Positions 1 to 64,000 of a stretch of 64,000 nucleotides of DNA are shown piece after piece. The notes under the pieces are model-generated. The model ran no database searches. It was not told the origin of the DNA and saw nothing but the letters and a program-made list of their open reading frames with translations. The stretch is from Cytophagaceae bacterium. GTDB taxonomy: Bacteria > Bacteroidota > Bacteroidia > Cytophagales > Flexibacteraceae. Both the position numbers and the translations under genes were made by a program. Location of the stretch: assembly GCA_947458545.1 (NCBI GenBank), contig CANGYH010000001.1:124001-188000 (forward strand), read 5' to 3'. Numbering within the stretch: position 1 is the first letter of the stretch; every line of letters begins with the position of its first letter.

Positions 1-819
1 GGTGGGCGCGTCGTTGCTCTCTGGGTAGAGGTAATTCTGCAGCAGCAGGCTGTCTTGCCGCAAGCGGAACTTATAGCTGTACTCCTCATAATTGGTAACC
101 GAGATGGCTACCAGGTAGGCCGCCGTGGGGTAGGTGCTGCGCCAACGGTAAACATGCCGCCCCGGGGCCGAGGGTGTAATGCTTTGCAGCAAACCATTAG
201 ATCCTACTTTATTACCTATGGGGCAATCTACGTTTACCTCTACGGTGTCGGTTTTGTCTGCCAGGCTTTGCTTGCAGGGCCACCAGTCTCTGGCGCCAAA
301 GGGTTGCGAGAGCGTCCAAAGGATAGGTGCCCCGTTGTGCTGGCTTTGTACAAAGCTGCCAAAGCCCGAGGCAGGCGGCACACCCTTGTAATAAATCTGC
401 ACAGAGTCTATGCGCCCAGGCGCTCCAAGCTGGGGTAGGGGGATCCGCACCACATTGGGCGACGACCGATCTACAGGCAGGCGCTGGGTGCCGTTGTAGC
501 GGACAGAATCTACGATCAGCTCGGTGGCCAGGTCGAAGTAGAGGGCTTGCAGGTCTCCGCCTACCCAACGGAAGCGGCTCGTAACCGAGCCCGCGATGTA
601 GCGCTGGCTTGGGTCTGCGCGCAGGTCTAGCCGCTGCCTGACGATGTCTATGTTGTTGGAGCGTGAGTCAAAAGCGCCTGTTGCGATGCGCTGATCAGCC
701 AGTTGACGCCCTTCTGCCTGCGCTAAATGCCCGAGCCGGGCCATGTAGCCGTTTTGCGCCTGGGTAGGTAGGGCCGCCAGGGCTGCAAGTCCACAAAGTA
801 TGATAGCAAGCTTTGCCAT
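1..819 (-). CDS. M1-family metallopeptidase, N-terminal part (cut by window edge)
   Basis: The reading frame opens with ATG at 819 and stays open for 273 codons to the left edge. Residues 1-22 look like a Sec signal peptide (hydrophobic run ending Ala-Gln-Ala-Gln), so the protein should be exported. The rest is a beta-rich domain typical of the M1 aminopeptidase N-terminus. The most diagnostic stretch is FGARDWWPCK at about residues 174-183, followed by a DKTDTVEVNV segment, as in Bacteroidota M1 peptidases. The zinc motif HExxH and any T9SS sorting domain lie outside the window, so activity cannot be checked. It is the last visible gene of a minus-strand run (41 nt after the nitrilase gene). 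Family assignment is by pattern recognition. Confidence 0.8.
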   Translation of the reverse strand, partial: MAKLAIILCGLAALAALPTQAQNGYMARLGHLAQAEGRQLADQRIATGAFDSRSNNIDIVRQRLDLRADPSQRYIAGSVTSRFRWVGGDLQALYFDLATELIVDSVRYNGTQRLPVDRSSPNVVRIPLPQLGAPGRIDSVQIYYKGVPPASGFGSFVQSQHNGAPILWTLSQPFGARDWWPCKQSLADKTDTVEVNVDCPIGNKVGSNGLLQSITPSAPGRHVYRWRSTYPTAAYLVAISVTNYEEYSYKFRLRQDSLLLQNYLYPESNDAPT

Positions 820-860
820 GGCTGCGTGTAGTTTGTGGTTGTTAAGGTAAGGCCGCAGCG

Positions 861-1640
861 TCAGACGATGCTAAAATCATCGGCATCTTGCCAGGCCGGA
901 AAGCTCTGCCGGTAGCTGGCCAGGTCTGCATAGCTAAGATTTACCAGGCCAATTTTGTTTTGATTGCCCAACTGTACCAGGGGGGTGCCGTCGTAAGAAA
1001 AAAGGGCAGAATCTCCGGCATAGTCGTGCCCGTTGCCGTCTTTGCCTATGCGGTTTACGCCGGCACAGTAGGCCAGGTTTTCTATGGCGCGCGCCGGCAG
1101 CAGCGACTGCCAGGCCAGGGCCCGGCGGGCAGGCCAGTTGGCAGTATAGAGCAGCAAGTCGTAGGCTTGAGGGTGGTTGCGGCTAAAGACGGGAAAGCGC
1201 AGGTCGTAACACACCAGCGGGCATATGCGCCAGCCCAGATGCTCGAAAACGAGCCGCGCTTGCCCTGGCCGGTAATGCTCATGCTCGCCTGCCATGCGGA
1301 AGAGGTGGCGCTTGTCGTACCAGAGCAACGGCTGGCCGGGCCGGGCCACCAGCAGGCGGTTGTAGCAGGCGCCTTTGTCTGCCGTCATCACCGACCCGAC
1401 GACGGCGGCATTCAGACGGTTGGCCGTCATGCCGAGCCAGCGGCAGGTATCGGTGTTCATCACCTCGGCGTGGCTTGTATCCATGCTGAAGCCGGTGGTA
1501 AACATTTCTGGCAGCACCACAAGGTCTGCCAGGCCGGCTACGTCCTCCAGCATCTCTTCTAGATGGGCACGGTTTTGGGCAGGGGCTTGCCAATGCAGGG
1601 TGGTTTGCACCAAAGCCACGCGCAAGGGGAGGTGTGTCAT
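861..1640 (-). CDS. Nitrilase-superfamily amidohydrolase (omega-amidase/YafV-like)
   Basis: Carbon-nitrogen hydrolase fold of 259 aa. From the ATG at 1640 the catalytic triad is visible: Glu45 in LPEMFTTGF, Lys110 in YDKRHLF and Cys144 in PLVCYDLRFP. Context residues such as MAGEHEHYRPG resemble the YafV/omega-amidase branch, which hydrolyses alpha-keto amides such as 2-oxoglutaramate; that substrate is inferred from the family. A TTG two codons upstream (1646) is an alternative start, but ATG is preferred. The gene is cytoplasmic, with no signal peptide. It lies 30 nt downstream of a glycosyltransferase gene on the same strand and 41 nt upstream of the M1 peptidase, so co-transcription is likely although the functions look unrelated. 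Confidence 0.87.
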   Translation of the reverse strand: MTHLPLRVALVQTTLHWQAPAQNRAHLEEMLEDVAGLADLVVLPEMFTTGFSMDTSHAEVMNTDTCRWLGMTANRLNAAVVGSVMTADKGACYNRLLVARPGQPLLWYDKRHLFRMAGEHEHYRPGQARLVFEHLGWRICPLVCYDLRFPVFSRNHPQAYDLLLYTANWPARRALAWQSLLPARAIENLAYCAGVNRIGKDGNGHDYAGDSALFSYDGTPLVQLGNQNKIGLVNLSYADLASYRQSFPAWQDADDFSIV

Positions 1641-1670
1641 TATCAACAGAGTTCGTCGGGGGTAAGCTGT

Positions 1671-2546
1671 TTATGCCGGACGTAGCCAGAACCCTGCCAG
1701 CCGCTTGGCCGTGCCAGCCAGCAGGTGGAATGGCAACAGGAGCGGCGGGCAATTCTTAAGGGCATACTTGTAGAAGTTTGCCAGGTTGGCACCACCCCTG
1801 ATGTCTGTAAGGTGTTTGATGTAGTTGCCCCAACTACGCCCCGCCCTGATGGAGCGATCTCCGCTGGCATCGGGGTAGGTGAGGATGGGCGCGTCGTAGT
1901 TGACGAATACCCTGAAGCCTGCGCGGCGTGCTACCATGGTATAATCATAGTCTGCCATGTAGTGCGGAAAGCGTACCGCATCAAAAAGGCCTGCCTTTTC
2001 AATACATGCCCTGGGAATGAGCAGCCCCCTGCCCGGAAAGTGAGAAACCTCGTGCAGGCCTTGCAGGGGCCTTCGGTAGGCGGCGGCTATGGGGTGGCGG
2101 CCATCTGTCAGCCAGTTCCAGGTGTCGCCCGCGTACGCAATCTTGGGTTGGGCCAGGTCTCCTTCTAGGGCTAGGGCGCCCAGCAATGCCTGGGGCTTCT
2201 CTGTAGAGCCTTTCAGCATCTCTGCCACAAACTGCGGCGTGCAGACGACGTCGTTGTTGAGCGTCATCACACGGGCGGCCCCTTGGCCCATGGCGGCCGT
2301 TATGCCCAGGTTCACGGTGCCCGTCCAGAAAACGTCGCCGGGCGTTTGCAACACCTGCACTTCCGGATAGTCTGCCTGCAGGGTAGGTAGGGTCTCGTCT
2401 GTGCTGCCGTCGTCTACCACAATGGTATAAAACCGCTGGTCTGTTTGGGCACGCAGGCTCTCTAGGCAGGCATGGGTAAAGTGCCACCGGTTAAACACGG
2501 GGATGACGATGGCCAGCTCCAGTTGCTCTGGGCGCAGATCTATCAT
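1671..2546 (-). CDS. Glycosyltransferase family 2 protein
   Basis: 291 aa. The N-terminus carries the GT-A signature: IVIPVFNR at about residues 13-20, VVDDGSTDET at 43-52 and an NND metal/nucleotide-sugar motif at 97-99. The later FPGRGLLIPRACIEKAGLFD and HYMADYDYT segments resemble rhamnosyltransferase-like GT2 enzymes (WbbL type). A hydrophobic, basic C-terminus may hold it at the inner face of the membrane. Its ATG overlaps the stop of the upstream gene in a 4-nt ATGA (2543-2546), indicating translational coupling. Likely role: adding a sugar to a surface polysaccharide or lipid-linked glycan; donor and acceptor are not readable from sequence. Confidence 0.88.
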   Translation of the reverse strand: MIDLRPEQLELAIVIPVFNRWHFTHACLESLRAQTDQRFYTIVVDDGSTDETLPTLQADYPEVQVLQTPGDVFWTGTVNLGITAAMGQGAARVMTLNNDVVCTPQFVAEMLKGSTEKPQALLGALALEGDLAQPKIAYAGDTWNWLTDGRHPIAAAYRRPLQGLHEVSHFPGRGLLIPRACIEKAGLFDAVRFPHYMADYDYTMVARRAGFRVFVNYDAPILTYPDASGDRSIRAGRSWGNYIKHLTDIRGGANLANFYKYALKNCPPLLLPFHLLAGTAKRLAGFWLRPA

Positions 2547-3340
2547 ACCAGACTTTTAATTAGGCCTACCACTTTGTCAATACTCCACGGAGCTTGAAAT
2601 CGCTCTACGGGGGCATCCTCGCCAAACCAGCCACGCTTGGCAAAATCAACGGCAATGTTGTGGCGGGCAAACAGGTCTTCTACAACGTCTCGCTTCCACT
2701 GCCGGCTAACGATGCCGGTCATATCATAGGGAAAAACCTGGTTGTCTGGGCCGAAGATTTCTCGGTTCAGGGTATAGAAGTTGTCTTGCTTGCGCCTGGC
2801 GCGGATGTTGCCGTAATACTCAAAGTGCCAGGGGTTCTCGTGCCGGCGCAGGTATTTGGCAAACCTGCTTTTGCTGAACATGCAGGCCTGCAGACTGATC
2901 CGATACTTGTCTTGCTGGCTTACCTTCCAAAGTCGCTCGTCGAACCCGCTGGGCACAAACGGGCCTTGATTACCGCCTGGCGTTAGGCCCAGGTAGGTAA
3001 TCTGATGCCGTTGCATAGCCTCTGCCAGGCTTATGAGGGCCTCGTGCTGCACGGGTGCTTTCAGAAAGTAGTCTTCTTGCACGTATAGTACAAGGTCTGT
3101 CGGCACTTGGGCCAGGGCGCATTGCAGGGCCTCTGTCCAGGTAGGGTGCTTGCCTCCAAAAGCCGCCGCGTTTTGGGTGCAGGTAATATGCAGGCCAGAT
3201 TGGGCAAAAGTCTTGCGCTCGGCATTCAGTACAATCTCTGCCTGATACTGGGGCCAGTAAATGGCCATGAGCTTAAAGAACGGCTCCCAGCAGTCGGCAT
3301 AGCCATCGGTGCTGTTCACCAGCAGGGTAAAAGGCAACAT
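2543..3340 (-). CDS. Glycosyltransferase-like protein, uncharacterised
   Basis: About 265 aa starting MLPFTLLVNSTDGY. An in-frame ATG at 3358 would add six residues. Because a -7-like CAACTTTG (plus positions 3366-3373, read on minus) lies only 7 nt before that ATG, the 3340 start leaves a more normal leader. The core contains LVLYVQEDYFLK, where the ED pair sits where GT-A enzymes keep their acidic metal motif, and a later YLGLTPGG segment. There is no signal peptide or membrane span. The gene is translationally coupled to the GT2 gene through the ATGA overlap at 2543-2546, so the two probably act in the same glycan pathway. I recognise the general type, not a named family. Confidence 0.65.
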   Translation of the reverse strand: MLPFTLLVNSTDGYADCWEPFFKLMAIYWPQYQAEIVLNAERKTFAQSGLHITCTQNAAAFGGKHPTWTEALQCALAQVPTDLVLYVQEDYFLKAPVQHEALISLAEAMQRHQITYLGLTPGGNQGPFVPSGFDERLWKVSQQDKYRISLQACMFSKSRFAKYLRRHENPWHFEYYGNIRARRKQDNFYTLNREIFGPDNQVFPYDMTGIVSRQWKRDVVEDLFARHNIAVDFAKRGWFGEDAPVERFQAPWSIDKVVGLIKSLV

Positions 3341-3494
3341 AGGGGGCGCGGCGGGCATAACAAAGCAAAGTTGTGGTATTAAATCGCTTTGCCAGCCCCT
3401 ACTACGGCGGCAGACCCTACATGGGTACCACTGGCTTTGCCTGGGCTTGCCACTCGTCAGGCATTAGCCACCGCTCATCCCTATTTCGCATTTA

Positions 3495-3515
3495 GTACTT
3501 GGTAATACAAAGTAC
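3495..3515. promoter_or_regulatory. Inverted-repeat operator candidate for PadR autoregulation
   Basis: GTACTT at 3495-3500 and its exact complement AAGTAC at 3510-3515 are separated by 9 nt. They sit between the -33 and -7 elements of the padR promoter, where a bound dimer would block RNA polymerase. PadR proteins commonly repress their own operon; the assignment to this PadR is inference from position. Confidence 0.45.
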
Positions 3516-3530
3516 CTAGCTATATGTTTG
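3499..3530 (+). promoter_or_regulatory. Bacteroidota-type promoter of the padR-pspC operon
   Basis: TTG at 3499-3501, a 21-nt spacer, and a perfect TAnnTTTG -7 box (TATGTTTG) at 3523-3530. Transcription would start near 3535, about 28 nt before the chosen padR start at 3563. An upstream in-frame ATG at 3524 lies inside the -7 box and so is unlikely to be used. Confidence 0.6.
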
Positions 3531-3562
3531 TACTGTCTTATACAAACAACCAGGCAAAAGCC

Positions 3563-3955
3563 ATGAATGTCGAAAACAACAGCGTCCAAATGCGCAAGGG
3601 CATCCTGGAGTTCTGCGTGATGCACATCATTGCCCGTGGCGAGGTTTACACCTCTGACCTGATTCAGGAGCTGACGGCCGCACGCATGGTGGTGGTAGAG
3701 GGTACGCTCTACCCGCTGCTGACGCGCCTGAAAAACGCCGGGCTACTACAGTATGCCTGGCGCGAAAGCACGGCAGGCCCTCCGCGCAAGTACTATAGCC
3801 TTACAGACCAAGGCCAGGCCAGCCTGACGGCCCTAACCCAAACCTGGCAAGAAATATCAGACGCGGTAGAGTACCTCCGCCAGCACCAACCTGCCCTTAC
3901 TCCCCACGCACCAGAGGCAGAGGATTCTGAAATACGCCCCTCAGACAGCGAATAA
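3563..3955 (+). CDS. PadR-family transcriptional regulator
   Basis: 130 aa from the ATG at 3563. It is a winged-helix PadR N-terminal domain: MRKGILEFCVMHIIARGEVY, then SDLIQELTAARMVVVEGTLYPLL (recognition region) and the wing with GPPRKYYSLTDQG. A short C-terminal helix (about residues 90-110) should make the dimer, and the tail is acidic and Pro/Glu rich. A further 13 upstream codons are open but overlap the promoter -7 box. The next gene, 57 nt downstream on the same strand, encodes a PspC-domain membrane protein; this padR-pspC pairing is common in Bacteroidota and suggests envelope-stress control. The ligand or signal is unknown. Confidence 0.92.
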   Translation: MNVENNSVQMRKGILEFCVMHIIARGEVYTSDLIQELTAARMVVVEGTLYPLLTRLKNAGLLQYAWRESTAGPPRKYYSLTDQGQASLTALTQTWQEISDAVEYLRQHQPALTPHAPEAEDSEIRPSDSE

Positions 3956-4012
3956 CACCGGCCTCTCTTTAAACTTCCCCTTTCTTACCCACGTCCAACC
4001 CAACCTGTGCCC

Positions 4013-5986
4013 ATGAAAAAGACCGTCTCTACTGCTATTGGGGGTGTCGTTTTTCACATCGAAGAAGACGCCTACCAACAGTTGGCTGCCTACCTAGAGC
4101 AGGTGCAGCGCTACTTTACCACCTTTAGCGAAGGCCGCGAGATTGTCCGCGACATTGAAGCTCGCATTGCCGAGCTCTTTGCCGAGCGGCTAAAGGCCCA
4201 CAACCGCGAGGCCATTGTGGCCGAGGACGTAACGGCCATTGTGGCCACCATGGGCACCGTGGCAGATTTTGCCGCTGCCGAAGAGCCAGCCGCAGACCCA
4301 GCCACACCCCATGCCGAGGCCAGCGGTGACCCTGCGGCCGGGGCCAACACCCCACCCGTGGATGCAGAGCCCGGCCCCTGGCGCCGCTCTAAGCGAGACC
4401 GCGTGGTGAGTGGCGTGCTAGGCGGCCTTGCGGCTAAGCTGGGCATAGATGCCCTGTGGCTGCGGGTAGCCTTTTGCCTTTTTGCCGTAGGGCTGGGGTT
4501 TTTGCCGGCCTTTCCGGTAGTGCTGGTGGTGGCTTACCTTATCCTGGCTGCCAGCATGCCAGAGTCTGACGCCGACGATGATTTGCCCGTCAACATCCGC
4601 AAGCTTTACCGCGAGCCGCAAGGCCAGGTCATCGGCGGTGTGGCGGGCGGCCTGGCTGCTTTCTTGGGGCTAGACGTGTCGCTGGTGCGGGTGCTGTTTG
4701 GCCTCAGCATCTTTTTGGGTGGCAGTGGTATTGTGGTTTATCTCCTGCTGTGGGCGCTTACGCCCGCAGCTCAGTCTATGACAGACCGCATGCGCATGCG
4801 CGGCGAGCCCATTACCCTCTCTGGCATCAGCGACAAGCTCTCTGCAGGCCCGGCAACCGCAGGCAGCCAGAGCAAAGCCCAGCAGATCGTCTTGCTGCCT
4901 TTTACCATACTCGGCCACATAGCACGCGCGATCATGGCCGTGGCCTTCGGGCTGGTGCGGGTGCTGGGGGCTTTTTTAGGCATCATCTTATTTGTCGTAT
5001 CCCTCTCTCTATTGGTTATCGGGGCAGCTTTTGCCTGGCAGATGATCCAGGAGGGCACATTGTTGGGCTCAGACTTTATCCACTTTGAGGGTGACGACGA
5101 CTTTGGGGCCTACCTGCTGCATGCGCCCTCGGCCCTGGTGTATGCCGGTAGTGCACTGGCCATCTTTCTGGGTTTAGACTTCTTGTTACTCTCCATGGCC
5201 TTGATTGCTGCCCGCAATGTGGCCGGGCGCTATGTGAATGTGGCTGCCGCCGCCATCACCTTGGTCTGCCTTGTGGCGACGCTGGTGCTGTTGCCCAAGG
5301 CATCGCGCACGTTTAAGGAAAGGGAGGTCGTTACCACCCAGGCCCACCTGCCTCTGAAGTCGGCCTCTATGCTTCAGATTGCCGTTCCGGAGGTAACGGC
5401 AGAAAATTCGTTTCGTTCTGAGAGGCTCTCGCTCACTTTCGCCGAAGCTAAAACCGACTCCCTTTCGGTGGTTCAATCCGTTGAGGGCCGTGGAGCAACT
5501 CGTGCGTTGGCTCTGGCGTCGGCGTCAGAAGTAAGGTATGGTTTTAGCCTAAGTAACGACTCTGTGCTAACACTTGCCCCCGCCTTTACCTGGACGGCAA
5601 ACCAGCCCTACCGTATGCAAAAGCTTGACCTGACGGTTGAGGTACCCCAAGGCAGGATCTTTAGGCTAGACGAGCGCGCCGCACAGTTGGCTATGGGTAC
5701 CTTGGCAGGTGTGCGGGCAGACTTTAATGCAGTTGACTTTGTAGGACGCCAACTGGTTTTTGCCCGCGGCCGCCTTACCTGCTTAGACTGCCCCGCAGAA
5801 GAAGCCGAACCCGATAAGACGGAAGATGGCTTTAACGCCCGGATAGATATATCTACCGACTCTGGGAGGGTGCAGGGAGATATCGAGGAGGTGAACATTA
5901 GCAAGAATGGCATAGAAACCTGGGTGAAGGACCCCAAAACCGGCAAGCGCACCCGCGTCCGCATCCAGGCAGATACGTCTGAGTAG
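4013..5986 (+). CDS. PspC-domain membrane protein with two PspC modules
   Basis: 657 aa from ATG at 4013 (a GTG at 4007 is also in frame). Residues 1-80 form the helical N-terminal domain typical of Bacteroidota PspC proteins (GGVVFHIEEDAYQQLAAYL, DIEARIAELF). A Pro/Ala-rich linker is followed by two PspC units, at about 122-182 (RSKRDRVVSGVLGGLAAKLG) and 200-250 (REPQGQVIGGVAGGLAAFLG). Further membrane segments lie at about 295-350 and 370-425. The C-terminal third is a soluble beta-rich domain with no recognised family. It probably resides in the inner membrane with a role in envelope stress, controlled by the upstream PadR. The duplicated PspC unit is usual in this phylum. Confidence 0.88.
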   Translation: MKKTVSTAIGGVVFHIEEDAYQQLAAYLEQVQRYFTTFSEGREIVRDIEARIAELFAERLKAHNREAIVAEDVTAIVATMGTVADFAAAEEPAADPATPHAEASGDPAAGANTPPVDAEPGPWRRSKRDRVVSGVLGGLAAKLGIDALWLRVAFCLFAVGLGFLPAFPVVLVVAYLILAASMPESDADDDLPVNIRKLYREPQGQVIGGVAGGLAAFLGLDVSLVRVLFGLSIFLGGSGIVVYLLLWALTPAAQSMTDRMRMRGEPITLSGISDKLSAGPATAGSQSKAQQIVLLPFTILGHIARAIMAVAFGLVRVLGAFLGIILFVVSLSLLVIGAAFAWQMIQEGTLLGSDFIHFEGDDDFGAYLLHAPSALVYAGSALAIFLGLDFLLLSMALIAARNVAGRYVNVAAAAITLVCLVATLVLLPKASRTFKEREVVTTQAHLPLKSASMLQIAVPEVTAENSFRSERLSLTFAEAKTDSLSVVQSVEGRGATRALALASASEVRYGFSLSNDSVLTLAPAFTWTANQPYRMQKLDLTVEVPQGRIFRLDERAAQLAMGTLAGVRADFNAVDFVGRQLVFARGRLTCLDCPAEEAEPDKTEDGFNARIDISTDSGRVQGDIEEVNISKNGIETWVKDPKTGKRTRVRIQADTSE

Positions 5987-6045
5987 GGCGCTGGGCCAAG
6001 GCCGCAATGCTAGGTTTGCACTTTGATTGTGCAGGCAGCACGGCC

Positions 6046-6585
6046 ATGAAACAGATTTTACCTCAGCGGCCGTCTTTGGCCGAAAGCCAGGCCTTGGCCC
6101 GGCTCCCGGTTTGGTTGGTGTTAGAAAATTTGCGGTCTGCCCTCAACGTAGGCAGCCTTTTCAGAACGGCAGATGCCTTCAGGCTAGGGGGGCTTTGCCT
6201 GGTGGGGTTTACGGCCCTGCCCGACCACCGCGAGGTACGCAAGGCCGCGCTGGGGGCCGAAGAGTCTGTGCCCTACCGTAGTTATGAGCAGATAGAAGAT
6301 TGCCTGGCCGCAATGCGGGCCGAAGGCTACCTGCTGGCCGCCTTGGAGCAGACAGACCAAAGCATGGCGCTAGACAGTTTTGCCTGGCCTGGGCAGCCGG
6401 TAGCCCTCGTGCTGGGCAATGAGGTTGAGGGCGTATCTCCGCAGGCCCTGGCCCTGTGCGACATGGCTCTGGAGATTGCCCAGGGCGGCATCAAACACAG
6501 CCTGAACGTGGCCGTGGCGGGCGGGGTGGCCGCCTGGCACCTGGCCCAGCAAGCGGGCCGGGCCGCAGGCGGGCCAAAGGCGTAG
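6046..6585 (+). CDS. SpoU/TrmH-family (SPOUT) RNA 2'-O-methyltransferase
   Basis: 179 aa from the ATG at 6046; a further 13 codons to 6007 are open but unconserved in character. SPOUT motifs are visible: LENLRSALNVGSLFRTADAF (motif 1), LVLGNEVEGVSPQAL (motif 2) and GIKHSLNVAVAGGVAAW (motif 3). The last two form the knot that binds S-adenosylmethionine. It methylates a ribose in tRNA or rRNA; the target is not predictable from this short form, which lacks an added RNA-binding domain. It lies 59 nt after the PspC gene and 48 nt before mraY. Confidence 0.9.
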   Translation: MKQILPQRPSLAESQALARLPVWLVLENLRSALNVGSLFRTADAFRLGGLCLVGFTALPDHREVRKAALGAEESVPYRSYEQIEDCLAAMRAEGYLLAALEQTDQSMALDSFAWPGQPVALVLGNEVEGVSPQALALCDMALEIAQGGIKHSLNVAVAGGVAAWHLAQQAGRAAGGPKA

Positions 6586-6633
6586 CTTTGCTTTGTCAAC
6601 TTTCAATAATCGTTACAGCCTCTCCCTCCTGTT

Positions 6634-7890
6634 TTGCTGTATTACCTTTTTACCTTCCTCGACGAGCGGTTCGACCTGGCCGGTGCCGGCGTCTTTAAGT
6701 ATCTAAGCTTCAGGGCGGTGGCGGCGGCTGTACTGTCGCTGGTCATAACTGTCTTGTATGGCAAGCAGCTTATTGGCTACCTGCGCCGCAAGCAGGTAGG
6801 AGAGACCGTGCGAGACCTTGGGCTTGAGGGCCAGCTGGCCAAGCAAGGCACCCCCACCATGGGCGGTTTTATGATTTTGCTCGGCCTGCTGGCCCCCACG
6901 CTGCTCTTTGCCAAGATTGATAACCTCTACGTTATACTGCTCATAATTACCACGGTTTGGCTGGGGCTTGTAGGGTTTGCAGACGACTATATCAAGGTCT
7001 TCAAAAAGAACAAAGAGGGCCTCAAGGGTAAGTTCAAGGTCATCGGGCAGGTGGGCCTGGGCCTGTTGGTGGGGCTGGTGCTGTACTTCCACCCCTCCGT
7101 CCGCGTGCGAGAGTACATGAACCGCGCCGTCAAGGTAGAGGACGTTAAGCGAGACGAGAACTTCGCCGTACGCCTGGATCGCACCATCGAGCAAAGCTTT
7201 GCCTACAAAGACGTCAAAAGTACTGAGACGACCATCCCGTTTCTGAAAGACAATCGCCTCAATTACAGCATCTTCACAGAGCCCTTTGGGGCGGGTGGGC
7301 TCACATGGCTGGTGTATGTGGGCATGGTTATCCTGGTCATCACGGCCGTTTCTAACGGGGCCAACATTACCGACGGGATAGATGGACTTGCCGCAGGCGT
7401 ATCGGCTATCATAGGGCTTACGCTGGGCATACTGGCCTACGTAAGCGGCAATACCGTTTTTGCCCAGTACCTGGGCATCATGTATATCCCTAACTCGGGC
7501 GAGCTGGTGGTCTTCTGCGCGGCCTTCGTGGGGGCCTGCATCGGGTTCTTGTGGTACAATGCCTACCCGGCCCAGGTTTTTATGGGTGACACCGGGTCTC
7601 TTGCGCTAGGGGGCATCATTGCCACGCTGGCGCTTGTGCTGCGCAAAGAGCTTCTGCTGCCCCTGCTCTGCGGCATCTTCTTGATAGAGAACCTGTCGGT
7701 GGTTATCCAGGTGTCTTACTTCAAATACACAAAAAAGAAGTACGGCGAAGGCCGCCGCATCTTCCGCATGAGCCCGCTGCACCACCACTACCAAAAGGGT
7801 GGCATTCCGGAGCCTAAGATCGTGACCCGGTTCTGGATCGTCTGCATAGCCCTGGCAGCCATTACGCTGGGTACGCTTAAGCTACAATAA
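6634..7890 (+). CDS. mraY: Phospho-N-acetylmuramoyl-pentapeptide-transferase
   Basis: 418 aa, an integral membrane enzyme that makes lipid I from UDP-MurNAc-pentapeptide and undecaprenyl phosphate. Motifs: [44 protein letters not shown] and the C-terminal [10 protein letters not shown]. It is longer than the ~360-aa E. coli enzyme because of an insertion at about residues 155-205, a feature shared by Bacteroidota MraY. The start is TTG at 6634: an in-frame stop at 6607-6609 leaves no ATG, and MLYYLFT is the usual N-terminus. murD follows 39 nt downstream. The usual companions (murE/ftsI upstream, ftsW/murG/murC downstream) are absent here. Confidence 0.97.
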
Positions 7891-7929
7891 CGACAGGGCG
7901 GCCCTTGGCCGGCCAAATTTTCAACCAGT

Positions 7930-9285
7930 ATGATTGCCATTTTAGGTGGGGGCGAGAGCGGCACCGGTGCCGCCCTGTTGGCCAAGGCCCTGGGCCAGCC
8001 TTGTTTCGTGTCAGACTTTGGACTGCTCTCTAGCCAGGCCCGCCAACTGCTGCAAGAAGCTGGCATCCCCTTCGAAGAGGGCGGCCATACCATCGAGCGG
8101 GTGCTACAGGCCTCTGTAGTGGTCAAAAGCCCGGGCATACCGCCCAAGGCCCCGGTGGTGCAAGCGGCCCTGCAGGCAGGCCTGCCCGTGATAGACGAGC
8201 TGGAGTTTGCCTACCCCCACATGCAGGGCAAGGCCATCTGCATAACTGGCAGCAACGGCAAGACGACTACCACCCTGCTTACCTACCACCTCTTGCGGCA
8301 GGCTGGTATCAGCGTCGGGCTGGGTGGCAACGTGGGGCAAAGCCTGGCCGGGCAACTGGCCAAGGGCATCCAGCCAGACTGGTGGGTGCTCGAGAGTAGC
8401 TCCTTTCAGATAGATGGCTGGCAATCCTTACGCCCCCGGATTGCCATGTACCTGAACCTGAGCCAAGACCACATGGACCGCTACGGCACCATGGAGGCCT
8501 ACGCCCAGGCCAAGATGCGCATTGCCGCCAACCAAACCGAAGACGACCTACTCATCTACCTGACCGACGCCGGCTGGGTAGAGCGCATGGTGGCCGAGCA
8601 CGAGCCCAAGGCACGGCTGGCCCCCTTTAACACCCGATTTGCCGACGGCCTGGCCGCCTGGGTAAATGCGGACTACCTCCATGCCGAGCTCAACGGCAAA
8701 ACGGCCTCTGTGCCGCTGCAGCAACTGCCGCTGAAGGGCGTCCACAACCAGCAGAATATGCTGGCCGCCACCCTTGCCGCCCTAGAGGTGGGCATCGAGC
8801 CATCGGCCATAGCCGATGGTTTGCACTCGTTTGTAAATGCGCCACACCGGCTGGAGCCCGTTGGTACGGTGGGTGGTGTGGCCTTTATCAACGACTCTAA
8901 GGCGACCAATCCAGACTCTGTGCGGTATGCACTGGAGGCTATGGCCCAGCCCGTGATCTGGGTGGCAGGCGGCAAAGACAAGGGTAATGATTATGCCTTA
9001 TTGGAAGACCTGGTGCGCAGCCATGTAAAGGCCCTCGTTTGCCTGACCAAATACCCCGAGCCGCTCCTTGCAGCTTTCTCTGAAATTATTCCCAACATCC
9101 AGGTGACGGAGTCTGTGGACGAGGCCGTGGTGCTGGCCCACAAATTGAGCCAGCCCGGAGACGTGGTGCTGCTATCGCCCGCCTGCGCCAGCTTCGACCT
9201 GTTTCAGAACTACGAAGACCGCGGCAACCAGTTCCGCGAGGCGGTGGCTGCCTTTGCGGCCAGCCATCGCCTGGGGCAGCCCTAG
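7930..9285 (+). CDS. murD: UDP-N-acetylmuramoylalanine--D-glutamate ligase
   Basis: 451 aa cytoplasmic Mur ligase that adds D-Glu to UDP-MurNAc-L-Ala using ATP. The N-terminal Rossmann-like UDP-binding domain begins IAILGGGESGTGAALLAK. The ATP P-loop GSNGKTT is at residues 107-113, with NLSQDHMDRYG and the FINDSKATNPDS segment of the central and C-terminal domains intact. It forms a pair with mraY, 39 nt upstream. The TAG stop shares its bases with the stop of the convergent rluA-like gene (CTAG, 9282-9285). No terminator is visible between them. Confidence 0.97.
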   Translation: MIAILGGGESGTGAALLAKALGQPCFVSDFGLLSSQARQLLQEAGIPFEEGGHTIERVLQASVVVKSPGIPPKAPVVQAALQAGLPVIDELEFAYPHMQGKAICITGSNGKTTTTLLTYHLLRQAGISVGLGGNVGQSLAGQLAKGIQPDWWVLESSSFQIDGWQSLRPRIAMYLNLSQDHMDRYGTMEAYAQAKMRIAANQTEDDLLIYLTDAGWVERMVAEHEPKARLAPFNTRFADGLAAWVNADYLHAELNGKTASVPLQQLPLKGVHNQQNMLAATLAALEVGIEPSAIADGLHSFVNAPHRLEPVGTVGGVAFINDSKATNPDSVRYALEAMAQPVIWVAGGKDKGNDYALLEDLVRSHVKALVCLTKYPEPLLAAFSEIIPNIQVTESVDEAVVLAHKLSQPGDVVLLSPACASFDLFQNYEDRGNQFREAVAAFAASHRLGQP

Positions 9286-10331
9286 GGTTGGGCGTTGGCC
9301 CGCCAGCGCTCCAGCAGTTCGGCCATGTCTGGGGGTAGGGGAGCCTCAAAATGCACCTGGGCCCCCGTTGCCGGATGCACAAAGCCCAGCGTAGCAGCAT
9401 GCAGCGCCTGGCGGGAGCAGAGCTTGAGGCATGTCTCCACAAAGTGCCGATAGGGGCCTGTCTGCGGGCCTTTCAGGATACGGTCTCCGCCATAAGAGGT
9501 ATCGCCAAACAGGGGGTGGCCCAGGTATCGCATGTGGGCGCGTATCTGGTGGGTGCGGCCGGTTTCTAGCTTACACTCAATCAGGGTGCAGTAGCCCAGC
9601 CTCTCCAGTACGCGGTAGTGGGTGATGGCGTGGCGCGTGCCCTCGCCGCCCTCGGGCTTAGCTTCCACCAGCTTGCGATCTTTGGCACTGCGGCCTAGCG
9701 GCACGTCGACGGTGCCTTGCTCTAAAGCCACCACACCCCACACCAAGGCCAGATACCGCCGCTCTATGCTGTGGACAAAGAACTGCCGGGCCAGCTTCAC
9801 CATGGCCTCGTCTGTCTTGGCAACCACCAGCAGGCCAGAGGTATCCTTATCTATACGGTGTACCAGCCCTGGCCGCACCGCCGCCGAGCCCTGGGCCAGG
9901 TTTTTGTCCAGATGGAAGACCAGCGCGTTTACCAGTGTACCCGTCCAGTTGCCGAAGGCCGGGTGTACCACCATGCCAGCGCGTTTGTTTACGATGAGCA
10001 ACTGCTTGTCTTCATAAACTATGTCGAGCGGGATGTCTTCGGGCAGAATCTCATCGGTGCGTGGGGGCTCTGGCAGCGATACGGTAAAGACATCGCCCGG
10101 CTTCACCTTATAGCTTGGCTTGAGCGCCAAGCCGTTCACCTTCACAAAGCCCGCCTCCATACCGGCTTGGATTTTGGTACGGCTGGCATTGGGCAGCCGT
10201 ATCTGCAAAAACACGTCAGCACGCATCATCTGCTGGCCGGGGTCTGCCACCAGCCGGTAATGGTCAAAGAGTGTTTCTTCTACCTCTTCTGCCGCTACCA
10301 AAGGGATGTCCGGTGCCGATTCGTCCAACAT
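9282..10331 (-). CDS. RluA-family rRNA pseudouridine synthase (RluD-like)
   Basis: 349 aa. An S4 RNA-binding domain lies at about residues 36-95 (MRADVFLQIRLPNASRTKIQ, VKVNGLALKPSYKVKPGD). The pseudouridine synthase domain follows, with HRIDKDTSG at 158-166; Asp161 is the predicted catalytic nucleophile. S4 plus catalytic domain is the RluD/RluC arrangement, so an rRNA uridine is the probable target. The first ~25 residues are an acidic extension. The ATG is only 5 nt from a GACCTTTG -7-like box, suggesting a nearly leaderless mRNA. It converges on murD with a 4-nt stop overlap. Confidence 0.93.
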   Translation of the reverse strand: MLDESAPDIPLVAAEEVEETLFDHYRLVADPGQQMMRADVFLQIRLPNASRTKIQAGMEAGFVKVNGLALKPSYKVKPGDVFTVSLPEPPRTDEILPEDIPLDIVYEDKQLLIVNKRAGMVVHPAFGNWTGTLVNALVFHLDKNLAQGSAAVRPGLVHRIDKDTSGLLVVAKTDEAMVKLARQFFVHSIERRYLALVWGVVALEQGTVDVPLGRSAKDRKLVEAKPEGGEGTRHAITHYRVLERLGYCTLIECKLETGRTHQIRAHMRYLGHPLFGDTSYGGDRILKGPQTGPYRHFVETCLKLCSRQALHAATLGFVHPATGAQVHFEAPLPPDMAELLERWRANAQP

Positions 10332-10336
10332 AGCTG

Positions 10337-10344
10337 CAAAGGTC
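10337..10344 (-). promoter_or_regulatory. -7 promoter box of the rluA-like gene
   Basis: GACCTTTG read on the minus strand, one mismatch from TAnnTTTG, followed by C as in many boxes of this window. Only 5 nt separate it from the ATG at 10331. No TTG stands about 21 nt upstream because that space is occupied by the heptanucleotide array, so the -33 element is unclear. Confidence 0.4.
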
Positions 10345-10346
10345 GG

Positions 10347-10389
10347 GAGAGAGTTGAGAGTTGAAAGTTGAAAGTTGAAAGTTGAGAGT
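10347..10389. repeat. Heptanucleotide tandem array (GTTGARA)n
   Basis: About five units of GTTGAGA/GTTGAAA with a 7-nt period, directly upstream of the rluA-like promoter box. A second array of the same heptamer lies upstream of valS (21695-21730), and a decayed copy in the opposite orientation overlaps the stop of the gene ending at 11414. It resembles the short tandemly repeated heptamers known in other bacterial genomes. Confidence 0.8.
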
Positions 10390-10390
10390 G

Positions 10391-11280
10391 GGGGGCTGGT
10401 CCCGGTCTCCCCTTGCGCTGGTCCCGGTCTCCAGACCGGGACCCACCCACGGAAGGCGCTGCGGTCTCCAGACCGCTCAAACGGAGGGCGTTGGGTGTGG
10501 AACGTCAGCTACGGAGCCGCCCCCGGATGGGCCAGCCCCAGGTTAGGGCCAGCCCCAGGTTGGGGCCGCCCCAGGGTTTGGGCCACCCCAGGCTAAAGCC
10601 GTGGGGCTACTAGGATAGCGACGGCTGAAGGCGCCCGCATTCGTCCCCTGCCGCTGGCGCAAGGCTGCGCCTTGTGCCCATAATGTTCCGCCGTTGCACG
10701 GCGGCGCCGAAGGCGAAGGACGTCCCATCCGCATAACCAGCCTACGTACCTGGTCCCGGTTTGCAACCGGGACCCACCCAAGGTTGCCGGTTTGCAACCG
10801 GCCAGAACGGCAAACGTGATGTAGGGGCGGACCCGCGTGTCCGCCCGCCTGCGGATGGCTTTGGGATTGGAGATAAGTTCATTGGTTTATCCGGGCTACG
10901 GCTGGCCCGCCCCAGGCTGAAGCCGTGGGGCTATCGCGAAGTGTCTGCTCTTTTGGCGACGGCTAAATCCAAACGCTTTTTGTCTCTCATTTACAGGTAG
11001 TTGCAATGGTTTTTTGCCGGGCGATGTCGGGCTGGTTGTCGTGTATTGCGGCAGTCTGAAGACTGCGCTGCAATGGGCGTCACAAGTCATCGCTCCCCTA
11101 ATCGGGTCACTAAAGACTTGCGACAGGTTGGGCCTTGTTTGTGCCGTTGCGCTGGGTTTGCGGTAGGGAGGTATGCAGGGCTGGAGCCCTACAAGTGAGG
11201 GTTACGAGGGCTGGAGCCCTCGAACAGCATCCTAGCAGGATGCCGCAGGCTTGAAAGCGTTCGGCTTTAGCCGTCGCCTT
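10391..11280. repeat. Hairpin-dense intergenic block
   Basis: This is the non-coding interval between the rluA-like gene and the T9SS gene; I see no credible gene in it. It contains at least eleven short hairpins with 2-6 nt loops. Stems with tight loops include 10420-10443 (GGTCCCGGTCT arm, 11 bp), 10461-10476, 10656-10678, 10688-10704, 10752-10774, 10786-10802, 10825-10846, 11051-11066, 11177-11190, 11205-11222 and 11227-11243. Two related longer units with CCCCAGGCT arms lie at 10586-10606 and 10909-10931. Each stem has a different sequence, but cores recur (TCTCCAGA, TTTGCAA, GCTGAAGC, GCTGGAGC). The rest of the interval up to 11413 holds nothing recognisable. Confidence 0.8.
11077..11126. 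repeat. Dispersed 50-bp repeat, copy A
   Basis: The unit begins GCGTCACAAGTC and ends GACTTGCGACAG; these ends form an imperfect 11-bp inverted repeat. It matches 46 of 50 positions of the copy at 34347-34396. Both copies are preceded by CAATG and by a small GTCT-NN-AGAC hairpin, so the repeated module is really about 75 bp. Confidence 0.85.
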
Positions 11281-11413
11281 AGCAGTAGCCCGAGGTTTTT
11301 AACATGGGGTGAACACGACGAACCCACGGCTCGCGCATTGCCCCAGCGGCCCAACCCAACCACCAATGTCTTAACGGTCAGGAGACCGAAACCAGCGCCC
11401 AACTATCAACTTT

Positions 11414-13255
11414 TCAACCTCCCACCGCCAACCTAGCCGTTTGGCCCGCTCTACGCAGCAGATACAGGCCAGGAGCAAGCCCCTGCGGCAGGCGGTAGAG
11501 GCCCTGGCAATCTTGAGTCATCGTGCCTAGGCACTGGCCCTGCAGGTTGAGCAGCGATGCCGGGGCCGCCTTGCCGGGCCAGCGCAGGCTTGCCCCTGCC
11601 GGGGCCGGGTTGGGGTATGGGGCCGAGAGCACCTGCTCTAGCTGGCGGGCAGACATGGGCCGCTGGCCCTGGGGCAGGCGCAGGCCTGCCAACAGCGTGT
11701 TGGTTTGATAGGAGCGCTGAAGGGTTGCACCGGTGCCGAAGCGTGCTTCAGGTAGAGGAGGTTGGTTGGGAGCGGCTCCTCCTGTCACAAGCAACATAGG
11801 TCCCATCACGGTTCCGTGAAAGGGCATACCGGTCGATCCCCCGTCTGCGACGGCCCACTTGATGCGCGTGGCCTGGGCATTTGTGGCAACAATAATGACT
11901 TGATTGTAAGGCTGGTTTGTGTCGCTGCATACGGTATCCGGCCCCAGGGGTCTGCAAGGCTCATCGATGCGTTGGGCCCTTGCCCAGTAAAGCAGCGAGT
12001 CAGGCGGGTTGGATAGGTCTGCAAGCTGGTTGAAGTAGAAAGATATAGGTAGGTTAGCCCAGCCGGAGGCTGAGTCGAAGCGAAGGATCGGATGCACGTT
12101 GTGCCAGCGCCCGGCAGAGTCTCGCTCGGCCATGTAGGCTAGCTCGGCTCGGCTGTTTTGCCTGCGGATGACAGGCACCCCCTCCAGGGCAATCGAGTCG
12201 CGTGAGCGGATCAAATAGCGCCGCCTGCCTGCCATATCTGTGATGGGGGTTAGCTTGGGAAAATCTCCCATACTTGTTGGAGGCCAGTTTTCTAGTCTGG
12301 CCTCCCAGCGGCCTACCGTATCTACGCTTGCCCAAAAAAAGCTCGGATTGGGAAAGCTACGAATTGTCATCTGGCCCAACCTGCGGCTGCCCCACACGTA
12401 TCCCGTCATGCTTAGCCTGCCATCGCTGCCAACGGCCAGGTCTCGAAAGCTCCCGTATCCATTAGAGTTAGTGGCGCTTGGGGGGGCTTCGACAAATGTA
12501 TATGCCCGGTCCACCTGTCCATCAGGCAGGCGAACATGAAACAAGGCAGTGCCAAGGCTATCGGGCGGTAACTGAAAAGGCGTAAAGATGGATGTCCAAT
12601 CCAGGTTGGAGTAGGAGCAGGTGGCCCAAAAGCCTGAGGCGGTCGTTGGCGAAGTATCGAAGCTGGAATTATCCATGCTAACAGAGCCTATTTGTCTGAC
12701 CCATCGGCAAGTACCGGTCGAGTCAAAGCGGATGATGGATGGTATCCAGCCTCGGTACTGTTGCCCTTGGTAGGTGATGGGATGGTTACCGAATAGGAAC
12801 TGGCCATCGTAGCGGGCAGAGTCTGATGTGGAGGCTGTCAGGACGACACCTCCATGCCCATCGTGTTGCAGCGTGATACCCCACCAGAGCTTGCCGTAGT
12901 CGCTGAAACGAGGCGTTGCCACCAGCACCTGGTGCCAGAGCATGCGGCCATCATGAGCTATGTGCAGCAGGTAGATGCCCCCCGGGCGGCTATTGTCGAT
13001 GGGTAGCCCGGGCAAAGAAGCGCCGACCCGCACAAAAAGAGATACGTAGGCCCCGCCCTGCCCATCCGAGCATTGGGCCATTAGCTCCTCCTGGGGCTCA
13101 CTGTCTATGGGTGGGGGTAACTGCTGGTTTGCCAGCCGCCCTACCCGGTAGCCATATAGGAAGGCCGGGGGCAGGTAGGATTGAGCAGCTGCAGTAAAGC
13201 AGCATCCGGCCAGGGTGCAACAAAGCAAGGAAAATCGGACAAAAAAAGCAGGCAT
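11414..13255 (-). CDS. Secreted protein with T9SS type A sorting domain
   Basis: 613 aa. The signal peptide spans residues 1-24 (hydrophobic, ending AAAQS). The long middle region has repeated WxR/F-D-S strands and phrases such as FDSTGTCRWVRQIG and LRFDSASGW, suggesting a beta-propeller-like fold of unknown function. The last ~75 residues have T9SS CTD features: the PYPNPAPAG motif, then LNLQGQCLG and the final GLYLLRRAGQTARLAVGG. It should cross the outer membrane by type IX secretion and be surface-attached or released. It is monocistronic on the minus strand, and the TGA stop lies in a decayed GTTGARA array. The biochemical role is unknown. Confidence 0.85.
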   Translation of the reverse strand: MPAFFVRFSLLCCTLAGCCFTAAAQSYLPPAFLYGYRVGRLANQQLPPPIDSEPQEELMAQCSDGQGGAYVSLFVRVGASLPGLPIDNSRPGGIYLLHIAHDGRMLWHQVLVATPRFSDYGKLWWGITLQHDGHGGVVLTASTSDSARYDGQFLFGNHPITYQGQQYRGWIPSIIRFDSTGTCRWVRQIGSVSMDNSSFDTSPTTASGFWATCSYSNLDWTSIFTPFQLPPDSLGTALFHVRLPDGQVDRAYTFVEAPPSATNSNGYGSFRDLAVGSDGRLSMTGYVWGSRRLGQMTIRSFPNPSFFWASVDTVGRWEARLENWPPTSMGDFPKLTPITDMAGRRRYLIRSRDSIALEGVPVIRRQNSRAELAYMAERDSAGRWHNVHPILRFDSASGWANLPISFYFNQLADLSNPPDSLLYWARAQRIDEPCRPLGPDTVCSDTNQPYNQVIIVATNAQATRIKWAVADGGSTGMPFHGTVMGPMLLVTGGAAPNQPPLPEARFGTGATLQRSYQTNTLLAGLRLPQGQRPMSARQLEQVLSAPYPNPAPAGASLRWPGKAAPASLLNLQGQCLGTMTQDCQGLYRLPQGLAPGLYLLRRAGQTARLAVGG

Positions 13256-13545
13256 AGGGCAAAGGCTTGTCTAACCAAAAGGCCCGCGTAAGGTAAGGTG
13301 GGTTAGCAAGGATGTTTGAGTACTTGGTCGTTTTTCGATATAAAATCATCGAAAAGTTTAGCTGGGATACCAAATTGCTATGAACAACCAGCAAAAGGGG
13401 CACGGCTTACGAAAAGTCTGCCATTAAGGTTTTTAATATACCAATAAAAATTTCATATTGCATTAAAGTAATTTATTGCCGAGGCGGGTGCATCTTGCCT
13501 GCGGTAGCCTGGCTACCTCACACACTCCACACCAGAATTACTTGT
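13256..13545. other. AT-rich divergent intergenic region
   Basis: 290 nt between the divergent T9SS gene and pyruvate carboxylase gene, clearly richer in A+T than its surroundings, especially 13430-13485. It must hold both promoters, but I could not identify convincing -33/-7 pairs. A perfect 8-bp inverted repeat, TTTTCGAT at 13332-13339 and ATCGAAAA at 13348-13355, could be an operator or a hairpin. Confidence 0.5.
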
Positions 13546-16500
13546 ATGACTTCTTCTAAACTGCGGCCGCTTAAAAGCCTGCTGGTGGCCAACCGGGGCG
13601 AAATCGCCATCCGCATCTTTAGGGCCGCCACGGAGCTTGGCCTGCGCACCGTGGCCATCTACACCGACGAAGACCGCTACAGCCTGCACCGCTACAAGGC
13701 CGACGAGGCCTATCGCATCGGCAAACCAGGCGATGCGCTAAAGCCCTACCTGGACTTTGAGGCCATCGTAGCCCTGGCCAAAGAGAAGGGCGTGGATGCC
13801 ATCCACCCCGGCTACGGCTTTCTGTCTGAAAACGTGGCCTTTGCCCGCCGCTGCCGCGAGGAGGGCATCATCTTCGTGGGCCCCTCGCCAGAGGCGATGG
13901 AGGCCTTGGGCAACAAGATTCTGGGTAAGCAGGCGGCAGACCGATGCGGCATCCCCACCGTGCCGGGGGCAGAGGTGTCGCTGGCAGAGATGGACGAGGC
14001 TCTGGCGCAGGCGCAGGCCATAGGCTTCCCGCTTATGATCAAAGCCGCCAGCGGGGGCGGCGGGCGGGGCATGCGCATCGTCCGCCAGAAGGCCGAGCTG
14101 CAGCCCAGCCTGGAGCAGGCCGCAGCCGAGGCCGCCAACGCCTTCGGAGACCCGACCGTCTTTTTGGAGCGGTTCATCGAAGACCCCAAGCACATAGAAG
14201 TGCAAATCATAGCCGACCGGTATGGCCATACGCTGCACCTGTTTGAGCGCGACTGCTCGGTGCAGCGCCGCTACCAAAAGGTGGTAGAGGTGGCCCCGGC
14301 CTCAGGCATCTACCAGGATACGCGCAACAAGCTCTACGACTACGCCGTGCGCCTGTGCCAGTCTGTGCAGTACGACAATGTGGGCACGGTGGAGTTTCTG
14401 GTAGACAAGCAGGAGAACATCTACTTCATCGAAGTGAACCCCCGCATCCAGGTAGAGCATACCATAACGGAAGAGATCACGAAGGTGGACATCGTCCGCA
14501 GCCAGATACTGATTGCCCAAGGCCACCGCCTGGCCGACCCGCAGATCTGGCTCCGCAGCCAAGCCGACGTGGTGGCAAGGGGGTACGCCATCCAGTGCCG
14601 CATCACGACGGAAGACCCAGAGCATGACTTTCGGCCCGATACGGGCAAGGTTATCGCCTACCGCAATGCGGCCGGCTTCGGCATCCGGCTCGACGAGGGC
14701 AACCTCTACACGGGTGTGGAGATCAGCCCCTACTTCGACTCGCTGCTGGTGAAGGTCTCTGCCACGGGGCGCACTTTGCCGGGCACGGCCAAGCGCCTCA
14801 GCCGCGCACTGGACGAGTTCCGGGTGCGGGGGGTGAAGACCAACATCGGGTTTTTGAAGAACGTGCTGGCCAACCACGTCTTTGTGCGGGGCGATGCGAC
14901 GGTCAACTTCATAGCCGCCCACCCCGAGCTGATGAAAATGCCCAAAGGCAGAGACCGCGGCACCCGCGTGCTCGACTTTCTGGGCCATACGCTGGTAAAC
15001 GGCAATCCTGACATGGCAGGTGCGACCCGCCCTGCAAGGCCCCTGCCCGCCACCGTGCCCGATTACCCCGAGCTGGCCACCCTCCCATCAGGCTACCGCA
15101 ACAAGCTGCAAGCAATGGGGCCGGCTGCGTTTGCCCAGGCCCTGTTTGCGCAAAAGGAATTGGCCCTGACCGACACCGCCCTGCGCGACGCCCACCAGAG
15201 CCTGTTTGCTACCCGGATGCGCACCCACGATATGCTGCCCATTGTGCCGGCATACGCACACCTTCTGCCGGGTCTCTTTAGCCTGGAGTGCTGGGGCGGG
15301 GCCACGTTTGATGTGGCCATGCGGTTTCTGCACGAAGACCCTTGGGAGCGCCTGCGCCGCCTGCGTGCGCTGGCCCCCAACATCCTTTTCCGCATGCTGC
15401 TGCGGGGGCGCAATGCGGTGGGCTACGGCTTCTACTCCGAGCAGACGGTGCAGGCTTTCATAGCCCAGGCAGCGCAAGATGGGGTGGACATCTTCAGGGT
15501 CTTTGATAGCTTTAACCATGCCCCAACGGTGGCCGACTGCATCCGCATGGTGCGCCAGAGCTCTGAGGCGCTGGCCGAGGCCGCCGTCTGCTATAGCGGA
15601 GACCTGGCAGACCCTGCCGAGCGCAAATACACACTGGACTATTACCTGCGCACGGCAGAGCCTATGGTAAAGGCTGGGGCCCACATGCTGTGCATCAAAG
15701 ACATGGCCGGGCTCATAAAGCCGGATGCAGCCTTTAGGCTGGTAGAGGGCCTGCGCGGGGCGTTTGGCCTGCCCGTGCATCTGCATACGCACGACACCAG
15801 CTCTGTGCAGATGGCCAGCCTGTTGGCAGCCATCGAGGCAGGGGTAGATGGTGTGGACGTGGCCATGGCCTCGCTCTCTGGCCTGACGAGCCAGCCCAAC
15901 CTGAACGCCCTGCTGGCCCTGCTTTCGCGCTCACCCCGCCGTCCGGAGCTAGATTTGGAGGCCGCCAACCGCATCTCAGACTACTTTGAGGGCGTGCGGA
16001 GCTGGTATATCCCCTTTGAGCCAGACCTGAAGAGCGGCACGGCCGAGGTGTACGAGAACGAAATCCCCGGTGGGCAGTACAGCAACCTGCGCAGCCAAGC
16101 CCGCGCCGTCGGGCTAGAGGAAAAGTTTGCCCAGGTGCGCGCCAACTATGCCGGAGCCAACCATCTGCTGGGCCGCATCATTAAGGTAACGCCCAGCTCT
16201 AAGTCTGTGGGAGACCTGGCCTTGTTTATGACCAGCCACGGCCTGACGGAGGAGAACTTCCGCGCCCAGGCCCAGGGGCTGGCCTTCCCAGAGAGTGTGA
16301 AGGCGTTGGTGTCAGGCCACATCGGCACGCCAGAAGATGGCTGGCCGGCAGGCATCGCAGAGCTTATTCTGGATGGCCGCGAGCCAACCAGCCCGGCCGT
16401 AGCCATCGAGATCACAGAAGGTACTTTTAAAGAGAAATACGGGGCCGACAAGTCGCACCAAGACTATCTGAGCTACCTGATGTATCCCAAGGTATGGGAG

Positions 16501-16986
16501 GAGTTTGATCAGTTCAGGCAGAAATACGACGAGGTGTGGTATGTACCCACGTTGCCCTTTCTCTATGGCCTGCAGCCAGGCGAGGATACCATTGTCACCA
16601 TCTCTGAAGGTAAAGATTTGCTCATCCGGTGCATCAACGTGTCTGACGAGGTGGATGGGCAGGGGCACCGCACCGTCACCTTCGAGCTGAACGGGCAGTT
16701 ACGCACCGTAACCGTACCCGACGAGCAGGCTTTGGCAGGCGGCGCCCTCAAGCAGGTGCGCCTGGCCGAGGCACCGGGCGAGGTGGGCGCACCCATGCCG
16801 GGCCGGATTGCCAAGATTCTGGTGCAGGCAGGCACAACCGTAGAGGCAGGCCAACCGCTTTTTACCCTAGAGGCGATGAAGATGGAATCTACCATCACCG
16901 CCGCGCAGGCAGGCACCATTGCAGCCCTGGGCGTGGCCGAAGGCGACAAGGTGCAGGCACGCCAGTGGGTGCTGACGGTGGGGTAG
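13546..16986 (+). CDS. pyc: Pyruvate carboxylase
   Basis: 1146 aa from the ATG at 13546; the open frame extends to a TTG at 13495 without conserved sequence. Single-chain biotin enzyme converting pyruvate, bicarbonate and ATP to oxaloacetate. Domain order: biotin carboxylase/ATP-grasp at about 1-455 (LLVANRGEIAIRIFRAATE, GGGGRGMR, EVNPRIQVEHTITEE); carboxyltransferase at about 525-800 (LRDAHQSLFATRMRTHDML, ECWGGATFDVAMRF); PC tetramerisation region; and biotinyl domain at about 1070-1146 with Lys1112 in EAMKMES. Full length and intact. It supplies anaplerotic oxaloacetate and stands alone, ended by a strong hairpin at 17012-17041. Confidence 0.97.
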   Translation: MTSSKLRPLKSLLVANRGEIAIRIFRAATELGLRTVAIYTDEDRYSLHRYKADEAYRIGKPGDALKPYLDFEAIVALAKEKGVDAIHPGYGFLSENVAFARRCREEGIIFVGPSPEAMEALGNKILGKQAADRCGIPTVPGAEVSLAEMDEALAQAQAIGFPLMIKAASGGGGRGMRIVRQKAELQPSLEQAAAEAANAFGDPTVFLERFIEDPKHIEVQIIADRYGHTLHLFERDCSVQRRYQKVVEVAPASGIYQDTRNKLYDYAVRLCQSVQYDNVGTVEFLVDKQENIYFIEVNPRIQVEHTITEEITKVDIVRSQILIAQGHRLADPQIWLRSQADVVARGYAIQCRITTEDPEHDFRPDTGKVIAYRNAAGFGIRLDEGNLYTGVEISPYFDSLLVKVSATGRTLPGTAKRLSRALDEFRVRGVKTNIGFLKNVLANHVFVRGDATVNFIAAHPELMKMPKGRDRGTRVLDFLGHTLVNGNPDMAGATRPARPLPATVPDYPELATLPSGYRNKLQAMGPAAFAQALFAQKELALTDTALRDAHQSLFATRMRTHDMLPIVPAYAHLLPGLFSLECWGGATFDVAMRFLHEDPWERLRRLRALAPNILFRMLLRGRNAVGYGFYSEQTVQAFIAQAAQDGVDIFRVFDSFNHAPTVADCIRMVRQSSEALAEAAVCYSGDLADPAERKYTLDYYLRTAEPMVKAGAHMLCIKDMAGLIKPDAAFRLVEGLRGAFGLPVHLHTHDTSSVQMASLLAAIEAGVDGVDVAMASLSGLTSQPNLNALLALLSRSPRRPELDLEAANRISDYFEGVRSWYIPFEPDLKSGTAEVYENEIPGGQYSNLRSQARAVGLEEKFAQVRANYAGANHLLGRIIKVTPSSKSVGDLALFMTSHGLTEENFRAQAQGLAFPESVKALVSGHIGTPEDGWPAGIAELILDGREPTSPAVAIEITEGTFKEKYGADKSHQDYLSYLMYPKVWEEFDQFRQKYDEVWYVPTLPFLYGLQPGEDTIVTISEGKDLLIRCINVSDEVDGQGHRTVTFELNGQLRTVTVPDEQALAGGALKQVRLAEAPGEVGAPMPGRIAKILVQAGTTVEAGQPLFTLEAMKMESTITAAQAGTIAALGVAEGDKVQARQWVLTVG

Positions 16987-17011
16987 CCTAGGCATGGGGC
17001 TGCATCTGCCA

Positions 17012-17041
17012 AACGGCCCTTTGTTTCGACCAAGGGCCGTT
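17012..17041 (+). terminator. Hairpin terminator after pyc
   Basis: Perfect 10-bp stem: AACGGCCCTT at 17012-17021 and AAGGGCCGTT at 17032-17041, with a 10-nt loop, 25 nt after the pyc stop. It is followed by TAAACC rather than a long T run, so termination strength is uncertain. Confidence 0.6.
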
Positions 17042-17170
17042 AAACCCTGCCTGGGCGGGGCGCATCTAAACATCAGTTTTGCCCAGATGGGCGTTTACGT
17101 TTCTGCCCGATTACCCAAACCGTACAACTCAAACCCTGGCGGCCCGGCGCTGCCTCTGCCTTGAAATTTT

Positions 17171-18124
17171 ATGAAAAAGATGCTCAGATTCTCAACCTTG
17201 GCCGTTCTTGGTGCTGGCCTTTTGTTTACCAGTTGCAAAAAGGACGAGCCCTCTACTACGGCCGACCCTGAAACGGTGGCCATGGCCAACAATGCCGACG
17301 ACGAGGCCACCGCCTCTGGCGAGACGGACGCCAGCCTGGCCGACGCCGATGAGGCCATTAACCTGACGGCCATTGCCGGTGGCCGGGTTGCCGCGACGCT
17401 GCCCTGTGGCGTGGCCAGCATTGACAGCTTCCCGGCCGAAAAGCGCTACGTGATTACCTTCGACGGGCGCACGCGCTGCGGCAACCGGCAGGCCATCCGC
17501 AGTGGCAGCATCACGCTGCAGCTCTTCAACGCCCAAAGCTGGGCCGATGCCGGGGCGGTGATGTCGGTTACCTACGACAACTACGCCGTGCGTAAGGGCG
17601 TGGGCCGCAGCGCGGGCAACGCCATCGTCCTCAACGGCTCGGGTAAGATTTACAATGTACTGGGCGGCTTGCGCCGGCAGGTGCTGCGTGGCACGGCCAA
17701 CCAGGTGCAGCACCGCATCCGCTTCAGCAACCTGCGCATGGCTTACAAGAACCGGCTCTTTACCGACATCGGCATTGCCAAGACGCGCACCTGGGTGAAC
17801 GAGGGTGGCTTTATCACCATCCAGGTGACGGGCGACACGGCTGGAAGCACCCTGGGCGGCAACAGCAATGTAGGCCACTGGGGCACCAACCGCCAGGGGG
17901 TGCGTAGCTACACCATCTTTCAGCAGCCGGTGGTGGCCAACAACAACTGCGGGTTCGATGCGCCGGTATCCGGGGTTAAAGTCCACAAGGGGCTGAACCG
18001 CGAGTTGACGGTGACCTTCGGGGTAGATAGGCAAGGCAATCCCGTCACGGGTAGCTGCCCTTATGGCTACAAGTACCAGTTTGTAGGCCCCCGCCGCACG
18101 GAGACGGGTGTGGTGGAGTACTAG
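17171..18124 (+). CDS. Putative lipoprotein, unknown function
   Basis: 317 aa. Residues 1-19 form a lipoprotein signal peptide ending in the lipobox LLFTSC, followed by KKDEPSTTADPE, the charged/disordered linker common in Bacteroidota lipoproteins. The mature part has three or four Cys, a repeated strand pattern and phrases such as FDGRTRCGNRQAIRSGSITL and WVNEGGFITIQVTGD, so it is probably beta-rich. I do not recognise a named family. It should be anchored in the envelope. Its own promoter is not clear. The downstream GC-rich hairpin (18171-18201) probably ends its transcript. Several long antisense open frames here are shadows of its GC-rich codons. Confidence 0.75.
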   Translation: MKKMLRFSTLAVLGAGLLFTSCKKDEPSTTADPETVAMANNADDEATASGETDASLADADEAINLTAIAGGRVAATLPCGVASIDSFPAEKRYVITFDGRTRCGNRQAIRSGSITLQLFNAQSWADAGAVMSVTYDNYAVRKGVGRSAGNAIVLNGSGKIYNVLGGLRRQVLRGTANQVQHRIRFSNLRMAYKNRLFTDIGIAKTRTWVNEGGFITIQVTGDTAGSTLGGNSNVGHWGTNRQGVRSYTIFQQPVVANNNCGFDAPVSGVKVHKGLNRELTVTFGVDRQGNPVTGSCPYGYKYQFVGPRRTETGVVEY

Positions 18125-18170
18125 GGATATCTTGATACCTGTGCGTGGGGAGCACCCCCTCACCCCCCAA

Positions 18171-18201
18171 CCCCCCTCTCCCCCTTTAGGGGAGAGGGGG
18201 G
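18171..18201. repeat. C/G-rich hairpin of a widespread dispersed type (probable terminator)
   Basis: A 13-bp perfect stem: a C-rich arm at 18171-18183 and a G-rich arm at 18189-18201 with a 5-nt CTTTA loop, followed by CTTTGTTTT. It lies 47 nt after the lipoprotein stop and would terminate it. The preceding CCCTCACCCCCCAA belongs to the same element. Elements of this appearance, whose translation gives PSPPLGERG, occur between genes in many unrelated bacteria; that statement is from memory. Confidence 0.7.
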
Positions 18202-18254
18202 CTTTGTTTTGGATGGCCGGTCCAGACGTTGACCGTTGTTCCTATCTTTACCCC

Positions 18255-18959
18255 ATGCGTGTATGGGTATTGTTGCTGGCGCTGGGCCTGCCGGGCTGGG
18301 CCTGGGGGCAGAAGGTGACCATCGTGTCGGAGACGCGGGAGATTGAGGGCCTGCGCCGCAAGGGTATGTCTGCCTTGGTGGAGTACGACAAGAAGACTGT
18401 CGAAAAGGCCTGGACCCGCCTGCTCAAGACCATCGGCAAGGCCGAGAGCTGGAAGAGCGGCGCCCTGGTGGTGCTGGCCGCCAACGTAACGGCACCGGAG
18501 CTATCCGGCGTAGACCACATCACCCGGCTGGATGCTACGACGGAGGGCACCAAGGTCTTTTGGAGCCTGGGGCAGAAGGGCGAATACCTGGAGCCTGGCT
18601 CGCCCGAGTATGAGCGGGCCAAGCGGATGCTGGCCGACTTTGCCCGACAGCTCTACCGAGACGACCTCTCGGAGCAGATTGCCGCTGCCGAAAAGGTGGT
18701 GGACGTAGCCAGCCGCACCCACGACAAAACCGTGCAAATGGGCGAGCACCTGCGCCGCCAACTGGAGCGCAACGGGGCCGACCAGCAATCGCTCATCAAG
18801 CAGTTGGAAGAAAAGCGCCAGGAGGCCGAGCGCCTCAAACAGGAGCTGACCAACAACAAAACCGACCAGGAGTCTGCCTTGGAGGAAATCCGCAAGGTCC
18901 GCAAGATTGCCGAGGAGCGGAAGGGCAAGCTGCAAAGCCTGCAAACGCAGACGCCCTAG
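18255..18959 (+). CDS. Exported coiled-coil protein, unknown function
   Basis: 234 aa from ATG at 18255. The frame is open further upstream to 18108, but that part is a translation of the repeat hairpin, so it is excluded. The signal peptide covers residues 1-19 (MRVWVLLLALGLPGWAWGQ). Residues 20-125 are a small globular region (VTIVSETREIEGLRRKGMS). Residues 140-230 are a long charged coiled coil (ERLKQELTNNKTDQESALEE). It is presumably periplasmic; no known family is recognised. A TATCTTTA -7-like box at 18243-18250 ends only 4 nt before the ATG. It converges with valS 41 nt away. Confidence 0.72.
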   Translation: MRVWVLLLALGLPGWAWGQKVTIVSETREIEGLRRKGMSALVEYDKKTVEKAWTRLLKTIGKAESWKSGALVVLAANVTAPELSGVDHITRLDATTEGTKVFWSLGQKGEYLEPGSPEYERAKRMLADFARQLYRDDLSEQIAAAEKVVDVASRTHDKTVQMGEHLRRQLERNGADQQSLIKQLEEKRQEAERLKQELTNNKTDQESALEEIRKVRKIAEERKGKLQSLQTQTP

Positions 18960-18976
18960 CACAAAACCAGGGCGTC
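18950..18976. terminator. Hairpin at the convergent junction with valS
   Basis: GACGCCCT at 18950-18957 and AGGGCGTC at 18969-18976 form an 8-bp perfect stem that includes the stop codon of the plus-strand gene. It could act in both directions, ending valS on the other strand; no long T run follows. Confidence 0.45.
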
Positions 18977-19000
18977 TGTTCAGCGGGTTGTCATCTTTGC

Positions 19001-21652
19001 CTACACCAGCGCTGCCAGTGCTGCCTCTATCGTGGCGATTTTAGCCTCGGCGTCGGCTTTCTTTTGGCGCTCTTTTTCTACCAGCTCCGGCTTGGCGTTT
19101 TGCACGAAGCGCTCGTTGGCCAGTTTGGCCTCTACGGAGGACAGGAAGCCGCGCTGGTAGGCTAGGTCTTTCGTCAGATTTTCGCGCTCGGCTTCGGTAT
19201 CCACACTGCCTGCGGCCAGCATCACGTAGAAGGCGTCTTGCTTAACGGCAATCAAGTCAGACGGCCCGGCCGGGCGCTCGGGCACAAACTGCACCTCGAT
19301 GTTGGCTAGCTTGGCGATGGGCTCGGCAAAGCGGGTATAGGGCGTAGGGTCTGCCGCTTGGCCTGCTACGCTGAGGGCCTCTTTGGGGCTGAGGCCGCGG
19401 GCGCTGCGGGCATTGCGCACCCCGGCAATAAGCTCAAACGCCAGGGCTGCCAGGGCCAGCAGGGCCTCGTCTGCCGCGGCGGGGGCGGGGTAGGGGGCTA
19501 CGCAGATGCTGTCGCGCTCGGAGCGGGTGGCCAGGGCCTGGTACACCTCTTCGGTGAGGAAGGGCATGAAGGGGTGCAGCGCCCGCATCAGTTGCTCCAG
19601 GTAGGCCTGGGCTTTTTGCAGGGCTTCTGGGTGGATGGGCTGGCCGTAGGGGGGCTTCACCATCTCCAGGTACCAACTGCAGAAATCGTCCCAAACGAGC
19701 TTGTAGATGGCCTGGAGCGCATCGCTGATGCGGAACGTGTCTAGGTGGCGGTTGATCTCGTCCATGCCCTGGGCAAACCGGGCGGCAAACCAATCTTCGG
19801 CCACGGCAGAGCGGTATCCGTCAGGCGCTACCTCTAGGCCGGAGAGTAGGCGGAAGGCGTTCCAGATCTTGTTGGTGAAGTTGCGGCCCTGCTCGACGTA
19901 TTTCTCATCGAAGGGCAGGTCGTTGCCGGCCGGCGAGGAGATGAGCATGCCGAAGCGCACGGCGTCGGCTCCGAACTTGTCAATCAGGTCGAGCGGGTCG
20001 GGGCTGTTGCCCAGCGACTTGGACATCTTGCGGCCGAGCTTGTCGCGTACGATGCCCGTCAGGTACACATCTGTAAACGGCACCTGGCCCCGGTACTCCA
20101 ACCCGGCCATAATCATGCGCGCTACCCAGAAGAAGAGGATCTCTGGGGCCGTAACCAGGGTGTTGGTGGGGTAGTAGTAGCTGATGTCGGCATTGCCCGG
20201 GTCTTCAAACCCGTCGAAGACGGAGATGGGCCAGAGCCAACTGCTGAACCAGGTGTCCACCACGTCCTCGTCCTGCGTCAGGTCGAACTCAGAGAGGGCG
20301 TAGAGCTGGTAGCGGTCGCGGGCAATCTTGAGGGCCTCGCGCTTGCTGCGGGCTACGATGACGTTGCCGTCGGGCATATAGTAGGCGGGGATGCGCTGCC
20401 CCCACCACAGCTGCCGGCTGATGCACCAGTCGCGCACGTTCTCCATCCAGTAGCGGTAGGTGTTCACGTACTTGTCGGGGTGCAGGCGTACCTGCCCACT
20501 GGTGACGGCCTCCAGGGCGGGGCCGGCCAGGTCCTTCATCTTGACGAACCACTGCTTGCTAAGGCGGGGCTCGATGACGGCATCCGTCCGCTCAGAGCGG
20601 CCGGTTTTGTTGGCGTAATCTTCGGCCTTTTCTAGCAGATCGGCGGCTTCCAGGTCTTTGGCAAAGCGCTTGCGGGCTACAAACCGGTCTAGGCCGGCGT
20701 AGGGCCCTGCCAAGTGGTTGAGCGTACCATCTTCGGCCATCAGGTCGATGATCTCCAGCCCGTGCTTTTGCCCGATCTCGTAGTCGAGCATATCGTGGGC
20801 GGGGGTCACCTTCAGGCAGCCGGTACCGAAGTCTATCAGGATGTTCTCGTCGGCCAGCACGGGGATGTGCCGAGGGCCGTTGGACAACCCTTCCGACAAG
20901 GGTACGATGACGTGCTTGCCGATCAGGTGTGCATAGCGCTCGTCTGCCGGGTTGACGGCGATGGCCACATCGGCCAGGATCGTCTCTGGGCGGGTGGTGG
21001 CGACGGTCAGGTAGGTGTCGGGCGCGTCGGCAAAGCGGTAGCGCACGTAGTAAAGCTTGCTCTGCTCGTCTTTGTATATGACCTCCTCGTCAGAGACGGT
21101 CGTCTTGGCCACAGGGTCCCAGTTGACCATGCGGTAGCCTTGGTACACCAGGCCCTTGTTGTAGAGGCTGATGAAGACCTCGGTTACGGCATCGGAGAGC
21201 TTGGGCTCCATGGTGAAGCGGGTGCGCTCCCAGTCGCAACTGCAGCCGAGCTTTTTAAGCTGCTCGAGGATGATGCCGCCGTACTTGTCTTTCCAGGCAA
21301 AGGCGTGCTCTAAGAACTGTTCGCGGGTTAGGTCTCCCTTTTTGATGCCCTGCTCGCGGAGCATGGCCACCACCTTGGCCTCGGTGGCGATGGAGGCGTG
21401 GTCAGTCCCGGGCACCCAGCAGGCCTCTTTGCCCTGCATGCGGGCGCGGCGGATGAGGATGTCCTGGATGGTGTTGTTGAGCATGTGGCCCATGTGCAGC
21501 ACCCCCGTGACGTTGGGCGGGGGGATGACGATGGTATAGGGCTCTTTGCTCGGGTTGGGCTCTGAGTTGAAGAAGCCCTGCTGCAACCAGTAGGGATACC
21601 AGCGCGCCTCTACCGGGACGGGCTCATAGACTTTGGCTAGCTCTGTTGCCAT
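19001..21652 (-). CDS. valS: Valyl-tRNA synthetase
   Basis: 883 aa class I synthetase charging tRNA-Val. The HIGH motif appears as HMGH at residues 53-56 (PPPNVTGVLHMGHML), and KMSKS is intact in KLGRKMSKSLGN. The insert between them is the CP1 editing domain that clears mischarged threonine. DEEVIYKDEQSKLYYVRY, the WWWGQRIP-type segment (QLWWGQRIPAYY) and the C-terminal coiled-coil arm (about 815-883) are all in place, so the enzyme is complete. ATG at 21652 gives MATELAKVYEP; nine upstream codons are open but overlap the GACCTTTG promoter box at 21662-21669. Monocistronic. Confidence 0.97.
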   Translation of the reverse strand: MATELAKVYEPVPVEARWYPYWLQQGFFNSEPNPSKEPYTIVIPPPNVTGVLHMGHMLNNTIQDILIRRARMQGKEACWVPGTDHASIATEAKVVAMLREQGIKKGDLTREQFLEHAFAWKDKYGGIILEQLKKLGCSCDWERTRFTMEPKLSDAVTEVFISLYNKGLVYQGYRMVNWDPVAKTTVSDEEVIYKDEQSKLYYVRYRFADAPDTYLTVATTRPETILADVAIAVNPADERYAHLIGKHVIVPLSEGLSNGPRHIPVLADENILIDFGTGCLKVTPAHDMLDYEIGQKHGLEIIDLMAEDGTLNHLAGPYAGLDRFVARKRFAKDLEAADLLEKAEDYANKTGRSERTDAVIEPRLSKQWFVKMKDLAGPALEAVTSGQVRLHPDKYVNTYRYWMENVRDWCISRQLWWGQRIPAYYMPDGNVIVARSKREALKIARDRYQLYALSEFDLTQDEDVVDTWFSSWLWPISVFDGFEDPGNADISYYYPTNTLVTAPEILFFWVARMIMAGLEYRGQVPFTDVYLTGIVRDKLGRKMSKSLGNSPDPLDLIDKFGADAVRFGMLISSPAGNDLPFDEKYVEQGRNFTNKIWNAFRLLSGLEVAPDGYRSAVAEDWFAARFAQGMDEINRHLDTFRISDALQAIYKLVWDDFCSWYLEMVKPPYGQPIHPEALQKAQAYLEQLMRALHPFMPFLTEEVYQALATRSERDSICVAPYPAPAAADEALLALAALAFELIAGVRNARSARGLSPKEALSVAGQAADPTPYTRFAEPIAKLANIEVQFVPERPAGPSDLIAVKQDAFYVMLAAGSVDTEAERENLTKDLAYQRGFLSSVEAKLANERFVQNAKPELVEKERQKKADAEAKIATIEAALAALV

Positions 21653-21661
21653 ATATGCCCG

Positions 21662-21669
21662 CAAAGGTC
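21662..21669 (-). promoter_or_regulatory. -7 promoter box of valS
   Basis: GACCTTTG on the minus strand, 9 nt before the valS ATG and identical to the box before the rluA-like gene, including the surrounding CCC and GC. It implies a leader of only a few nucleotides. A -33 element is not clear. Confidence 0.42.
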
Positions 21670-21694
21670 GGGAATGCAAGGCGCATCGAGTGGC

Positions 21695-21730
21695 GTTGGG
21701 AGTTGAGAGTTGAAAGTTGAGAGTTGAAAG
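21695..21730. repeat. Heptanucleotide tandem array (GTTGRRA)n upstream of valS
   Basis: Five 7-nt units (GTTGGGA, GTTGAGA, GTTGAAA, GTTGAGA, GTTGAAA). Same heptamer, strand and position relative to a minus-strand promoter as the array at 10347-10389. The spacing to the promoter box is 25 nt here but about 2 nt there. Confidence 0.8.
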
Positions 21731-21793
21731 TAGGGCTGATTGCTGCTAATCTGCAGTTGCTTCAGTTGACCAGGTCTGTTGCCTTGGCCAAGA

Positions 21794-21845
21794 GCGAGGC
21801 ACAGCCTCGCCAGAGCACGTGACAAGGGCAATGGCAAGGCCATTG
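21794..21845. repeat. Two short perfect hairpins
   Basis: GCGAGGC-ACA-GCCTCGC at 21794-21810 and CAATGGC-AAG-GCCATTG at 21829-21845. Both have 7-bp stems with 3-nt loops, the same construction as the stems in the 10.4-11.3 kb block. They lie in the 505-nt interval between valS and the NlpC gene; apart from the weak small frame listed next, the interval holds nothing else. Confidence 0.65.
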
Positions 21846-21852
21846 CACGGAG

Positions 21853-22062
21853 TTAGGGGGCCAAGCCTTTGGACGGTAGAGTGGAGGCAGGTCTGCTGCC
21901 CTGTCGTACATAATCACCAGCTGGTGGCCATTTCAATGTAGAACATCCTTCCAAGGCTACTTTATCTCGCCAGGGGTAAAATGCTTTGCGATAGGCTTTT
22001 ACGGTAGTTTCTATTTTTGCCAAATTGTTAAATACTTCGCGCAATGGTTGAATATCTGACAT
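21853..22062 (-). CDS. Small open frame, doubtful gene
   Basis: 69 codons beginning MSDIQPLREVFNNLAKIETT. The first ~35 residues look protein-like (amphipathic helix, AT-rich codons) and the C-terminal half is unstructured, Pro/Ser rich and probably non-coding in origin. No -7 box precedes it on the minus strand; a good plus-strand promoter overlaps its upstream side instead. It may be a remnant of a longer gene. Listed only because the interval is otherwise empty. Confidence 0.2.
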   Translation of the reverse strand: MSDIQPLREVFNNLAKIETTVKAYRKAFYPWRDKVALEGCSTLKWPPAGDYVRQGSRPASTLPSKGLAP

Positions 22063-22066
22063 TCTT

Positions 22067-22098
22067 TTGCCTCGCTCTTTGATGATATATTAACTTTG
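22067..22098 (+). promoter_or_regulatory. Promoter of the NlpC/P60 gene
   Basis: TTG at 22067-22069, 21-nt spacer, perfect TAnnTTTG box (TAACTTTG) at 22091-22098. Transcription should begin near 22103 and run into the gene whose frame opens at 22158. Confidence 0.6.
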
Positions 22099-22157
22099 TG
22101 CCAGAAACAAGGCTTGGCAAGGCAATCCGCTAGTCTGCTGCTAGGCACCTTTGAAGT

Positions 22158-22883
22158 TTGACCTATTCTGAAGTAGAAAATCGCGCTTATCAAGCTACCT
22201 GCACCGCTACCCGGCAGACGTGGGCCTATGGACTGCGCCTGTTTGCCCTGTCTAAGGGATTGATCGGGTTCTTGTTTGGGATGATGCTGGTGCCCTTGCA
22301 GGCAGGGATGGCATGGGGTAAAACAGCTACCAAGCTATCGGCAGCGTCTTCTGCATGGCGCATGCCGCTTCCTAAAAAGAAATCTTCGGCCGTCCGCTTA
22401 GCCGAGCCAGATTCGGCCTTGGGCCAGGCAACTGCCTTTGCTTGGTACCAAGTGGAGGAGTTCCGTACCAGCCTGATTGCCTATGCGCATACCTTGGTCG
22501 GCCGGCCATACTGCAGCGGTGGCAAGCAGCCACGCAGCGGGTTCGATTGCTCTGGGTTTACGGGCTACGTATTCAGGCAGTTCGGCATTGCCTTGCCGGC
22601 CTGTTCGCGAAGCCAATCTACCGTGGGGGAGAAGGTGGCCAAGGATGAGGCCCGGCCCGGAGACCTGGTTTTCTTTGGGCGCAAAGGCCGCCGAGGCCGC
22701 ACGACGATCTACCATGCGGGTATCGTTTCGTCTAACCGGGATGGTAGGCTTAAGGTAATCCACTCGGCCTCTGGCGAGGGGGTTACGGTTACAGACATGA
22801 GCCAACCTGGCTATTGGCGCAACCACCTGGTGGCCGTGCGCCGGGTGATTGATAAGCCTGCGGCCCTCTTTACCGTACAATAA
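22158..22883 (+). CDS. NlpC/P60-family cell-wall peptidase
   Basis: 241 aa if the TTG at 22158 is used; no upstream ATG fits between the promoter and this point. A hydrophobic segment at about residues 34-50 (LIGFLFGMMLVPLQAGMAWG) should be a signal peptide or anchor, so the true start may lie a little further in. The NlpC/P60 domain spans about 105-235, with Cys131 in GFDCSGF, His186 in IYHAGIV and His202 in VIHSASG forming the catalytic triad. It is predicted to cut gamma-D-Glu-diamino-acid bonds in peptidoglycan peptides in the periplasm. NAD kinase follows 88 nt downstream with its own promoter. Confidence 0.85.
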   Translation: MTYSEVENRAYQATCTATRQTWAYGLRLFALSKGLIGFLFGMMLVPLQAGMAWGKTATKLSAASSAWRMPLPKKKSSAVRLAEPDSALGQATAFAWYQVEEFRTSLIAYAHTLVGRPYCSGGKQPRSGFDCSGFTGYVFRQFGIALPACSRSQSTVGEKVAKDEARPGDLVFFGRKGRRGRTTIYHAGIVSSNRDGRLKVIHSASGEGVTVTDMSQPGYWRNHLVAVRRVIDKPAALFTVQ

Positions 22884-22885
22884 GC

Positions 22886-22916
22886 TTGCTTGGCCCGTCA
22901 TACAGGCGTACCTTCG
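22886..22916 (+). promoter_or_regulatory. Promoter of nadK
   Basis: TTG at 22886-22888, 20-nt spacer and TACCTTCG (one mismatch from TAnnTTTG) at 22909-22916, giving a leader of about 50 nt to the ATG at 22972. Confidence 0.5.
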
Positions 22917-22971
22917 CAGTCGTCTGCGGCTGCAAGGGTCTTAGGGGCTTGCCAGAGTCGCGCAGAGAATA

Positions 22972-23850
22972 ATGAGGGTCGCCATTTACGCACGCCCCAA
23001 CCGTGGCCAGACGCTGGACTCGGCCTTCCAGCTGATTGACCTGCTGGAGAAAGCCCAAATCCATTGGAACGTATCCGACAAGCTTGCCGAGCTGCTGGCC
23101 CGTGCAGGTAAGCACCTGCCGCCCAACGTCGTTTTTCTGCCTGAGCTGGGCTTGCCTCCCCACACCGATTTTGTCTGCTCCATAGGGGGAGATGGTACCA
23201 TTTTAGAGGCTGTCTCTATGGCGGCGGCGCGGGGTATCCCCGTGGCTGGGGTGCATACGGGGCGGTTGGGCTTTCTGGCCAGCATTAGCTTCGGCGGGCT
23301 TGAGGATCTTGTGCGCCGCATCAAAGCCGGAGACTATACCCTGGAGGAGCGTTCGCTCATTCACCTGGTGGATGAGCAGAACCTGTTTGAGGGCCGCAAC
23401 TTCGCCCTCAACGAGATTGCCATCATGAAACGCGACACCGGGTCTATGATTACGGTGCATACTTTTTTGAACGGCAAGTACCTAAACAGCTACTGGGCCG
23501 ACGGGCTCATCATCGCTACGCCAACGGGCTCTACGGGCTACTCGCTCAGCTGTGGAGGGCCGATTGTGTTGCCGCAGTCAGATAGCTTTATTATCACGCC
23601 GGTATCTCCGCATAACCTGAACGTGCGGCCGCTGGTGATACCGGATAACAGCCTCATAACCTGCACGGTAGAAGGCCGGGGCCGCAAAGCGCTGCTCTCT
23701 TTAGATACCCGCTCCCGGCCCGTGGATATGGACTCGAGCTTCAGCATACGCAAAGAGGCCTTTGCTGCCAAACTACTGCGGTTACCCCAAGACGATTTCC
23801 CGGATACACTCCGTAACAAACTCTACTGGGGGGCCGACTTGCGCAATTAG
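22972..23850 (+). CDS. nadK: NAD kinase
   Basis: 292 aa cytoplasmic enzyme phosphorylating NAD to NADP. Diagnostic motifs: GGDGTIL starting at residue 72, GVHTGRLGFLA, NEIAIMKRDTGSMI and the ADGLIIATPTGSTGYSLSCGGPI segment that binds NAD. Length and motif order are normal for bacterial NadK. It has its own promoter and lies between the NlpC gene and an outer-membrane protein gene; no functional link with either is implied. Confidence 0.96.
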   Translation: MRVAIYARPNRGQTLDSAFQLIDLLEKAQIHWNVSDKLAELLARAGKHLPPNVVFLPELGLPPHTDFVCSIGGDGTILEAVSMAAARGIPVAGVHTGRLGFLASISFGGLEDLVRRIKAGDYTLEERSLIHLVDEQNLFEGRNFALNEIAIMKRDTGSMITVHTFLNGKYLNSYWADGLIIATPTGSTGYSLSCGGPIVLPQSDSFIITPVSPHNLNVRPLVIPDNSLITCTVEGRGRKALLSLDTRSRPVDMDSSFSIRKEAFAAKLLRLPQDDFPDTLRNKLYWGADLRN

Positions 23851-23964
23851 CACACAGACGTGCCTTTTGTGCCTACTTTGTCTAAAGGATAATACCGTCA
23901 AAGCCAAGTGGTCTGCCTATATTTGTCCTGAATCCAAGCTGTGTCAGAAGCCATCTCTCGGCCT

Positions 23965-25170
23965 ATGAAGAAAGTCATTTACCTCGCCTTTGTGTTTTTG
24001 GCCGTTGTCGGCCTTGGGCAGCAAGCCCAGGCGCAAAACAGCCGTAGGGCTGCCAAAGCAGCCATGCGTGCCAAAAGCCGCGAGCTCTCTAAGTTTACCG
24101 TTAAAACCAGCTTTGGCAAAAGCAAGCAGTACGCTGCCGTTGGTGCCATGCTGGGCGCGTCTAACTATTTTGGAGACCTGGCACCGCGCAACAGCCGGAT
24201 GTCCACATCGCTGCCAAATACCCGCACTTACATGGGGGTATTTTACTCTAAGCGTATCAACCCCAATTTGGCCTGGCGTGCTACGCTGGGCTGGGCTCGC
24301 ATTAAGAGCGATGATTTTGACGCCAACCGCAGCACCGCAGAAGGGCAGGGCCGCTACGAGCGCAACCTGAATTTCCGCAACGATGTGATTGAGGCCAGCT
24401 TCGTCGGCATTGTTGATGTACTGCCTACTGACAGAGGTTACTTGCGGCGCGACTTCTTCAACGGCTATGGCCTGCTGGGTGTGTCTATGTTCTATCACAA
24501 CCCCAAAGGCCAGGTGCCTACAGGCCTAGGCCTGGCAGACGAGGGCCGCTGGATTGCCCTGCAACCTCTGGGTACAGAAGGCCAAGGCTCGGGTGAGGTG
24601 AACGGCACCGTTTATAAGAATCCTTACGGCTTGATCCAACCAGCCATTCTGGTAGGTGGTGGCGTGAAGTACCGCCTAAACGACAAGATTGACCTGGGCC
24701 TCGAGTTTGCTTGGCGCTTCACCTTCACCGATTACCTGGATGATGTCGGCGGTGACTACATGAAGGACAACGATGCCTTTACCGCCAACAAAGACGCCCT
24801 CTGGTATGCCATGAGCAACAAAAGCGGCCTGAAGACCAGCAGCGACGGCGAGGCCCGTGATTTGGTGGACAGAACTTTCCAGCAGGCGCAGGGATTCACA
24901 AATCCGACACCTGCAAACTACCAAAACAACTGGGTAGTGTCTGAAGCCGCGGCCCAGCAGATTGCCAATAGTGGTGCAGCGCAAAACTGGCGCCGCATCA
25001 AAGGTTACGGTGTGACAGACGGCGAGCAGTTTGTGCAAGGCGTTGGTAATGTTCCTTTTGTTAGCACTGGCGCACCCCGTGGCCTGCGCGCTTTAGATGG
25101 TTACACGGTGACGACCTTTACGGGTACGTACATCCTGGAATTCCGCGCGCGTACGCCCAAATTCCGCTAG
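23965..25170 (+). CDS. DUF6089-like outer-membrane beta-barrel protein
   Basis: 401 aa from ATG at 23965 (MKKVIYLAF); a GTG at 23941 would put eight polar residues before the signal peptide. Cleavage is likely after AQAQ at about residue 24. The mature N-terminus is basic, then the barrel begins with AAVGAMLGASNYFGDLAP, the G-x-S-N-Y-x-G-D-L pattern I associate with DUF6089 proteins. Alternating aromatic strands end with the C-terminal FRARTPKFR. Some DUF6089 members (PorG) are type IX secretion components; whether this one is cannot be told from sequence. A perfect TATATTTG -7 box lies at 23918-23925. Confidence 0.75.
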   Translation: MKKVIYLAFVFLAVVGLGQQAQAQNSRRAAKAAMRAKSRELSKFTVKTSFGKSKQYAAVGAMLGASNYFGDLAPRNSRMSTSLPNTRTYMGVFYSKRINPNLAWRATLGWARIKSDDFDANRSTAEGQGRYERNLNFRNDVIEASFVGIVDVLPTDRGYLRRDFFNGYGLLGVSMFYHNPKGQVPTGLGLADEGRWIALQPLGTEGQGSGEVNGTVYKNPYGLIQPAILVGGGVKYRLNDKIDLGLEFAWRFTFTDYLDDVGGDYMKDNDAFTANKDALWYAMSNKSGLKTSSDGEARDLVDRTFQQAQGFTNPTPANYQNNWVVSEAAAQQIANSGAAQNWRRIKGYGVTDGEQFVQGVGNVPFVSTGAPRGLRALDGYTVTTFTGTYILEFRARTPKFR

Positions 25171-25214
25171 GCCCTGCACACTACCGCTGCCTGACCTTCG
25201 TTTAAGCAAATACC

Positions 25215-25248
25215 AACCGGCCCGGCCGCATCGTGCGACGGGCCGGTT
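25215..25248 (+). terminator. Hairpin between the two beta-barrel genes
   Basis: A 10-bp perfect stem, AACCGGCCCG at 25215-25224 and CGGGCCGGTT at 25239-25248, 44 nt after the upstream stop and 28 nt before the next ATG. No T run. A GACCTTCG -7-like box at 25193-25200 would put the same hairpin in the leader of the downstream gene, so it may be a terminator or a leader structure. Confidence 0.5.
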
Positions 25249-25276
25249 GCATTACGGCTGCCTTAGGCTTAAACCG

Positions 25277-25981
25277 ATGCGCGTTTTATCTACCCTTCTG
25301 TCGGCATTAACACTGGTGGCTGCCTGCTGCACCAACGGAGCCCACGCACAGCGGTGGGAGTTTGGCGCCGGGGTAGGAGGGGCCTTTTACAAGGGAGATT
25401 TAGCGCCGAGCTTCAATCCGGTATTTACACGGCCGGGTGGGCAGGTATTTGCCAAGTACAACCCCAGCTACGCTACGGCCTTCCGCCTGAATGTGGCCTA
25501 CACAGGCCTGCAGGGAGATGGCCAGCGATCGCCGGATGTGTATGTGGCCGAGCTGCAGCCGCACACCTTTAGCACGCCGGTATTTGAGACCTACGCCGGG
25601 CTTGAGTACAACTTTTTAGACTACCGCAACCCGCTGCTTAAGCGCGAGCGAGGCACCCCCTTCTTGTTTGGCGGCGTTGGCATCTTCTGGTTCAGGCCTG
25701 GGGGGCCAGAGGCGGTTGGCACGTCGGCCATCCAACCGATGCTGCCCTTTGGTTTTGGTTACAAGTATCGCCTAAGCAAGCACCTGAACATAGCCGCCGA
25801 GTTTGCCGCTCGCAAAACCTTTACCGACAAGCTAGACGGTGTTAGCGATATAGACCAGCGCACCGGCTGGCAGCGTGGCTGGAAGTTTACCGAAGATATG
25901 TATGGCTTTGTTGGGGTAACCGTAAGCTATACGCTGTACGCCATTATCTGCCCCTTCGACTACAACGACGTGCCTTACTAG
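25277..25981 (+). CDS. DUF6089-like outer-membrane protein, second copy
   Basis: 234 aa from ATG at 25277. Signal peptide MRVLSTLLSALTLVAACCTNGAHA, so the mature protein begins near residue 25. It opens with WEFGAGVGGAFYKGDLAPSF, the same G-x-Y-x-G-D-L-A-P pattern as the preceding gene, then GLEYNFLDYRN, PFLFGGVGIFWF and YKYRLSKHLNIAAEFAARKTFTDKLDG. This is a compact eight-strand-type barrel. The two adjacent paralogues probably arose by duplication; the first has extra loops. It converges with a lipoprotein gene with a 4-nt CTAG stop overlap (25978-25981). Confidence 0.75.
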   Translation: MRVLSTLLSALTLVAACCTNGAHAQRWEFGAGVGGAFYKGDLAPSFNPVFTRPGGQVFAKYNPSYATAFRLNVAYTGLQGDGQRSPDVYVAELQPHTFSTPVFETYAGLEYNFLDYRNPLLKRERGTPFLFGGVGIFWFRPGGPEAVGTSAIQPMLPFGFGYKYRLSKHLNIAAEFAARKTFTDKLDGVSDIDQRTGWQRGWKFTEDMYGFVGVTVSYTLYAIICPFDYNDVPY

Positions 25982-26517
25982 CGTCGGAAGGGGTTGCTGC
26001 CCTGGTCGTCTTTCTTGTCGCCGTCTTTCTGGGCAGGGGCATCGCTGCCTTCTGCTGGTGCATCGGCTGGGGCGGTGTCTGGGCCGGGCTCCGGGTTTAG
26101 GCCGTCGTTGAGCTTGGTAGAGTCTTCTGGCGATTTGGGGAATACGGTGATCATCGGCACCTGCGCCATCATCTTATCCTTACGTCGACGAGAAATCTTC
26201 TTGATCAGCAGGACGTTGGTTTTGATTACCCCGCTTGCCGGGAACTGCGGCACAGAATCCTCGGTGTAGGCATACTTGGGCAGGGGATCTTTTTTGATGC
26301 GCTCGGCCAGCACGGCTATCACATCTATATCTAGACTGGTGTCTGCAGCAATGGCCATAGAGTCTAGCGCGGCGTTGCGTTTATAGGTGGGCATATCCAG
26401 CACAAAAGCGCTGGTGTAGGCCGCACAAACGTATTTGGTGCGCTTGCAGCTTGCCCAAAGCATGGCCATGGGCAACAATACCCACAGCAACCCTGGCAAA
26501 CTACGAACTGAACGCAT
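25978..26517 (-). CDS. Putative lipoprotein with acidic Pro/Ala-rich tail
   Basis: 179 aa. Lipoprotein signal peptide with lipobox MLWASC (Cys24), followed by KRTKYVCAAYTSAFVLDMPTYKR. The middle contains short basic segments (IKKISRRRKDKMM), and the C-terminal 50 residues are low-complexity Pro/Ala/Asp ending GSNPFRR, probably disordered. I recognise the architecture as a common Bacteroidota envelope lipoprotein but not a function. Its position beside two DUF6089-like barrels suggests an outer-membrane setting. It is transcribed from the region shared with the XRE gene. A CAGATTTG -7-like box lies at 26553-26560 (minus). Confidence 0.7.
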   Translation of the reverse strand: MRSVRSLPGLLWVLLPMAMLWASCKRTKYVCAAYTSAFVLDMPTYKRNAALDSMAIAADTSLDIDVIAVLAERIKKDPLPKYAYTEDSVPQFPASGVIKTNVLLIKKISRRRKDKMMAQVPMITVFPKSPEDSTKLNDGLNPEPGPDTAPADAPAEGSDAPAQKDGDKKDDQGSNPFRR

Positions 26518-26732
26518 GCAACAATAACGAGTGGCGCTGGCCTGGCGTGTGCCAAATCTGCAGCCGTTGAGCTTTATCCCTGTAATTGGGGCAGGGCACT
26601 AAATATAAATATGCCGCCCGTGGCCAATCCCTGGCAAATCTGAAAGGCAGTGCGGTGTTTGGAATGATGTAAGGTCTATGGCCTTACGATCCTGATGCTG
26701 ATAACAAAGGTAACGCTTGCCCAACTTTACCA

Positions 26733-26774
26733 TTTGCTAACCCAATAACAATTGCTAAATTGCGGCTTTAGCAA
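26733..26774. promoter_or_regulatory. Operator candidate: three TTGCTAA half-sites
   Basis: TTTGCTAA at 26733-26740, TTGCTAAA at 26752-26759 and its exact inverted copy TTTAGCAA at 26767-26774 (7-nt spacer), ending 15 nt before the XRE gene. The first two are direct repeats 19 nt apart, about two helical turns. A TACC-A-TTTG-like sequence overlaps the first site, so binding would cover the promoter. Autoregulation by the XRE protein is the simplest reading. Confidence 0.5.
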
Positions 26775-26789
26775 ATAGGGCAACAGATC

Positions 26790-27647
26790 ATGAGTTTTGT
26801 GTCGGCCAATATGGCCTATGTGCGGCATACGCTGGGTTTTTCGCAGAATCAGATGGCCGACAAGCTGGGCATCAAACGCAGCTTGCTGGGCGCTTACGAA
26901 GAAGCCCGCGCCACGCCCCGCTACGACGTGCTGGAGCAGCTCTCGCAATTAAGTGGGCATTCGGTGGCCGATCTGCTCAACAAGCGGCTGGTGCCTGAGG
27001 ATTTTCGCAAGGGTAGCAAGCGCGGCCGCCCTGCTGGTGTGCGCAAGGTTGTAGAAGCCAGGCCTGAGCGTGGTGCGCCTCACATGGCAATAGAAGTAGC
27101 CTTTGATGCCCCTGGCCCGCCTATGGTACCTACCTCAAAGGTTCAGCCAGATTTTGCCCCCACTTTGACGCTGACGGTGGATACGTCGGGCTTGCCGCAA
27201 GCAGGCTTGGTTGGCTATCCGCTGCTGGCGCAATATGGGCGGCAGGCCCATCTGGCGGCCTTTATTGCGGCGCTGCCATCGCTAACGCTGCCAATGCTTG
27301 AGCAAGGCCATGCCTACCGCGCCTTTGAGCTTGAGCCAGGGCGTATCCATATTGGCAAGTGGGTGCGCAACTGGGCAGGCATCGTGCCCGATGCTGAAGA
27401 GAGCTATGTATTGGTTTATGCTGATCAAGTGGCTTTGGCTTATGCAGAGCAAGGCCCCAAAGGCCTGAGCTGGCACAGAGAAGATAACCACCGGGGCGAG
27501 GGCCGTTACCACAGCCTGCCCCGCAACCAGGAGCCGTTGGAGATATGGCAATCCATCTGGGTGTTGACCCGCTACTGGAAGCCCCTGCCGGCAGCCCTTA
27601 ACCTGCTGCACGAGCGCATGGCTGCCCTGGAGGCCAAACTCGGGTAG
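26790..27647 (+). CDS. XRE-family regulator with S24/LexA-like C-terminal domain
   Basis: 285 aa. Residues 5-65 form a helix-turn-helix of the Cro/cI type (NMAYVRHTLGFSQNQMADKL, RSLLGAYEEARATPRYDVL). After a basic/Pro linker, residues 130-270 match the layout of S24-type regulators found in this phylum (AFIAALPSLTLPMLEQGHAYRAFELE, WAGIVPDAEESYVLV, LEIWQSIWVLTRYW). The place of the usual catalytic GDSM is taken by EPGRIH, and the Lys strand reads ALAYAEQG, so the Ser-Lys dyad of self-cleaving LexA/cI proteins appears lost. It therefore probably regulates by ligand or dimerisation rather than autocleavage. Targets unknown. Confidence 0.82.
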   Translation: MSFVSANMAYVRHTLGFSQNQMADKLGIKRSLLGAYEEARATPRYDVLEQLSQLSGHSVADLLNKRLVPEDFRKGSKRGRPAGVRKVVEARPERGAPHMAIEVAFDAPGPPMVPTSKVQPDFAPTLTLTVDTSGLPQAGLVGYPLLAQYGRQAHLAAFIAALPSLTLPMLEQGHAYRAFELEPGRIHIGKWVRNWAGIVPDAEESYVLVYADQVALAYAEQGPKGLSWHREDNHRGEGRYHSLPRNQEPLEIWQSIWVLTRYWKPLPAALNLLHERMAALEAKLG

Positions 27648-27699
27648 ATTTCTGGGCTGCGGCAAACTAGAACTTGCGGCCCGGCGTTCTGGCTGAGAT

Positions 27700-28836
27700 A
27701 TGCCGACTAGACTCTGGATACTGCCGTTCTTTTGGTCGGCAACAATGGTGGTAGGCACTGCCACTGCGCAGCCCTACACAGACTTTACTGCTGTGGATGC
27801 TTATGCCAGGGCAACCCCTGCAAGCCAGGCAGTGCGTGTAGAAATGCTTGCTGCACATCTTGCCAGGGCTGGCTCGACCCGGCAGCTAAAGGTGCGGGCC
27901 ATTTATACCTGGGTGGCCCATAACCTACGCTACGATGCGGCTCTTTTTGAGGCCAACAAGCACAAGCTGAACATTGTAGAGGCAGACCGGGCCGCCAACG
28001 ACCCACGTATCGGCGGGCAGGCAGCAGAGGTGGTGCTGCGTGAGCGCAAGGCCCTTTGCCTAGGCTACAGCCATTTGGTAACGGCACTATGCAGCCAGAT
28101 GGGTATCCCGGCTATTACCGTAAACGGGATAGCGCGTAGCAGGCACCAACCCCTACCGGCTGCGGCCTTGGCAGGCCCCAACCATGCATGGAACGTAGTG
28201 CGCACAGAGGCCGGTTGGCAATTGATGGATGCCACCTGGGCCGCCGGATTCCTAAGCCCGGCCGGGCAGTTTGTGCAGCAGTTTTCAGACTCGCTGTTTG
28301 CACCCGACCCAGCAAAATTTGGCGCAACGCACTGGCCGTCAGACCCTGCCTATCAGCTTTTGGCGTCTCCGCAGGCAAAAGCGGCTTTTTTGGCACAGGC
28401 TCCGAGTGCAAAGGGCGCGCCTTGGCAGGGGTATGCATTTGCCGATACGCTTGATCTGTCGCTGACTCAATCCACTACCATCGCCAGCTATGCCAGTGCC
28501 CGCCGCGCCCTCGCCTTCGACCCTGAGGCTGTTTATGCCCGGCTGAAGCTGACGGAGTTTCATGCCAGCGGCGCCTTGGCGGCGTTAGAGAAATACCGCA
28601 TGGGCATTAAAGGAACTTCTTTTAAGCAGGGCGACGCCGCCCCCCCTGCGTTGCTTGGTTTGTTAGACAGTGCAGAAACGCACCTGCGGGCAAGTAAGCA
28701 ACTGTTAGAGAAAGTGCCGGCTTCGCAGCAAGGGCAATTGCCAGCCATTAGGCAGAATCTGGCCAGCTTGGAGGCTAACCTGCAGGTGGTGGCCCAGCAG
28801 CGGCAGTTTTGGACCAGGCTGCAAGCGCAACCCTAG
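27700..28836 (+). CDS. Exported transglutaminase-like protein
   Basis: 378 aa. A short signal peptide spans residues 1-23 (ending TATAQ). The transglutaminase-like core spans about 45-185, with Cys120 in ALCLGYS, His162 in GPNHAWN and Asp177 in WQLMDATW, the papain-type triad, so it may be active as a peptidase or crosslinker in the periplasm. The C-terminal 180 residues are mostly helical, ending in a coiled coil (QLLEKVPASQQGQLPAIRQN). Substrate unknown. It starts 52 nt after the XRE gene and may be read from it, but no promoter was identified between. It converges with the TPR gene through a shared CTAG (28833-28836). Confidence 0.85.
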   Translation: MPTRLWILPFFWSATMVVGTATAQPYTDFTAVDAYARATPASQAVRVEMLAAHLARAGSTRQLKVRAIYTWVAHNLRYDAALFEANKHKLNIVEADRAANDPRIGGQAAEVVLRERKALCLGYSHLVTALCSQMGIPAITVNGIARSRHQPLPAAALAGPNHAWNVVRTEAGWQLMDATWAAGFLSPAGQFVQQFSDSLFAPDPAKFGATHWPSDPAYQLLASPQAKAAFLAQAPSAKGAPWQGYAFADTLDLSLTQSTTIASYASARRALAFDPEAVYARLKLTEFHASGALAALEKYRMGIKGTSFKQGDAAPPALLGLLDSAETHLRASKQLLEKVPASQQGQLPAIRQNLASLEANLQVVAQQRQFWTRLQAQP

Positions 28837-29687
28837 CGGCAGTGCTTTTTGAGTTTCTTCTGCGCGGGCTCGAAGCCGTGCTTCCAGGCCGTAGTCCAGT
28901 CTTTGCAGGCGGCTTTGTGTTCTTCCAACTCATGCAGGCTGTTGGCTCGCAGAAAGTAGGCCTCGGCATAGTTGCGCCGCAGGGCAATGGCCTTCCCGGC
29001 GGCCAGAGAAGCATCGGCATGGCGGCCCATCAGTTGCAAGCAATAGGCCTTGTTGTAGTGGACGTCTGGGTCGTAGCTGTTTAGGCTGAGAGCCTTTTCG
29101 TAAAAAGGAAGCGCCTCTGCCAGGGCGCGCACGCGGACAAGGCTGTTGGCGTATCCGTGGTAGGCATGGCGGTTGTCTGGGTCGTTTTCTATGGCCTTGC
29201 GATAGTGCGTCAAGGCAGATCCCTCTCGGCCTAATTTGCTGGCTGCTGTAGCGTAGTTGGTGTGAGGCATGCCGCTGTCTGGCTGGAAACGGATGCAGCG
29301 TTCAAAGTCTCGCAGGGCTTTGCGCGTTTTGCCCAGGGCAAAATAGGCGGCACCCCGGTTGTTGTACAGGGCACTGTCAGAGGGCTTTAGCTCTAGTGCG
29401 GCGGTGAAGTCGTCTACGGCCTCTTGGTAGTAGCCCAGCTGCGCACGGACGGCACCACGGTCTCGCAAGGCCTCGTAGTATTGGGGATGCAGTTGTATCG
29501 CCTTGTCGTAAAAATCCAGGGCGAGGTCAAACTTTTTGGTTAGTGCTACCTGCCGGCCCTTGGTGTAGAAAGCCATGGCTGTTTTATGCACCGAAGACTG
29601 GCCTGCGGCTATGCAGCATACACCCATCCAAAGGCCAAGCACCAGAGCACCGGATGCACCAAACCGAGCAATGTACTTTTGCAGCAT
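28833..29687 (-). CDS. Exported TPR-repeat protein
   Basis: 284 aa from ATG at 29687, which gives a signal peptide (MLQKYIARFGASGALVLGLW, then AAGQS). The frame is open to 29804, but that end lies within the -7 box and cannot be transcribed. About six consecutive tetratricopeptide repeats follow, e.g. FDLALDFYDKAIQLHPQYYE, YQEAVDDFTAALELKPSDSA, and ALPFYEKALSLNSYDPDVHY. It is a protein-interaction scaffold in the periplasm or on the outer membrane; the partner is unknown. A 100-nt leader separates promoter and start. Confidence 0.82.
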   Translation of the reverse strand: MLQKYIARFGASGALVLGLWMGVCCIAAGQSSVHKTAMAFYTKGRQVALTKKFDLALDFYDKAIQLHPQYYEALRDRGAVRAQLGYYQEAVDDFTAALELKPSDSALYNNRGAAYFALGKTRKALRDFERCIRFQPDSGMPHTNYATAASKLGREGSALTHYRKAIENDPDNRHAYHGYANSLVRVRALAEALPFYEKALSLNSYDPDVHYNKAYCLQLMGRHADASLAAGKAIALRRNYAEAYFLRANSLHELEEHKAACKDWTTAWKHGFEPAQKKLKKHCR

Positions 29688-29800
29688 CTGCGTCAAACAG
29701 GAGGAGGAGTTGTAGCCTTGGGTTGACAACCGGCTTGCAGGCCAAGGGTATTCAGCAGAATGCCCTAAACCAGGTAACGGCGCGGCGCAAGCGGCCTTTA

Positions 29801-29834
29801 GCAAAGATACTTAGGTTTTTGCCTCTTTGGGCAA
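29801..29834 (-). promoter_or_regulatory. Promoter of the TPR gene
   Basis: On the minus strand: TTG (plus 29832-29834), 22-nt spacer, TATCTTTGC (plus 29801-29809), a perfect TAnnTTTG box. It lies within the start region of the divergent permease gene. Confidence 0.55.
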
Positions 29835-29859
29835 AATCATTTTCTACTTTTTACTACCC

Positions 29860-31083
29860 TTGGCAAACAACGCCTTCTTTATTGCCCGCAAGCTGTCGGT
29901 CCGCCAGGGTGCCCGGTTTACGCGCGCCGTGGGGCTATTGGCGCAGTTGAGCGCAGGCCTTGGCGCTGCGCTTATGGTTTGCGCCTTTTGCATCTTACAG
30001 GGCTTTCGGGTTGAAGTGCGCGAGCGCATATTCAGTTTTGGAGGGCATGCCCTTGTGCAAAAGATTACGGGCGTGCAAGGGCAAGACGACTGGGTCTCGA
30101 CACGGTCTGCCTTTTATCGGCAGGCCCAGGCGGGGAAGCTGGCCGGCATTCGGCACGTGCAGGGGTTTGTCATCAAACCGGCGCTGGCCAGGGCACCTCT
30201 GCAGGCAGAGGGTATTCTGCTCAAAGGGATAGATACCAGGTTTGATACGGCGGCCTTTCGTTTCAATATGTTGGCTGGAGTGCAACCCCATCAGGCGCGG
30301 GTAGATTCGGACTTGATTCCGGTCTGCTTGTCAACCAAACTGGCCAGCCGCTTGCAGCTTGGGGTGGACAGCACGTTTACGCTCTTCTTTTTGCAAGACC
30401 CACCTCGTTTGCGCAAGGCGCGGGTTTGTGGCCTTTACCAGACCGGGCTGGAGGAATATGATGAAACCATCGCCCTGGCCCCGGCCGCGCCTCTGCAGGC
30501 TTTGGCCGATAAGCCGGATTCGCTCTACAACGGGTTTGAGGTGTTTGCCGATAACTATGAGGCACTGCCTCAGGCCCTCGCCTCTGCTGAGCAGGTGCTG
30601 GATTATCAGTCGCGCATTATCCCAGCGACGGACCTGCAGGTGCAGATTTTCGACTGGCTGGAGGTGATCGGCCGCAACGTGCAGGTGATGCTGATTCTGA
30701 TCTGCGTGGTGGCCTGCTTTAACACGGCCGGGACGCTGCTAATCTTCTTGCTAGAGAAGATGAGGGCCATAGGTTTACTCCTGGCCCTGGGGGCTACGCC
30801 GGGTACCGTTCGCCGGGTGTTTTGGTTGCTGGGGCTGCGGCTGGCGGGGGTGGGCATTTTTTGGGGCAACCTGGTGGGCATTGCCCTTTGTGTGGTGCAG
30901 CAATACACGCACGCCGTTCCGCTAGACCCCGAGAACTACTACGTCGCTTATGTGCCCATCGCCTGGAACTGGGCCAACCTGCTTTGGATGAATCTGGCCT
31001 TGGTGAGCAGCCTGGGGCTGGTGCTGCTGGTGCCTGCATGGCGTGCGGGCAAAATATCGCCGGTGCGGGCCATGCGAGACTAG
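29860..31083 (+). CDS. FtsX/LolE-like ABC transporter permease
   Basis: 407 aa from the TTG at 29860, giving ANNAFFIARKLSVRQGARF, the usual N-terminus of lipoprotein-releasing-type permeases. A TTG at 29827 is also in frame but lies among promoter elements. One membrane helix near the N-terminus (GLLAQLSAGLGAALMVCAFC), a periplasmic domain of about 220 residues, then three helices at about 270-300, 315-345 and 370-395 give the MacB/FtsX-fold topology. No ATPase gene is adjacent, so the nucleotide-binding partner must be encoded elsewhere. A role in lipoprotein release (LolCE-like) is plausible but unproven. Confidence 0.83.
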   Translation: MANNAFFIARKLSVRQGARFTRAVGLLAQLSAGLGAALMVCAFCILQGFRVEVRERIFSFGGHALVQKITGVQGQDDWVSTRSAFYRQAQAGKLAGIRHVQGFVIKPALARAPLQAEGILLKGIDTRFDTAAFRFNMLAGVQPHQARVDSDLIPVCLSTKLASRLQLGVDSTFTLFFLQDPPRLRKARVCGLYQTGLEEYDETIALAPAAPLQALADKPDSLYNGFEVFADNYEALPQALASAEQVLDYQSRIIPATDLQVQIFDWLEVIGRNVQVMLILICVVACFNTAGTLLIFLLEKMRAIGLLLALGATPGTVRRVFWLLGLRLAGVGIFWGNLVGIALCVVQQYTHAVPLDPENYYVAYVPIAWNWANLLWMNLALVSSLGLVLLVPAWRAGKISPVRAMRD

Positions 31084-31190
31084 ATTTTTGCTTGCTGTTT
31101 ACTTTGGTCAGTTATTTGTTCCAACTATTTTACGCCTTGTGTGGTCTTATAGATGATACGGTTTCACCCTGTCTAAAAGGCTAATTCGAT

Positions 31191-32555
31191 ATGACACGAG
31201 GTTTTATCTACACCCTGATACTAATTGTAGCCGTTTTAGAAATTCCCTGCTTAGGGCAGGCTCAAAACTTTAGACGAGATGCCTACATTTTTTATTCGAC
31301 TAACCCTGGCGGTAGTTTGAGATTGGGAGCCCTCGATCTGGACCAAAACTTAGTGGCTGACATTGGCAATGTTAGAGCTTGGAATGGATTACAGATGGGA
31401 ACCATCGGAGGCGTAGATCCATTGCTAAACAGGGCTTACATACAGACCCCTACCGGTTGTGTTGGTGTAGATCTCAGCGATGGGAGAGTACTGGACTCTT
31501 TGAATGGGTTTCCCATGGGTGAGTTCAGCCATTTTCATTACAATCCGGGGACCAATAGGTTCTTTTTTATCCGCCGAGATTCTCTGTTTAGGTCATTCGG
31601 TGTATCTGTTGATGCCTTAACAAAGCAGGCATATCCAGAGGTGCCGCTTCCGTTCCGAACGTATGTTAATCAGGGGCATGGTGTAGATCCTTTCACCAAT
31701 CACTTAGTGATGCTAGGCATAACTGCCCCATCTGCTCAGGTTGATTTTGCACGTGTAGATATCGAAACCGGCATAATCATCTCTAGGTATATGCCGCTAC
31801 AGGCCTCCGCGAACTTTTGTTTTGCGGCTCAGGATTTGGCAGCTGGGAAGTTTTACACCCTGCAGTTAGATCCTAACCTCCCTCCGAACAACTTAAGCTT
31901 TCTGAACGATGCAACCGGCCAAGTTGATACTGTTGGCGCCGTAGCTTCTGATGGCACTGTAGTAACGGGTGCGTGTTTTGAACCAAGAACAAGGAGCTTT
32001 GTTCATGCTACTAGAGGTGGTATTCGGGTAATCCCAGTGGATTATCCGAGACAACATAGGTTGTTGGCGAGTACGCCACAGCAACGCAACGTATTCTATT
32101 TTTTCCCAAATCTCCAGAGCCAGTTGCCAACGCGATTGTCAAACGGGATGCTCATTGCTCCAGTCCACTCTGTAGATGCCTGGCTGTTAAACGGTATGGC
32201 CATCCCCAACAGTGCTACGCGGACGTGGGCCGCTACTCAGCCAGGAACTTACACCTACCGTATCCGCACTGCCCAAGGCCAAACGCTTACCAGCCAGCCT
32301 ATGCAGGTGACGATCACCGACCTAGAAGGTGTGGCGACGGTGACTTTTAGCTACACCAACCCGGCTGCGGGCACACTTGCCCTGCAAGGGGTGCCCGCTG
32401 GGGCCGAGGTACGCCTGCACAATGCGGCAGGGCAACTTGTGCTGCGCCAGCAGCTGCAGAACACAGAGGCCCGGTTGGATGTTAGTGCATTGATACCTGG
32501 TTTGTATGCCTTAACTGTGGCCGGAAAAACCCATAAGCTGCTCATTGCCAAATAG
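31191..32555 (+). CDS. Secreted protein with T9SS type A sorting domain, mosaic composition
   Basis: 454 aa. Signal peptide at residues 1-25 (IYTLILIVAVLEIPCLGQAQ). The passenger region (about 26-325) has propeller-like strands and no recognised family; phrases such as VDPLLNRAYIQTPTGCVGVDL suggest comparison of stored values. A short Ig-like segment (DAWLLNGMAIPNSATRTW) precedes the T9SS CTD (YTNPAAGTLALQGV, GLYALTVAGKTHKLLIAK). The passenger DNA is clearly AT-richer than its neighbours (24 G/C of 60 at 31261-31320), while the sorting domain is GC-rich (40 of 60 at 32401-32460). This suggests an acquired or fast-evolving passenger joined to a native CTD. Confidence 0.83.
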   Translation: MTRGFIYTLILIVAVLEIPCLGQAQNFRRDAYIFYSTNPGGSLRLGALDLDQNLVADIGNVRAWNGLQMGTIGGVDPLLNRAYIQTPTGCVGVDLSDGRVLDSLNGFPMGEFSHFHYNPGTNRFFFIRRDSLFRSFGVSVDALTKQAYPEVPLPFRTYVNQGHGVDPFTNHLVMLGITAPSAQVDFARVDIETGIIISRYMPLQASANFCFAAQDLAAGKFYTLQLDPNLPPNNLSFLNDATGQVDTVGAVASDGTVVTGACFEPRTRSFVHATRGGIRVIPVDYPRQHRLLASTPQQRNVFYFFPNLQSQLPTRLSNGMLIAPVHSVDAWLLNGMAIPNSATRTWAATQPGTYTYRIRTAQGQTLTSQPMQVTITDLEGVATVTFSYTNPAAGTLALQGVPAGAEVRLHNAAGQLVLRQQLQNTEARLDVSALIPGLYALTVAGKTHKLLIAK

Positions 32556-32582
32556 CAAAGTTGTTAATAAGATTTGTTAAAG

Positions 32583-32619
32583 GCCTGGCAAGCCAATCCT
32601 TTGGGTGGGCTTACCAGGC
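32583..32619 (+). terminator. Terminator of the T9SS gene, overlapping the next promoter
   Basis: GCCTGGCAAGCC at 32583-32594 pairs with GGCTTACCAGGC at 32608-32619 (12 bp, one mismatch), followed by TTTTG. The 13-nt loop contains the TTG -33 element of the next gene. Confidence 0.65.
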
Positions 32620-32632
32620 TTTTGTATCTTTA
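32601..32632 (+). promoter_or_regulatory. Promoter of the acyl-CoA dehydrogenase gene
   Basis: TTG at 32601-32603, 21-nt spacer, TATCTTTA at 32625-32632, leaving a leader of about 15 nt before the ATG at 32653. Confidence 0.55.
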
Positions 32633-32652
32633 CCATCGCATTTTTTCACACC

Positions 32653-33873
32653 ATGCTTACCGATACGCTCGACGAAGTACAGCTCATGCGCAGCCAGAAG
32701 ACGGATGCCTTTGAGTCGCCTGATTTTGCCTTGATTGACGAGTTGCTGACCGAAGAGCACAAGCTCATCCGGCAGTCTATCCGTGACTTTGTGAAGCGGG
32801 AGATCTCGCCCATCATCGAAGACTGCTGCCAGAAGGCCTACTTCCCCGAGTTTATGGTGGCCAAGTTTGGCGAGGTGGGGGCTTTTGGGCCTACCATTCC
32901 GCAAGAGTATGGCGGCGGCGGGCTAGACTACATCAGCTACGGCCTGATTATGCAAGAGATCGAGCGGGGAGACTCTGGCATGCGCTCTACGGTGTCGGTA
33001 CAGTCGTCGCTGGTGATGTACCCGATCTATAAGTTTGGCAACGAGGCGCAGCGCCGCAAGTACCTGCCGGGCCTGGCCAGCGGAGAGCTGCTGGGTTGCT
33101 TCGGGCTTACGGAGCCGGACTTTGGCTCTAACCCAAGCGGGATGGTGACCAACTTCAAAGACATGGGCGACCATTACCTGCTGAACGGTGCCAAGATGTG
33201 GATCTCCAACTCGCCTAAGGCGGACATTGCCGTGGTATGGGCCAAGAACGAAGAGGGCCGCATCCACGGGCTGATCGTGGAGCGTGGCATGGAGGGATTC
33301 TCTACGCCGGAGACTCACAACAAGTGGAGCCTGCGCGCCTCCGTTACCGGCGAGCTGGTGTTTGACAACGTCCGCGTGCCGAAGGAGAACCTGCTGACCG
33401 GCAAAACCGGCCTGGGTGCCCCAATGATGTGCCTGGACTCGGCACGTTTTGGTATTGCCTGGGGTGCGATGGGTGCAGCTATGGACTGCTACGACAGCGC
33501 CCGCCGTTACGCCGCCGAGCGCATCCAGTTCGACAAGCCGATTGCCAGCTTCCAGCTTATTCAGAAGAAACTGGCCGAGATGCTGACCGAGATCACCAAG
33601 GGCCAACTCCTCAACCTGCGCATCGGCCAGTTGATGAACGAAGGCCGCGCTACTACCGCTATGATCTCTATGGCCAAGCGCAACGCCGTAGAAACGGCCT
33701 TGAACGTGGCCCGCGAGGCGCGGCAGATCCACGGAGGTATGGGCATCACAGGCGAGTACAGCATTATGCGCCACATGATGAACCTTGAGTCTGTGCTGAC
33801 CTACGAGGGCACGCACGACATCCACCTGCTGATTTTGGGCAACCACATCACGGGGATTTCGGCGTTTAAATAG
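32653..33873 (+). CDS. gcdH: Acyl-CoA dehydrogenase, glutaryl-CoA dehydrogenase type
   Basis: 406 aa FAD flavoprotein. The segments DSGMRSTVSVQSSLVMYPIY and LGCFGLTEPDFGSNPSGM follow the glutaryl-CoA dehydrogenase pattern, and the catalytic base is predicted to be Glu385 in LTYEGTHDIH. FAD/CoA-binding segments (MWISNSPKADIAVVW, RQIHGGMGITGEYSIMRHM) are complete. Known members oxidise and decarboxylate glutaryl-CoA to crotonyl-CoA in lysine/tryptophan breakdown, passing electrons to ETF. Specificity for glutaryl-CoA rather than another acyl-CoA is inference. The ATG at 32653 is preferred; 16 upstream codons are open but overlap the promoter. Monocistronic with its own terminator. Confidence 0.85.
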   Translation: MLTDTLDEVQLMRSQKTDAFESPDFALIDELLTEEHKLIRQSIRDFVKREISPIIEDCCQKAYFPEFMVAKFGEVGAFGPTIPQEYGGGGLDYISYGLIMQEIERGDSGMRSTVSVQSSLVMYPIYKFGNEAQRRKYLPGLASGELLGCFGLTEPDFGSNPSGMVTNFKDMGDHYLLNGAKMWISNSPKADIAVVWAKNEEGRIHGLIVERGMEGFSTPETHNKWSLRASVTGELVFDNVRVPKENLLTGKTGLGAPMMCLDSARFGIAWGAMGAAMDCYDSARRYAAERIQFDKPIASFQLIQKKLAEMLTEITKGQLLNLRIGQLMNEGRATTAMISMAKRNAVETALNVAREARQIHGGMGITGEYSIMRHMMNLESVLTYEGTHDIHLLILGNHITGISAFK

Positions 33874-33889
33874 GCTAGCTACATCAAGA

Positions 33890-33920
33890 GGGCTGGGCCA
33901 AAACTTTTTTGGTCCAGCCC
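33890..33920 (+). terminator. Terminator of the acyl-CoA dehydrogenase gene
   Basis: GGGCTGGGCC at 33890-33899 pairs with GGTCCAGCCC at 33911-33920 (10 bp including one G-U), followed by TTTGTTTT. Confidence 0.75.
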
Positions 33921-33977
33921 TTTGTTTTACCTTCGCATTACCAAATCAGAAAATCTCCTCTCTGACATTTTTTGCCC

Positions 33978-34244
33978 ATGACTTTTGACCGCGTTTTGTG
34001 TGTAGATGATTCGCACCGCCCCAATGAGATTCCGGCCTCGCGCTGGTTGAAGAAAGGGCAGGTCTATACGGTAGAGAAGGTAGGTAAAGACTTTGCCGGG
34101 GTGTACTTCTACTTCTTGCAAGAACTGGAGGGCACGCCGCCGTACCTGGGCTTTAACGTGAACCGCTTTTTGCCGGTGGTAGAAGCGCCTGACCAGGCCC
34201 TCGCCAATGAGCAGGTGCTGGAAGAGGAATTGGAACTGGCTTAA
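33978..34244 (+). CDS. Small conserved-looking protein, unknown function
   Basis: 88 aa (MTFDRVLCVDDSHRPNEIPA). It looks like a compact beta-barrel: RWLKKGQVYTVEKVGKDFAGVYFYFLQEL reads like an SH3-like or KOW-like strand set, followed by NVNRFLPVVEAP and an acidic tail. A TACCTTCG -7-like box at 33928-33935 precedes it and a strong terminator follows at 34271-34297, so it is an independent transcription unit, which supports a real gene. No known family is recognised; the VDD near the N-terminus is too short to be a receiver domain. Confidence 0.72.
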   Translation: MTFDRVLCVDDSHRPNEIPASRWLKKGQVYTVEKVGKDFAGVYFYFLQELEGTPPYLGFNVNRFLPVVEAPDQALANEQVLEEELELA

Positions 34245-34270
34245 GGCCCACCCCTTTTGAGGATAATAGA

Positions 34271-34297
34271 CAAAGCCCGCAGCTATTGCGGGCTTTG
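34271..34297 (+). terminator. Terminator of the small 88-aa gene
   Basis: CAAAGCCCGCA at 34271-34281 and TGCGGGCTTTG at 34287-34297, a perfect 11-bp stem with a 5-nt loop, 26 nt after the stop codon. Confidence 0.8.
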
Positions 34298-34346
34298 TTC
34301 GTTTTAGCAGAATAGCATCGAGCGTCTAAAGACTCTACCACAATGA

Positions 34347-34442
34347 GCGTCACAAGTCACCGCTCCCTTAATCGGGTCGCTAAAGATTTGCGACAGTTTG
34401 CGTCACCGCTCCCCTGATCGGGTCGCTAAAGACTTGCGACAG
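34347..34442. repeat. Dispersed 50-bp repeat, copies B1 and B2 in tandem
   Basis: B1 (34347-34396) matches copy A (11077-11126) at 46 of 50 positions. B2 (34400-34442) is the same unit with 7 nt (ACAAGTC) deleted near its start. A small GTCT-AA-AGAC hairpin precedes B1 as in copy A. The array fills the convergent gap between the 88-aa gene and the methyltransferase gene. Confidence 0.85.
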
Positions 34443-34455
34443 TTTGTGCCTTAGG

Positions 34456-35688
34456 TTACCAAACCTCCAATTGGGGTACGAAGCGGACAAACTGGCCGCC
34501 CCAGTCTCGGATGTAGCTGAGTTGTTGGCTGATCTCGGTAGAGAGGTTCCAGGGGAAGACTACGACGTAGTCGGGCTTGTAGGCGGCGATCTGGTCTGGG
34601 TGGACGACGGGCAGGCGGCAGCCGGGGCACTGCGTGTTTTGCTTGTGCGGGTTGGCGTCTGCCACAAAGGCGATCAGGTCTGTGCCTTTGTAGCCGGCGT
34701 AGTTCATGAGGGTGGTGCCTTTGCTGGCAGCGCCATAGCCGGCCACCTTTTTGCCGGCGCGCTTTTGGGCGATGAGGAAGTCCCAGAAGGCATATTTTAT
34801 GCCGTCCATCTGGGCCTGGAAGCCCTGGTAGTAGGCCAGGCTGTTGAGGCCGAGGGCATCCTCGCGGGCCAGCAGCTCGGTGACGGCGGGGCCAACGGGC
34901 TTGGTGGCGTCGTCGGCATGGCAGCCGTACACGCGGATGGAGCCGCCGTGGGTGGGTATCTCTTCTACGTCAAACACCTTGAGGCCTACGCTGGCAAACA
35001 GACGGTTGATGAAGCTAAACGAGAGATAGCTGTAGTGCTCGTGATAGATAGTGTCGAACTGGTTGTTGGCTACCAGTTGCACCAGGTGCGGAGACTCGAT
35101 GGTGAGTACGCCGCCGTCGGCGAGGGCGGCTTTCCAGCCCCCGATGAAGTCGTTGATGTCGGGCACGTGGGCCAGCACGTTGCTTCCGCAGATCAGGTCT
35201 GCCTTGCCGAAGGTGGGTACCACCTTGTTGCAGGCCGTATCGGTGCCGAAGAAGTCAATCAGGGTATCGACGCCTTTTTCTTTGGCGGCGGCGGCGGTGT
35301 TGGCGGTAGGGTCAACACCAAGAACCTGGACGCCTTTTTTGACGAACCATTGCAGCAGGTAGCCGTCGTTGCTGGCCACCTCGATGACTTTGCTGCCGGG
35401 GCCGAGGTTGAATCGCGCGGAGACCTTTTCTACGTATTGGCGGGCGTGCTCTACCCAACTGGTGCTGTAGCTGCTGAAATAGACGTAGTGGGCGTTGAAG
35501 ATCTCTTCGGGCCGCTCATTCTCATCGGTTTGGACGAGCCAGCAGTTGTGGCAGACGAAGACTTTGAGGTTGAAGTACTTCTCTACGAAGTAGGTATCTG
35601 CCGGGTCTACCATGGCGTTGGTAGGGGGGCAGGCAATCAAGTCAGCCCAGACGTGGTGGAGCTGCGTCTGGCAATGGCGGCAATGCAT
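34456..35688 (-). CDS. Class I SAM-dependent C-methyltransferase with N-terminal zinc domain
   Basis: 410 aa from ATG at 35688; 57 further codons upstream are open but low quality. Domain order: an N-terminal zinc-binding domain with CRHC at residues 3-6 and CHNC near 46-49; a methyltransferase core (VIEVASNDGYLLQWFVKKG, GVDPTANT, CGSNVLAHVPDIND); and a C-terminal domain (YGAASKGTTLMNYAG, VADANPHKQ). This three-part form is the NovU/TylCIII-like sugar C-methyltransferase family, which methylates dTDP-sugars for surface glycans or natural products. No other sugar-nucleotide genes are adjacent, so the substrate is open. Cytoplasmic. Confidence 0.87.
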   Translation of the reverse strand: MHCRHCQTQLHHVWADLIACPPTNAMVDPADTYFVEKYFNLKVFVCHNCWLVQTDENERPEEIFNAHYVYFSSYSTSWVEHARQYVEKVSARFNLGPGSKVIEVASNDGYLLQWFVKKGVQVLGVDPTANTAAAAKEKGVDTLIDFFGTDTACNKVVPTFGKADLICGSNVLAHVPDINDFIGGWKAALADGGVLTIESPHLVQLVANNQFDTIYHEHYSYLSFSFINRLFASVGLKVFDVEEIPTHGGSIRVYGCHADDATKPVGPAVTELLAREDALGLNSLAYYQGFQAQMDGIKYAFWDFLIAQKRAGKKVAGYGAASKGTTLMNYAGYKGTDLIAFVADANPHKQNTQCPGCRLPVVHPDQIAAYKPDYVVVFPWNLSTEISQQLSYIRDWGGQFVRFVPQLEVW

Positions 35689-35950
35689 AAGGGAGTAATA
35701 CGGAGATAGGCCAGTGCCGATACAGGCAATGATGGATGCAAATCTAAAATCTGATACGGCGGCCGTTGTAGCGCGGCTGCTTTTTTTGGTACATCTGGAG
35801 GATGGTTGGATCTTGGATTGTGCTGCAAATGCACCAAATCTTTCGCCTTCTAGGCTCAAACGGTGGCGGAGGCGGCACCTAAATGCTGTGCTTTCCGTAT
35901 CTTGCCCACCCTGGTAGCGTTGTGCAACGCAAGTGCCAGGGGTTCAAGAT

Positions 35951-36826
35951 ATGGTTACGCTATCGTCGGGCATTTTGGCTGCGCGTTTTTCGCCACTTGG
36001 GGCAGAGCTAAAAAGTTTGCTGGAAACTGCCACCGGCCGGGAGCTTATCTGGCCCGGTAGTGCCGAGTTTTGGAACAGATCGTCGCCGGTGCTTTTTCCT
36101 ATCGTAGGGCGTCTGAAAGACAACACCTATAAGCTCAACGGCAACACCTACCACTTGAGCCAGCATGGCTTTGCGCGCGACAAGACCTTTACCATCGTAG
36201 AGCATACCGAGACGCATGTGAAGTTTAGGCTCGAGCATGACCCTGAAACGCTGGAGGTGTACCCTTTTGCCTTTATGCTGGACATTGAATACAAGCTAGA
36301 GAAGGCCTGCCTGACGGTTAAGTACCATGTGCACAACCCTGCGCGCGAGGAGATGTACTTTTCGCTTGGTGCACACCCTGGCTTTTATTGCAAGTCGGTA
36401 GCAGATAAAGCAAGCGTTAAGGCTACCATGCGGTTGCCGCTGAACCAAGAGTTGCTGGTTTACAGACTGAAAGACGGCCTCTTGCAGACGGAACCCACCG
36501 AGGGCCTGGTATCAAGCATCGAAGGCAAGATCGAACTGACCGACGAGCTGATTGAAAATGATGCCATGGTTTTTAAGCGCAGCCTCGGGCCTTGGATAGA
36601 CCTTTACGTACCCGAACGGCCAGGGCGCCTGCGCCTGTCGGCCAAAGGCTGGCCTTACTTTGGCATCTGGAGCAAGAAGGGCTCTCCGTTTGTGTGCCTG
36701 GAGCCTTGGTATGGCATTGCCGATTCTGTAGATACGACCCAAGACTTTACCACCAAAGAAGGCATTTGCAAACTGGCGCCCGGCAAGACATGGTCTGCCG
36801 AGTGGAGCGTCGAGCTAAAGCCTTGA
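35951..36826 (+). CDS. Aldose 1-epimerase family protein (LacX-like)
   Basis: 291 aa. Galactose-mutarotase-like fold: ARFSPLGAELKSL at the start, RSSPVLFPIVGRLKDNTY, SQHGFARD with His, and FSLGAHPGFYC with the conserved His, then FVCLEPWYGIAD near the end. This matches the LacX-type subgroup. It interconverts the anomers of an aldose, sugar unknown. ATG at 35951 is chosen over an upstream in-frame start at 35933. It is divergent from the C-methyltransferase gene with 262 nt between, in which I see no clear promoter. The aminotransferase gene follows 64 nt downstream. Confidence 0.88.
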   Translation: MVTLSSGILAARFSPLGAELKSLLETATGRELIWPGSAEFWNRSSPVLFPIVGRLKDNTYKLNGNTYHLSQHGFARDKTFTIVEHTETHVKFRLEHDPETLEVYPFAFMLDIEYKLEKACLTVKYHVHNPAREEMYFSLGAHPGFYCKSVADKASVKATMRLPLNQELLVYRLKDGLLQTEPTEGLVSSIEGKIELTDELIENDAMVFKRSLGPWIDLYVPERPGRLRLSAKGWPYFGIWSKKGSPFVCLEPWYGIADSVDTTQDFTTKEGICKLAPGKTWSAEWSVELKP

Positions 36827-36890
36827 CGGCCGCCGCCCTGGCACAACTACACACCTACACCAAACTTTCTCCCTCTTTCTGAATTCTGCT

Positions 36891-38108
36891 GTGGCTCTGA
36901 CAACCGCACACCCAAGCCTGCTCTCGCAACGTATTCTTGCCCTGGAAGAGAGCCAGACCATCGCCATGGCCAAGCGCGGCCGCGAGCTGGCCGCACAAGG
37001 CAAAGACGTTATCAACCTCAGCTTTGGCGAGCCCGATTTTGAAACGCCGGTGCACATCCGCGAGGCAGCCAAGCAAGCCATTGATGATGGCTGGAGCCAT
37101 TACCCGCCTGTGGCAGGCTATCCGGAGCTGCGCAAGGCTGTGTCTGACAAGTTTAAGAACGAGAATGGCCTGGCGTACACGCCAGAGCAGGTAGTTGTCT
37201 CTACCGGTGCCAAGCAGAGTATTGCCAATGCCTTGCTCTGCCTGGTGAACCCGGGCGATGAAGTATTGGTGCTTGGCCCTTATTGGGTGAGCTACCTAGA
37301 GCTGGTAAAACTGTGCGAAGGCGTGCCTGTTGTGGTATCTGGCACTGTAGATCAGGGTTTTAAGCCTACCGCAGCGCAGTTAGAGGCCGCCATTACCAGC
37401 CGTACTAAGTTGCTGTTATACTCTGCACCCAGCAATCCGGCAGGTGCGGTGTTTGCCCCTGCAGAGATGCAAGAGCTGGTAGAGATGCTGCACCGCCATC
37501 CGCAGATTGTGGTGATTGCCGATGAGATTTACGAGCACATCCTCTTTGAGGGCAAGCACCAGTCTATTGGCGCATATCCCGGCATGATTGACCGCACCGT
37601 GACGGTAAACGGCCTCTCTAAGGCTTTTGCCATGACGGGGTACCGCCTGGGTTACATGGGGGCTCCGCTAGAGATTGCCAAGGCCTGCGACAAGATGCAG
37701 GGCCAGATTACAAGCGGTGCCAACTCCGTAGCCCAGCGGGCTGCCATCACCGCGCTAACGACCTCTCTGGCCCCTACGCTAGAGATGAGCCGGCGGTTCC
37801 GCATCCGGCGCGATGCGTGTGTGGCGGCTTTGCAGCAGATCTCTGGCTTGAAGGTCTATGTGCCCCATGCGGCATTTTACCTTTTTCCGGATGTTTCGGC
37901 TTACCTGGGCAAATCGACCCCGGGGGGGGATAAGGTCGAAACCAGCCTGGACCTGTGCCTGTACCTATTACAGCATTTCTACATCAGCCTGGTGCCAGGC
38001 GAGGCATTCGGAGATCCGCGGTGCATACGCCTCAGCTTTGCTGCAGAAGACGGCATGCTGGCCAAGGCCATGGAGCGCTTTGCAGCAGGCCTTGCCTCGC
38101 TACGGTAG
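36891..38108 (+). CDS. Class I aminotransferase (aspartate aminotransferase type)
   Basis: 405 aa fold-type I PLP enzyme starting at GTG 36891 (MALTTAHPSLLSQRILALEE). Conserved points: INLSFGEPDF, YPPVAGYPELRKAVSDKF, SAPSNPAGAVF, IADEIYEHI and the PLP lysine Lys244 in NGLSKAFAMTGYRLGYM. A C-terminal arginine region (CIRLSFA) binds the substrate carboxylate. It is the thermophile-type AspC subgroup, transferring amino groups between aspartate and 2-oxoglutarate; some members act on prephenate, so exact specificity is open. Cytoplasmic. Confidence 0.9.
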   Translation: MALTTAHPSLLSQRILALEESQTIAMAKRGRELAAQGKDVINLSFGEPDFETPVHIREAAKQAIDDGWSHYPPVAGYPELRKAVSDKFKNENGLAYTPEQVVVSTGAKQSIANALLCLVNPGDEVLVLGPYWVSYLELVKLCEGVPVVVSGTVDQGFKPTAAQLEAAITSRTKLLLYSAPSNPAGAVFAPAEMQELVEMLHRHPQIVVIADEIYEHILFEGKHQSIGAYPGMIDRTVTVNGLSKAFAMTGYRLGYMGAPLEIAKACDKMQGQITSGANSVAQRAAITALTTSLAPTLEMSRRFRIRRDACVAALQQISGLKVYVPHAAFYLFPDVSAYLGKSTPGGDKVETSLDLCLYLLQHFYISLVPGEAFGDPRCIRLSFAAEDGMLAKAMERFAAGLASLR

Positions 38109-38189
38109 CGTTTCTGGTCTGCAAAACTTGCATTGGTTGCATAGGGCTGGTGACCCTGGGCTTAGGCATGGGCTATCTTTGCGCCAGCT

Positions 38190-38567
38190 ATGGATGAAAC
38201 GCAACGCCGCGCGTATTTTTTACTTAAACTGGTAGTTTTTTTTTACCCGCAACCCGACGCTGAAGAGAGTGTGCTCTTGGGTGATAAAGCCCATAGCTGG
38301 AAGGCTGAGCAAGACCTTGCCTGGGCCCTTCAGTTTGTAGAGGAAAATACGGCCACCGCTTTTGAAAGGACGCAGGCTTGGCTGGATGCCATGTTTTTGG
38401 CACTTGCCCCCCCGGCCAGAGAAGCGTATTTTACTACTATATGGATGGGAGACCAGCGCCAGCCCCACGTAACGGAGATGCAGGGCCTGGCCTTGATGCG
38501 GCTAGCGAGCGGCTGGGGCATTTTACCCACCTTGCAACGACTGATGGGCAGACCCATACAAGCTTAG
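38190..38567 (+). CDS. Small helical protein, unknown function
   Basis: 125 aa beginning MDETQRRAYFLLKLVVFFYP. Mostly helical with many Trp and Leu, no signal peptide and no recognised domain. It should be soluble and cytoplasmic; codon use matches its neighbours. A perfect TAnnTTTG box (TATCTTTG, 38174-38181) ends 8 nt before the ATG, which supports a real gene with a very short leader. A small hairpin AGACC-AAAA-GGTCT at 38596-38609 followed by a T run may terminate it before the next gene. Confidence 0.65.
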   Translation: MDETQRRAYFLLKLVVFFYPQPDAEESVLLGDKAHSWKAEQDLAWALQFVEENTATAFERTQAWLDAMFLALAPPAREAYFTTIWMGDQRQPHVTEMQGLALMRLASGWGILPTLQRLMGRPIQA

Positions 38568-38624
38568 GCGCCCCAAGCTCGTTAATAAGCGTATTAGACC
38601 AAAAGGTCTCATTTTTGCCCTGTT

Positions 38625-39635
38625 TTGGATTGTAAGCTGTGCGCCATTTTTGGGTTTGGCCTTGCCTTAGGTACTGCTGCCTATGGGCAAGACGCGCAGC
38701 TGAGCCAATTTTATGCCTCGCCGTTGGTGCAGAACCCGGCTTTTGCGGGCACAGCCTACAGGCCAAGAGCCTTTTTTCAATACCGTAACCAATGGCCCGG
38801 TACCGGCCAGCCTATCCAGACTACGGTGGCAAGCGGAGACGTTTACTTGCCTAAGGCCAGGAGCGGCCTTGGACTGGTGATTGCCCGGAATATGGCCATG
38901 GGCGGGGCTTTTCAGGGGACGGAGGTGCGGGGTGCGTACAGCTTTCACCAGAAGATCAGCAAGAAGCTGTCTGCTGCTTACGGCATCCAGCTTGGTTTTG
39001 ACCAGCGCAACCTCGGTTACAGCCGCCTCACGTTTGGAGACCAGCTTGATACGACGGGCCGTTTCAGACCCTCTATTGATCCGACGGCGGCAGACCGCAA
39101 TTTTACCGTCCCAGAGATTGGGTTGGGTGGCGTACTGTTTTCAGAAAAGGCTTACCTATCGGCCACGCTGCGGCACGTAAACCAGCCAACGCTTAGCCAA
39201 GAGTTTGGCGCGCCCAGGCTGCCGTTGTGGATTGGGCTCACGGGTGGCTACGTTTGGCGCTTTGCAGAAAGCCGCGGCTTGCGCGATGCCTATTATTTGC
39301 CTGAGCTAACACTGGCTTTCCTTTATAAGCGGCAGGCCCAATGGCAACAGCTAGACCTTGGCTTTTACTACAACCTGCAACCCTTGGTGCTGGGCGTCTG
39401 GTACAGAGGGCTGCCAGGGTTGGGTAAGGTGCCCGGCGTATTCAACCACGATGCGGTAACCCTGCTTCTCGGCCTTAAGCAAGACAATTTGTCTATTGGC
39501 TACAGCTACGACATCAATCTATCGGGGGTAGTGGCGGCATATGCAGGCAGCCACGAGGTATCGGCCAGCTACGCCTTTGACCCCGCCGGGCCCAAGCGCA
39601 GGCGCGCCCGGGCGTTGCCTTGCCCCAGTTTCTAA
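38625..39635 (+). CDS. PorP/SprF-family outer-membrane protein
   Basis: 336 aa starting at TTG 38625; signal peptide residues 1-21 (AIFGFGLALGTAAYGQ). The mature start DAQLSQFYASPLVQNPAFAG is the family's hallmark, followed by FFQYRNQWPG, GLGLVIARNMAMGG and barrel strands. PorP/SprF proteins help type IX secretion, often for specific partner substrates carrying type B sorting domains. The next gene, on the opposite strand and overlapping by 4 nt at the stops, encodes a large T9SS-exported metalloprotease, although that one carries a type A-like domain. The C-terminal ~15 residues are basic (GPKRRRARALP) and extend past the barrel. Confidence 0.9.
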   Translation: MDCKLCAIFGFGLALGTAAYGQDAQLSQFYASPLVQNPAFAGTAYRPRAFFQYRNQWPGTGQPIQTTVASGDVYLPKARSGLGLVIARNMAMGGAFQGTEVRGAYSFHQKISKKLSAAYGIQLGFDQRNLGYSRLTFGDQLDTTGRFRPSIDPTAADRNFTVPEIGLGGVLFSEKAYLSATLRHVNQPTLSQEFGAPRLPLWIGLTGGYVWRFAESRGLRDAYYLPELTLAFLYKRQAQWQQLDLGFYYNLQPLVLGVWYRGLPGLGKVPGVFNHDAVTLLLGLKQDNLSIGYSYDINLSGVVAAYAGSHEVSASYAFDPAGPKRRRARALPCPSF

Positions 39636-42600
39636 ATCTTCTCTAACCGCAGCCACACCGTGGGCTTGCGTGGCCCCGATAGCCGGATGGCGTAAACGCC
39701 CGTGGCCAGGTGCCCAACCGCAAGGATAGGGCTGAGAATACCATGCTCTACCACACGGCCTAGAACGCTCAAGAGCTCGTACTGCGTGTAACCATTTGTA
39801 CCAGATAGGGTAACGTAACCATGGGCCGGGTTGGGGTACAACGTCGGAAGCCCGCCTTGGGCACTGCCGTCTATGCTGGTAACGATAAACGGTGCCGAGG
39901 TGTCGCTTAGGCAAGGGCCTTGCTTGGCTATTACCTGCCAGATGCCCAGCGCCGGCTGGGTAATCTGCCTGGCGGTATCGGCCACAGGCAGGCCATTCAG
40001 CAGCCATTGGTTTGTGCCCACAAAGCTAGACGAGAGTACGCCGCCCCCGAAGCTGATGGAAGGCCGTGCAGGTACTGGCAGTACTATGGCCCGAAAAGCC
40101 TGAGCCTGGCTTCTGCAGCCCAGCGATGAGCTTACCTGCACCTGGTAGCTCTGCGTGCTCGCCAGTAATGGTGTGTTGTAGGCTGGGCCGCGGGCCAGCA
40201 AGCCTCCGGTGGCCGAGAGCCAACGCACGGTATCTGCCGTGATGGGCGCGCTGGCTGCAAACCTGAAGGAGGCCGGCCCGCAGGCAGATTGATCGGATAC
40301 GGTAACAGAAGCTGGGGTCCGCGCAGATCTGACGATGATGGCACGCCGGGCGGATGCGCAGGCCGGAGCCGTGGCGTAGGCCGCACTTAGAAAAAGCGTG
40401 TCTCGGATGGCAGAGGGTGTGTAGGCAAAGGTGTTACTGCTGGTTTGTTGCAGCAATGTGCCTGCCGCAGGCCTGTCGTGCCATAGGTAAACCTGACCTG
40501 CCGCCAGGGCCGACGCTCTAAAGCTGACAGGCCGCCCAAAGCAAGCGGAGTCTGCCACGGCGGTAGGCTGGGCCACCGCAGGCCTTACGGTTACCACTAC
40601 AGGTGTGCGGCCAGTAGAACAACTGGGTGTAGCCGTACCCACCAGGCCGACAAAAAAGGTGTCGGTCCGCGTCACGGTGGGGCTGTAGCTTGCGGCCTGG
40701 CTCAGAACGGTGCCAGCCGTGGGCCTGTCGAACCAGCGGAATTGATAGCCCGTTGTTTGACCGGTTGCCGTCAGGGTTATGGCTGTATTTGTGCAAGCCG
40801 TAGCCCCGGCGGCCGTGGGGGAGGCGGGTGGCACCACAACGGTAACTGTTACGGGTGTACGAGCCGTGGAGCAGGCCGGGTTTGTGGAGCTTTGCAGCGC
40901 TACATAGTAGGTGGTGGTTTGGCTTGGGTTAACCACGACGGAAGCAGACTGACCTGAGGGCAGCGTTACATCGCCCGTGGGTGAGCTGAACCAACGATAC
41001 TCAAAGCCGGCTGTTTGCCCTGTGGCCGTTAGCGTAGCAGAGCCTCCCAGGCAAATGGTTTGCCCGGCTGCCGCTGGGGCGCTAGGCGGCGCACAATTAT
41101 TTGTGTTGATGGTTGCCAGAACGGGCACACGGGCCGAGGTGCAAGCCAACGGGCGCACACGCCAGTTGTAAAAGAAGTTGTAGATCTGCAAAGAGTTTGG
41201 CACCCCGCTGGTGAGGCCCATCTGCGTTGCAGAGTCTACCCGAACGATGCCGGAGGTGGTGTAAGGGTAGGGGAGCGTGCCAGCGGCGAGCCTTGTCCGG
41301 TAGAGGGTTAGGCCAGTAGTTTCGTTGCTGGCTAAAAGGGAATATCTGCCTGCCGTAAGGTGGGCGCCCAGGCTGATGCGCTGCGCAACCGTACCGTTGC
41401 CAGAGAGGGCAAACTGCCGCCTGAATACGTTGCGTTGCGTGCTCCTGTCTCTGACCAAGACGACCAGCGTACCCGTGCCAGATACCCAGATGGTCACGGA
41501 GTCGAGCGTCATGGCTTGCAGTGCTGTAAAGTGCAGCCCATGTTCAAAAGACTGGCTTTGAGAGCCTGCCAGGCTGCCCCGGTCTGCCAGGCCAGCGCGC
41601 ACGTTTTGGACAGGCTGCGCCTCTACCCAATAGCGGCGAGTGGCCGTAATCGATGGTGTTACGAAGCTGCTGCTGCGCGACAGCACCGCCAGCGAATTGG
41701 AATCGCTGTACCAGGCAAGCCGCAGCCCGGCGGGCGCCGTAGCCTGTAGCGTGACCGTGCCCGGCCCAAACCTGGACCCTGGCGTGGTGCTGGGTGCGGC
41801 ACTGCGGGCACGGATGGCAAATGCCGGTGATGGATTGGTGCTCAACTGGGCCGGGGCCGTGCCACGTAATCTGAACCTGTACTGGCCGCCTGCAGCGATA
41901 TTGCCAGGTATTTGCCCTATCACCGTAGCCGGGCTGCCGGCACCTGCAATGCTGCCTATCGTTGTGGCGTTGGCAAAGCTGCCTGTGGCATCGCTTAGCT
42001 CGAGGCGATACTGGTTGCCTGCCGTAGCCGGGTAGTTGGTAGAGAAAGTGACGGCTAAGGGCTCTGCTGGGCAAAGCGGGGCTACAGCCTCTGCAACTAG
42101 GTTGAAACAGTCTGATGTAACGACGGTCTCAAAAGGCTGAGTAGCGCAACCATTTGTTGTAATGGTTACCGCATAAGTACCCGCCTGGTTGGCCGCGAAG
42201 TTGGCCACTACCGGCGTGCGTTGTGTGCTTACAAAACCGCCGGGTCCTGTCCACCGGTAGGTAGCATTGGGCACGCTGCCAACCGTCAGGTTTAGAGGTT
42301 GGCCTGGGCAAGCAGATAGCTCGCCCACAAAGTCGGCGTTTGGGGCACCCGTACCCAGAGGCATGCAAGAGCTGCCGTTTAGGTATCCCTCTTGGATGAC
42401 AGCCGAGGGCAGGGGGCCAAAGCCAAGGGCTAGGTTGACAGAACCCGTGAGGTGGCAATAGCTCATGATGGTACCTACCCGGCCAATGTTAGGCCCGCTG
42501 TAGCAGCCTACGCCGTTGTCGGGCTCCGTCGCCCAGCAAGAGTCAATAGAGCCTGTCTGCCCGGGGGCAACCTCCCAGCCGCACCACTGGGTATGGTGGC

Positions 42601-43627
42601 TGCCCATGTTGTGGCCAATTTCGTGGGCCAGTACGTTTACCGTCCAACTGTAGGTTGGTACTTTCTCGTAGGCAAAATCTGTATTAGAGAACCCGGTGCC
42701 AAAGCTTCCTCCGCAGACAGCATCCAGGTAAGCTATGCCACCCAAGCGCGTGGGCTTTGTAGAGATAAGGTGCGAAAGACTGGCAGTTACATTGCGTGCC
42801 TGCACCGTGTCTCCAAACTGCAAGAGGGCATTGAGGCTGCTGGTGGTAGAGTAATTGTCTGCCACCGTGTGGATGTACACCTCTGCAACCTCTATGGGTA
42901 CGTTTATGTCTGCATAGAGCTTGCCGGTAACGTTCATCACGGTGTTTACCCAGGCTACGGTGCGGGCCCGGCTCAGGCCATTGTCTCTAAAGACACGGCT
43001 GTCTGCTTCTACAAAAAAGCTGACTACCTGCCTGCAAGCCTGCGGAGATGGGTTGGGTGTGCCAGGCCTAGGCCTGCGTGCACGAGAGGTTTGCAACGCA
43101 TCGGTGTGGCAGTCGAAGGGGTTTTTGCCAGGCAGTTGATCTTCTGGGTAAATGATGGTTTGCCCGGCCTCGTTTAGCGCCAGCACCCAGGTGCGTCCTT
43201 TATGAAAAAAGAGGCCGGAAAGCTGAAACTGGCCAGCCTCGAGCCGAAAGAGCGAAAGGGCACCCTGGCTTTCAGATGCTTTGGTGGTATGGTAATGCAG
43301 CCCCCGATCTACGCGCACGGTCTGGTTGCCCGTCTCTCTAATGGTTTGGCGGGCCGATATGGCACCAGAGCCTGTTAGTTGCAAGGTGGCCACCTCGCCC
43401 GTTGGCAAGGGAAGGGATAAGGAAAGGCTCTCTGGGTTCTCTTGGCGCCAGTTTGCCAGCAGGGCTTTGTCTAATTGGGCTACCCTGAGCAGTGTCATAG
43501 CCTTGGGCACATCGGCCGGGGCCTGCCCGAGGGCAAATGGCTTGGCTGGATTAGGTAAGGCACAGACCTGGGCGGTAAGCCCTATCCAAAGGAGGCCTGC
43601 ACAAAGCGGGTAGAACAATTGGCGCAT
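39632..43627 (-). CDS. Large T9SS-exported reprolysin-like metalloprotease with Ig-like repeats
   Basis: 1331 aa. Signal peptide at residues 1-24, then a propeptide to about 200. The zinc protease domain is at about 205-425 with HEIGHNMGSHH at residues 335-345 (His335, His339, His345 ligands; Glu336 catalytic) and the Met-turn GTIMSYCH. This is the reprolysin/M12B-like pattern. It is followed by a PKD/Ig-like module (YRWTGPGGF), a discoidin-like jelly-roll region, and at least four Ig_CHU-type repeats (TATGQTAGFEYRWFSSPTG, TATGQTTGYQFRWFDRPTAG). The chain ends with a T9SS domain (TLYPNPAHGYVTLSG; TVWLRLEKI). Expected to be cell-surface or secreted, degrading extracellular protein. It converges on the PorP-like gene. 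Confidence 0.9.
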   Translation of the reverse strand: MRQLFYPLCAGLLWIGLTAQVCALPNPAKPFALGQAPADVPKAMTLLRVAQLDKALLANWRQENPESLSLSLPLPTGEVATLQLTGSGAISARQTIRETGNQTVRVDRGLHYHTTKASESQGALSLFRLEAGQFQLSGLFFHKGRTWVLALNEAGQTIIYPEDQLPGKNPFDCHTDALQTSRARRPRPGTPNPSPQACRQVVSFFVEADSRVFRDNGLSRARTVAWVNTVMNVTGKLYADINVPIEVAEVYIHTVADNYSTTSSLNALLQFGDTVQARNVTASLSHLISTKPTRLGGIAYLDAVCGGSFGTGFSNTDFAYEKVPTYSWTVNVLAHEIGHNMGSHHTQWCGWEVAPGQTGSIDSCWATEPDNGVGCYSGPNIGRVGTIMSYCHLTGSVNLALGFGPLPSAVIQEGYLNGSSCMPLGTGAPNADFVGELSACPGQPLNLTVGSVPNATYRWTGPGGFVSTQRTPVVANFAANQAGTYAVTITTNGCATQPFETVVTSDCFNLVAEAVAPLCPAEPLAVTFSTNYPATAGNQYRLELSDATGSFANATTIGSIAGAGSPATVIGQIPGNIAAGGQYRFRLRGTAPAQLSTNPSPAFAIRARSAAPSTTPGSRFGPGTVTLQATAPAGLRLAWYSDSNSLAVLSRSSSFVTPSITATRRYWVEAQPVQNVRAGLADRGSLAGSQSQSFEHGLHFTALQAMTLDSVTIWVSGTGTLVVLVRDRSTQRNVFRRQFALSGNGTVAQRISLGAHLTAGRYSLLASNETTGLTLYRTRLAAGTLPYPYTTSGIVRVDSATQMGLTSGVPNSLQIYNFFYNWRVRPLACTSARVPVLATINTNNCAPPSAPAAAGQTICLGGSATLTATGQTAGFEYRWFSSPTGDVTLPSGQSASVVVNPSQTTTYYVALQSSTNPACSTARTPVTVTVVVPPASPTAAGATACTNTAITLTATGQTTGYQFRWFDRPTAGTVLSQAASYSPTVTRTDTFFVGLVGTATPSCSTGRTPVVVTVRPAVAQPTAVADSACFGRPVSFRASALAAGQVYLWHDRPAAGTLLQQTSSNTFAYTPSAIRDTLFLSAAYATAPACASARRAIIVRSARTPASVTVSDQSACGPASFRFAASAPITADTVRWLSATGGLLARGPAYNTPLLASTQSYQVQVSSSLGCRSQAQAFRAIVLPVPARPSISFGGGVLSSSFVGTNQWLLNGLPVADTARQITQPALGIWQVIAKQGPCLSDTSAPFIVTSIDGSAQGGLPTLYPNPAHGYVTLSGTNGYTQYELLSVLGRVVEHGILSPILAVGHLATGVYAIRLSGPRKPTVWLRLEKI

Positions 43628-43669
43628 AAGGTTATAGGTCTCTAAAAATACATAGTTAGGCCGTATCCA

Positions 43670-44164
43670 TCACAATCTTTTGCCTAGAATGCAGATGTCT
43701 CTGGGGCCTTCGGCATGGCGGGCTACGTGAGGCAGGTAGCCCCACTGGGCATAGCCTGCTTTGGCAAATAGGGCCAGGCTGGGGGCGTTAACATGGTAGA
43801 TAACGGCCAACAATACTTCTATGCCGCATTGCCGGGCGGCATCGTCGGCAAAGGTCAGAATTTGCCTGCCTAGGCCTTGGCCTTGGTAGGTTTTTGATAG
43901 ATAGACCGATATTTCGGCCGTGATGGCGTAGGCCTGCCTTGGGTGCCAATCAGAGAGGCTCAGCATTCCCACCGGTTCTCCCGCCAACTCGGCTATGAAC
44001 ACAGGCCTTTGGGCGGCTGCGTGGGTTGCCAGCCAGGCCGTGCGCTCCTGGGCCGTGTAGGGCTCTGTTTGCGCCGTTACCCGGCCACCGGGTATAGCTT
44101 CGTTTTGTACGCCTGCAATGAAAGCACCGTCTGCGGGCTCGGCCAATCTAAAATGAAGTTCCAC
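43670..44164 (-). CDS. GNAT-family N-acetyltransferase (phosphinothricin-acetyltransferase-like)
   Basis: 164 aa if the GTG at 44164 is used (a second GTG at 44167 is equally possible). The frame is open much further upstream, but that part overlaps fmt and its promoter and is not protein-like. The GNAT core is clear: VGMLSLSDWHP, ITAEISVYLSKTYQGQGLGRQIL with the acetyl-CoA loop QGQGLG, and NAPSLALFAKAGYAQWGYLPHVA. This pattern is nearest to the phosphinothricin/methionine sulfoximine acetyltransferases, which acetylate small amines; substrate not certain. Divergent from fmt. Confidence 0.85.
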   Translation of the reverse strand: MELHFRLAEPADGAFIAGVQNEAIPGGRVTAQTEPYTAQERTAWLATHAAAQRPVFIAELAGEPVGMLSLSDWHPRQAYAITAEISVYLSKTYQGQGLGRQILTFADDAARQCGIEVLLAVIYHVNAPSLALFAKAGYAQWGYLPHVARHAEGPRDICILGKRL

Positions 44165-44169
44165 CACGC

Positions 44170-44201
44170 CCAAGATAAGCGGCCACCAACGGCGGCGGCA
44201 A
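44170..44201 (-). promoter_or_regulatory. Promoter of the GNAT gene
   Basis: On minus: TTG (plus 44199-44201), 21-nt spacer, TATCTTGG (plus 44170-44177). It ends 5 nt before the GTG start, so the mRNA would be leaderless or nearly so. It overlaps the CACCTTTG box (44204-44211) of the divergent fmt gene. Confidence 0.5.
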
Positions 44202-44219
44202 ACCACCTTTGCAACATCT

Positions 44220-45149
44220 ATGCGCCTGGTTTTTTTTGGTACAGCCGATTTTGCCGTCCCCACACTGGAAGCACTCCATAAGGCAGGGCACGATGTGGCT
44301 GCCGTGGTAACGGCTCCAGACAAACCCGCCGGGCGCGGGTATGCGCTAAAGGCCAGCCCCGTAAAAGAGGCCGCCATAAGGCTCAACCTGCCCTTGTTGC
44401 AGCCCGAGAAACTTAAGGACCCCACCTTTCTGGCCCAGCTAGAGGGGCTAGCCCCACAGTTGCAGGTGGTGGTGGCCTTCAGGATGCTGCCAGAGGTTGT
44501 ATGGGCGGCCCCGCCGATGGGTACAGTGAACCTGCATGGATCTTTGCTGCCACAATACCGGGGCGCGGCCCCCATACATTGGGCCGTGGCCCACGGAGAG
44601 GCAGAAACCGGTGTGACGACCTTTTTTTTACGACACGAGATTGACACCGGAGACCTCATCTACCAGGCCCGCACCCCCATTGGGTCAGATGAAACCACCG
44701 GAGAGGTGTACGAGCGCATGATGCACCTTGGCGCAGACCTTATGGCCCGTACCGTGGCAGATATTGCTTTAGGTAAGGCACCTCGGTTGCCTCAAAAAAC
44801 GTCAACAGCGCTGAGACATGCCCCTAAGCTGACGCCCGAAAACACGGAGGTAACCCCGGCCTTAAGTGCCGAGCAAACGCGCAACCTCATCAGAGGTATG
44901 AACCCTTATCCGGGTGCCTGGATGGGGGTGCGTGGGCAAAAGCTCAAGCTCTGGGCGGCACGCCATGCGGCCGAGGGCCTTGTGCCACAAGGCCAATACC
45001 CTGCGGGCGCTTTGGTGCTGCATAGCCACAAGACTTACTTGCTCTGCAGTGATGCCTGGTTGGAGCTTACGGAGGTGCAGCCGGAGGGCAAGCGACGTAT
45101 GAGTGGCACCGACTTTGCCAATGGCGTTGGTCGCACCTGGCTTGGCTAG
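44220..45149 (+). CDS. fmt: Methionyl-tRNA formyltransferase
   Basis: 309 aa. Formylates initiator Met-tRNA with 10-formyl-tetrahydrofolate. N-terminal formyltransferase domain: VFFGTADFAVPTLEAL, APDKPAGRG, VVAFRMLPEVVW, NLHGSLLPQYRGAAPIHWAV (catalytic Asn/His) and EIDTGDLIYQ with the catalytic Asp. The C-terminal OB-like domain follows from about 205 (NLIRGMNPYPGAWM). Complete. A CACCTTTG -7-like box ends 8 nt before the ATG. It converges with the AI-2E transporter gene by a 4-nt CTAG overlap (45146-45149). Confidence 0.95.
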   Translation: MRLVFFGTADFAVPTLEALHKAGHDVAAVVTAPDKPAGRGYALKASPVKEAAIRLNLPLLQPEKLKDPTFLAQLEGLAPQLQVVVAFRMLPEVVWAAPPMGTVNLHGSLLPQYRGAAPIHWAVAHGEAETGVTTFFLRHEIDTGDLIYQARTPIGSDETTGEVYERMMHLGADLMARTVADIALGKAPRLPQKTSTALRHAPKLTPENTEVTPALSAEQTRNLIRGMNPYPGAWMGVRGQKLKLWAARHAAEGLVPQGQYPAGALVLHSHKTYLLCSDAWLELTEVQPEGKRRMSGTDFANGVGRTWLG

Positions 45150-46285
45150 TGGGCCGGCGGGGCTGGCGCCTCTTCTGTAATGGCCTCTGCCGGTGAGATG
45201 ATGAGGCCTCTTTTTCGCTTTTGGGCAATGGCCTTGGGCGGCTCGCCGATTACGTAGCCAAAGGGCTGCAGGCCCTCCACGTTGTCGAATATCACCTTCA
45301 GGATGGCGGCAAAGGGGATTGCTAGTATCATACCGGCAGCACCCCACAGGGCACCGCCCACCAGCAAGGCTACAATGGCCGCAAAGGGGTTGACGCTTAC
45401 ACGGCTGCCCACAATGTTGGGGGTGATGAAGTTGCCCTCTAAAAACTGTACGAACCCCATTAACCCTACTACGCCTAACGCATACCAGGCACTGTCTTTG
45501 GTTACGAGGGCCATAAGCGCGGGCAAGATGGACCCAATGAAAATGCCTATGTAGGGAATGATGGTAAGCAACGAGGCCAACGTACCAAAGAAAAACGCAT
45601 TGGGTATGCCTAAAATCAACAACCCTGCGGTGTTGAGCACGGCTACCACTACCATCACCGTTAGTAGCCCTAAGAGGTAACTCTGACTGACTCCCTCGAT
45701 TTGTTTGCCAACTCTGTAGACTCTTACAGTATCTGACGGGGCAAAGAGCCGCGCCAAAAACTCCATGAAAAAGTTGCGGTAATAGATAAGGAAGAAGATG
45801 TATATGGGCATCAGCCCCAATACCGTAACCAGGTCTCCGGTGAAAGACGATAGCTGCGCAAAGAGGGCGCCACCTTCGCCCAGTATGTTGTTGCCGGCTT
45901 TTTCTAGGTAGGCCACTTGCTGGTCTGTCGCTATCCCAAAGCGCTCTGTGATCCAGCTACCCAGATCGTTGACAAGGGTTCGGCCTTTGGCTTCTATGGC
46001 AGGAAGCTGGTCTTGAAAGCTGACGGCCTGGTAACTGAAAAAGTAAATGATGCCGCCCAGCACCGTAATCACCAAAAAGATACCAACAAGAATTGCAACA
46101 CTCCGTGCCACCCCCCAGCCCTCCAGCTTGCGCGTCAGCGGTAGAATGAGCATAGAGATCAGAAGCGAAAATGCCAACGTGGACAGGATAGACTGGCCTA
46201 CCCACAGCACAAAGCCAAGGGCAATCAGCAACACCAAAGCGGCTGTTATCCGGAAAAGCGGCTCTTGCCGCAGACGATTTTGCAT
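45146..46285 (-). CDS. AI-2E family (PurR-regulated permease/TqsA-like) transporter
   Basis: 379 aa from ATG at 46285; an open N-terminal extension to 46444 overlaps the divergent gene. About eight membrane helices arranged as in the family: two near residues 15-55, one at about 60-85, a soluble segment (about 95-150), then LMPIYIFFLIYYRNFFMEF, YLLGLLTVMVVVAVLNTAGLLILG, LLTIIPYIGIFIGSILPALMAL and the conserved FITPNIVGSRVSVNPFAAI. The family moves small molecules or ions; individual substrates vary and cannot be read here. Inner membrane. The C-terminal tail is basic then acidic. Confidence 0.9.
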   Translation of the reverse strand: MQNRLRQEPLFRITAALVLLIALGFVLWVGQSILSTLAFSLLISMLILPLTRKLEGWGVARSVAILVGIFLVITVLGGIIYFFSYQAVSFQDQLPAIEAKGRTLVNDLGSWITERFGIATDQQVAYLEKAGNNILGEGGALFAQLSSFTGDLVTVLGLMPIYIFFLIYYRNFFMEFLARLFAPSDTVRVYRVGKQIEGVSQSYLLGLLTVMVVVAVLNTAGLLILGIPNAFFFGTLASLLTIIPYIGIFIGSILPALMALVTKDSAWYALGVVGLMGFVQFLEGNFITPNIVGSRVSVNPFAAIVALLVGGALWGAAGMILAIPFAAILKVIFDNVEGLQPFGYVIGEPPKAIAQKRKRGLIISPAEAITEEAPAPPAH

Positions 46286-46363
46286 AAGGCAGCTGGCACG
46301 AATATGAGGTATTAGTACGCTAATGGGCGCGTGGCGTTGGGCATCTACATTTGCAGGCACCCT

Positions 46364-47203
46364 ATGACTCAATCGGTTTCTGCTGCCCCAGCGGCGCCTG
46401 CTGCCTCGGCCCTCACCGCCGGTGATCCGGCCAAGCGCCAGCAACTCTTCCTATGGCTGGCGGCCTTCTTTCTGACCAACGTCATCATTGCCGAGGTTAT
46501 CGGGCCTAAGATTTTCTCGTTAGAGAAGTTGGTTGGCGTGGCCGGTGCGCAGATAAGCCTCTTTGGATTTGGCCCCTACGACTTTAACCTGACGTGCGGC
46601 GCTCTGCTATGGCCATTTGTTTTTATTGCGACGGACCTTGTTAACGAGTACTTTGGGCCGGCAGGGGTGCGCAAGATTAGTTGGATTGCGGTGGTGATGA
46701 TCGTTTATATGTTCAGCATGATTTGGGCTGTGACACATACACCGCCTGCAGCCTTTTGGTTAGAGATCAACAAGGTAGATGCCGAGGGCAGACCTTTCGA
46801 CATCAATTACGCCTACGGCACCATCTTCAGGCAAGGGATGGGCATTATGATAGGCTCAATCACGGCGTTCTTGCTGGGGCAGTTGGCAGACTCGTACATC
46901 TTCCATGCCTTGCGCAAACGCACTGGCGAGCGCCTAGTGGCCATCAGAGCCACAGGTTCAACCATAGTCAGCCAGTTGTTGGATAGTTTTTTGGTTTTGT
47001 ACCTGGCTTTTTATGTTTTTGGTAACTGGCCAATAGGCCAGGTGTTGGCGGTAGGGGTGGTCAACTACATTTTCAAGTTTGGGGCGGCACTGGTATTGAC
47101 GCCCTTGTTGTACGTGGGCCACAGCGCCATAGACAAATACCTGGGCACGCGTACCGAGTATAAGCCGGCCCCTATGGCAGGGCCTACACCGCAGGGGTTT
47201 TAG
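46364..47203 (+). CDS. Queuosine-precursor transporter, YhhQ family
   Basis: 279 aa from ATG at 46364. Six or so membrane helices: LFLWLAAFFLTNVIIAEVIG, FGPYDFNLTCGALLWPFVFIATDLVNEYFG (the ATDLVNEYFG motif is characteristic), MGIMIGSITAFLLGQLADSYIF, and RATGSTIVSQLLDSFLVLYLAF. YhhQ proteins import preQ0/preQ1 precursors for queuosine tRNA modification. A TACATTTG -7 box (46346-46353) ends 10 nt before the ATG. The N-terminus (about 22 residues) is Ala/Pro rich. Divergent from the AI-2E gene. Confidence 0.92.
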   Translation: MTQSVSAAPAAPAASALTAGDPAKRQQLFLWLAAFFLTNVIIAEVIGPKIFSLEKLVGVAGAQISLFGFGPYDFNLTCGALLWPFVFIATDLVNEYFGPAGVRKISWIAVVMIVYMFSMIWAVTHTPPAAFWLEINKVDAEGRPFDINYAYGTIFRQGMGIMIGSITAFLLGQLADSYIFHALRKRTGERLVAIRATGSTIVSQLLDSFLVLYLAFYVFGNWPIGQVLAVGVVNYIFKFGAALVLTPLLYVGHSAIDKYLGTRTEYKPAPMAGPTPQGF

Positions 47204-47219
47204 GCATTGCCGCAAAGGT

Positions 47220-47251
47220 TTGCTATTCATGCACTTGTGTGCTTACCTTTG
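47220..47251 (+). promoter_or_regulatory. Promoter of the L31 gene
   Basis: TTG at 47220-47222, 21-nt spacer, perfect box TACCTTTG at 47244-47251. The transcript would have a leader of about 98 nt, long for this window, holding a small CCAAG-AC-CTTGG hairpin (47310-47321) that might serve autoregulation. Confidence 0.6.
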
Positions 47252-47353
47252 CAGTCCGTTTCTAAAAAAGGTTGGTCTATCTAAGGGGCCCGGCGGGCAT
47301 CGGCAAACCCCAAGACCTTGGCCATTAGGAATGTAGGCCCAATCATCGAGATC

Positions 47354-47599
47354 ATGAAAAAAGACATCCATCCGGACTACCGTCCCGTCGTCTTCCAAGA
47401 CTCTTCGTCAGACTTTAAGTTTCTGACCCGCTCTACCATCAAAACTTCTGAGACTATTACTTGGGAGGACGGCAGCACCTATCCGCTGGTGAAGCTCGAG
47501 GTAACCTCAGCAAGCCACCCGTTCTACACCGGGAAAAAGTCTACCGTACGTGCTACGGGTCAGGTAGAAAAATTCAACAAGCGTTTCAAGAAGGCATAA
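47354..47599 (+). CDS. rpmE2: 50S ribosomal protein L31, type B
   Basis: 81 aa: [20 protein letters not shown], then [28 protein letters not shown] and the basic end [15 protein letters not shown]. There are no cysteines, so it is the zinc-independent type B form rather than the C+ form. It binds the large subunit near the central protuberance. The ATG at 47354 gives the canonical N-terminus. Monocistronic: its own promoter upstream and a hairpin just after the stop. Confidence 0.96.
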
Positions 47600-47652
47600 G
47601 CTTCGGCTTGAGTGCATTGGCGCTACCTGCGCGTTTGCACCAAAGCCGAGGC
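47600..47652 (+). terminator. Long hairpin after rpmE2
   Basis: GCTTCGGCTT at 47600-47609 pairs with AAGCCGAGGC at 47643-47652 (10 bp, one G-U), with a further GCGC...GCGC pairing inside. No strong T run follows. Positioned directly after the L31 stop. Confidence 0.5.
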
Positions 47653-47712
47653 AGTTGTGGTGCGGTTGGGTTTGCATTTAAACCCTGCTATTAATGGTGT
47701 AGCAATTGTTGT

Positions 47713-47727
47713 TGAGAGATTCTCTCA
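47713..47727. promoter_or_regulatory. Palindrome upstream of the HU-like gene
   Basis: TGAGAGA-T-TCTCTCA, perfect 7+1+7. It lies 140 nt before the GTG start and could be an operator or, in RNA, a small hairpin. No clear promoter was found in the surrounding 267-nt interval, which holds nothing else I can name. Confidence 0.35.
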
Positions 47728-47866
47728 GATCTTCTGCAGGCGCTAACAGCAAGGCTATCAATCCTCCTAAGGGCCACGGACAATTGAGCACATGTGCCCT
47801 GCCACCATCTTAAACCGCTGAGCTTTAACCTATTCAACTTTCTCTTACTCTAACAACCCTGACCCC

Positions 47867-48178
47867 GTGACGAAGGCAGAAGTAATTGCAGAAATAGCCG
47901 AGAAAACCGGCATCGATAAGGCAGACGTGTCTGCCACCGTCGAGAAGTTTTTTGAAGTTGTACGTGACACCATGGCCAAAGGCGACAACATCTATGTCCG
48001 TGGCTTTGGCAGCTTCGTCAACAAGAAGCGTGCCCGCAAGGTGGCCCGCAACATCAGCAAGAACACCGCCATCATCATCGACGAGCACTTTGTGCCCAGC
48101 TTTAAGCCCAGCAAAGAGTTTGTGAAGATGGTGAAGGAGTCTGAAGTGCTGAAGCCTGCCGCCGTTGAGGCCAAGTAA
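47867..48178 (+). CDS. HU/IHF-family DNA-binding protein
   Basis: 103 aa starting at GTG 47867. TKAEVIAEIAEKTGIDKADVSATVEKFFEVVRDTMAKGDNIYVRGFGSFVNKKR is the HU/IHF fold, followed by the DNA-contacting arm region (ARNISKNTAIIIDEHFVPSFKPSKEF) and an extra C-terminal tail of about 12 residues. It bends and compacts DNA as a homo- or heterodimer. The arm reads AIIIDEHFVPSFKP where HU often has a PxxRNPxTG-like tip, so it belongs to the divergent Bacteroidota group. The TPR gene follows 39 nt downstream, probably co-transcribed. Confidence 0.93.
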   Translation: MTKAEVIAEIAEKTGIDKADVSATVEKFFEVVRDTMAKGDNIYVRGFGSFVNKKRARKVARNISKNTAIIIDEHFVPSFKPSKEFVKMVKESEVLKPAAVEAK

Positions 48179-48217
48179 GGCCTACCGCAAAAACTTTCGC
48201 AAGCAACGCATCACCTC

Positions 48218-49099
48218 TTGGCAAAAACTCAATTAACTGCAGCCCTGATAGTAGCCGGCACTTTGGCGGCGGCGGCGGGGCTGTATTTTTTGCCGAGAGC
48301 CTCTGTACAGCAGAAAGCCGCCATGGCAGATAGTGCCAAAGCGGGTTCTACACTGGCAGAGGCAGGCAGCAATAGCCAAGAAGCAGACGCAGAGCAAGCG
48401 CTTTCAGACTCGACGCTGGGCACCCATGTGGAGCCTCTGAGTGCCGACGAAGAAGCCGCCTTTGCTTTGCTGAGGACTAAGGCCCGCGGAGGAAGCAAGG
48501 CTGACCAGTTGCGGTATGCAGATTCGCTGGCCGTGCGGTTTATCCGCAAAGGTCGGTTTGACTCGGCACTGGTCTATCGTGATAAGGCCGCTGCGCTTGA
48601 GCCCTCTGAAGGCCGGCTGTTTGAGGCCGGAGAGGCTGCCTACTTTGCCTACTCGGTAGCGGCCAATCCGCAGAAACAGGCAGCCCTGGCAGCTAAGGCA
48701 CAGGATCGATACAACGCTGTGCTGAAGAAAAACCCTGAAAGGCTGGATGCCAAGACGCACCTGGCCCTGACCTACGTGAGCGGGCCTACACCCATGCAAG
48801 GTATTGCCTTGCTGCGTCAGGTAATTGCTAAAGACCCTAAGAACCAAGAGGCGCTTTATCAACTTGGCATTCTCTCTATGCAGAGTGCGCAGTATGACAA
48901 GGCGGTGGCCAGGTTCCAAGAGTTGCTCAAAATTTATCCCAAAGACACCCGTGCCCGCTTTTACCTGGGCCTGGCTTACAAGGAGCTAGGCCAAAATGAT
49001 AAAGCGCGGCAAGAGCTAGAGCTTGTCCGCCAGACGGATACAGACCCAGCCGTGCAGGCTACCGTCCGCGATTATCTGGCAGAGCTCAAAACCAACTGA
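48218..49099 (+). CDS. Membrane-anchored TPR protein
   Basis: 293 aa from TTG 48218. An N-terminal hydrophobic helix (LTAALIVAGTLAAAAGLYFLP) acts as anchor, followed by an acidic Ser/Ala linker (about 35-75) and then TPR-type helices to the end: DQLRYADSLAVRFIRKGRFDSALVY, NQEALYQLGILSMQSAQYDKAVARF, ARFYLGLAYKELGQNDKARQ. The repeats should face the periplasm. The order HU-like / TPR / small basic protein / RNase G is one I recall from several Bacteroidota. Partner unknown. Confidence 0.85.
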   Translation: MAKTQLTAALIVAGTLAAAAGLYFLPRASVQQKAAMADSAKAGSTLAEAGSNSQEADAEQALSDSTLGTHVEPLSADEEAAFALLRTKARGGSKADQLRYADSLAVRFIRKGRFDSALVYRDKAAALEPSEGRLFEAGEAAYFAYSVAANPQKQAALAAKAQDRYNAVLKKNPERLDAKTHLALTYVSGPTPMQGIALLRQVIAKDPKNQEALYQLGILSMQSAQYDKAVARFQELLKIYPKDTRARFYLGLAYKELGQNDKARQELELVRQTDTDPAVQATVRDYLAELKTN

Positions 49100-49177
49100 C
49101 GGCTGCCGCAACCAATGCGTAGGCCGTCTCTGTTCTTTTAATTTTCCCACCCTCACAAACCCCAAAGCATATCAACC

Positions 49178-49267
49178 ATGCCCTGCGGTAAGAAACGTAA
49201 GCGTCATAAGATCGCTACCCACAAACGCAAAAAGCGTCTGCGCAAGAATCGCCACAAGAAGAAGTAG
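49178..49267 (+). CDS. 29-residue very basic protein (AURKAIP1/COX24-like, possible ribosomal protein)
   Basis: ATG 49178 to TAG 49265-49267. The product starts MPCGKKRKRHKIATHKRKKR and ends NRHKKK; 17 of 29 residues are Lys or Arg. Near-identical peptides are conserved across Bacteroidota and, from memory, are annotated as AURKAIP1/COX24-domain proteins, the family of mitochondrial mS38 and mycobacterial bS22, which are small-subunit ribosomal proteins. A ribosomal role is therefore likely but not shown here. It is easily missed by gene finders because of its size. It sits between the TPR gene and rng, with a hairpin downstream. Confidence 0.85.
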   Translation: MPCGKKRKRHKIATHKRKKRLRKNRHKKK

Positions 49268-49317
49268 TAGCAGGGCGTACCCTACGGGCGTCTGTAGATA
49301 ATGGCAATATGAAATCT

Positions 49318-49349
49318 CCATGGGCTGTCGGAATCCCTTCGGCCCATGG
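49318..49349 (+). terminator. Hairpin after the 29-aa gene
   Basis: CCATGGGC at 49318-49325 and GCCCATGG at 49342-49349, a perfect 8-bp stem with a 16-nt loop, followed by an AT-rich stretch. It could end the upstream transcript or lie in the rng leader. The rest of the 297-nt gap to rng shows no other feature. Confidence 0.5.
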
Positions 49350-49564
49350 GTATTCCTATTTAAACGTAGCCTTGGCCATCGGGCTCCAATAGGGGCGGTT
49401 AATTGGTGGGGCTACAGGCCGTATTTACAAATTCATTTTCGGGCAGGGGCAGATTCGACTTGCCCTTTTGTCTCCGTAGTTACGCCCTGGCACCGAGCCT
49501 TTGGCGGCTCAGGGTGTCTGCTACTTATAATTTCCTACATCCAACCCCTAACCATCTCATTCCC

Positions 49565-51121
49565 TTGAGTAATGAACTAATCATCAGCTCGACGGAGAAA
49601 GGGGAACGCATCGCCCTGCTTCAAGACAAGAAGCTGCTCGAGTATCACCTCGACGGGCGGGAAGAGTTCAACGTAGGCGACGTGTACCTGGGCATTGTCC
49701 GCAAGGTCAATCCTGGGCTCAATGCCAGTTTTGTAGATATCGGCCACGAGAAAGAGGCTTTTCTGCACTACCCCGACCTGGGGCCGAGTGTACTGAGCCT
49801 TGCCAAGTGGAGCCGACTGGTGCGAGACGGCAAATGGACCAGCGACAGGCTGGAACATTTTGCCCTTGAGCCAGAGATTGACAAAGCCGGGAAAATCACC
49901 GACATCTTCCAAAAAGGTCAGCTGGTACCTGTCCAGATCGTTAAAGAGCCCATTTCTACCAAAGGCTACCGCCTTACGACGGAAATCTCTTTGCCGGGTC
50001 GGTTTCTGGTACTGGTTCCTTTTTCCAACAGCGTTTCAATCTCCAAAAAAATTGTGGACCGCGACGAACGCAAGCGGCTCCAGGGCCTGGTGCATGCCGT
50101 GCGGCCCAGCAATTTTGGTGTTATCATCCGCACCGTAGCAGAAGGTGCAGATTTAAACGAAATCCAGCGAGACCTTGAGTCTCTGGTTGAAAAATGGGAG
50201 GCAGCTACCGACTTGCTACGGTCTGCTCAGCCCAAGCAGCGCGTCTTGGGCGAAATGTCCAAGGCCTCGGCCTTGATGCGCGACTTGCTCAACGAGAGCT
50301 TTGACCGCATCTTGGTTGATACCAAAGATGCTTACCAAACGCTCCGCGAGTTTGTAAAACAGATTGCGCCCGACAGGCTAGAAATCGTCAAGCTGCACAA
50401 CGCTAAAACCAGCTTGTTTGAAACGGTCGGCGTGGAGAAGCAGCTCAAGATGCTCTTTGGCAAAACGGTGTCTTTGCCTTCCGGTGGTTACCTGGTGATA
50501 GAGCATACGGAGGCCATGCACGTGATTGACGTGAACTCTGGCTCTAGCACAGGCAAGGCCGGTGGAGACGACTACGAGGCCAACTCCTTTAAGGTGAACA
50601 TGGAGGCTGCCCGCGAGGTGGCACGTCAGTTGCGCCTGCGAGACATTGGCGGCATCGTCATTGTCGATTTTATCGACATGCGCAAGATGGACTACCGCCG
50701 CCAGCTCTTCGAGCTAATGGAGGAGGAGATGGCCGCCGACCGTGCCAAGCACACCGTGTTGCCGCTCTCTAAGTTTGGGTTGATGCAGATTACGCGCCAG
50801 CGGGTGCGGCCTGAGCTCAACATCCAAAACAGCGAGGTTTGCCCTACCTGCAATGGTACGGGCAAGATCCAGGCCTCTATTGCCGCCTCTGACATGCTAG
50901 AGCAAGCCGTTGATTTTGTGGTGGCCAAGCAAAACGAGCGCGGCGTATCCATAAGCCTGCATCCCTTTTTGTTTGCCTATTTTACCAAGGGGTTGCCCAG
51001 CAAGCAAATGCGGTGGTTCTTCAAATACAATACCTGGATTAAGCTGGAGCAAGACAGCAGCTTGGGATTGTCTGAGTTCAAGTTCCGCAATAAATCGGGC
51101 GAGCCTATCGTGCTGGCCTAG
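49565..51121 (+). CDS. rng: Ribonuclease G/E family protein
   Basis: 518 aa from TTG 49565 (MSNELIISSTEKGERIALLQ); upstream open sequence to 49403 is not conserved-looking. The S1 domain starts at about residue 38 (VGDVYLGIVRKVNPGLNASFVDIGHEKEAFLH). The catalytic core has HVIDVNSGS and GGIVIVDFIDMR, which supply the two Mg-binding Asp. The zinc-link is CPTCNGTG. It lacks the long C-terminal scaffold of RNase E, so it is the RNase G form. An endonuclease for rRNA processing and mRNA decay. A bidirectional terminator follows at 51144-51176. Confidence 0.95.
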   Translation: MSNELIISSTEKGERIALLQDKKLLEYHLDGREEFNVGDVYLGIVRKVNPGLNASFVDIGHEKEAFLHYPDLGPSVLSLAKWSRLVRDGKWTSDRLEHFALEPEIDKAGKITDIFQKGQLVPVQIVKEPISTKGYRLTTEISLPGRFLVLVPFSNSVSISKKIVDRDERKRLQGLVHAVRPSNFGVIIRTVAEGADLNEIQRDLESLVEKWEAATDLLRSAQPKQRVLGEMSKASALMRDLLNESFDRILVDTKDAYQTLREFVKQIAPDRLEIVKLHNAKTSLFETVGVEKQLKMLFGKTVSLPSGGYLVIEHTEAMHVIDVNSGSSTGKAGGDDYEANSFKVNMEAAREVARQLRLRDIGGIVIVDFIDMRKMDYRRQLFELMEEEMAADRAKHTVLPLSKFGLMQITRQRVRPELNIQNSEVCPTCNGTGKIQASIAASDMLEQAVDFVVAKQNERGVSISLHPFLFAYFTKGLPSKQMRWFFKYNTWIKLEQDSSLGLSEFKFRNKSGEPIVLA

Positions 51122-51143
51122 CCCGCTCAACCGGCCCATAATT

Positions 51144-51176
51144 AAAAGCCCCGGCGTTTTACACGTCGGGGCTTTT
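51144..51176. terminator. Bidirectional terminator between rng and the pullulanase gene
   Basis: AAAAGCCCCG at 51144-51153 and CGGGGCTTTT at 51167-51176, a 10-bp perfect stem bordered by A on one side and T on the other, placed between convergent genes. Confidence 0.8.
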
Positions 51177-51197
51177 GCTTTAGCGTATGTGAGGTTG

Positions 51198-53204
51198 TTA
51201 GTTCCCCTGGGTCAGAATTAGGGCCGAGCTGGCATCTATCGTCAAGGGGGCGCCGTTGGCAACCGTTAGGGTGCCCAGGCCAAGCTCGTTGATTTTGTCG
51301 CCTTTGAGGACGGTTTGGTAGGTGCCGGCAGGGAGGGGCACCTGGGTAGATGTGCGGTTGCCATTGAAGATGAGCGTGACGTCTCCCCAGCGGTCTCCAC
51401 CGGCGTGGCCTTTGATTTGGTAGGCAATGATACCTGCCGGGCTAGGCAAAAACTGCACATGTTGGGCGATGAGGGCTGCCGTTGGCAGGCGGAAGGCCGG
51501 GTGGTTGCGTCGCAACGATATCAATTGCTTGTAGAAGTTGAAAACGTCTTGATAGCGGGCTTTGCGGGCCCAGTCTAGCTGGTTGATGCTGTCGGGCTTG
51601 TTGTAGCTGTTGGAGATGCCCTGCTTGGTGCGCAGAAACTCGTCGCCAATGGGTAGGAAGGGCACCCCCTGGCTGGTAAAGACGATGGTGTTGCAGAGCA
51701 AGTCTATGGCGCGGCGCTCGGCTTCGGTAGTGTTGGGAAGGCTGGCGGCCAGCTTGTCCCAAAGGACCATGTCGTCGTGGCAGGCAACGTAGTTGATGCA
51801 CTGGCCAGGCGTTGAAGCCCACGGGGCCTGGCTGTAGTTGACCTTCTTATAGTCTAGCTGAGGGTGCTGGCAGGCAGCCACGATGCCGAACTTCAGGCTC
51901 TCTTCCAGGCCGGGCTTGCCGCCTGCAAAGCCGGTCTCTTCGTGCCGGGCAAAGTGGCCTTTGATGCCGTCGCGCATTTCGTCGCAGAAAGCCGCCACGC
52001 GGTCTAGCTGGTGGGTATTGGCTTTGAGGGCGCGCTTTTGGTAGGGGTAGGGGCTATTGCCGGCCGTCCAACCCTCGCCATAGACAAAGATGTTGGGGCT
52101 GATTTTGTCAAGCGCGGTGCTGACGGCCCGCATTGTCTCTAGGTCGAGGATGCCCATCAGGTCGAAACGGAAACCATCTACGTGGTAGGTCTTGGCCCAG
52201 TAGGCCACGGATTCTACGATGAGCTTGCGCACCATAGGTCGGTCTGAGGCCACCTCGTTGCCGCAGCCGCTGGCATCGGAGAAGCCACCCTTGGCATTTT
52301 GACGGTAATAGTAGCCCGGCACCAGTTGCTCGAAGGCGCTGCGCCCAGCGTCGAAGGTATGGTTATAGACGACGTCTAGCACAAGCCCGAGGCCCTTGCC
52401 GTGTAATGCCTGCACCATCTGCTTGAACTCTTTGATGCGTACTGCGGGCTGGGCGGCCTGTGTGGCATAGCTGCCCTCGGGCACGGTGTAGTTGAGCGGA
52501 TCGTACCCCCAGTTGAACTGGGGCTTCTGGGGCTGTGTCTCGTCTACAGAGGCATAGTCGTTGGTGGGCAGCAGGTGGACGTGGGTGATGCCAAGCTCTG
52601 CGAGGTGATCGAGGCCGGTGCTAACACCCTGGGGCCCGCGGGTGCCTTCTTCTGTTAGGCCCAGGTACTTGCCTTTGTTTTTGATGCCTGAAGCCGGGTG
52701 CATAGAAAGGTCTCGCACATGCAGCTCGCCGATGATGATATCTGTAAACTGGGCAGGGGTCGGGCGCTTATCTGCCAGCCAGCCTTGCGGGTTGATCTGG
52801 TCTGGATCTACAAAAGCGGCCCGCTGGCCATTGGCGCCTACGGCATGGGCGTATGGCTCGGCTACTTCGGCCATCTTTTTACCGCTGATGGTGGCTTGCA
52901 CGGTGTAAAAGCCAGACGTGGCCGCTGGTAGCGTAGCTACCCAGGTGCCGCCGTCTGCCTTTTGCATGGCTATGGTTTTTTGGGGCTTGCCTCCCAGGCC
53001 TGTTTCATAAATATGTAAGGCCAGTGCCTCTGCCGTTGGTGCCCACACACGTACACGCGCCTGGCCAGCCTGGTAGGTTAGGCCGAGGTCGTTGCCGTTA
53101 TAGGCTGGGTATTGCGCAAAGGTCGAATCTTGCTGGGCGCGTATAGGGCTGCGGGCAAGCATCGTCATGATTAGGCAAAAAACCATGGCCGCCTTGCCAG
53201 CCAT
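51198..53204 (-). CDS. pulA: Type I pullulanase (GH13 debranching enzyme), exported
   Basis: 668 aa from ATG at 53204 (MAGKAAMVFCLIMTMLARSP gives a signal peptide); the frame is open 82 codons further but overlaps the LytTR gene. A CBM48-like domain at about 35-120 (VRVWAPTAEALALHIYE) precedes the GH13 barrel. GH13 motifs: LDVVYNHTF, DGFRFDLMG (nucleophile Asp), VYGEGW (acid/base Glu) and NYVACHDDMVLWDK (third Asp, with HDD where many enzymes have HDN). FNWGYDP corresponds to the pullulanase YNWGYDP signature. It hydrolyses alpha-1,6 bonds in pullulan, amylopectin or glycogen, in periplasm or outside. Confidence 0.92.
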   Translation of the reverse strand: MAGKAAMVFCLIMTMLARSPIRAQQDSTFAQYPAYNGNDLGLTYQAGQARVRVWAPTAEALALHIYETGLGGKPQKTIAMQKADGGTWVATLPAATSGFYTVQATISGKKMAEVAEPYAHAVGANGQRAAFVDPDQINPQGWLADKRPTPAQFTDIIIGELHVRDLSMHPASGIKNKGKYLGLTEEGTRGPQGVSTGLDHLAELGITHVHLLPTNDYASVDETQPQKPQFNWGYDPLNYTVPEGSYATQAAQPAVRIKEFKQMVQALHGKGLGLVLDVVYNHTFDAGRSAFEQLVPGYYYRQNAKGGFSDASGCGNEVASDRPMVRKLIVESVAYWAKTYHVDGFRFDLMGILDLETMRAVSTALDKISPNIFVYGEGWTAGNSPYPYQKRALKANTHQLDRVAAFCDEMRDGIKGHFARHEETGFAGGKPGLEESLKFGIVAACQHPQLDYKKVNYSQAPWASTPGQCINYVACHDDMVLWDKLAASLPNTTEAERRAIDLLCNTIVFTSQGVPFLPIGDEFLRTKQGISNSYNKPDSINQLDWARKARYQDVFNFYKQLISLRRNHPAFRLPTAALIAQHVQFLPSPAGIIAYQIKGHAGGDRWGDVTLIFNGNRTSTQVPLPAGTYQTVLKGDKINELGLGTLTVANGAPLTIDASSALILTQGN

Positions 53205-53352
53205 GTACTTAGGAGAGGAGGTAAACACCAAAAAAGGGTATTGTAGGGGTGGAAAGAGAGGCGAAATTGGGCTTGCCTGTAAACGCACAGAGGCCCGGCA
53301 ATCTTGCAGAGCCTCTGGCTGGGTTTTGCCCGGCGGGTATGGTGCGGGCAGG

Positions 53353-54084
53353 TTAGCCGCGCTGTTTTTTGATTCTGTCGTAAAACTCGTCTTGATAACT
53401 TTTAGAGACGGGTACCTTTTTGCCCCCGATAGCCACTTGATGCTCGGCAATGGCCTGCACCTTTTCTACGTTGGCGATGTAGCTGCGGTGGATGCGCATA
53501 AATCCGAAGGCCTCTAGTTTGTCTTGCATGGCCTTCATGGTGCTGTGGACGATATGCTTGGGCCCTTGCTCCATGACGAGGACGACGTAGTCTGACAAGG
53601 CCTCTATGTAGAGGATTTCGTCTGTTCGTACACGGACGAACTTGTTGCTTGTTTTGAAGAAGAACTCTTTGCTTTTGGTTTGCTCTCCTGCCCGTTGCTC
53701 TTGCTTGAGCGAGCGGCGAGCGCGGTCTATGCTGGCTTTAAAACGCTCTTGGTTGAGGGGTTTTATGAGGTAGTCGAACGCCTCTAGCTCAAAGGCCTCT
53801 ACCGCAAACTCCCGCTCGCCCGTGGTTAGGATGGTGCGCAGTCGCAGCCCCTCTGGCAGGCGCTTGAGCACGTCCATACCACTTAGGCCAGGCATTTGAA
53901 TGTCCAAGAACAAGAGTTGAATGTCTGGTTGGTTGTCCAGGTAGTCTAGCGCTTTTTGGCCTGAGTCTAAACTCTCGGTTAAGACCAAGTCTTCTTCCTG
54001 CTGAATAAACTGGGCCAGCAACATCCGGCTGGCCAGGTCGTCATCAACAACGAGGCAGTTGAGCGAAGCAAGGGCAGATTCCAA
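53353..54084 (-). CDS. LytTR-family response regulator
   Basis: 243 aa starting at TTG 54084 (MESALASLNCLVVDDDLASR). The receiver domain spans 8-125, with phospho-acceptor Asp61 in LFLDIQMPG, acidic pocket VVDDD, and KPLNQERF with the conserved Lys. The LytTR DNA-binding domain spans about 140-240 (FFFKTSNKFVRVRTDEILYIEALSDY, MRIHRSYIANVEKVQAI, PVSKSYQDEFYDRI). No sensor kinase is adjacent, so it is an orphan here; in this phylum the partner is usually a LytS/YpdA-type kinase elsewhere. Targets unknown. Confidence 0.93.
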   Translation of the reverse strand: MESALASLNCLVVDDDLASRMLLAQFIQQEEDLVLTESLDSGQKALDYLDNQPDIQLLFLDIQMPGLSGMDVLKRLPEGLRLRTILTTGEREFAVEAFELEAFDYLIKPLNQERFKASIDRARRSLKQEQRAGEQTKSKEFFFKTSNKFVRVRTDEILYIEALSDYVVLVMEQGPKHIVHSTMKAMQDKLEAFGFMRIHRSYIANVEKVQAIAEHQVAIGGKKVPVSKSYQDEFYDRIKKQRG

Positions 54085-54167
54085 AGGGGGAAAAGTTTGG
54101 ATTGGGAGTAGGCTATGAATAGGGCATCGGGGCCGGATGGCAAATTACTGCATACCGGCCACTATTG

Positions 54168-55538
54168 CTACTTAAGCACCCCCTGCAGATAGCCGACCAG
54201 TAAGGCTTGTGCTATGGCAGTCTGCTGGCCAGAGGCCAGGTCTTTATGCATTACCTGCCCAGCGGCGTGCTCTTCAGATCCTAGCAGCAAGGCATGGCCG
54301 ATGCCGAGCTTGTCGGCATAGCCCAGTTGCTTTTTGAGCTTGGCTGCCTCGGGATACACCTCGGCGGCGATGCCTGCCTGGCGCAGAGATGCGGTAATGC
54401 GGGCGGCGTCGGGCAGGCCTTCTGCATCAAGGGCGCAGACGAGTACCTGGGTATCGGCCGCGCGCACAGTGCCGAAGAGGTTGAGCTCCTCGAGCACGTC
54501 GCAGATGCGATCTATACCAAAGCTTACGCCCACGCCCGGCACATCTGGCACACCGAAGACAGCCGTAAGGTTGTCGTAGCGGCCCCCACCTGCGATGGAG
54601 CCGATGGACACACCGAGTGCCTTGACCTCGATGATAGCCCCGGTGTAGTAGTCGAGCCCACGGGCCAGGGTGGGGTCAAACTCAAGCACCTCTGCCGGTA
54701 CGCCCTGGGCCTGGGCAAAGGCTAAAATCTGCTCTAGTTCTTGCCTACCCTCAGCAGCTAAGGGAGCAGTGCCCAGCCATTGCATGAGGGGGTCAAGGGC
54801 CTCAAAGCCTGCGATGGGCGCGTCTAGCAGTGGGGCAAGCTCGGCAATGGCACTCTGGCTAAATCCCCGGCTGGCCAACTCTTGCTCTACACCTGCCCGG
54901 CCAATCTTGTCTAGCTTGTCTATGGCGGTGGTCAGGTCTAACATCTGGCCGGCGGCGCCGAGCTTGCTGGCCATGGCAGCCAGCAGTTTGCGGCTGTTGA
55001 GCTTGAGCCGGACGTTGTTTTGCAGGCCCAGGCTGGCAAAAACCAGGTATAGCAATGCCAGCAGCTCGCCCTCGCACACCAGGCTTTGGGTGCCGACGAT
55101 GTCGGCATCGCACTGGTAGAACTCGCGGTAGCGGCCTTTCTGGGGGCGGTCTGCCCGCCAGACGGGCTGCATCTGGTATCGGCGGAAGGGAAGCGTGAGG
55201 CTGCCCTTGTTCATAGCCACGTAGCGGGCAAAGGGCACCGTAAGGTCGTAGCGCAGGGCGCGCTCGCAGATCTTGGCCGCTACCGAGCCAGGGCTGGCGT
55301 GCAGGTCTTCGCCTTGCAATGACTCTAAGAAGTTGCCCGAGTTTAGGATTTTGTAGATGAGACGGTCTCCCTCTTCGCCATACTTACCGGTGAGGACGGA
55401 GAGATTCTCCATGGCAGGGGTCTCTAGCGGTTGGAAGCCAAACAGCCTGAAGTGGTGACGGATGGTGTCGAATACGCGCTGGCGCCGGGCCATCTGTGCG
55501 GGGCCGAAATCGCGCGTGCCTTTGGGGATGCTGACCAT
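54168..55538 (-). CDS. hisS: Histidyl-tRNA synthetase
   Basis: 456 aa class II synthetase. Starts MVSIPKGTRDFGPAQMARR. Motif 2 appears in LTVPFARYVAMN and FRRYQMQPVWRADRPQKGRYR, the histidine-specific loops as ARGLDYYTGAIIEV, and motif 3 as GGGRYDNLTAVFG with GVSFGIDRI. The C-terminal anticodon-binding domain begins at about 355 (VLVCALDAEGLPDAARI). Complete. On the minus strand between scoA (63 nt upstream) and the LytTR regulator (83 nt downstream). A CTAACT-A-AGTTAG palindrome lies at 55573-55585 in the gap to scoA. Confidence 0.96.
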   Translation of the reverse strand: MVSIPKGTRDFGPAQMARRQRVFDTIRHHFRLFGFQPLETPAMENLSVLTGKYGEEGDRLIYKILNSGNFLESLQGEDLHASPGSVAAKICERALRYDLTVPFARYVAMNKGSLTLPFRRYQMQPVWRADRPQKGRYREFYQCDADIVGTQSLVCEGELLALLYLVFASLGLQNNVRLKLNSRKLLAAMASKLGAAGQMLDLTTAIDKLDKIGRAGVEQELASRGFSQSAIAELAPLLDAPIAGFEALDPLMQWLGTAPLAAEGRQELEQILAFAQAQGVPAEVLEFDPTLARGLDYYTGAIIEVKALGVSIGSIAGGGRYDNLTAVFGVPDVPGVGVSFGIDRICDVLEELNLFGTVRAADTQVLVCALDAEGLPDAARITASLRQAGIAAEVYPEAAKLKKQLGYADKLGIGHALLLGSEEHAAGQVMHKDLASGQQTAIAQALLVGYLQGVLK

Positions 55539-55601
55539 GGAGGAGAAGAGACGCTACAAATGGCGCCCTTTGCTAACTAAGTTAGTAAATAATGGGTGGC
55601 C

Positions 55602-56306
55602 TTAGGCTGCCATCTGCCGCACGGTCCGCTGCTCGATGCGCTTCTCGTAGGCCTGGCCTTGGAAGATGTGCTGCACGTAGATGCCCGGGGTGTGGATTTG
55701 GTTGGGGTCTAGCGTGCCGGCAGGGACGAGCTCTTCTACCTCTGCGATGGTGATTTTGCCTGCGGCGGCCATCATGGGGTTGAAGTTGCGCGCTGTACCC
55801 TTATAAATCAGGTTTCCAAGGGTGTCGCCCTTCCAGGCTTTGACCAGAGAATAGTCGGCCCTCAGCCAACTTTCGAGCAGGTGTGGTTTGCCGTCGAAGA
55901 CGCGGACTTCTTTGTCGCCTTGTACCTCGGTGCCATAGCCTGCGGGTGTGAAGAAGGCCGGAATGCCAGCCCCACCGGCGCGGATACGTTCGGCCAGGGT
56001 GCCTTGGGGGATCAGCTCCACCTCTAGCTCGCCGCTGAGTAGCTGACGCTCAAACTCGGCATTTTCTCCCACGTAGCTGCTGATCATTTTGCGCACCTGC
56101 CGTGTTTTGAGCAGCAAGCCAATGCCGAAGTCATCTACACCGGCGTTGTTACTGATGCAGGTAAGGCCCTTGGTACCCGCCTTAAGCAGGGCAGAGATGG
56201 CGTTTTCTGGAATGCCACAAAGGCCAAACCCACCCAGCATAAGGGTAGCCCCGTCTGGGATGTGGCGGATTACCTCGATGGGATCTTGGATGACCTTTGT
56301 TTTCAT
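55602..56306 (-). CDS. scoA: 3-oxoacid CoA-transferase subunit A
   Basis: 234 aa from ATG at 56306; an open extension to 56522 overlaps the divergent gene. Alpha subunit of the succinyl-CoA:3-ketoacid CoA-transferase type: [76 protein letters not shown] and [15 protein letters not shown] are all characteristic. It needs a beta subunit (ScoB) carrying the catalytic Glu. That gene normally follows but is not here; hisS does instead. Predicted to move CoA between succinyl-CoA and acetoacetate. The leader contains an AGCCCC...GGGGCT hairpin. Confidence 0.93.
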
Positions 56307-56346
56307 AGGGTGCAATTGCAGAAGCAGCCCCCAGTTTGGGGCTGGG

Positions 56347-56354
56347 CAAAGATA
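56347..56354 (-). promoter_or_regulatory. -7 box of scoA
   Basis: TATCTTTG on the minus strand (perfect TAnnTTTG), 40 nt before the scoA ATG. A TTG at proper distance was not found. Confidence 0.45.
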
Positions 56355-56366
56355 AAACGGCAGCGC

Positions 56367-56398
56367 TTGCGCTGCTAAGGCACACAGGCCTAACTTGC
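56367..56398 (+). promoter_or_regulatory. Promoter of the DUF2520 gene
   Basis: TTG at 56367-56369, 21-nt spacer, TAACTTGC (one or two mismatches from TAnnTTTG) at 56391-56398, ending 9 nt before the ATG at 56408. Back-to-back with the scoA promoter. Confidence 0.45.
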
Positions 56399-56407
56399 CC
56401 GGCAGAT

Positions 56408-57184
56408 ATGCAGTATCTACGCATCGGTATTGTGGGCGCGGGCAACCTGGGTAGCCATTTGGCCAAAGCCGCAGAAGAAGCCGGCCACCAGGTGGTGGTG
56501 GTTTATTCTCGCACGGCAGCAAATGCCGAGGCCTTGGCCGCAGCCTTGTTTGATGCCGTGCCTACCGACGTACCAGACCTGACCGACTTTGAACTAGACA
56601 TAGCCCTAGCCTGTGTAACCGATGATGCCTTGCCCGCCTTGGCCGAGACCATTCGCTTGCCCGAGGGGTGTTTGCTGGCGCACTCGTCAGGATCTCGGGC
56701 TTTGGCAGAAATTTCGGCCTATCCCGGCCCTAAGGCGGTATTTTATCCTTTGCAGACCTTCTCTCGGCAAAAGCCGGTACGCTTTGAGGGTGTGCCACTG
56801 TGCATTGAGGCTGATTCTGAAGAGGCCGAAGAACTCGTTTATGCGCTGGCCATCAGCCTGAGTAAGGAGATTTTTTGGATGAGCCACCCGCAGCGGCTAG
56901 CCGTGCATGTGGCAGCCGTGTTTGCTTGCAACTTTACCAACCACATGCTGGCGCTTGCCAACCAAATTGCTGAAGGCGAAGCCATCCAGTTTAAGCTACT
57001 GCGCCCGCTTATCAAAGAAACCGTAGAAAAGGCGTTAATCATGGGCCCGGAGGCAGCCCAAACCGGCCCTGCCATCCGTGGGGATGAAGCCACCATGGCC
57101 CTGCACAAGCGGTACCTGGGCGATCATATAGACTTGCACCGGCTCTACGAGCTTATCAGCCGAAGCATTCAGGAGAATGGGTAG
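56408..57184 (+). CDS. Rossmann-fold DUF2520-domain protein
   Basis: 258 aa. The N-terminal NAD(P)-binding Rossmann domain begins [27 protein letters not shown] with the GxGNLG dinucleotide loop. A short bridge ([15 protein letters not shown]) leads to the helical DUF2520 domain (about 125-255; [37 protein letters not shown]). The layout is that of 6-phosphogluconate/pyrroline-5-carboxylate reductase-like enzymes, but no reaction has been assigned to this family to my knowledge. Cytoplasmic. The two-domain oxidoreductase gene follows 50 nt downstream. Confidence 0.9.
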
Positions 57185-57234
57185 AGCCGGGCAGGGCCAG
57201 AGAGGCGCCCTTTAGCTGCCAACTTTGTTGCAGC

Positions 57235-59358
57235 ATGCGGCAAATCATTCAGTCTTTCAAAACCGGCGAAACCATTTTAGAGCAAGTGCCGGCCCCACAG
57301 GCAGGCCCTGGGCAGGTATTGATTCAAACCAGTGTTTCGCTGGTGTCTTTGGGGACGGAGCGGATGCTGGTGGAGTTTGGCAAGGGTAGCCTGCTAGCCA
57401 AGGCACGTGCCCAGCCCGACAAGGTGCGGCAGGTACTAGAAAAAATTCAGTCTGAAGGCCTGCTGCCTACGCTAGAGGCCGTCTTTAATAAGCTGGAGCA
57501 GCCCATCCCCCTTGGCTATTGCAACGTCGGGCGGGTGATTGCGGTAGGTGCCGGAGTGGCAGACTTTGCCATCGGAGATAGGGTAGCCAGCAATGGCCCG
57601 CATGCCGAGTTTGTGGCTGTGCCCCACAGGCTTTGCGCCAAAATTCCAGACAGTGTGTCTGACCAGCAGGCCGCTTTTACCGTTATCGGCAGCATCGGTT
57701 TGCAGGGCATCAGGCTGTTGGCCCCCACCCTGGGCGAAACCGTTACCGTATCTGGCCTGGGGCTGATTGGGCTTCTGGCGGCGCAGTTGCTGAAAGCCAG
57801 CGGTTGCCGCGTGCTGGGTTTTGATTTTGATGCGGGCAAGGTGGATCTGGCCCGTAGCTTTGGCATTGAGGCCATTGACCTCTCTGGCGGGCAAGACCCC
57901 GTGGCCTATGCCTTGGCCGCTACAGGCGGCATCGGGGTAGATGGCGTTTTGGTGACGGCCTCTGCCAAGGGCGACGAGCTGATGAGCCAGGCGGCACGGC
58001 AATGCCGCAAACGCGGGCGCATTGTGCTGGTAGGTGTTACGGGCCTTGGCCTGAGCCGGGCCGAGTTCTACGAAAAGGAGCTCACCTTCCAGGTGTCTTG
58101 CAGCTATGGCCCGGGCCGCTACGACGACGACTATGAGCAAAAGGGGCACGATTATCCCATTGGCTTTGTCCGCTGGACGGAGCAGCGCAACTTCGAGGCG
58201 GTGCTTCAGGCCGTTGCCACGAGTGCTTTGCAGGTAGATCCACTCGTTACAGAGCAAGTGCCGTTAGACGACTATCAGCAGATTTACGGCCAGATTGGCC
58301 AGAGCCGGTCTGTAGCCAGCCTGTTGATCTATCCGGCAGAGCCTAATGCAAAGCCTGCCACCAGTGTAACGGCAACGGTGCAGGCCTTTGCCCCCGCCGA
58401 GCCCCTGCTTGGCATATTGGGTGCCGGCAATTTTACCAAAGCCACCATGCTGCCCGCCTTGCAAGGCAGTGGTGCAGCCATTAAGTACATAGCCTCTGCC
58501 GGTGGTGTGTCTGGTACGTTTTTGGCCAAGAAGTGGAAGATTGCCCAAAGCACCACCCGCTACCAGGATATGCTGGAGGATCCGGACGTGGCTATGGTCA
58601 TCATCACCACGCGCCACAATGCCCATGCCCGCCAAACCATAGAGGCGTTGCGTGCGGGCAAACACGTCTTTGTAGAAAAGCCCTTGGCGCTGACCTACGA
58701 CGAGCTTGAGCAAGTGGCTGCCGCACATGCGGCCAACCCGGCCTTGAGCGTAACCGTGGGCTACAACCGGAGGTTTGCCCCACACGTGCAGCGGATGCGC
58801 AAGCTGCTGGGGGATAATCCTGGCCCGATGAACCTGGTGCTGACGATGAACGCTGGCTTTATACCAGCCAACCACTGGGTGCACGACCCTGCCGTTGGCG
58901 GCGGACGGTTGGTAGGGGAGGCATGCCACTTTTTAGACCTGGCCGCCTACCTGGCGCAGAGCCCCATAGTGGCTGTATGTGCCAACAGCCTGGGCCAGCA
59001 TGCAGATGCACGTACAGACAATGCCAGCATTTTGGTGCGGTTTGCCAGCGGAGCGCAGGCTGTGGTGAACTACCTGAGCAACGGCAGCAAAGCCTATAGC
59101 AAAGAGCGGGTAGAGGTGTACCACCAGGGCCGGACGCTGGTGCTTGATAACTTCCGAACGCTCAAGGGCTTTGGGTACAAATCGGCAGATATGTCAACCA
59201 GGCTGGATAAAGGCCATAAGGCTCAATTTGTAGCGATGGTAGAGCGCCTTCGGCAGGGTGGGGCACCACTGATAGGCTTTGAGGAGCTGTACAACATCTC
59301 TAAGGCGACGATTGCCGTGCTAGAGAGCCTGCAAACAGGCAGCTGGGTAACTGTTTAG
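57235..59358 (+). CDS. Two-domain oxidoreductase: zinc-type alcohol dehydrogenase fused to Gfo/Idh/MocA
   Basis: 707 aa. Residues 1-370 are a medium-chain dehydrogenase/reductase: PLGYCNVGRVIAVGAGVADFAIGDRVAS, VSGLGLIGLLAAQLLKASGCRVLGFDFD (Rossmann). The usual catalytic Cys/His zinc ligands are not evident near residues 35-60 (SLVSLGTER), so zinc may be absent. Residues 385-705 are a Gfo/Idh/MocA oxidoreductase: LGILGAGNFTKATMLPALQ, TRHNAHARQTIEALRAGKHVFVEKPLAL (EKP motif), VGYNRRFAPH. Such fusions occur in polysaccharide gene clusters, acting on nucleotide sugars; here the O-antigen-ligase-like gene is the next neighbour. A CAACTTTG box ends 7 nt before the ATG. Confidence 0.9.
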   Translation: MRQIIQSFKTGETILEQVPAPQAGPGQVLIQTSVSLVSLGTERMLVEFGKGSLLAKARAQPDKVRQVLEKIQSEGLLPTLEAVFNKLEQPIPLGYCNVGRVIAVGAGVADFAIGDRVASNGPHAEFVAVPHRLCAKIPDSVSDQQAAFTVIGSIGLQGIRLLAPTLGETVTVSGLGLIGLLAAQLLKASGCRVLGFDFDAGKVDLARSFGIEAIDLSGGQDPVAYALAATGGIGVDGVLVTASAKGDELMSQAARQCRKRGRIVLVGVTGLGLSRAEFYEKELTFQVSCSYGPGRYDDDYEQKGHDYPIGFVRWTEQRNFEAVLQAVATSALQVDPLVTEQVPLDDYQQIYGQIGQSRSVASLLIYPAEPNAKPATSVTATVQAFAPAEPLLGILGAGNFTKATMLPALQGSGAAIKYIASAGGVSGTFLAKKWKIAQSTTRYQDMLEDPDVAMVIITTRHNAHARQTIEALRAGKHVFVEKPLALTYDELEQVAAAHAANPALSVTVGYNRRFAPHVQRMRKLLGDNPGPMNLVLTMNAGFIPANHWVHDPAVGGGRLVGEACHFLDLAAYLAQSPIVAVCANSLGQHADARTDNASILVRFASGAQAVVNYLSNGSKAYSKERVEVYHQGRTLVLDNFRTLKGFGYKSADMSTRLDKGHKAQFVAMVERLRQGGAPLIGFEELYNISKATIAVLESLQTGSWVTV

Positions 59359-59379
59359 ACAGGCTTGCCGGGTGCCAAA

Positions 59380-60720
59380 CTAGGCCTCGGCCTGGCTTGG
59401 TACGCATGCCTCCAGGTCTGGCAGAGCGGTCTCTGCCCATTGGGCCTGCATAGCGGCCTGCTCGGCATCGGCTTTGTCTAAGCAGGTATCCATGTAGGCC
59501 AGGGTGAAACCCGCCATGGCGAAGTGAAACTCATACAGGGGATAGCTCAGGCCGTATTGGAGGGCAATCAGACACCAGCAGCAGAGGCCTATCAGCCGGG
59601 CAGAGGGCTTAATCGGAAAGTGCCAAAGCCTGTAAATGGGGTTGATGAAAGGCATGGAGAGCAGTACCAACCCCGCCAGCCCGTGGTAAAACAGGCTGTC
59701 CATGTAAAAACTGTGGAAGTGGTGGCCGGTATTGGCCACAAAAACTTCTTCGCCGGTTTGCTCGGCTATGAACTGCACGGGTAGCTCAAAGCCCTCGAAC
59801 CGCATGCCGATAAGGGGATGGTCTATCACAAAGGGCAGGTAGCTTTGAAACTGCTCTATACGCCATTTGCCTGTGCCCTGCTCGTTTACCTTTTCGATGT
59901 CTGTAATCCTGTCTACGATGCTGGCCAGCAGCTCTGGCTTTTCTGTAAAGACGTAGGCAAACACAAAGAAGACAGCAACCGTTGGCACTACAATCAGGGG
60001 CGTCCATGCGGTGGGGACGATGGGCTCTTTGCCCTTCGTCTGGATGAGCAAGATATTGAGCGCCATGCTGGTGATGGTGGCCAACCATACCGTACGGTGG
60101 TTCAAAAAGAGAATTAGCCCCAGGCAAGCAAACAGTACTACCAGCCAAAACACCTTGGTAGTGGTGAGGTAGGTATTAAAACTGTAAATGAACCCCGCCA
60201 GCAAAAAGAAAACCATGCTGGCGTGTAGCCCACGATCTACATCCATAAAGCTGCCTATGCTTAGCACATGGGGATAATAGACCGTGATGTCGAAGATGAA
60301 GATGACTATCATCAAAAGCATCGCGCCGGTGAATGCCCAGTCTTTTGCACCTCTAAATGCTATGTAAACCGCTGTGCACCAGAAAACTACAAAGAACTTA
60401 GAGAAGACGTGTGGATACACAAATGGCGTACCGTAAACGAAGTAACTCTCTAGGCATAGCAGGCAGGTGTAGCCGATTATGGCAAAAAAGAGGTTACGCA
60501 AAAAAGGCGATAGTCGCTTAAGGCGCGCAAAAGTGAAGAGCAGCGCTACGCCTGCCACGATCTTTTTAGGGCCTTCTCCGCCTTCTGCGGCAAGCTCTGC
60601 TGGGTCTGGCCCATGCAGCAGGCATTGGCCTAGCTCTATGGGGAACAAGGCAAAAAAGAAGAACAACACCACCGGCAACCACGGAAACCCCATGGCCCTT
60701 TGCCCTAAAACAATGCGCAT
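59380..60720 (-). CDS. O-antigen ligase-like polytopic membrane protein
   Basis: 446 aa from ATG at 60720. Ten or more hydrophobic helices, e.g. LPVVLFFFFALFPIELG, LFFAIIGYTCLLCLESYF, KVFWLVVLFACLGLILFLNHR and LIVVPTVAVFFVFAYVF. The large periplasmic loop contains FVANTGHHFHSFYMDSLFYHGLAG, whose H-x-H-S-F-x-x-D-x-L-x-x-G-L pattern is the Wzy_C/O-antigen ligase signature. The family joins glycans to lipid A or to proteins, or polymerises them. The C-terminus is acidic and cytoplasmic. A TATCTTCG -7-like box (plus 60776-60783, minus strand) lies about 55 nt upstream. It converges with the two-domain oxidoreductase gene. Confidence 0.8.
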   Translation of the reverse strand: MRIVLGQRAMGFPWLPVVLFFFFALFPIELGQCLLHGPDPAELAAEGGEGPKKIVAGVALLFTFARLKRLSPFLRNLFFAIIGYTCLLCLESYFVYGTPFVYPHVFSKFFVVFWCTAVYIAFRGAKDWAFTGAMLLMIVIFIFDITVYYPHVLSIGSFMDVDRGLHASMVFFLLAGFIYSFNTYLTTTKVFWLVVLFACLGLILFLNHRTVWLATITSMALNILLIQTKGKEPIVPTAWTPLIVVPTVAVFFVFAYVFTEKPELLASIVDRITDIEKVNEQGTGKWRIEQFQSYLPFVIDHPLIGMRFEGFELPVQFIAEQTGEEVFVANTGHHFHSFYMDSLFYHGLAGLVLLSMPFINPIYRLWHFPIKPSARLIGLCCWCLIALQYGLSYPLYEFHFAMAGFTLAYMDTCLDKADAEQAAMQAQWAETALPDLEACVPSQAEA

Positions 60721-60848
60721 ATGCTCAAGACCTAAACTGGCCAAGGGGCAAAAGTCCTCGGCTGTAGCTCTGTTACGAAGATAGGTCTGCCCTGCTACGC
60801 AAAAGTTGCAACGTTGGCCGAATCCTGACGTTGGCACCTTTAAAACGA

Positions 60849-60879
60849 CAAAGGCCTGCTAAGTAATAGCAGGCCTTTG
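60849..60879 (-). terminator. Terminator of efp
   Basis: CAAAGGCCTGCT at 60849-60860 and AGCAGGCCTTTG at 60868-60879, a perfect 12-bp stem with a 7-nt loop, 32 nt after the efp stop on the minus strand and followed there by TCGTTTT. Confidence 0.8.
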
Positions 60880-60911
60880 AGGCAGTGCAAGGGCTTGGTA
60901 GCGGTGTGGAG

Positions 60912-61472
60912 CTACTTAACGCGCTCCATGTACTCGCCCGATTCGGTATTGATGCGCACCTTGTCGCCGATGTTTACAAAGAGTGGCACGCGTATTTCTG
61001 CGCCCGTGTCTATGGTGGCTGGTTTTAGGGTGCGGGTGGCGGTGTCGCCTGCCAGGCCCGGCTCGGTATAGGTAATCTCGGCCTCGACGTATTGAGGCAT
61101 TTCTGCACCGATGGGCAGGTCGCCGTCGAAGCTGATTTTGAGGGTCATCTCCTCTTTCAGAAAGCGGAGCTGCTCTCCCAGGATTGTCTCGTCTATGTTG
61201 ATCTGGTCGTAGGTTTCTTTGTTCATTACCACCAACTGATCTCCATCCTTGTAGAGGTATTGAAACTCGTGCACCTCAACACGGACCATGTCAACGGTTT
61301 CGTCTGGCCTGAAGCGGTTTTCGAGCAGCTTGCCATTACGGATGTTGCGCATTTTGATTTGATAAAAAGCGCGTAGGTTGCCGGGTGTGCGGTGCTGTAC
61401 CTCTACAACCTGAACAAGTTCGCCATTGTAGCGCATAAAGCTGCCACGCGATAGATCAGAAGTAACTGCCAT
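60912..61472 (-). CDS. efp: Translation elongation factor P
   Basis: 186 aa from ATG at 61472; an upstream ATG at 61526 is excluded because the -7 box lies between. Three beta-barrel domains: KOW-like domain I with the loop QHRTPGNLRAF, domain II (VEVHEFQYLYKDGDQLVVMN) and domain III (ATRTLKPATIDTGAEIRVPLFVNIGDKVRINTESGEY). EF-P rescues ribosomes stalled at proline runs. The loop tip, Lys in most bacteria (Arg in others), is Asn32 here, with Arg34 two residues on, so lysylation is not possible at that site. No EpmA/EarP-type modification gene is in the window. Confidence 0.95.
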   Translation of the reverse strand: MAVTSDLSRGSFMRYNGELVQVVEVQHRTPGNLRAFYQIKMRNIRNGKLLENRFRPDETVDMVRVEVHEFQYLYKDGDQLVVMNKETYDQINIDETILGEQLRFLKEEMTLKISFDGDLPIGAEMPQYVEAEITYTEPGLAGDTATRTLKPATIDTGAEIRVPLFVNIGDKVRINTESGEYMERVK

Positions 61473-61493
61473 GGTCTGGAAAAAAACTGTGGG

Positions 61494-61501
61494 CAAAGGT
61501 A
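61494..61501 (-). promoter_or_regulatory. -7 box of efp
   Basis: TACCTTTG on the minus strand (perfect TAnnTTTG), 21 nt before the efp ATG. No TTG at the expected upstream distance. Confidence 0.5.
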
Positions 61502-61560
61502 GTAGCCAGCTACCTACCTCTCGCATTGCGGGAGATGTAGCAGTTATCAGGCTATTGCCG

Positions 61561-62133
61561 TCAAAACGTATAGATGTGCTCTGGGGTCAGGCAAGCAGTC
61601 AGCTTTATGTCGCCCTCCCAAACGTCTGACAGAGCCTCTACGGGCTCAAAAAAGGAGAGGCCCACTTTGGCCACATCTGGCCTACAGGTTGCCAAAAAGC
61701 GGTCATAATAGCCGCCGCCGTAGCCGGCCCTGTATCCGCGCTGGTCGTAGGCCAGCAAGGGTACAAATACCAGATCTATCTCTGAATAGCCTACTGGGTC
61801 GGGTAGGGCCGGGGTTGGCGTGCCCAGAATGCCGGGCCTCCAATCCATACCTTGGTGCCAGCGGACGGGCACGAGGTTGGCCCCTGCCTCTGGCAAAAAG
61901 GGAATGGAAATTTGCAGGCCTGGCAACTGGCTGCCGAGGTTCTGCAACAGAATGCGGGTGTCTGGCTCGTTGTTTTTGGCTATTGGCAAAAAGCAGTTGA
62001 TATGGCCTACACCTTGTATGCCAAGCCCTTGCAATGCCTGATCGGCCAGCCTTGCCGACATATAGGCCACGTCCTCTGCAGATAAACTTGCCCGCCTGCG
62101 CCTAAAGTGCTGCCTTGCCTCGGCTTTTGTCAT
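61561..62133 (-). CDS. 5-formyltetrahydrofolate cyclo-ligase
   Basis: 190 aa. MTKAEARQHFRRRRASLSAED at the start, then the ATP/folate-binding segment DLVFVPLLAYDQRGYRAGYGGGYYDRFL, the family signature (basic plus glycine loop). It converts 5-formyl-THF to 5,10-methenyl-THF with ATP. Its ATG overlaps the stop of bshC by 4 nt (ATGA, 62130-62133), so both are translated from one mRNA. efp lies 88 nt downstream with its own promoter. Folate metabolism and bacillithiol synthesis have no direct link, so the pairing is probably only organisational. Confidence 0.93.
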   Translation of the reverse strand: MTKAEARQHFRRRRASLSAEDVAYMSARLADQALQGLGIQGVGHINCFLPIAKNNEPDTRILLQNLGSQLPGLQISIPFLPEAGANLVPVRWHQGMDWRPGILGTPTPALPDPVGYSEIDLVFVPLLAYDQRGYRAGYGGGYYDRFLATCRPDVAKVGLSFFEPVEALSDVWEGDIKLTACLTPEHIYTF

Positions 62134-63740
62134 AACGCTTGCCCAGGGCCTAGGGTAACGATTCTGAATGCATGATCGGTAGGGTCAACGGCGGCCAGTA
62201 GCTGGGCTAACACATTGTTATCGGCCAGCCAGTAGGTCCAGAAGCTCTCTCGGCGCTCTTGGAGGCCGCCGCTGGGGCAGAGGGTATCCTTCAATGTGCG
62301 GGCTTGGTCTAGTGGTGATTGGTAACGTCGCTCTTGGGCTTTGCGCAGGCGTGCCCAGCCTGCCTCGGCCTGGCGCCACATCCGCTTGGCCTCTGCCTGG
62401 GTGTAAGTGTGCAGCGTTGGGTCTTGGGCCAGAATTTCTGCAGAGAATTGCGCCAGGTAGGCCTTAAAAGCCGTCTGTAGGTTATCGGTAGCGGTAGTGC
62501 TGGCACCTTGTAACATTAACAACCTTGCCTTTAGAGCCTGCCAGGGTGCCAGCAAGTCTGCCGGACTTAGGCCGAGGGTCTCCATAGTTTCTGTTTCAGC
62601 AGCTTTCAGTACGCCCATGTGTGCCCGTGGCCAGAGCACAGGCATGGTAAGGCCAGCCTCGGCAAACAGGTCTGTCAGTTGTAGCCAATAGACCATCTCT
62701 GCCGGGCCACCTACATAAGCCAAATTGGGCAGAATCAACTCTTGGAAGAGCGGCCGCGTGGCCACATTAGGAGAGAACCGCTCTGGGTTGGCGGCCAGAA
62801 TTGCCAGTAGCTCCTCTCGGCTGAAGGTGCCCAGCCTGCCCGCTGCGTAAGTACCATCACCCATCGGCACAAGCCGCTCGCGCAATCCTTCGCTCACCAG
62901 GAAGAAGTTTGTCGGCCTCACGGCAATTTGAGGCTCGAAGCCTGCGGATTGCAACCTGGCCGTGGCAAGTTGTACGGCCGGGCCCGTAAAAGGGGCTTCT
63001 AACTCGCGCGCAATGATGGGGGCAAGGCTTGCCTTTAGTACGGGAGTTTGAGGGTCTAGCACGAGCAGGCCTAGTTGGCCCAGCAGCTTATGCAGCAACC
63101 ATTGCTGGGCCTGCGCCAGGGTAGGGAAGCTGCCATAGTGCTGCAGGTAGGTAGGTAGTTCTGGCCATAGCGGCGACAAAATTTCTGCCAGCCCATCGGG
63201 TGCGAGCGCGCCGGCAGGGCCACCCTGGCTGGTGGCCCAATGGTAGCGCTTTTGGTTGATGCGCAGGCTTGCTATCTCGTCGATGTCATGGTCTTCAGAG
63301 GCAAGCCAAAAGATGGGCACGCACCGCCGATGCGGATAGGCCTCCTCATAGGCTGCGGCCAGCTTTATCACCGTCAGCGCCTTCAGGACGGTGTAAAGCG
63401 GCCCCAGGTAAATGGATAGTTGATGGCCGGTGGTTACGGTAAAGCAATCTGGTAGAGCCAGTTTTGCTAGGTATGGCTCTGCATCTGCCAAGCAGCCGAT
63501 GGCTTGATATTGAGTGCGAAGGGCCCCTACCAAAGTCGTTCTTTGTGGTAGGCTAAAGGCTTTTGTGCTTGCCTGGGCCTCTAACTGGGCAAGGGTAGGG
63601 GCAGGAGGTAATAGGCCTGCCAAGAGGGGGTTACGCTCGATGAAGGCCAAAAAAGCCGGCTTAAACTGTCCTGTTTGGGCATAAGGTACCGATACTACGC
63701 GGTGAGCAATTGCGCCGGAAAAGGTGCCTTGGGCGTCCAT
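62130..63740 (-). CDS. bshC: Bacillithiol biosynthesis cysteine-adding enzyme BshC
   Basis: 536 aa. Family segments: VTTGHQLSIYLGPLYTVLK, IFWLASEDHDIDEIAS (conserved acidic/His cluster), NLAYVGGPAEMVYWLQL and a C-terminal coiled-coil region (about 430-510). BshC adds cysteine to GlcN-malate in the last step of bacillithiol synthesis. BshA and BshB are not in the window. A CATCTTTG -7-like box ends 4 nt before the ATG at 63740. It is coupled downstream to the cyclo-ligase gene by ATGA. Confidence 0.94.
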   Translation of the reverse strand: MDAQGTFSGAIAHRVVSVPYAQTGQFKPAFLAFIERNPLLAGLLPPAPTLAQLEAQASTKAFSLPQRTTLVGALRTQYQAIGCLADAEPYLAKLALPDCFTVTTGHQLSIYLGPLYTVLKALTVIKLAAAYEEAYPHRRCVPIFWLASEDHDIDEIASLRINQKRYHWATSQGGPAGALAPDGLAEILSPLWPELPTYLQHYGSFPTLAQAQQWLLHKLLGQLGLLVLDPQTPVLKASLAPIIARELEAPFTGPAVQLATARLQSAGFEPQIAVRPTNFFLVSEGLRERLVPMGDGTYAAGRLGTFSREELLAILAANPERFSPNVATRPLFQELILPNLAYVGGPAEMVYWLQLTDLFAEAGLTMPVLWPRAHMGVLKAAETETMETLGLSPADLLAPWQALKARLLMLQGASTTATDNLQTAFKAYLAQFSAEILAQDPTLHTYTQAEAKRMWRQAEAGWARLRKAQERRYQSPLDQARTLKDTLCPSGGLQERRESFWTYWLADNNVLAQLLAAVDPTDHAFRIVTLGPGQAL

Positions 63741-63783
63741 AGGTCAAAGATGGGAGATACGCCGCCGACGATGGCCTGGGTTT

Positions 63784-64000
63784 TTATAGCAGCCGGTGCA
63801 GCCCTTTGTAGCGCCGCCAGGCAGATTGCACCTTGGCGGGTACCCGGCCGGTGGTTTTATAGCTGGGGCGTTGGTCTTCTTGCAGCAGGTTGCGTAGGGG
63901 CACCCAGCTTTGGGCCATTGCTGGGGCATATTGGGCAGAGAAGGCGGCCCAGTCTTGGGCGGTGGCGGGTCTGAAAGTGCCGAGCACAGAATCAGGGAGG
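63784..64000 (-). CDS. C-terminal end of an unidentified gene (cut by window edge)
   Basis: The frame is open from the right edge to TAA at 63784-63786, giving 71 residues that end SAWRRYKGLHRLL. Segments such as QDWAAFSAQYAPAMAQSWVPLR are helical and basic toward the end. It lies 43 nt upstream of bshC on the same strand, so it probably precedes it in a run of genes. Too little is visible to name a family, and the real start may be to the right of the window or at a GTG at 63987. Confidence 0.5.
   Translation of the reverse strand, partial: LPDSVLGTFRPATAQDWAAFSAQYAPAMAQSWVPLRNLLQEDQRPSYKTTGRVPAKVQSAWRRYKGLHRLL

Follow-up and report, generated by a model that had tools for sequence, protein, structure and literature searches.

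A hairpin block upstream of rluD in a Cytophagaceae genome as a probable BIME-like island of several REP families

A dense block of tight-loop hairpins upstream of rluD in a Cytophagaceae bacterium is very probably a BIME-like island composed of several REP families, several of which bracket RAYT or IS200-type TnpA genes elsewhere in the same genome. The window, that is, the whole stretch of DNA analysed, comprises 64,000 nucleotides, and the block was first drawn at its positions 10391-11280. The usual Bacteroidota RAYT unit consists of two tight-loop hairpins, one longer than the other, that share an inner core; two such twin units lie inverted around a RAYT gene, and units without a gene are dispersed. 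What was observed is the excess of hairpins, their dispersal, the cognate flanks, the inverted pairs, the order of nesting and the covariation of hairpin cores with RAYT sequences.

A count of perfect, non-overlapping stems (6 bp or longer, loop 2-6 nt) gave twelve in 10391-11280, in keeping with the earlier note, which had claimed at least eleven tight stems in about 0.9 kb, while 200 dinucleotide-Markov shuffles of the block gave 1.47 +/- 1.19 such stems, with a maximum of 5. Nine stems in the block reach at least 7 bp, against 0.41 expected from the shuffles. Per 1-kb bin, seven tight-loop stems fall at 10-11 kb and four at 11-12 kb (one of these four lies inside the next gene, beyond the block), and each remaining bin of the window holds at most two. 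The recurring cores that had been described are indeed present: TCTCCAGA at 10420-10443 and 10461-10476, TTTGCAA at 10752-10774 and 10786-10802, GCTGGAGC at 11175-11192 and 11204-11222, and GCTGAAGC at 10910-10934. The full block is slightly wider than first drawn, about 10349-11418, and is bounded by the start of rluD (10331, minus strand; product with PseudoU_synth_2 and S4 domains) and by the 3' end of the gene next to it (11414, minus strand), which is 613 aa long and has no Pfam match. The absence of a credible gene was also rightly noted, as the ORFs inside the block measure at most 84 aa and overlap each other and the hairpins. From left to right, the block contains the following parts:

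10349..10389, plus strand: heptamer array (GTTGAAA/GTTGAGA)n, outermost left shell 'h'; right partner at 11398-11418
10395..10496, plus strand: family A twin unit, with long hairpin GGTCCCGGTCTCCAGACCGGGACC at 10420-10443 and short hairpin GCGGTCTCCAGACCGC at 10461-10476; RAYT L002 has the same twin on both sides
10579..10640, plus strand: family B/b unit, left shell, CCCCAGGCTAAAGCCGTGGGGCTAC and GCGACGGCTGAAGG, the GTAG foot of CCCCAGGCTAAAGCCGTGGGGCTAC being on the minus strand; also brackets the IS200-type gene L001
10657..10708, plus strand: family J/j hairpins GGCGCAAGGCTGCGCC and CCGCCGTTGCACGGCGG; copies in L043 and L061
10752..10802, plus strand: family T/t twin GGTCCCGGTTTGCAACCGGGACC and GCCGGTTTGCAACCGGC, family A outer arms with a different core
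10821..10846, plus strand: family C, canonical GTAG-footed REP GTAGGGGCGGACCCGCGTGTCCGCCC; 8 copies in the own genome
10903..10980, plus strand: second B/b unit
11046..11134, plus strand: family F/f, GCAGTCTGAAGACTGC at 11051-11066 and GTCACAAGTC...GACTTGCGAC at 11081-11124; also stand-alone at several genome sites, 93-94% identical
11175..11222, plus strand: family G/g twin GCAGGGCTGGAGCCCTAC and CGAGGGCTGGAGCCCTCG; RAYT L008 has the same twin on both sides
11227..11243, no strand assigned: hairpin GCATCCTAGCAGGATGC, carrying no family assignment, in a stretch that differs from island to island
11253..11311, minus strand: B/b unit, right shell, mirroring 10579-10640 (59 nt at 73%, pair I1; 25 nt at 92%, pair I4); outer hairpin partly decayed
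11354..11398, minus strand: decayed family A remnant, right shell, mirroring 10395-10496 (inverted pairs I3 and I5)
11398..11418, minus strand: heptamer-like remnant, outermost right shell, overlapping the 3' end of the neighbouring gene; mirror match of 33 nt at 85% (I2)

These parts are not confined to the block. The own genome comprises 3.23 Mb in 9 contigs; copies were counted over all of it by pattern search, and island maps were drawn from the genome stretches around matches. A nucleotide search placed block pieces at about three dozen further genome sites, with 68-100% identity depending on the piece. The 12-mer GGTCTCCAGACC, the family A core, has 41 genome copies, against 1 for its reversed control, and these are frequently paired, 37-38 bp apart. 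The arm pair GGTCCCGGT...CCGGGACC occurs in 25 genome copies around differing cores (TCTCCAGA, TCTCTGA, TTTGCAA and others), and thus different cores are carried on constant arms. The block hairpins are short, intergenic palindromes with many dispersed copies, as in REP and BIME elements. Heptamer arrays (GTTGAAA)n edge many of the islands and face inward where both sides have one.

The dispersal also bears on the possibility of a structured RNA raised in the earlier note, in this case a regulatory RNA or an array of terminators whose target would be rluD or the gene on the other side. The block does lie immediately upstream of where rluD starts, and its fold is strong (DNA folding energy z = -5.4, relative to 20 shuffles only). 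Nevertheless, no Rfam family matched the window at the gathering score, the same pieces are found near many unrelated genes in all three neighbour-gene arrangements (15 same-strand, 9 divergent and 6 convergent), and the block is missing at rluD in each of ten genomes from the same family; no plasmid records were found for rluD. Being a mosaic of dispersed parts, the block is very improbable as a regulatory RNA; it may still have a secondary effect on transcripts. A BIME-like island explains a dense hairpin cluster that could otherwise be mistaken for structured RNA.

The own genome encodes eight Y1-transposase genes, namely seven RAYTs, which exceed the cut-off of model NF047646, and one IS200/IS605 TnpA (L001), which is above that of NF033573. 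The catalytic residues H64 and H66 (H-hydrophobic-H, the HUH motif) and Y147 are invariant among six aligned RAYTs, and the best solved-structure relative is TnpA-REP 4er8. Most Y1 genes are flanked on both sides by their own twin hairpins in inverted orientation, and in the majority of twins the inner core is common to both stems, the outer stem being different. RAYT L002 is bracketed by GGTCCCGGTCTCTGACCGGGACC and GCAGGTCTCCAGACCTGC, which is family A of the block, RAYT L008 by GCAGGGCTCCAGCCCTGC and CGAGGGCTCCAGCCCTCG, which is family G of the block, and RAYT L007 by CAATGGCTGTGCCATTG and GCGAGGCTGAGCCTCGC, which is family E/e, as found at 21794-21846; for A, G and E/e, the hairpins are therefore shared with RAYT gene flanks, a hallmark of REP and BIME elements. 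Three further twins bracket L004, L005 and L006, inverted B/b units bracket the IS200-type L001, and L003 has GTAG-footed hairpins like family D that can be made out clearly on just one flank. The stems thus occur genome-wide and their families match the flanks of RAYT and IS200-type genes, which supports the suggestion made earlier of several small palindrome families gathered in one insertion-tolerant spot. Integron attC hairpins, or another array of sites for recombination, would also bring many tight-loop hairpins of diverse sequence together in one place, but the ORF listing contains no cassette genes between the hairpins of the block and the hairpins match Y1 transposase gene flanks, making such an array extremely improbable.

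The families differ in their feet and in their partners. A GTAG foot is found in C, D and I, as well as in B, where it lies on the minus strand, and A, E and G have no regular GTAG foot; some variants of the family B core retain pairing (GGCT/AGCC, GGTT/AACC, AGACT/AGTCT). Families T, C, F, J and I had no cognate transposase identified in the own genome. B/b is assigned to L001 on the basis of one locus (G000:C1:1637335-1640667), where the nearest GTAG-footed B/b unit is 22 nt from the stop codon; it could be a REPtron-like arrangement, or the gene could have landed by chance inside a B pair. Short C-terminal RAYT remnants, with 24-30 aa matched, were observed at G000:C6:79940-80029 and G000:C1:1642569-1642643, and they are possibly leftovers of RAYTs whose orphan hairpins persist.

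The same arrangement is found in other Bacteroidota. A scan with the alignment of the six RAYTs returned 80 loci, 78 of them with enough flank, and at 60 of these 78 the flanks are mutually inverted above the 99th percentile of control places. Each 400-bp flank holds on average 3.1 stems upstream and 2.6 downstream, compared with 0.6 in controls. When these loci and six own loci were compared, a 4-nt core was common to adjacent stems in 61 of 159 cases, against 7.9% between loci, and a core was common to the upstream and downstream flanks at 57 of 67 loci, against 10.9 after shuffling (maximum 18). The hairpin core varies together with the RAYT sequence (Mantel r = 0.42, exceeding all 5000 permutations) and nearest RAYT neighbours have the same core in 31 of 57 cases (8.1 expected). 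This correlation stems partly from the common descent of close loci; it is expected of co-inheritance and is not in itself proof of recognition. The commonest 5' trinucleotide of the long hairpins is GCT (31 of 169, at 84 RAYT loci), and it is a possible foot motif replacing GTAG in Bacteroidota RAYT flanks (loci L089-L168). Across other Bacteroidota contigs that carry a RAYT (1.3 Mb in total), no multi-family islands were recognised, and few hairpin clusters lie away from a RAYT.

Within the own genome, the islands are concentric. Island L044 reads h> <e E> D> I> B> b> F> f> G> g> <b <B <I <D E> e>, and island L062 reads <e E> D> I> B> b> <g <G <b <B <I <D E> e>. Among 27 islands with at least six units each, 55 of 60 shell-pair comparisons are nested (null mean 50%, maximum 75%), these comparisons not being independent because the islands are homologous to one another, and all 48 of 48 pairs show inward polarity. 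The same inward polarity is seen at transposase genes for A, B, D and e (maps L046, L067 and L075, and L001). Up to about five mirrored layers occur, four of which match hairpins near transposase genes of the own genome. The outer stack of the window block is a different one: from the left come heptamer array, A and B, an asymmetric interior follows, and the right side has B, then decayed A, then a heptamer remnant. Aligned with each other, the outer arms of the block are collinear with a score of 104.5, compared with at most 67 in 500 shuffles and at most 70 at 62 other places of the window.

A HUH single-strand transposase such as a RAYT would, by analogy with known systems, recognise the folded single strand of its own hairpins, cut them, and move and spread them, and gene-free inverted pairs would represent the non-autonomous form. 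The pair of one family could then enter, or replace, the interior of an older pair in insertion-tolerant gaps, and we infer, as the simplest account, that nesting came about through such successive insertion; the composites would afterwards have been copied and reshuffled by recombination. We put forward, tentatively and as one possibility, that the layers of an island record a series of RAYT invasions, every new twin pair having entered, or been exchanged into, an older interior, with RAYT specificity evolving by a switch of the core while the outer arms were kept. If that were true, the order of nesting would be the order of family activity.

The nested order could instead have arisen once, in a single MITE-like composite with long terminal inverted repeats (heptamer-E-D-I-B around F-G) that was amplified whole by one transposase, the hairpins being no more than components of it. 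The order is the same in many islands, and mean arm likeness between islands (0.61) is nearly that within an island (0.66), values which do not separate insertion from copying. However, the window block, L055 and L061 have another outer stack, with family A, slots hold C or D in the same context (C, GTAGGGGCGGACCC..., occupies the place that D, TGTAGGCCAGGGCG..., takes in other arms), and families are also found alone or around their own transposase genes. A single composite is accordingly doubtful as the origin of the nesting; it is compatible with the BIME-like explanation as a route by which stacks were later multiplied. A whole arm could also have been copied across by fold-back template switching at a hairpin, an inverted duplication to which L051, L062 and L044 lend some weight, as their two arms, including spacers, are 0.90-0.97 identical. 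In most islands, though, the own opposite arm is not the best match, the left and right arms of L065, L068 and L063 have different slots, and the hairpins at transposase loci are already inverted where no island is present, so this origin is unlikely. Neither an empty site nor a target duplication was found for the islands.

As for distribution, a search of 59 genomes for the islands (the own genome included, the relatives all belonging to other genera) found one other genome, G002, with a match, which is 25 nt long and may be of the heptamer-array kind; given this single match, the islands look lineage-specific. Family C is different in this respect. Of 295 other genomes sampled from the phylum, 3 carry it, and most lack it; two of the three (G066 and G061), from another taxonomic family, have it nearly identical and in 14-15 copies. 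This patchy distribution suggests that family C spread horizontally. The RAYT-like loci of the two C-rich genomes have no C hairpin within about 1.5 kb.

Earlier work has established RAYTs with their cognate REPs, REPs in inverted pairs, and mosaic islands (PMC2817692, PMC3116915, PMC3733652), and RAYT/REP pairs and "atypical" structures at the RAYT genes of Bacteroidetes were likewise known (PMC6006769). Quentin et al. (2018) describe TnpA_REP (RAYT) subclass 2.6, mostly from Bacteroidetes, as flanked by "atypical secondary structures" that have no GT[AG]G and occur in copies elsewhere in the host genome (PMC6006769). The RAYTs studied here are similar, with flanking structures that in families A, E and G lack a regular GTAG foot, and with copies elsewhere. 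The six aligned RAYTs resemble this subclass and carry its published motifs in part only: WQ is present in 6/6, NH[LIV]H as NH[LI]H in 4/6 (SH[LI]H in 2/6), and YIH[QN]NP as YIHQNP in 2/6 (YIHDNP, YIHENP or YLHDNP in 4/6). In contrast to that description, the structures are resolved here as shared-core twins, inverted about the gene and with a core that covaries with the RAYT, and multi-family concentric islands, of which the text consulted has no description (PMC6006769), are seen.

The hairpins described here share with canonical GTAG REPs, REPINs and BIMEs their short intergenic palindromes, high copy number, inverted pairs, mosaic islands and a cognate RAYT, but differ from canonical GTAG REPs in that A, E and G, unlike B, C, D and I, lack a regular GTAG foot, and from canonical REPs and BIMEs in that several unrelated families are nested in a fixed order within one island. 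Di Nocera et al. (2013) described TIRYT transposase genes bracketed by double-palindromic terminal repeats, as well as Anabaena variabilis GTAG-15 dimers inside long palindromes (PMC3733652). As in those systems, double palindromes bracket transposase genes and one repeat pair is found inside another palindrome, whereas two layers are present there and up to about five mirrored layers here. No earlier description of the shared-core twin unit, of core switching on fixed arms or of ordered multi-family nesting was found in the open-licence literature, and one may exist elsewhere. How REPs spread is still an open question and Bacteroidota REPs are little known; one genome with seven RAYTs, distinct cognate twins and about three dozen nested islands offers ready enzyme/substrate pairs for studying whether the core or the arm is recognised, and relative ages might be deduced from the nested record of the islands.

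Two further hairpin sites lie in the window:

21702..21910, no strand assigned: small second island, with heptamer array (21702-21729), E hairpin (21794-21810), e hairpin (21828-21846) and degenerate family D unit (21888-21910)
34345..34435, plus strand: two family f units in tandem

The earlier note had pointed to two stems at 21794-21845 similar to those of the block. Both stems are present, as the E and e hairpins cognate to RAYT L007, and are of a different family.
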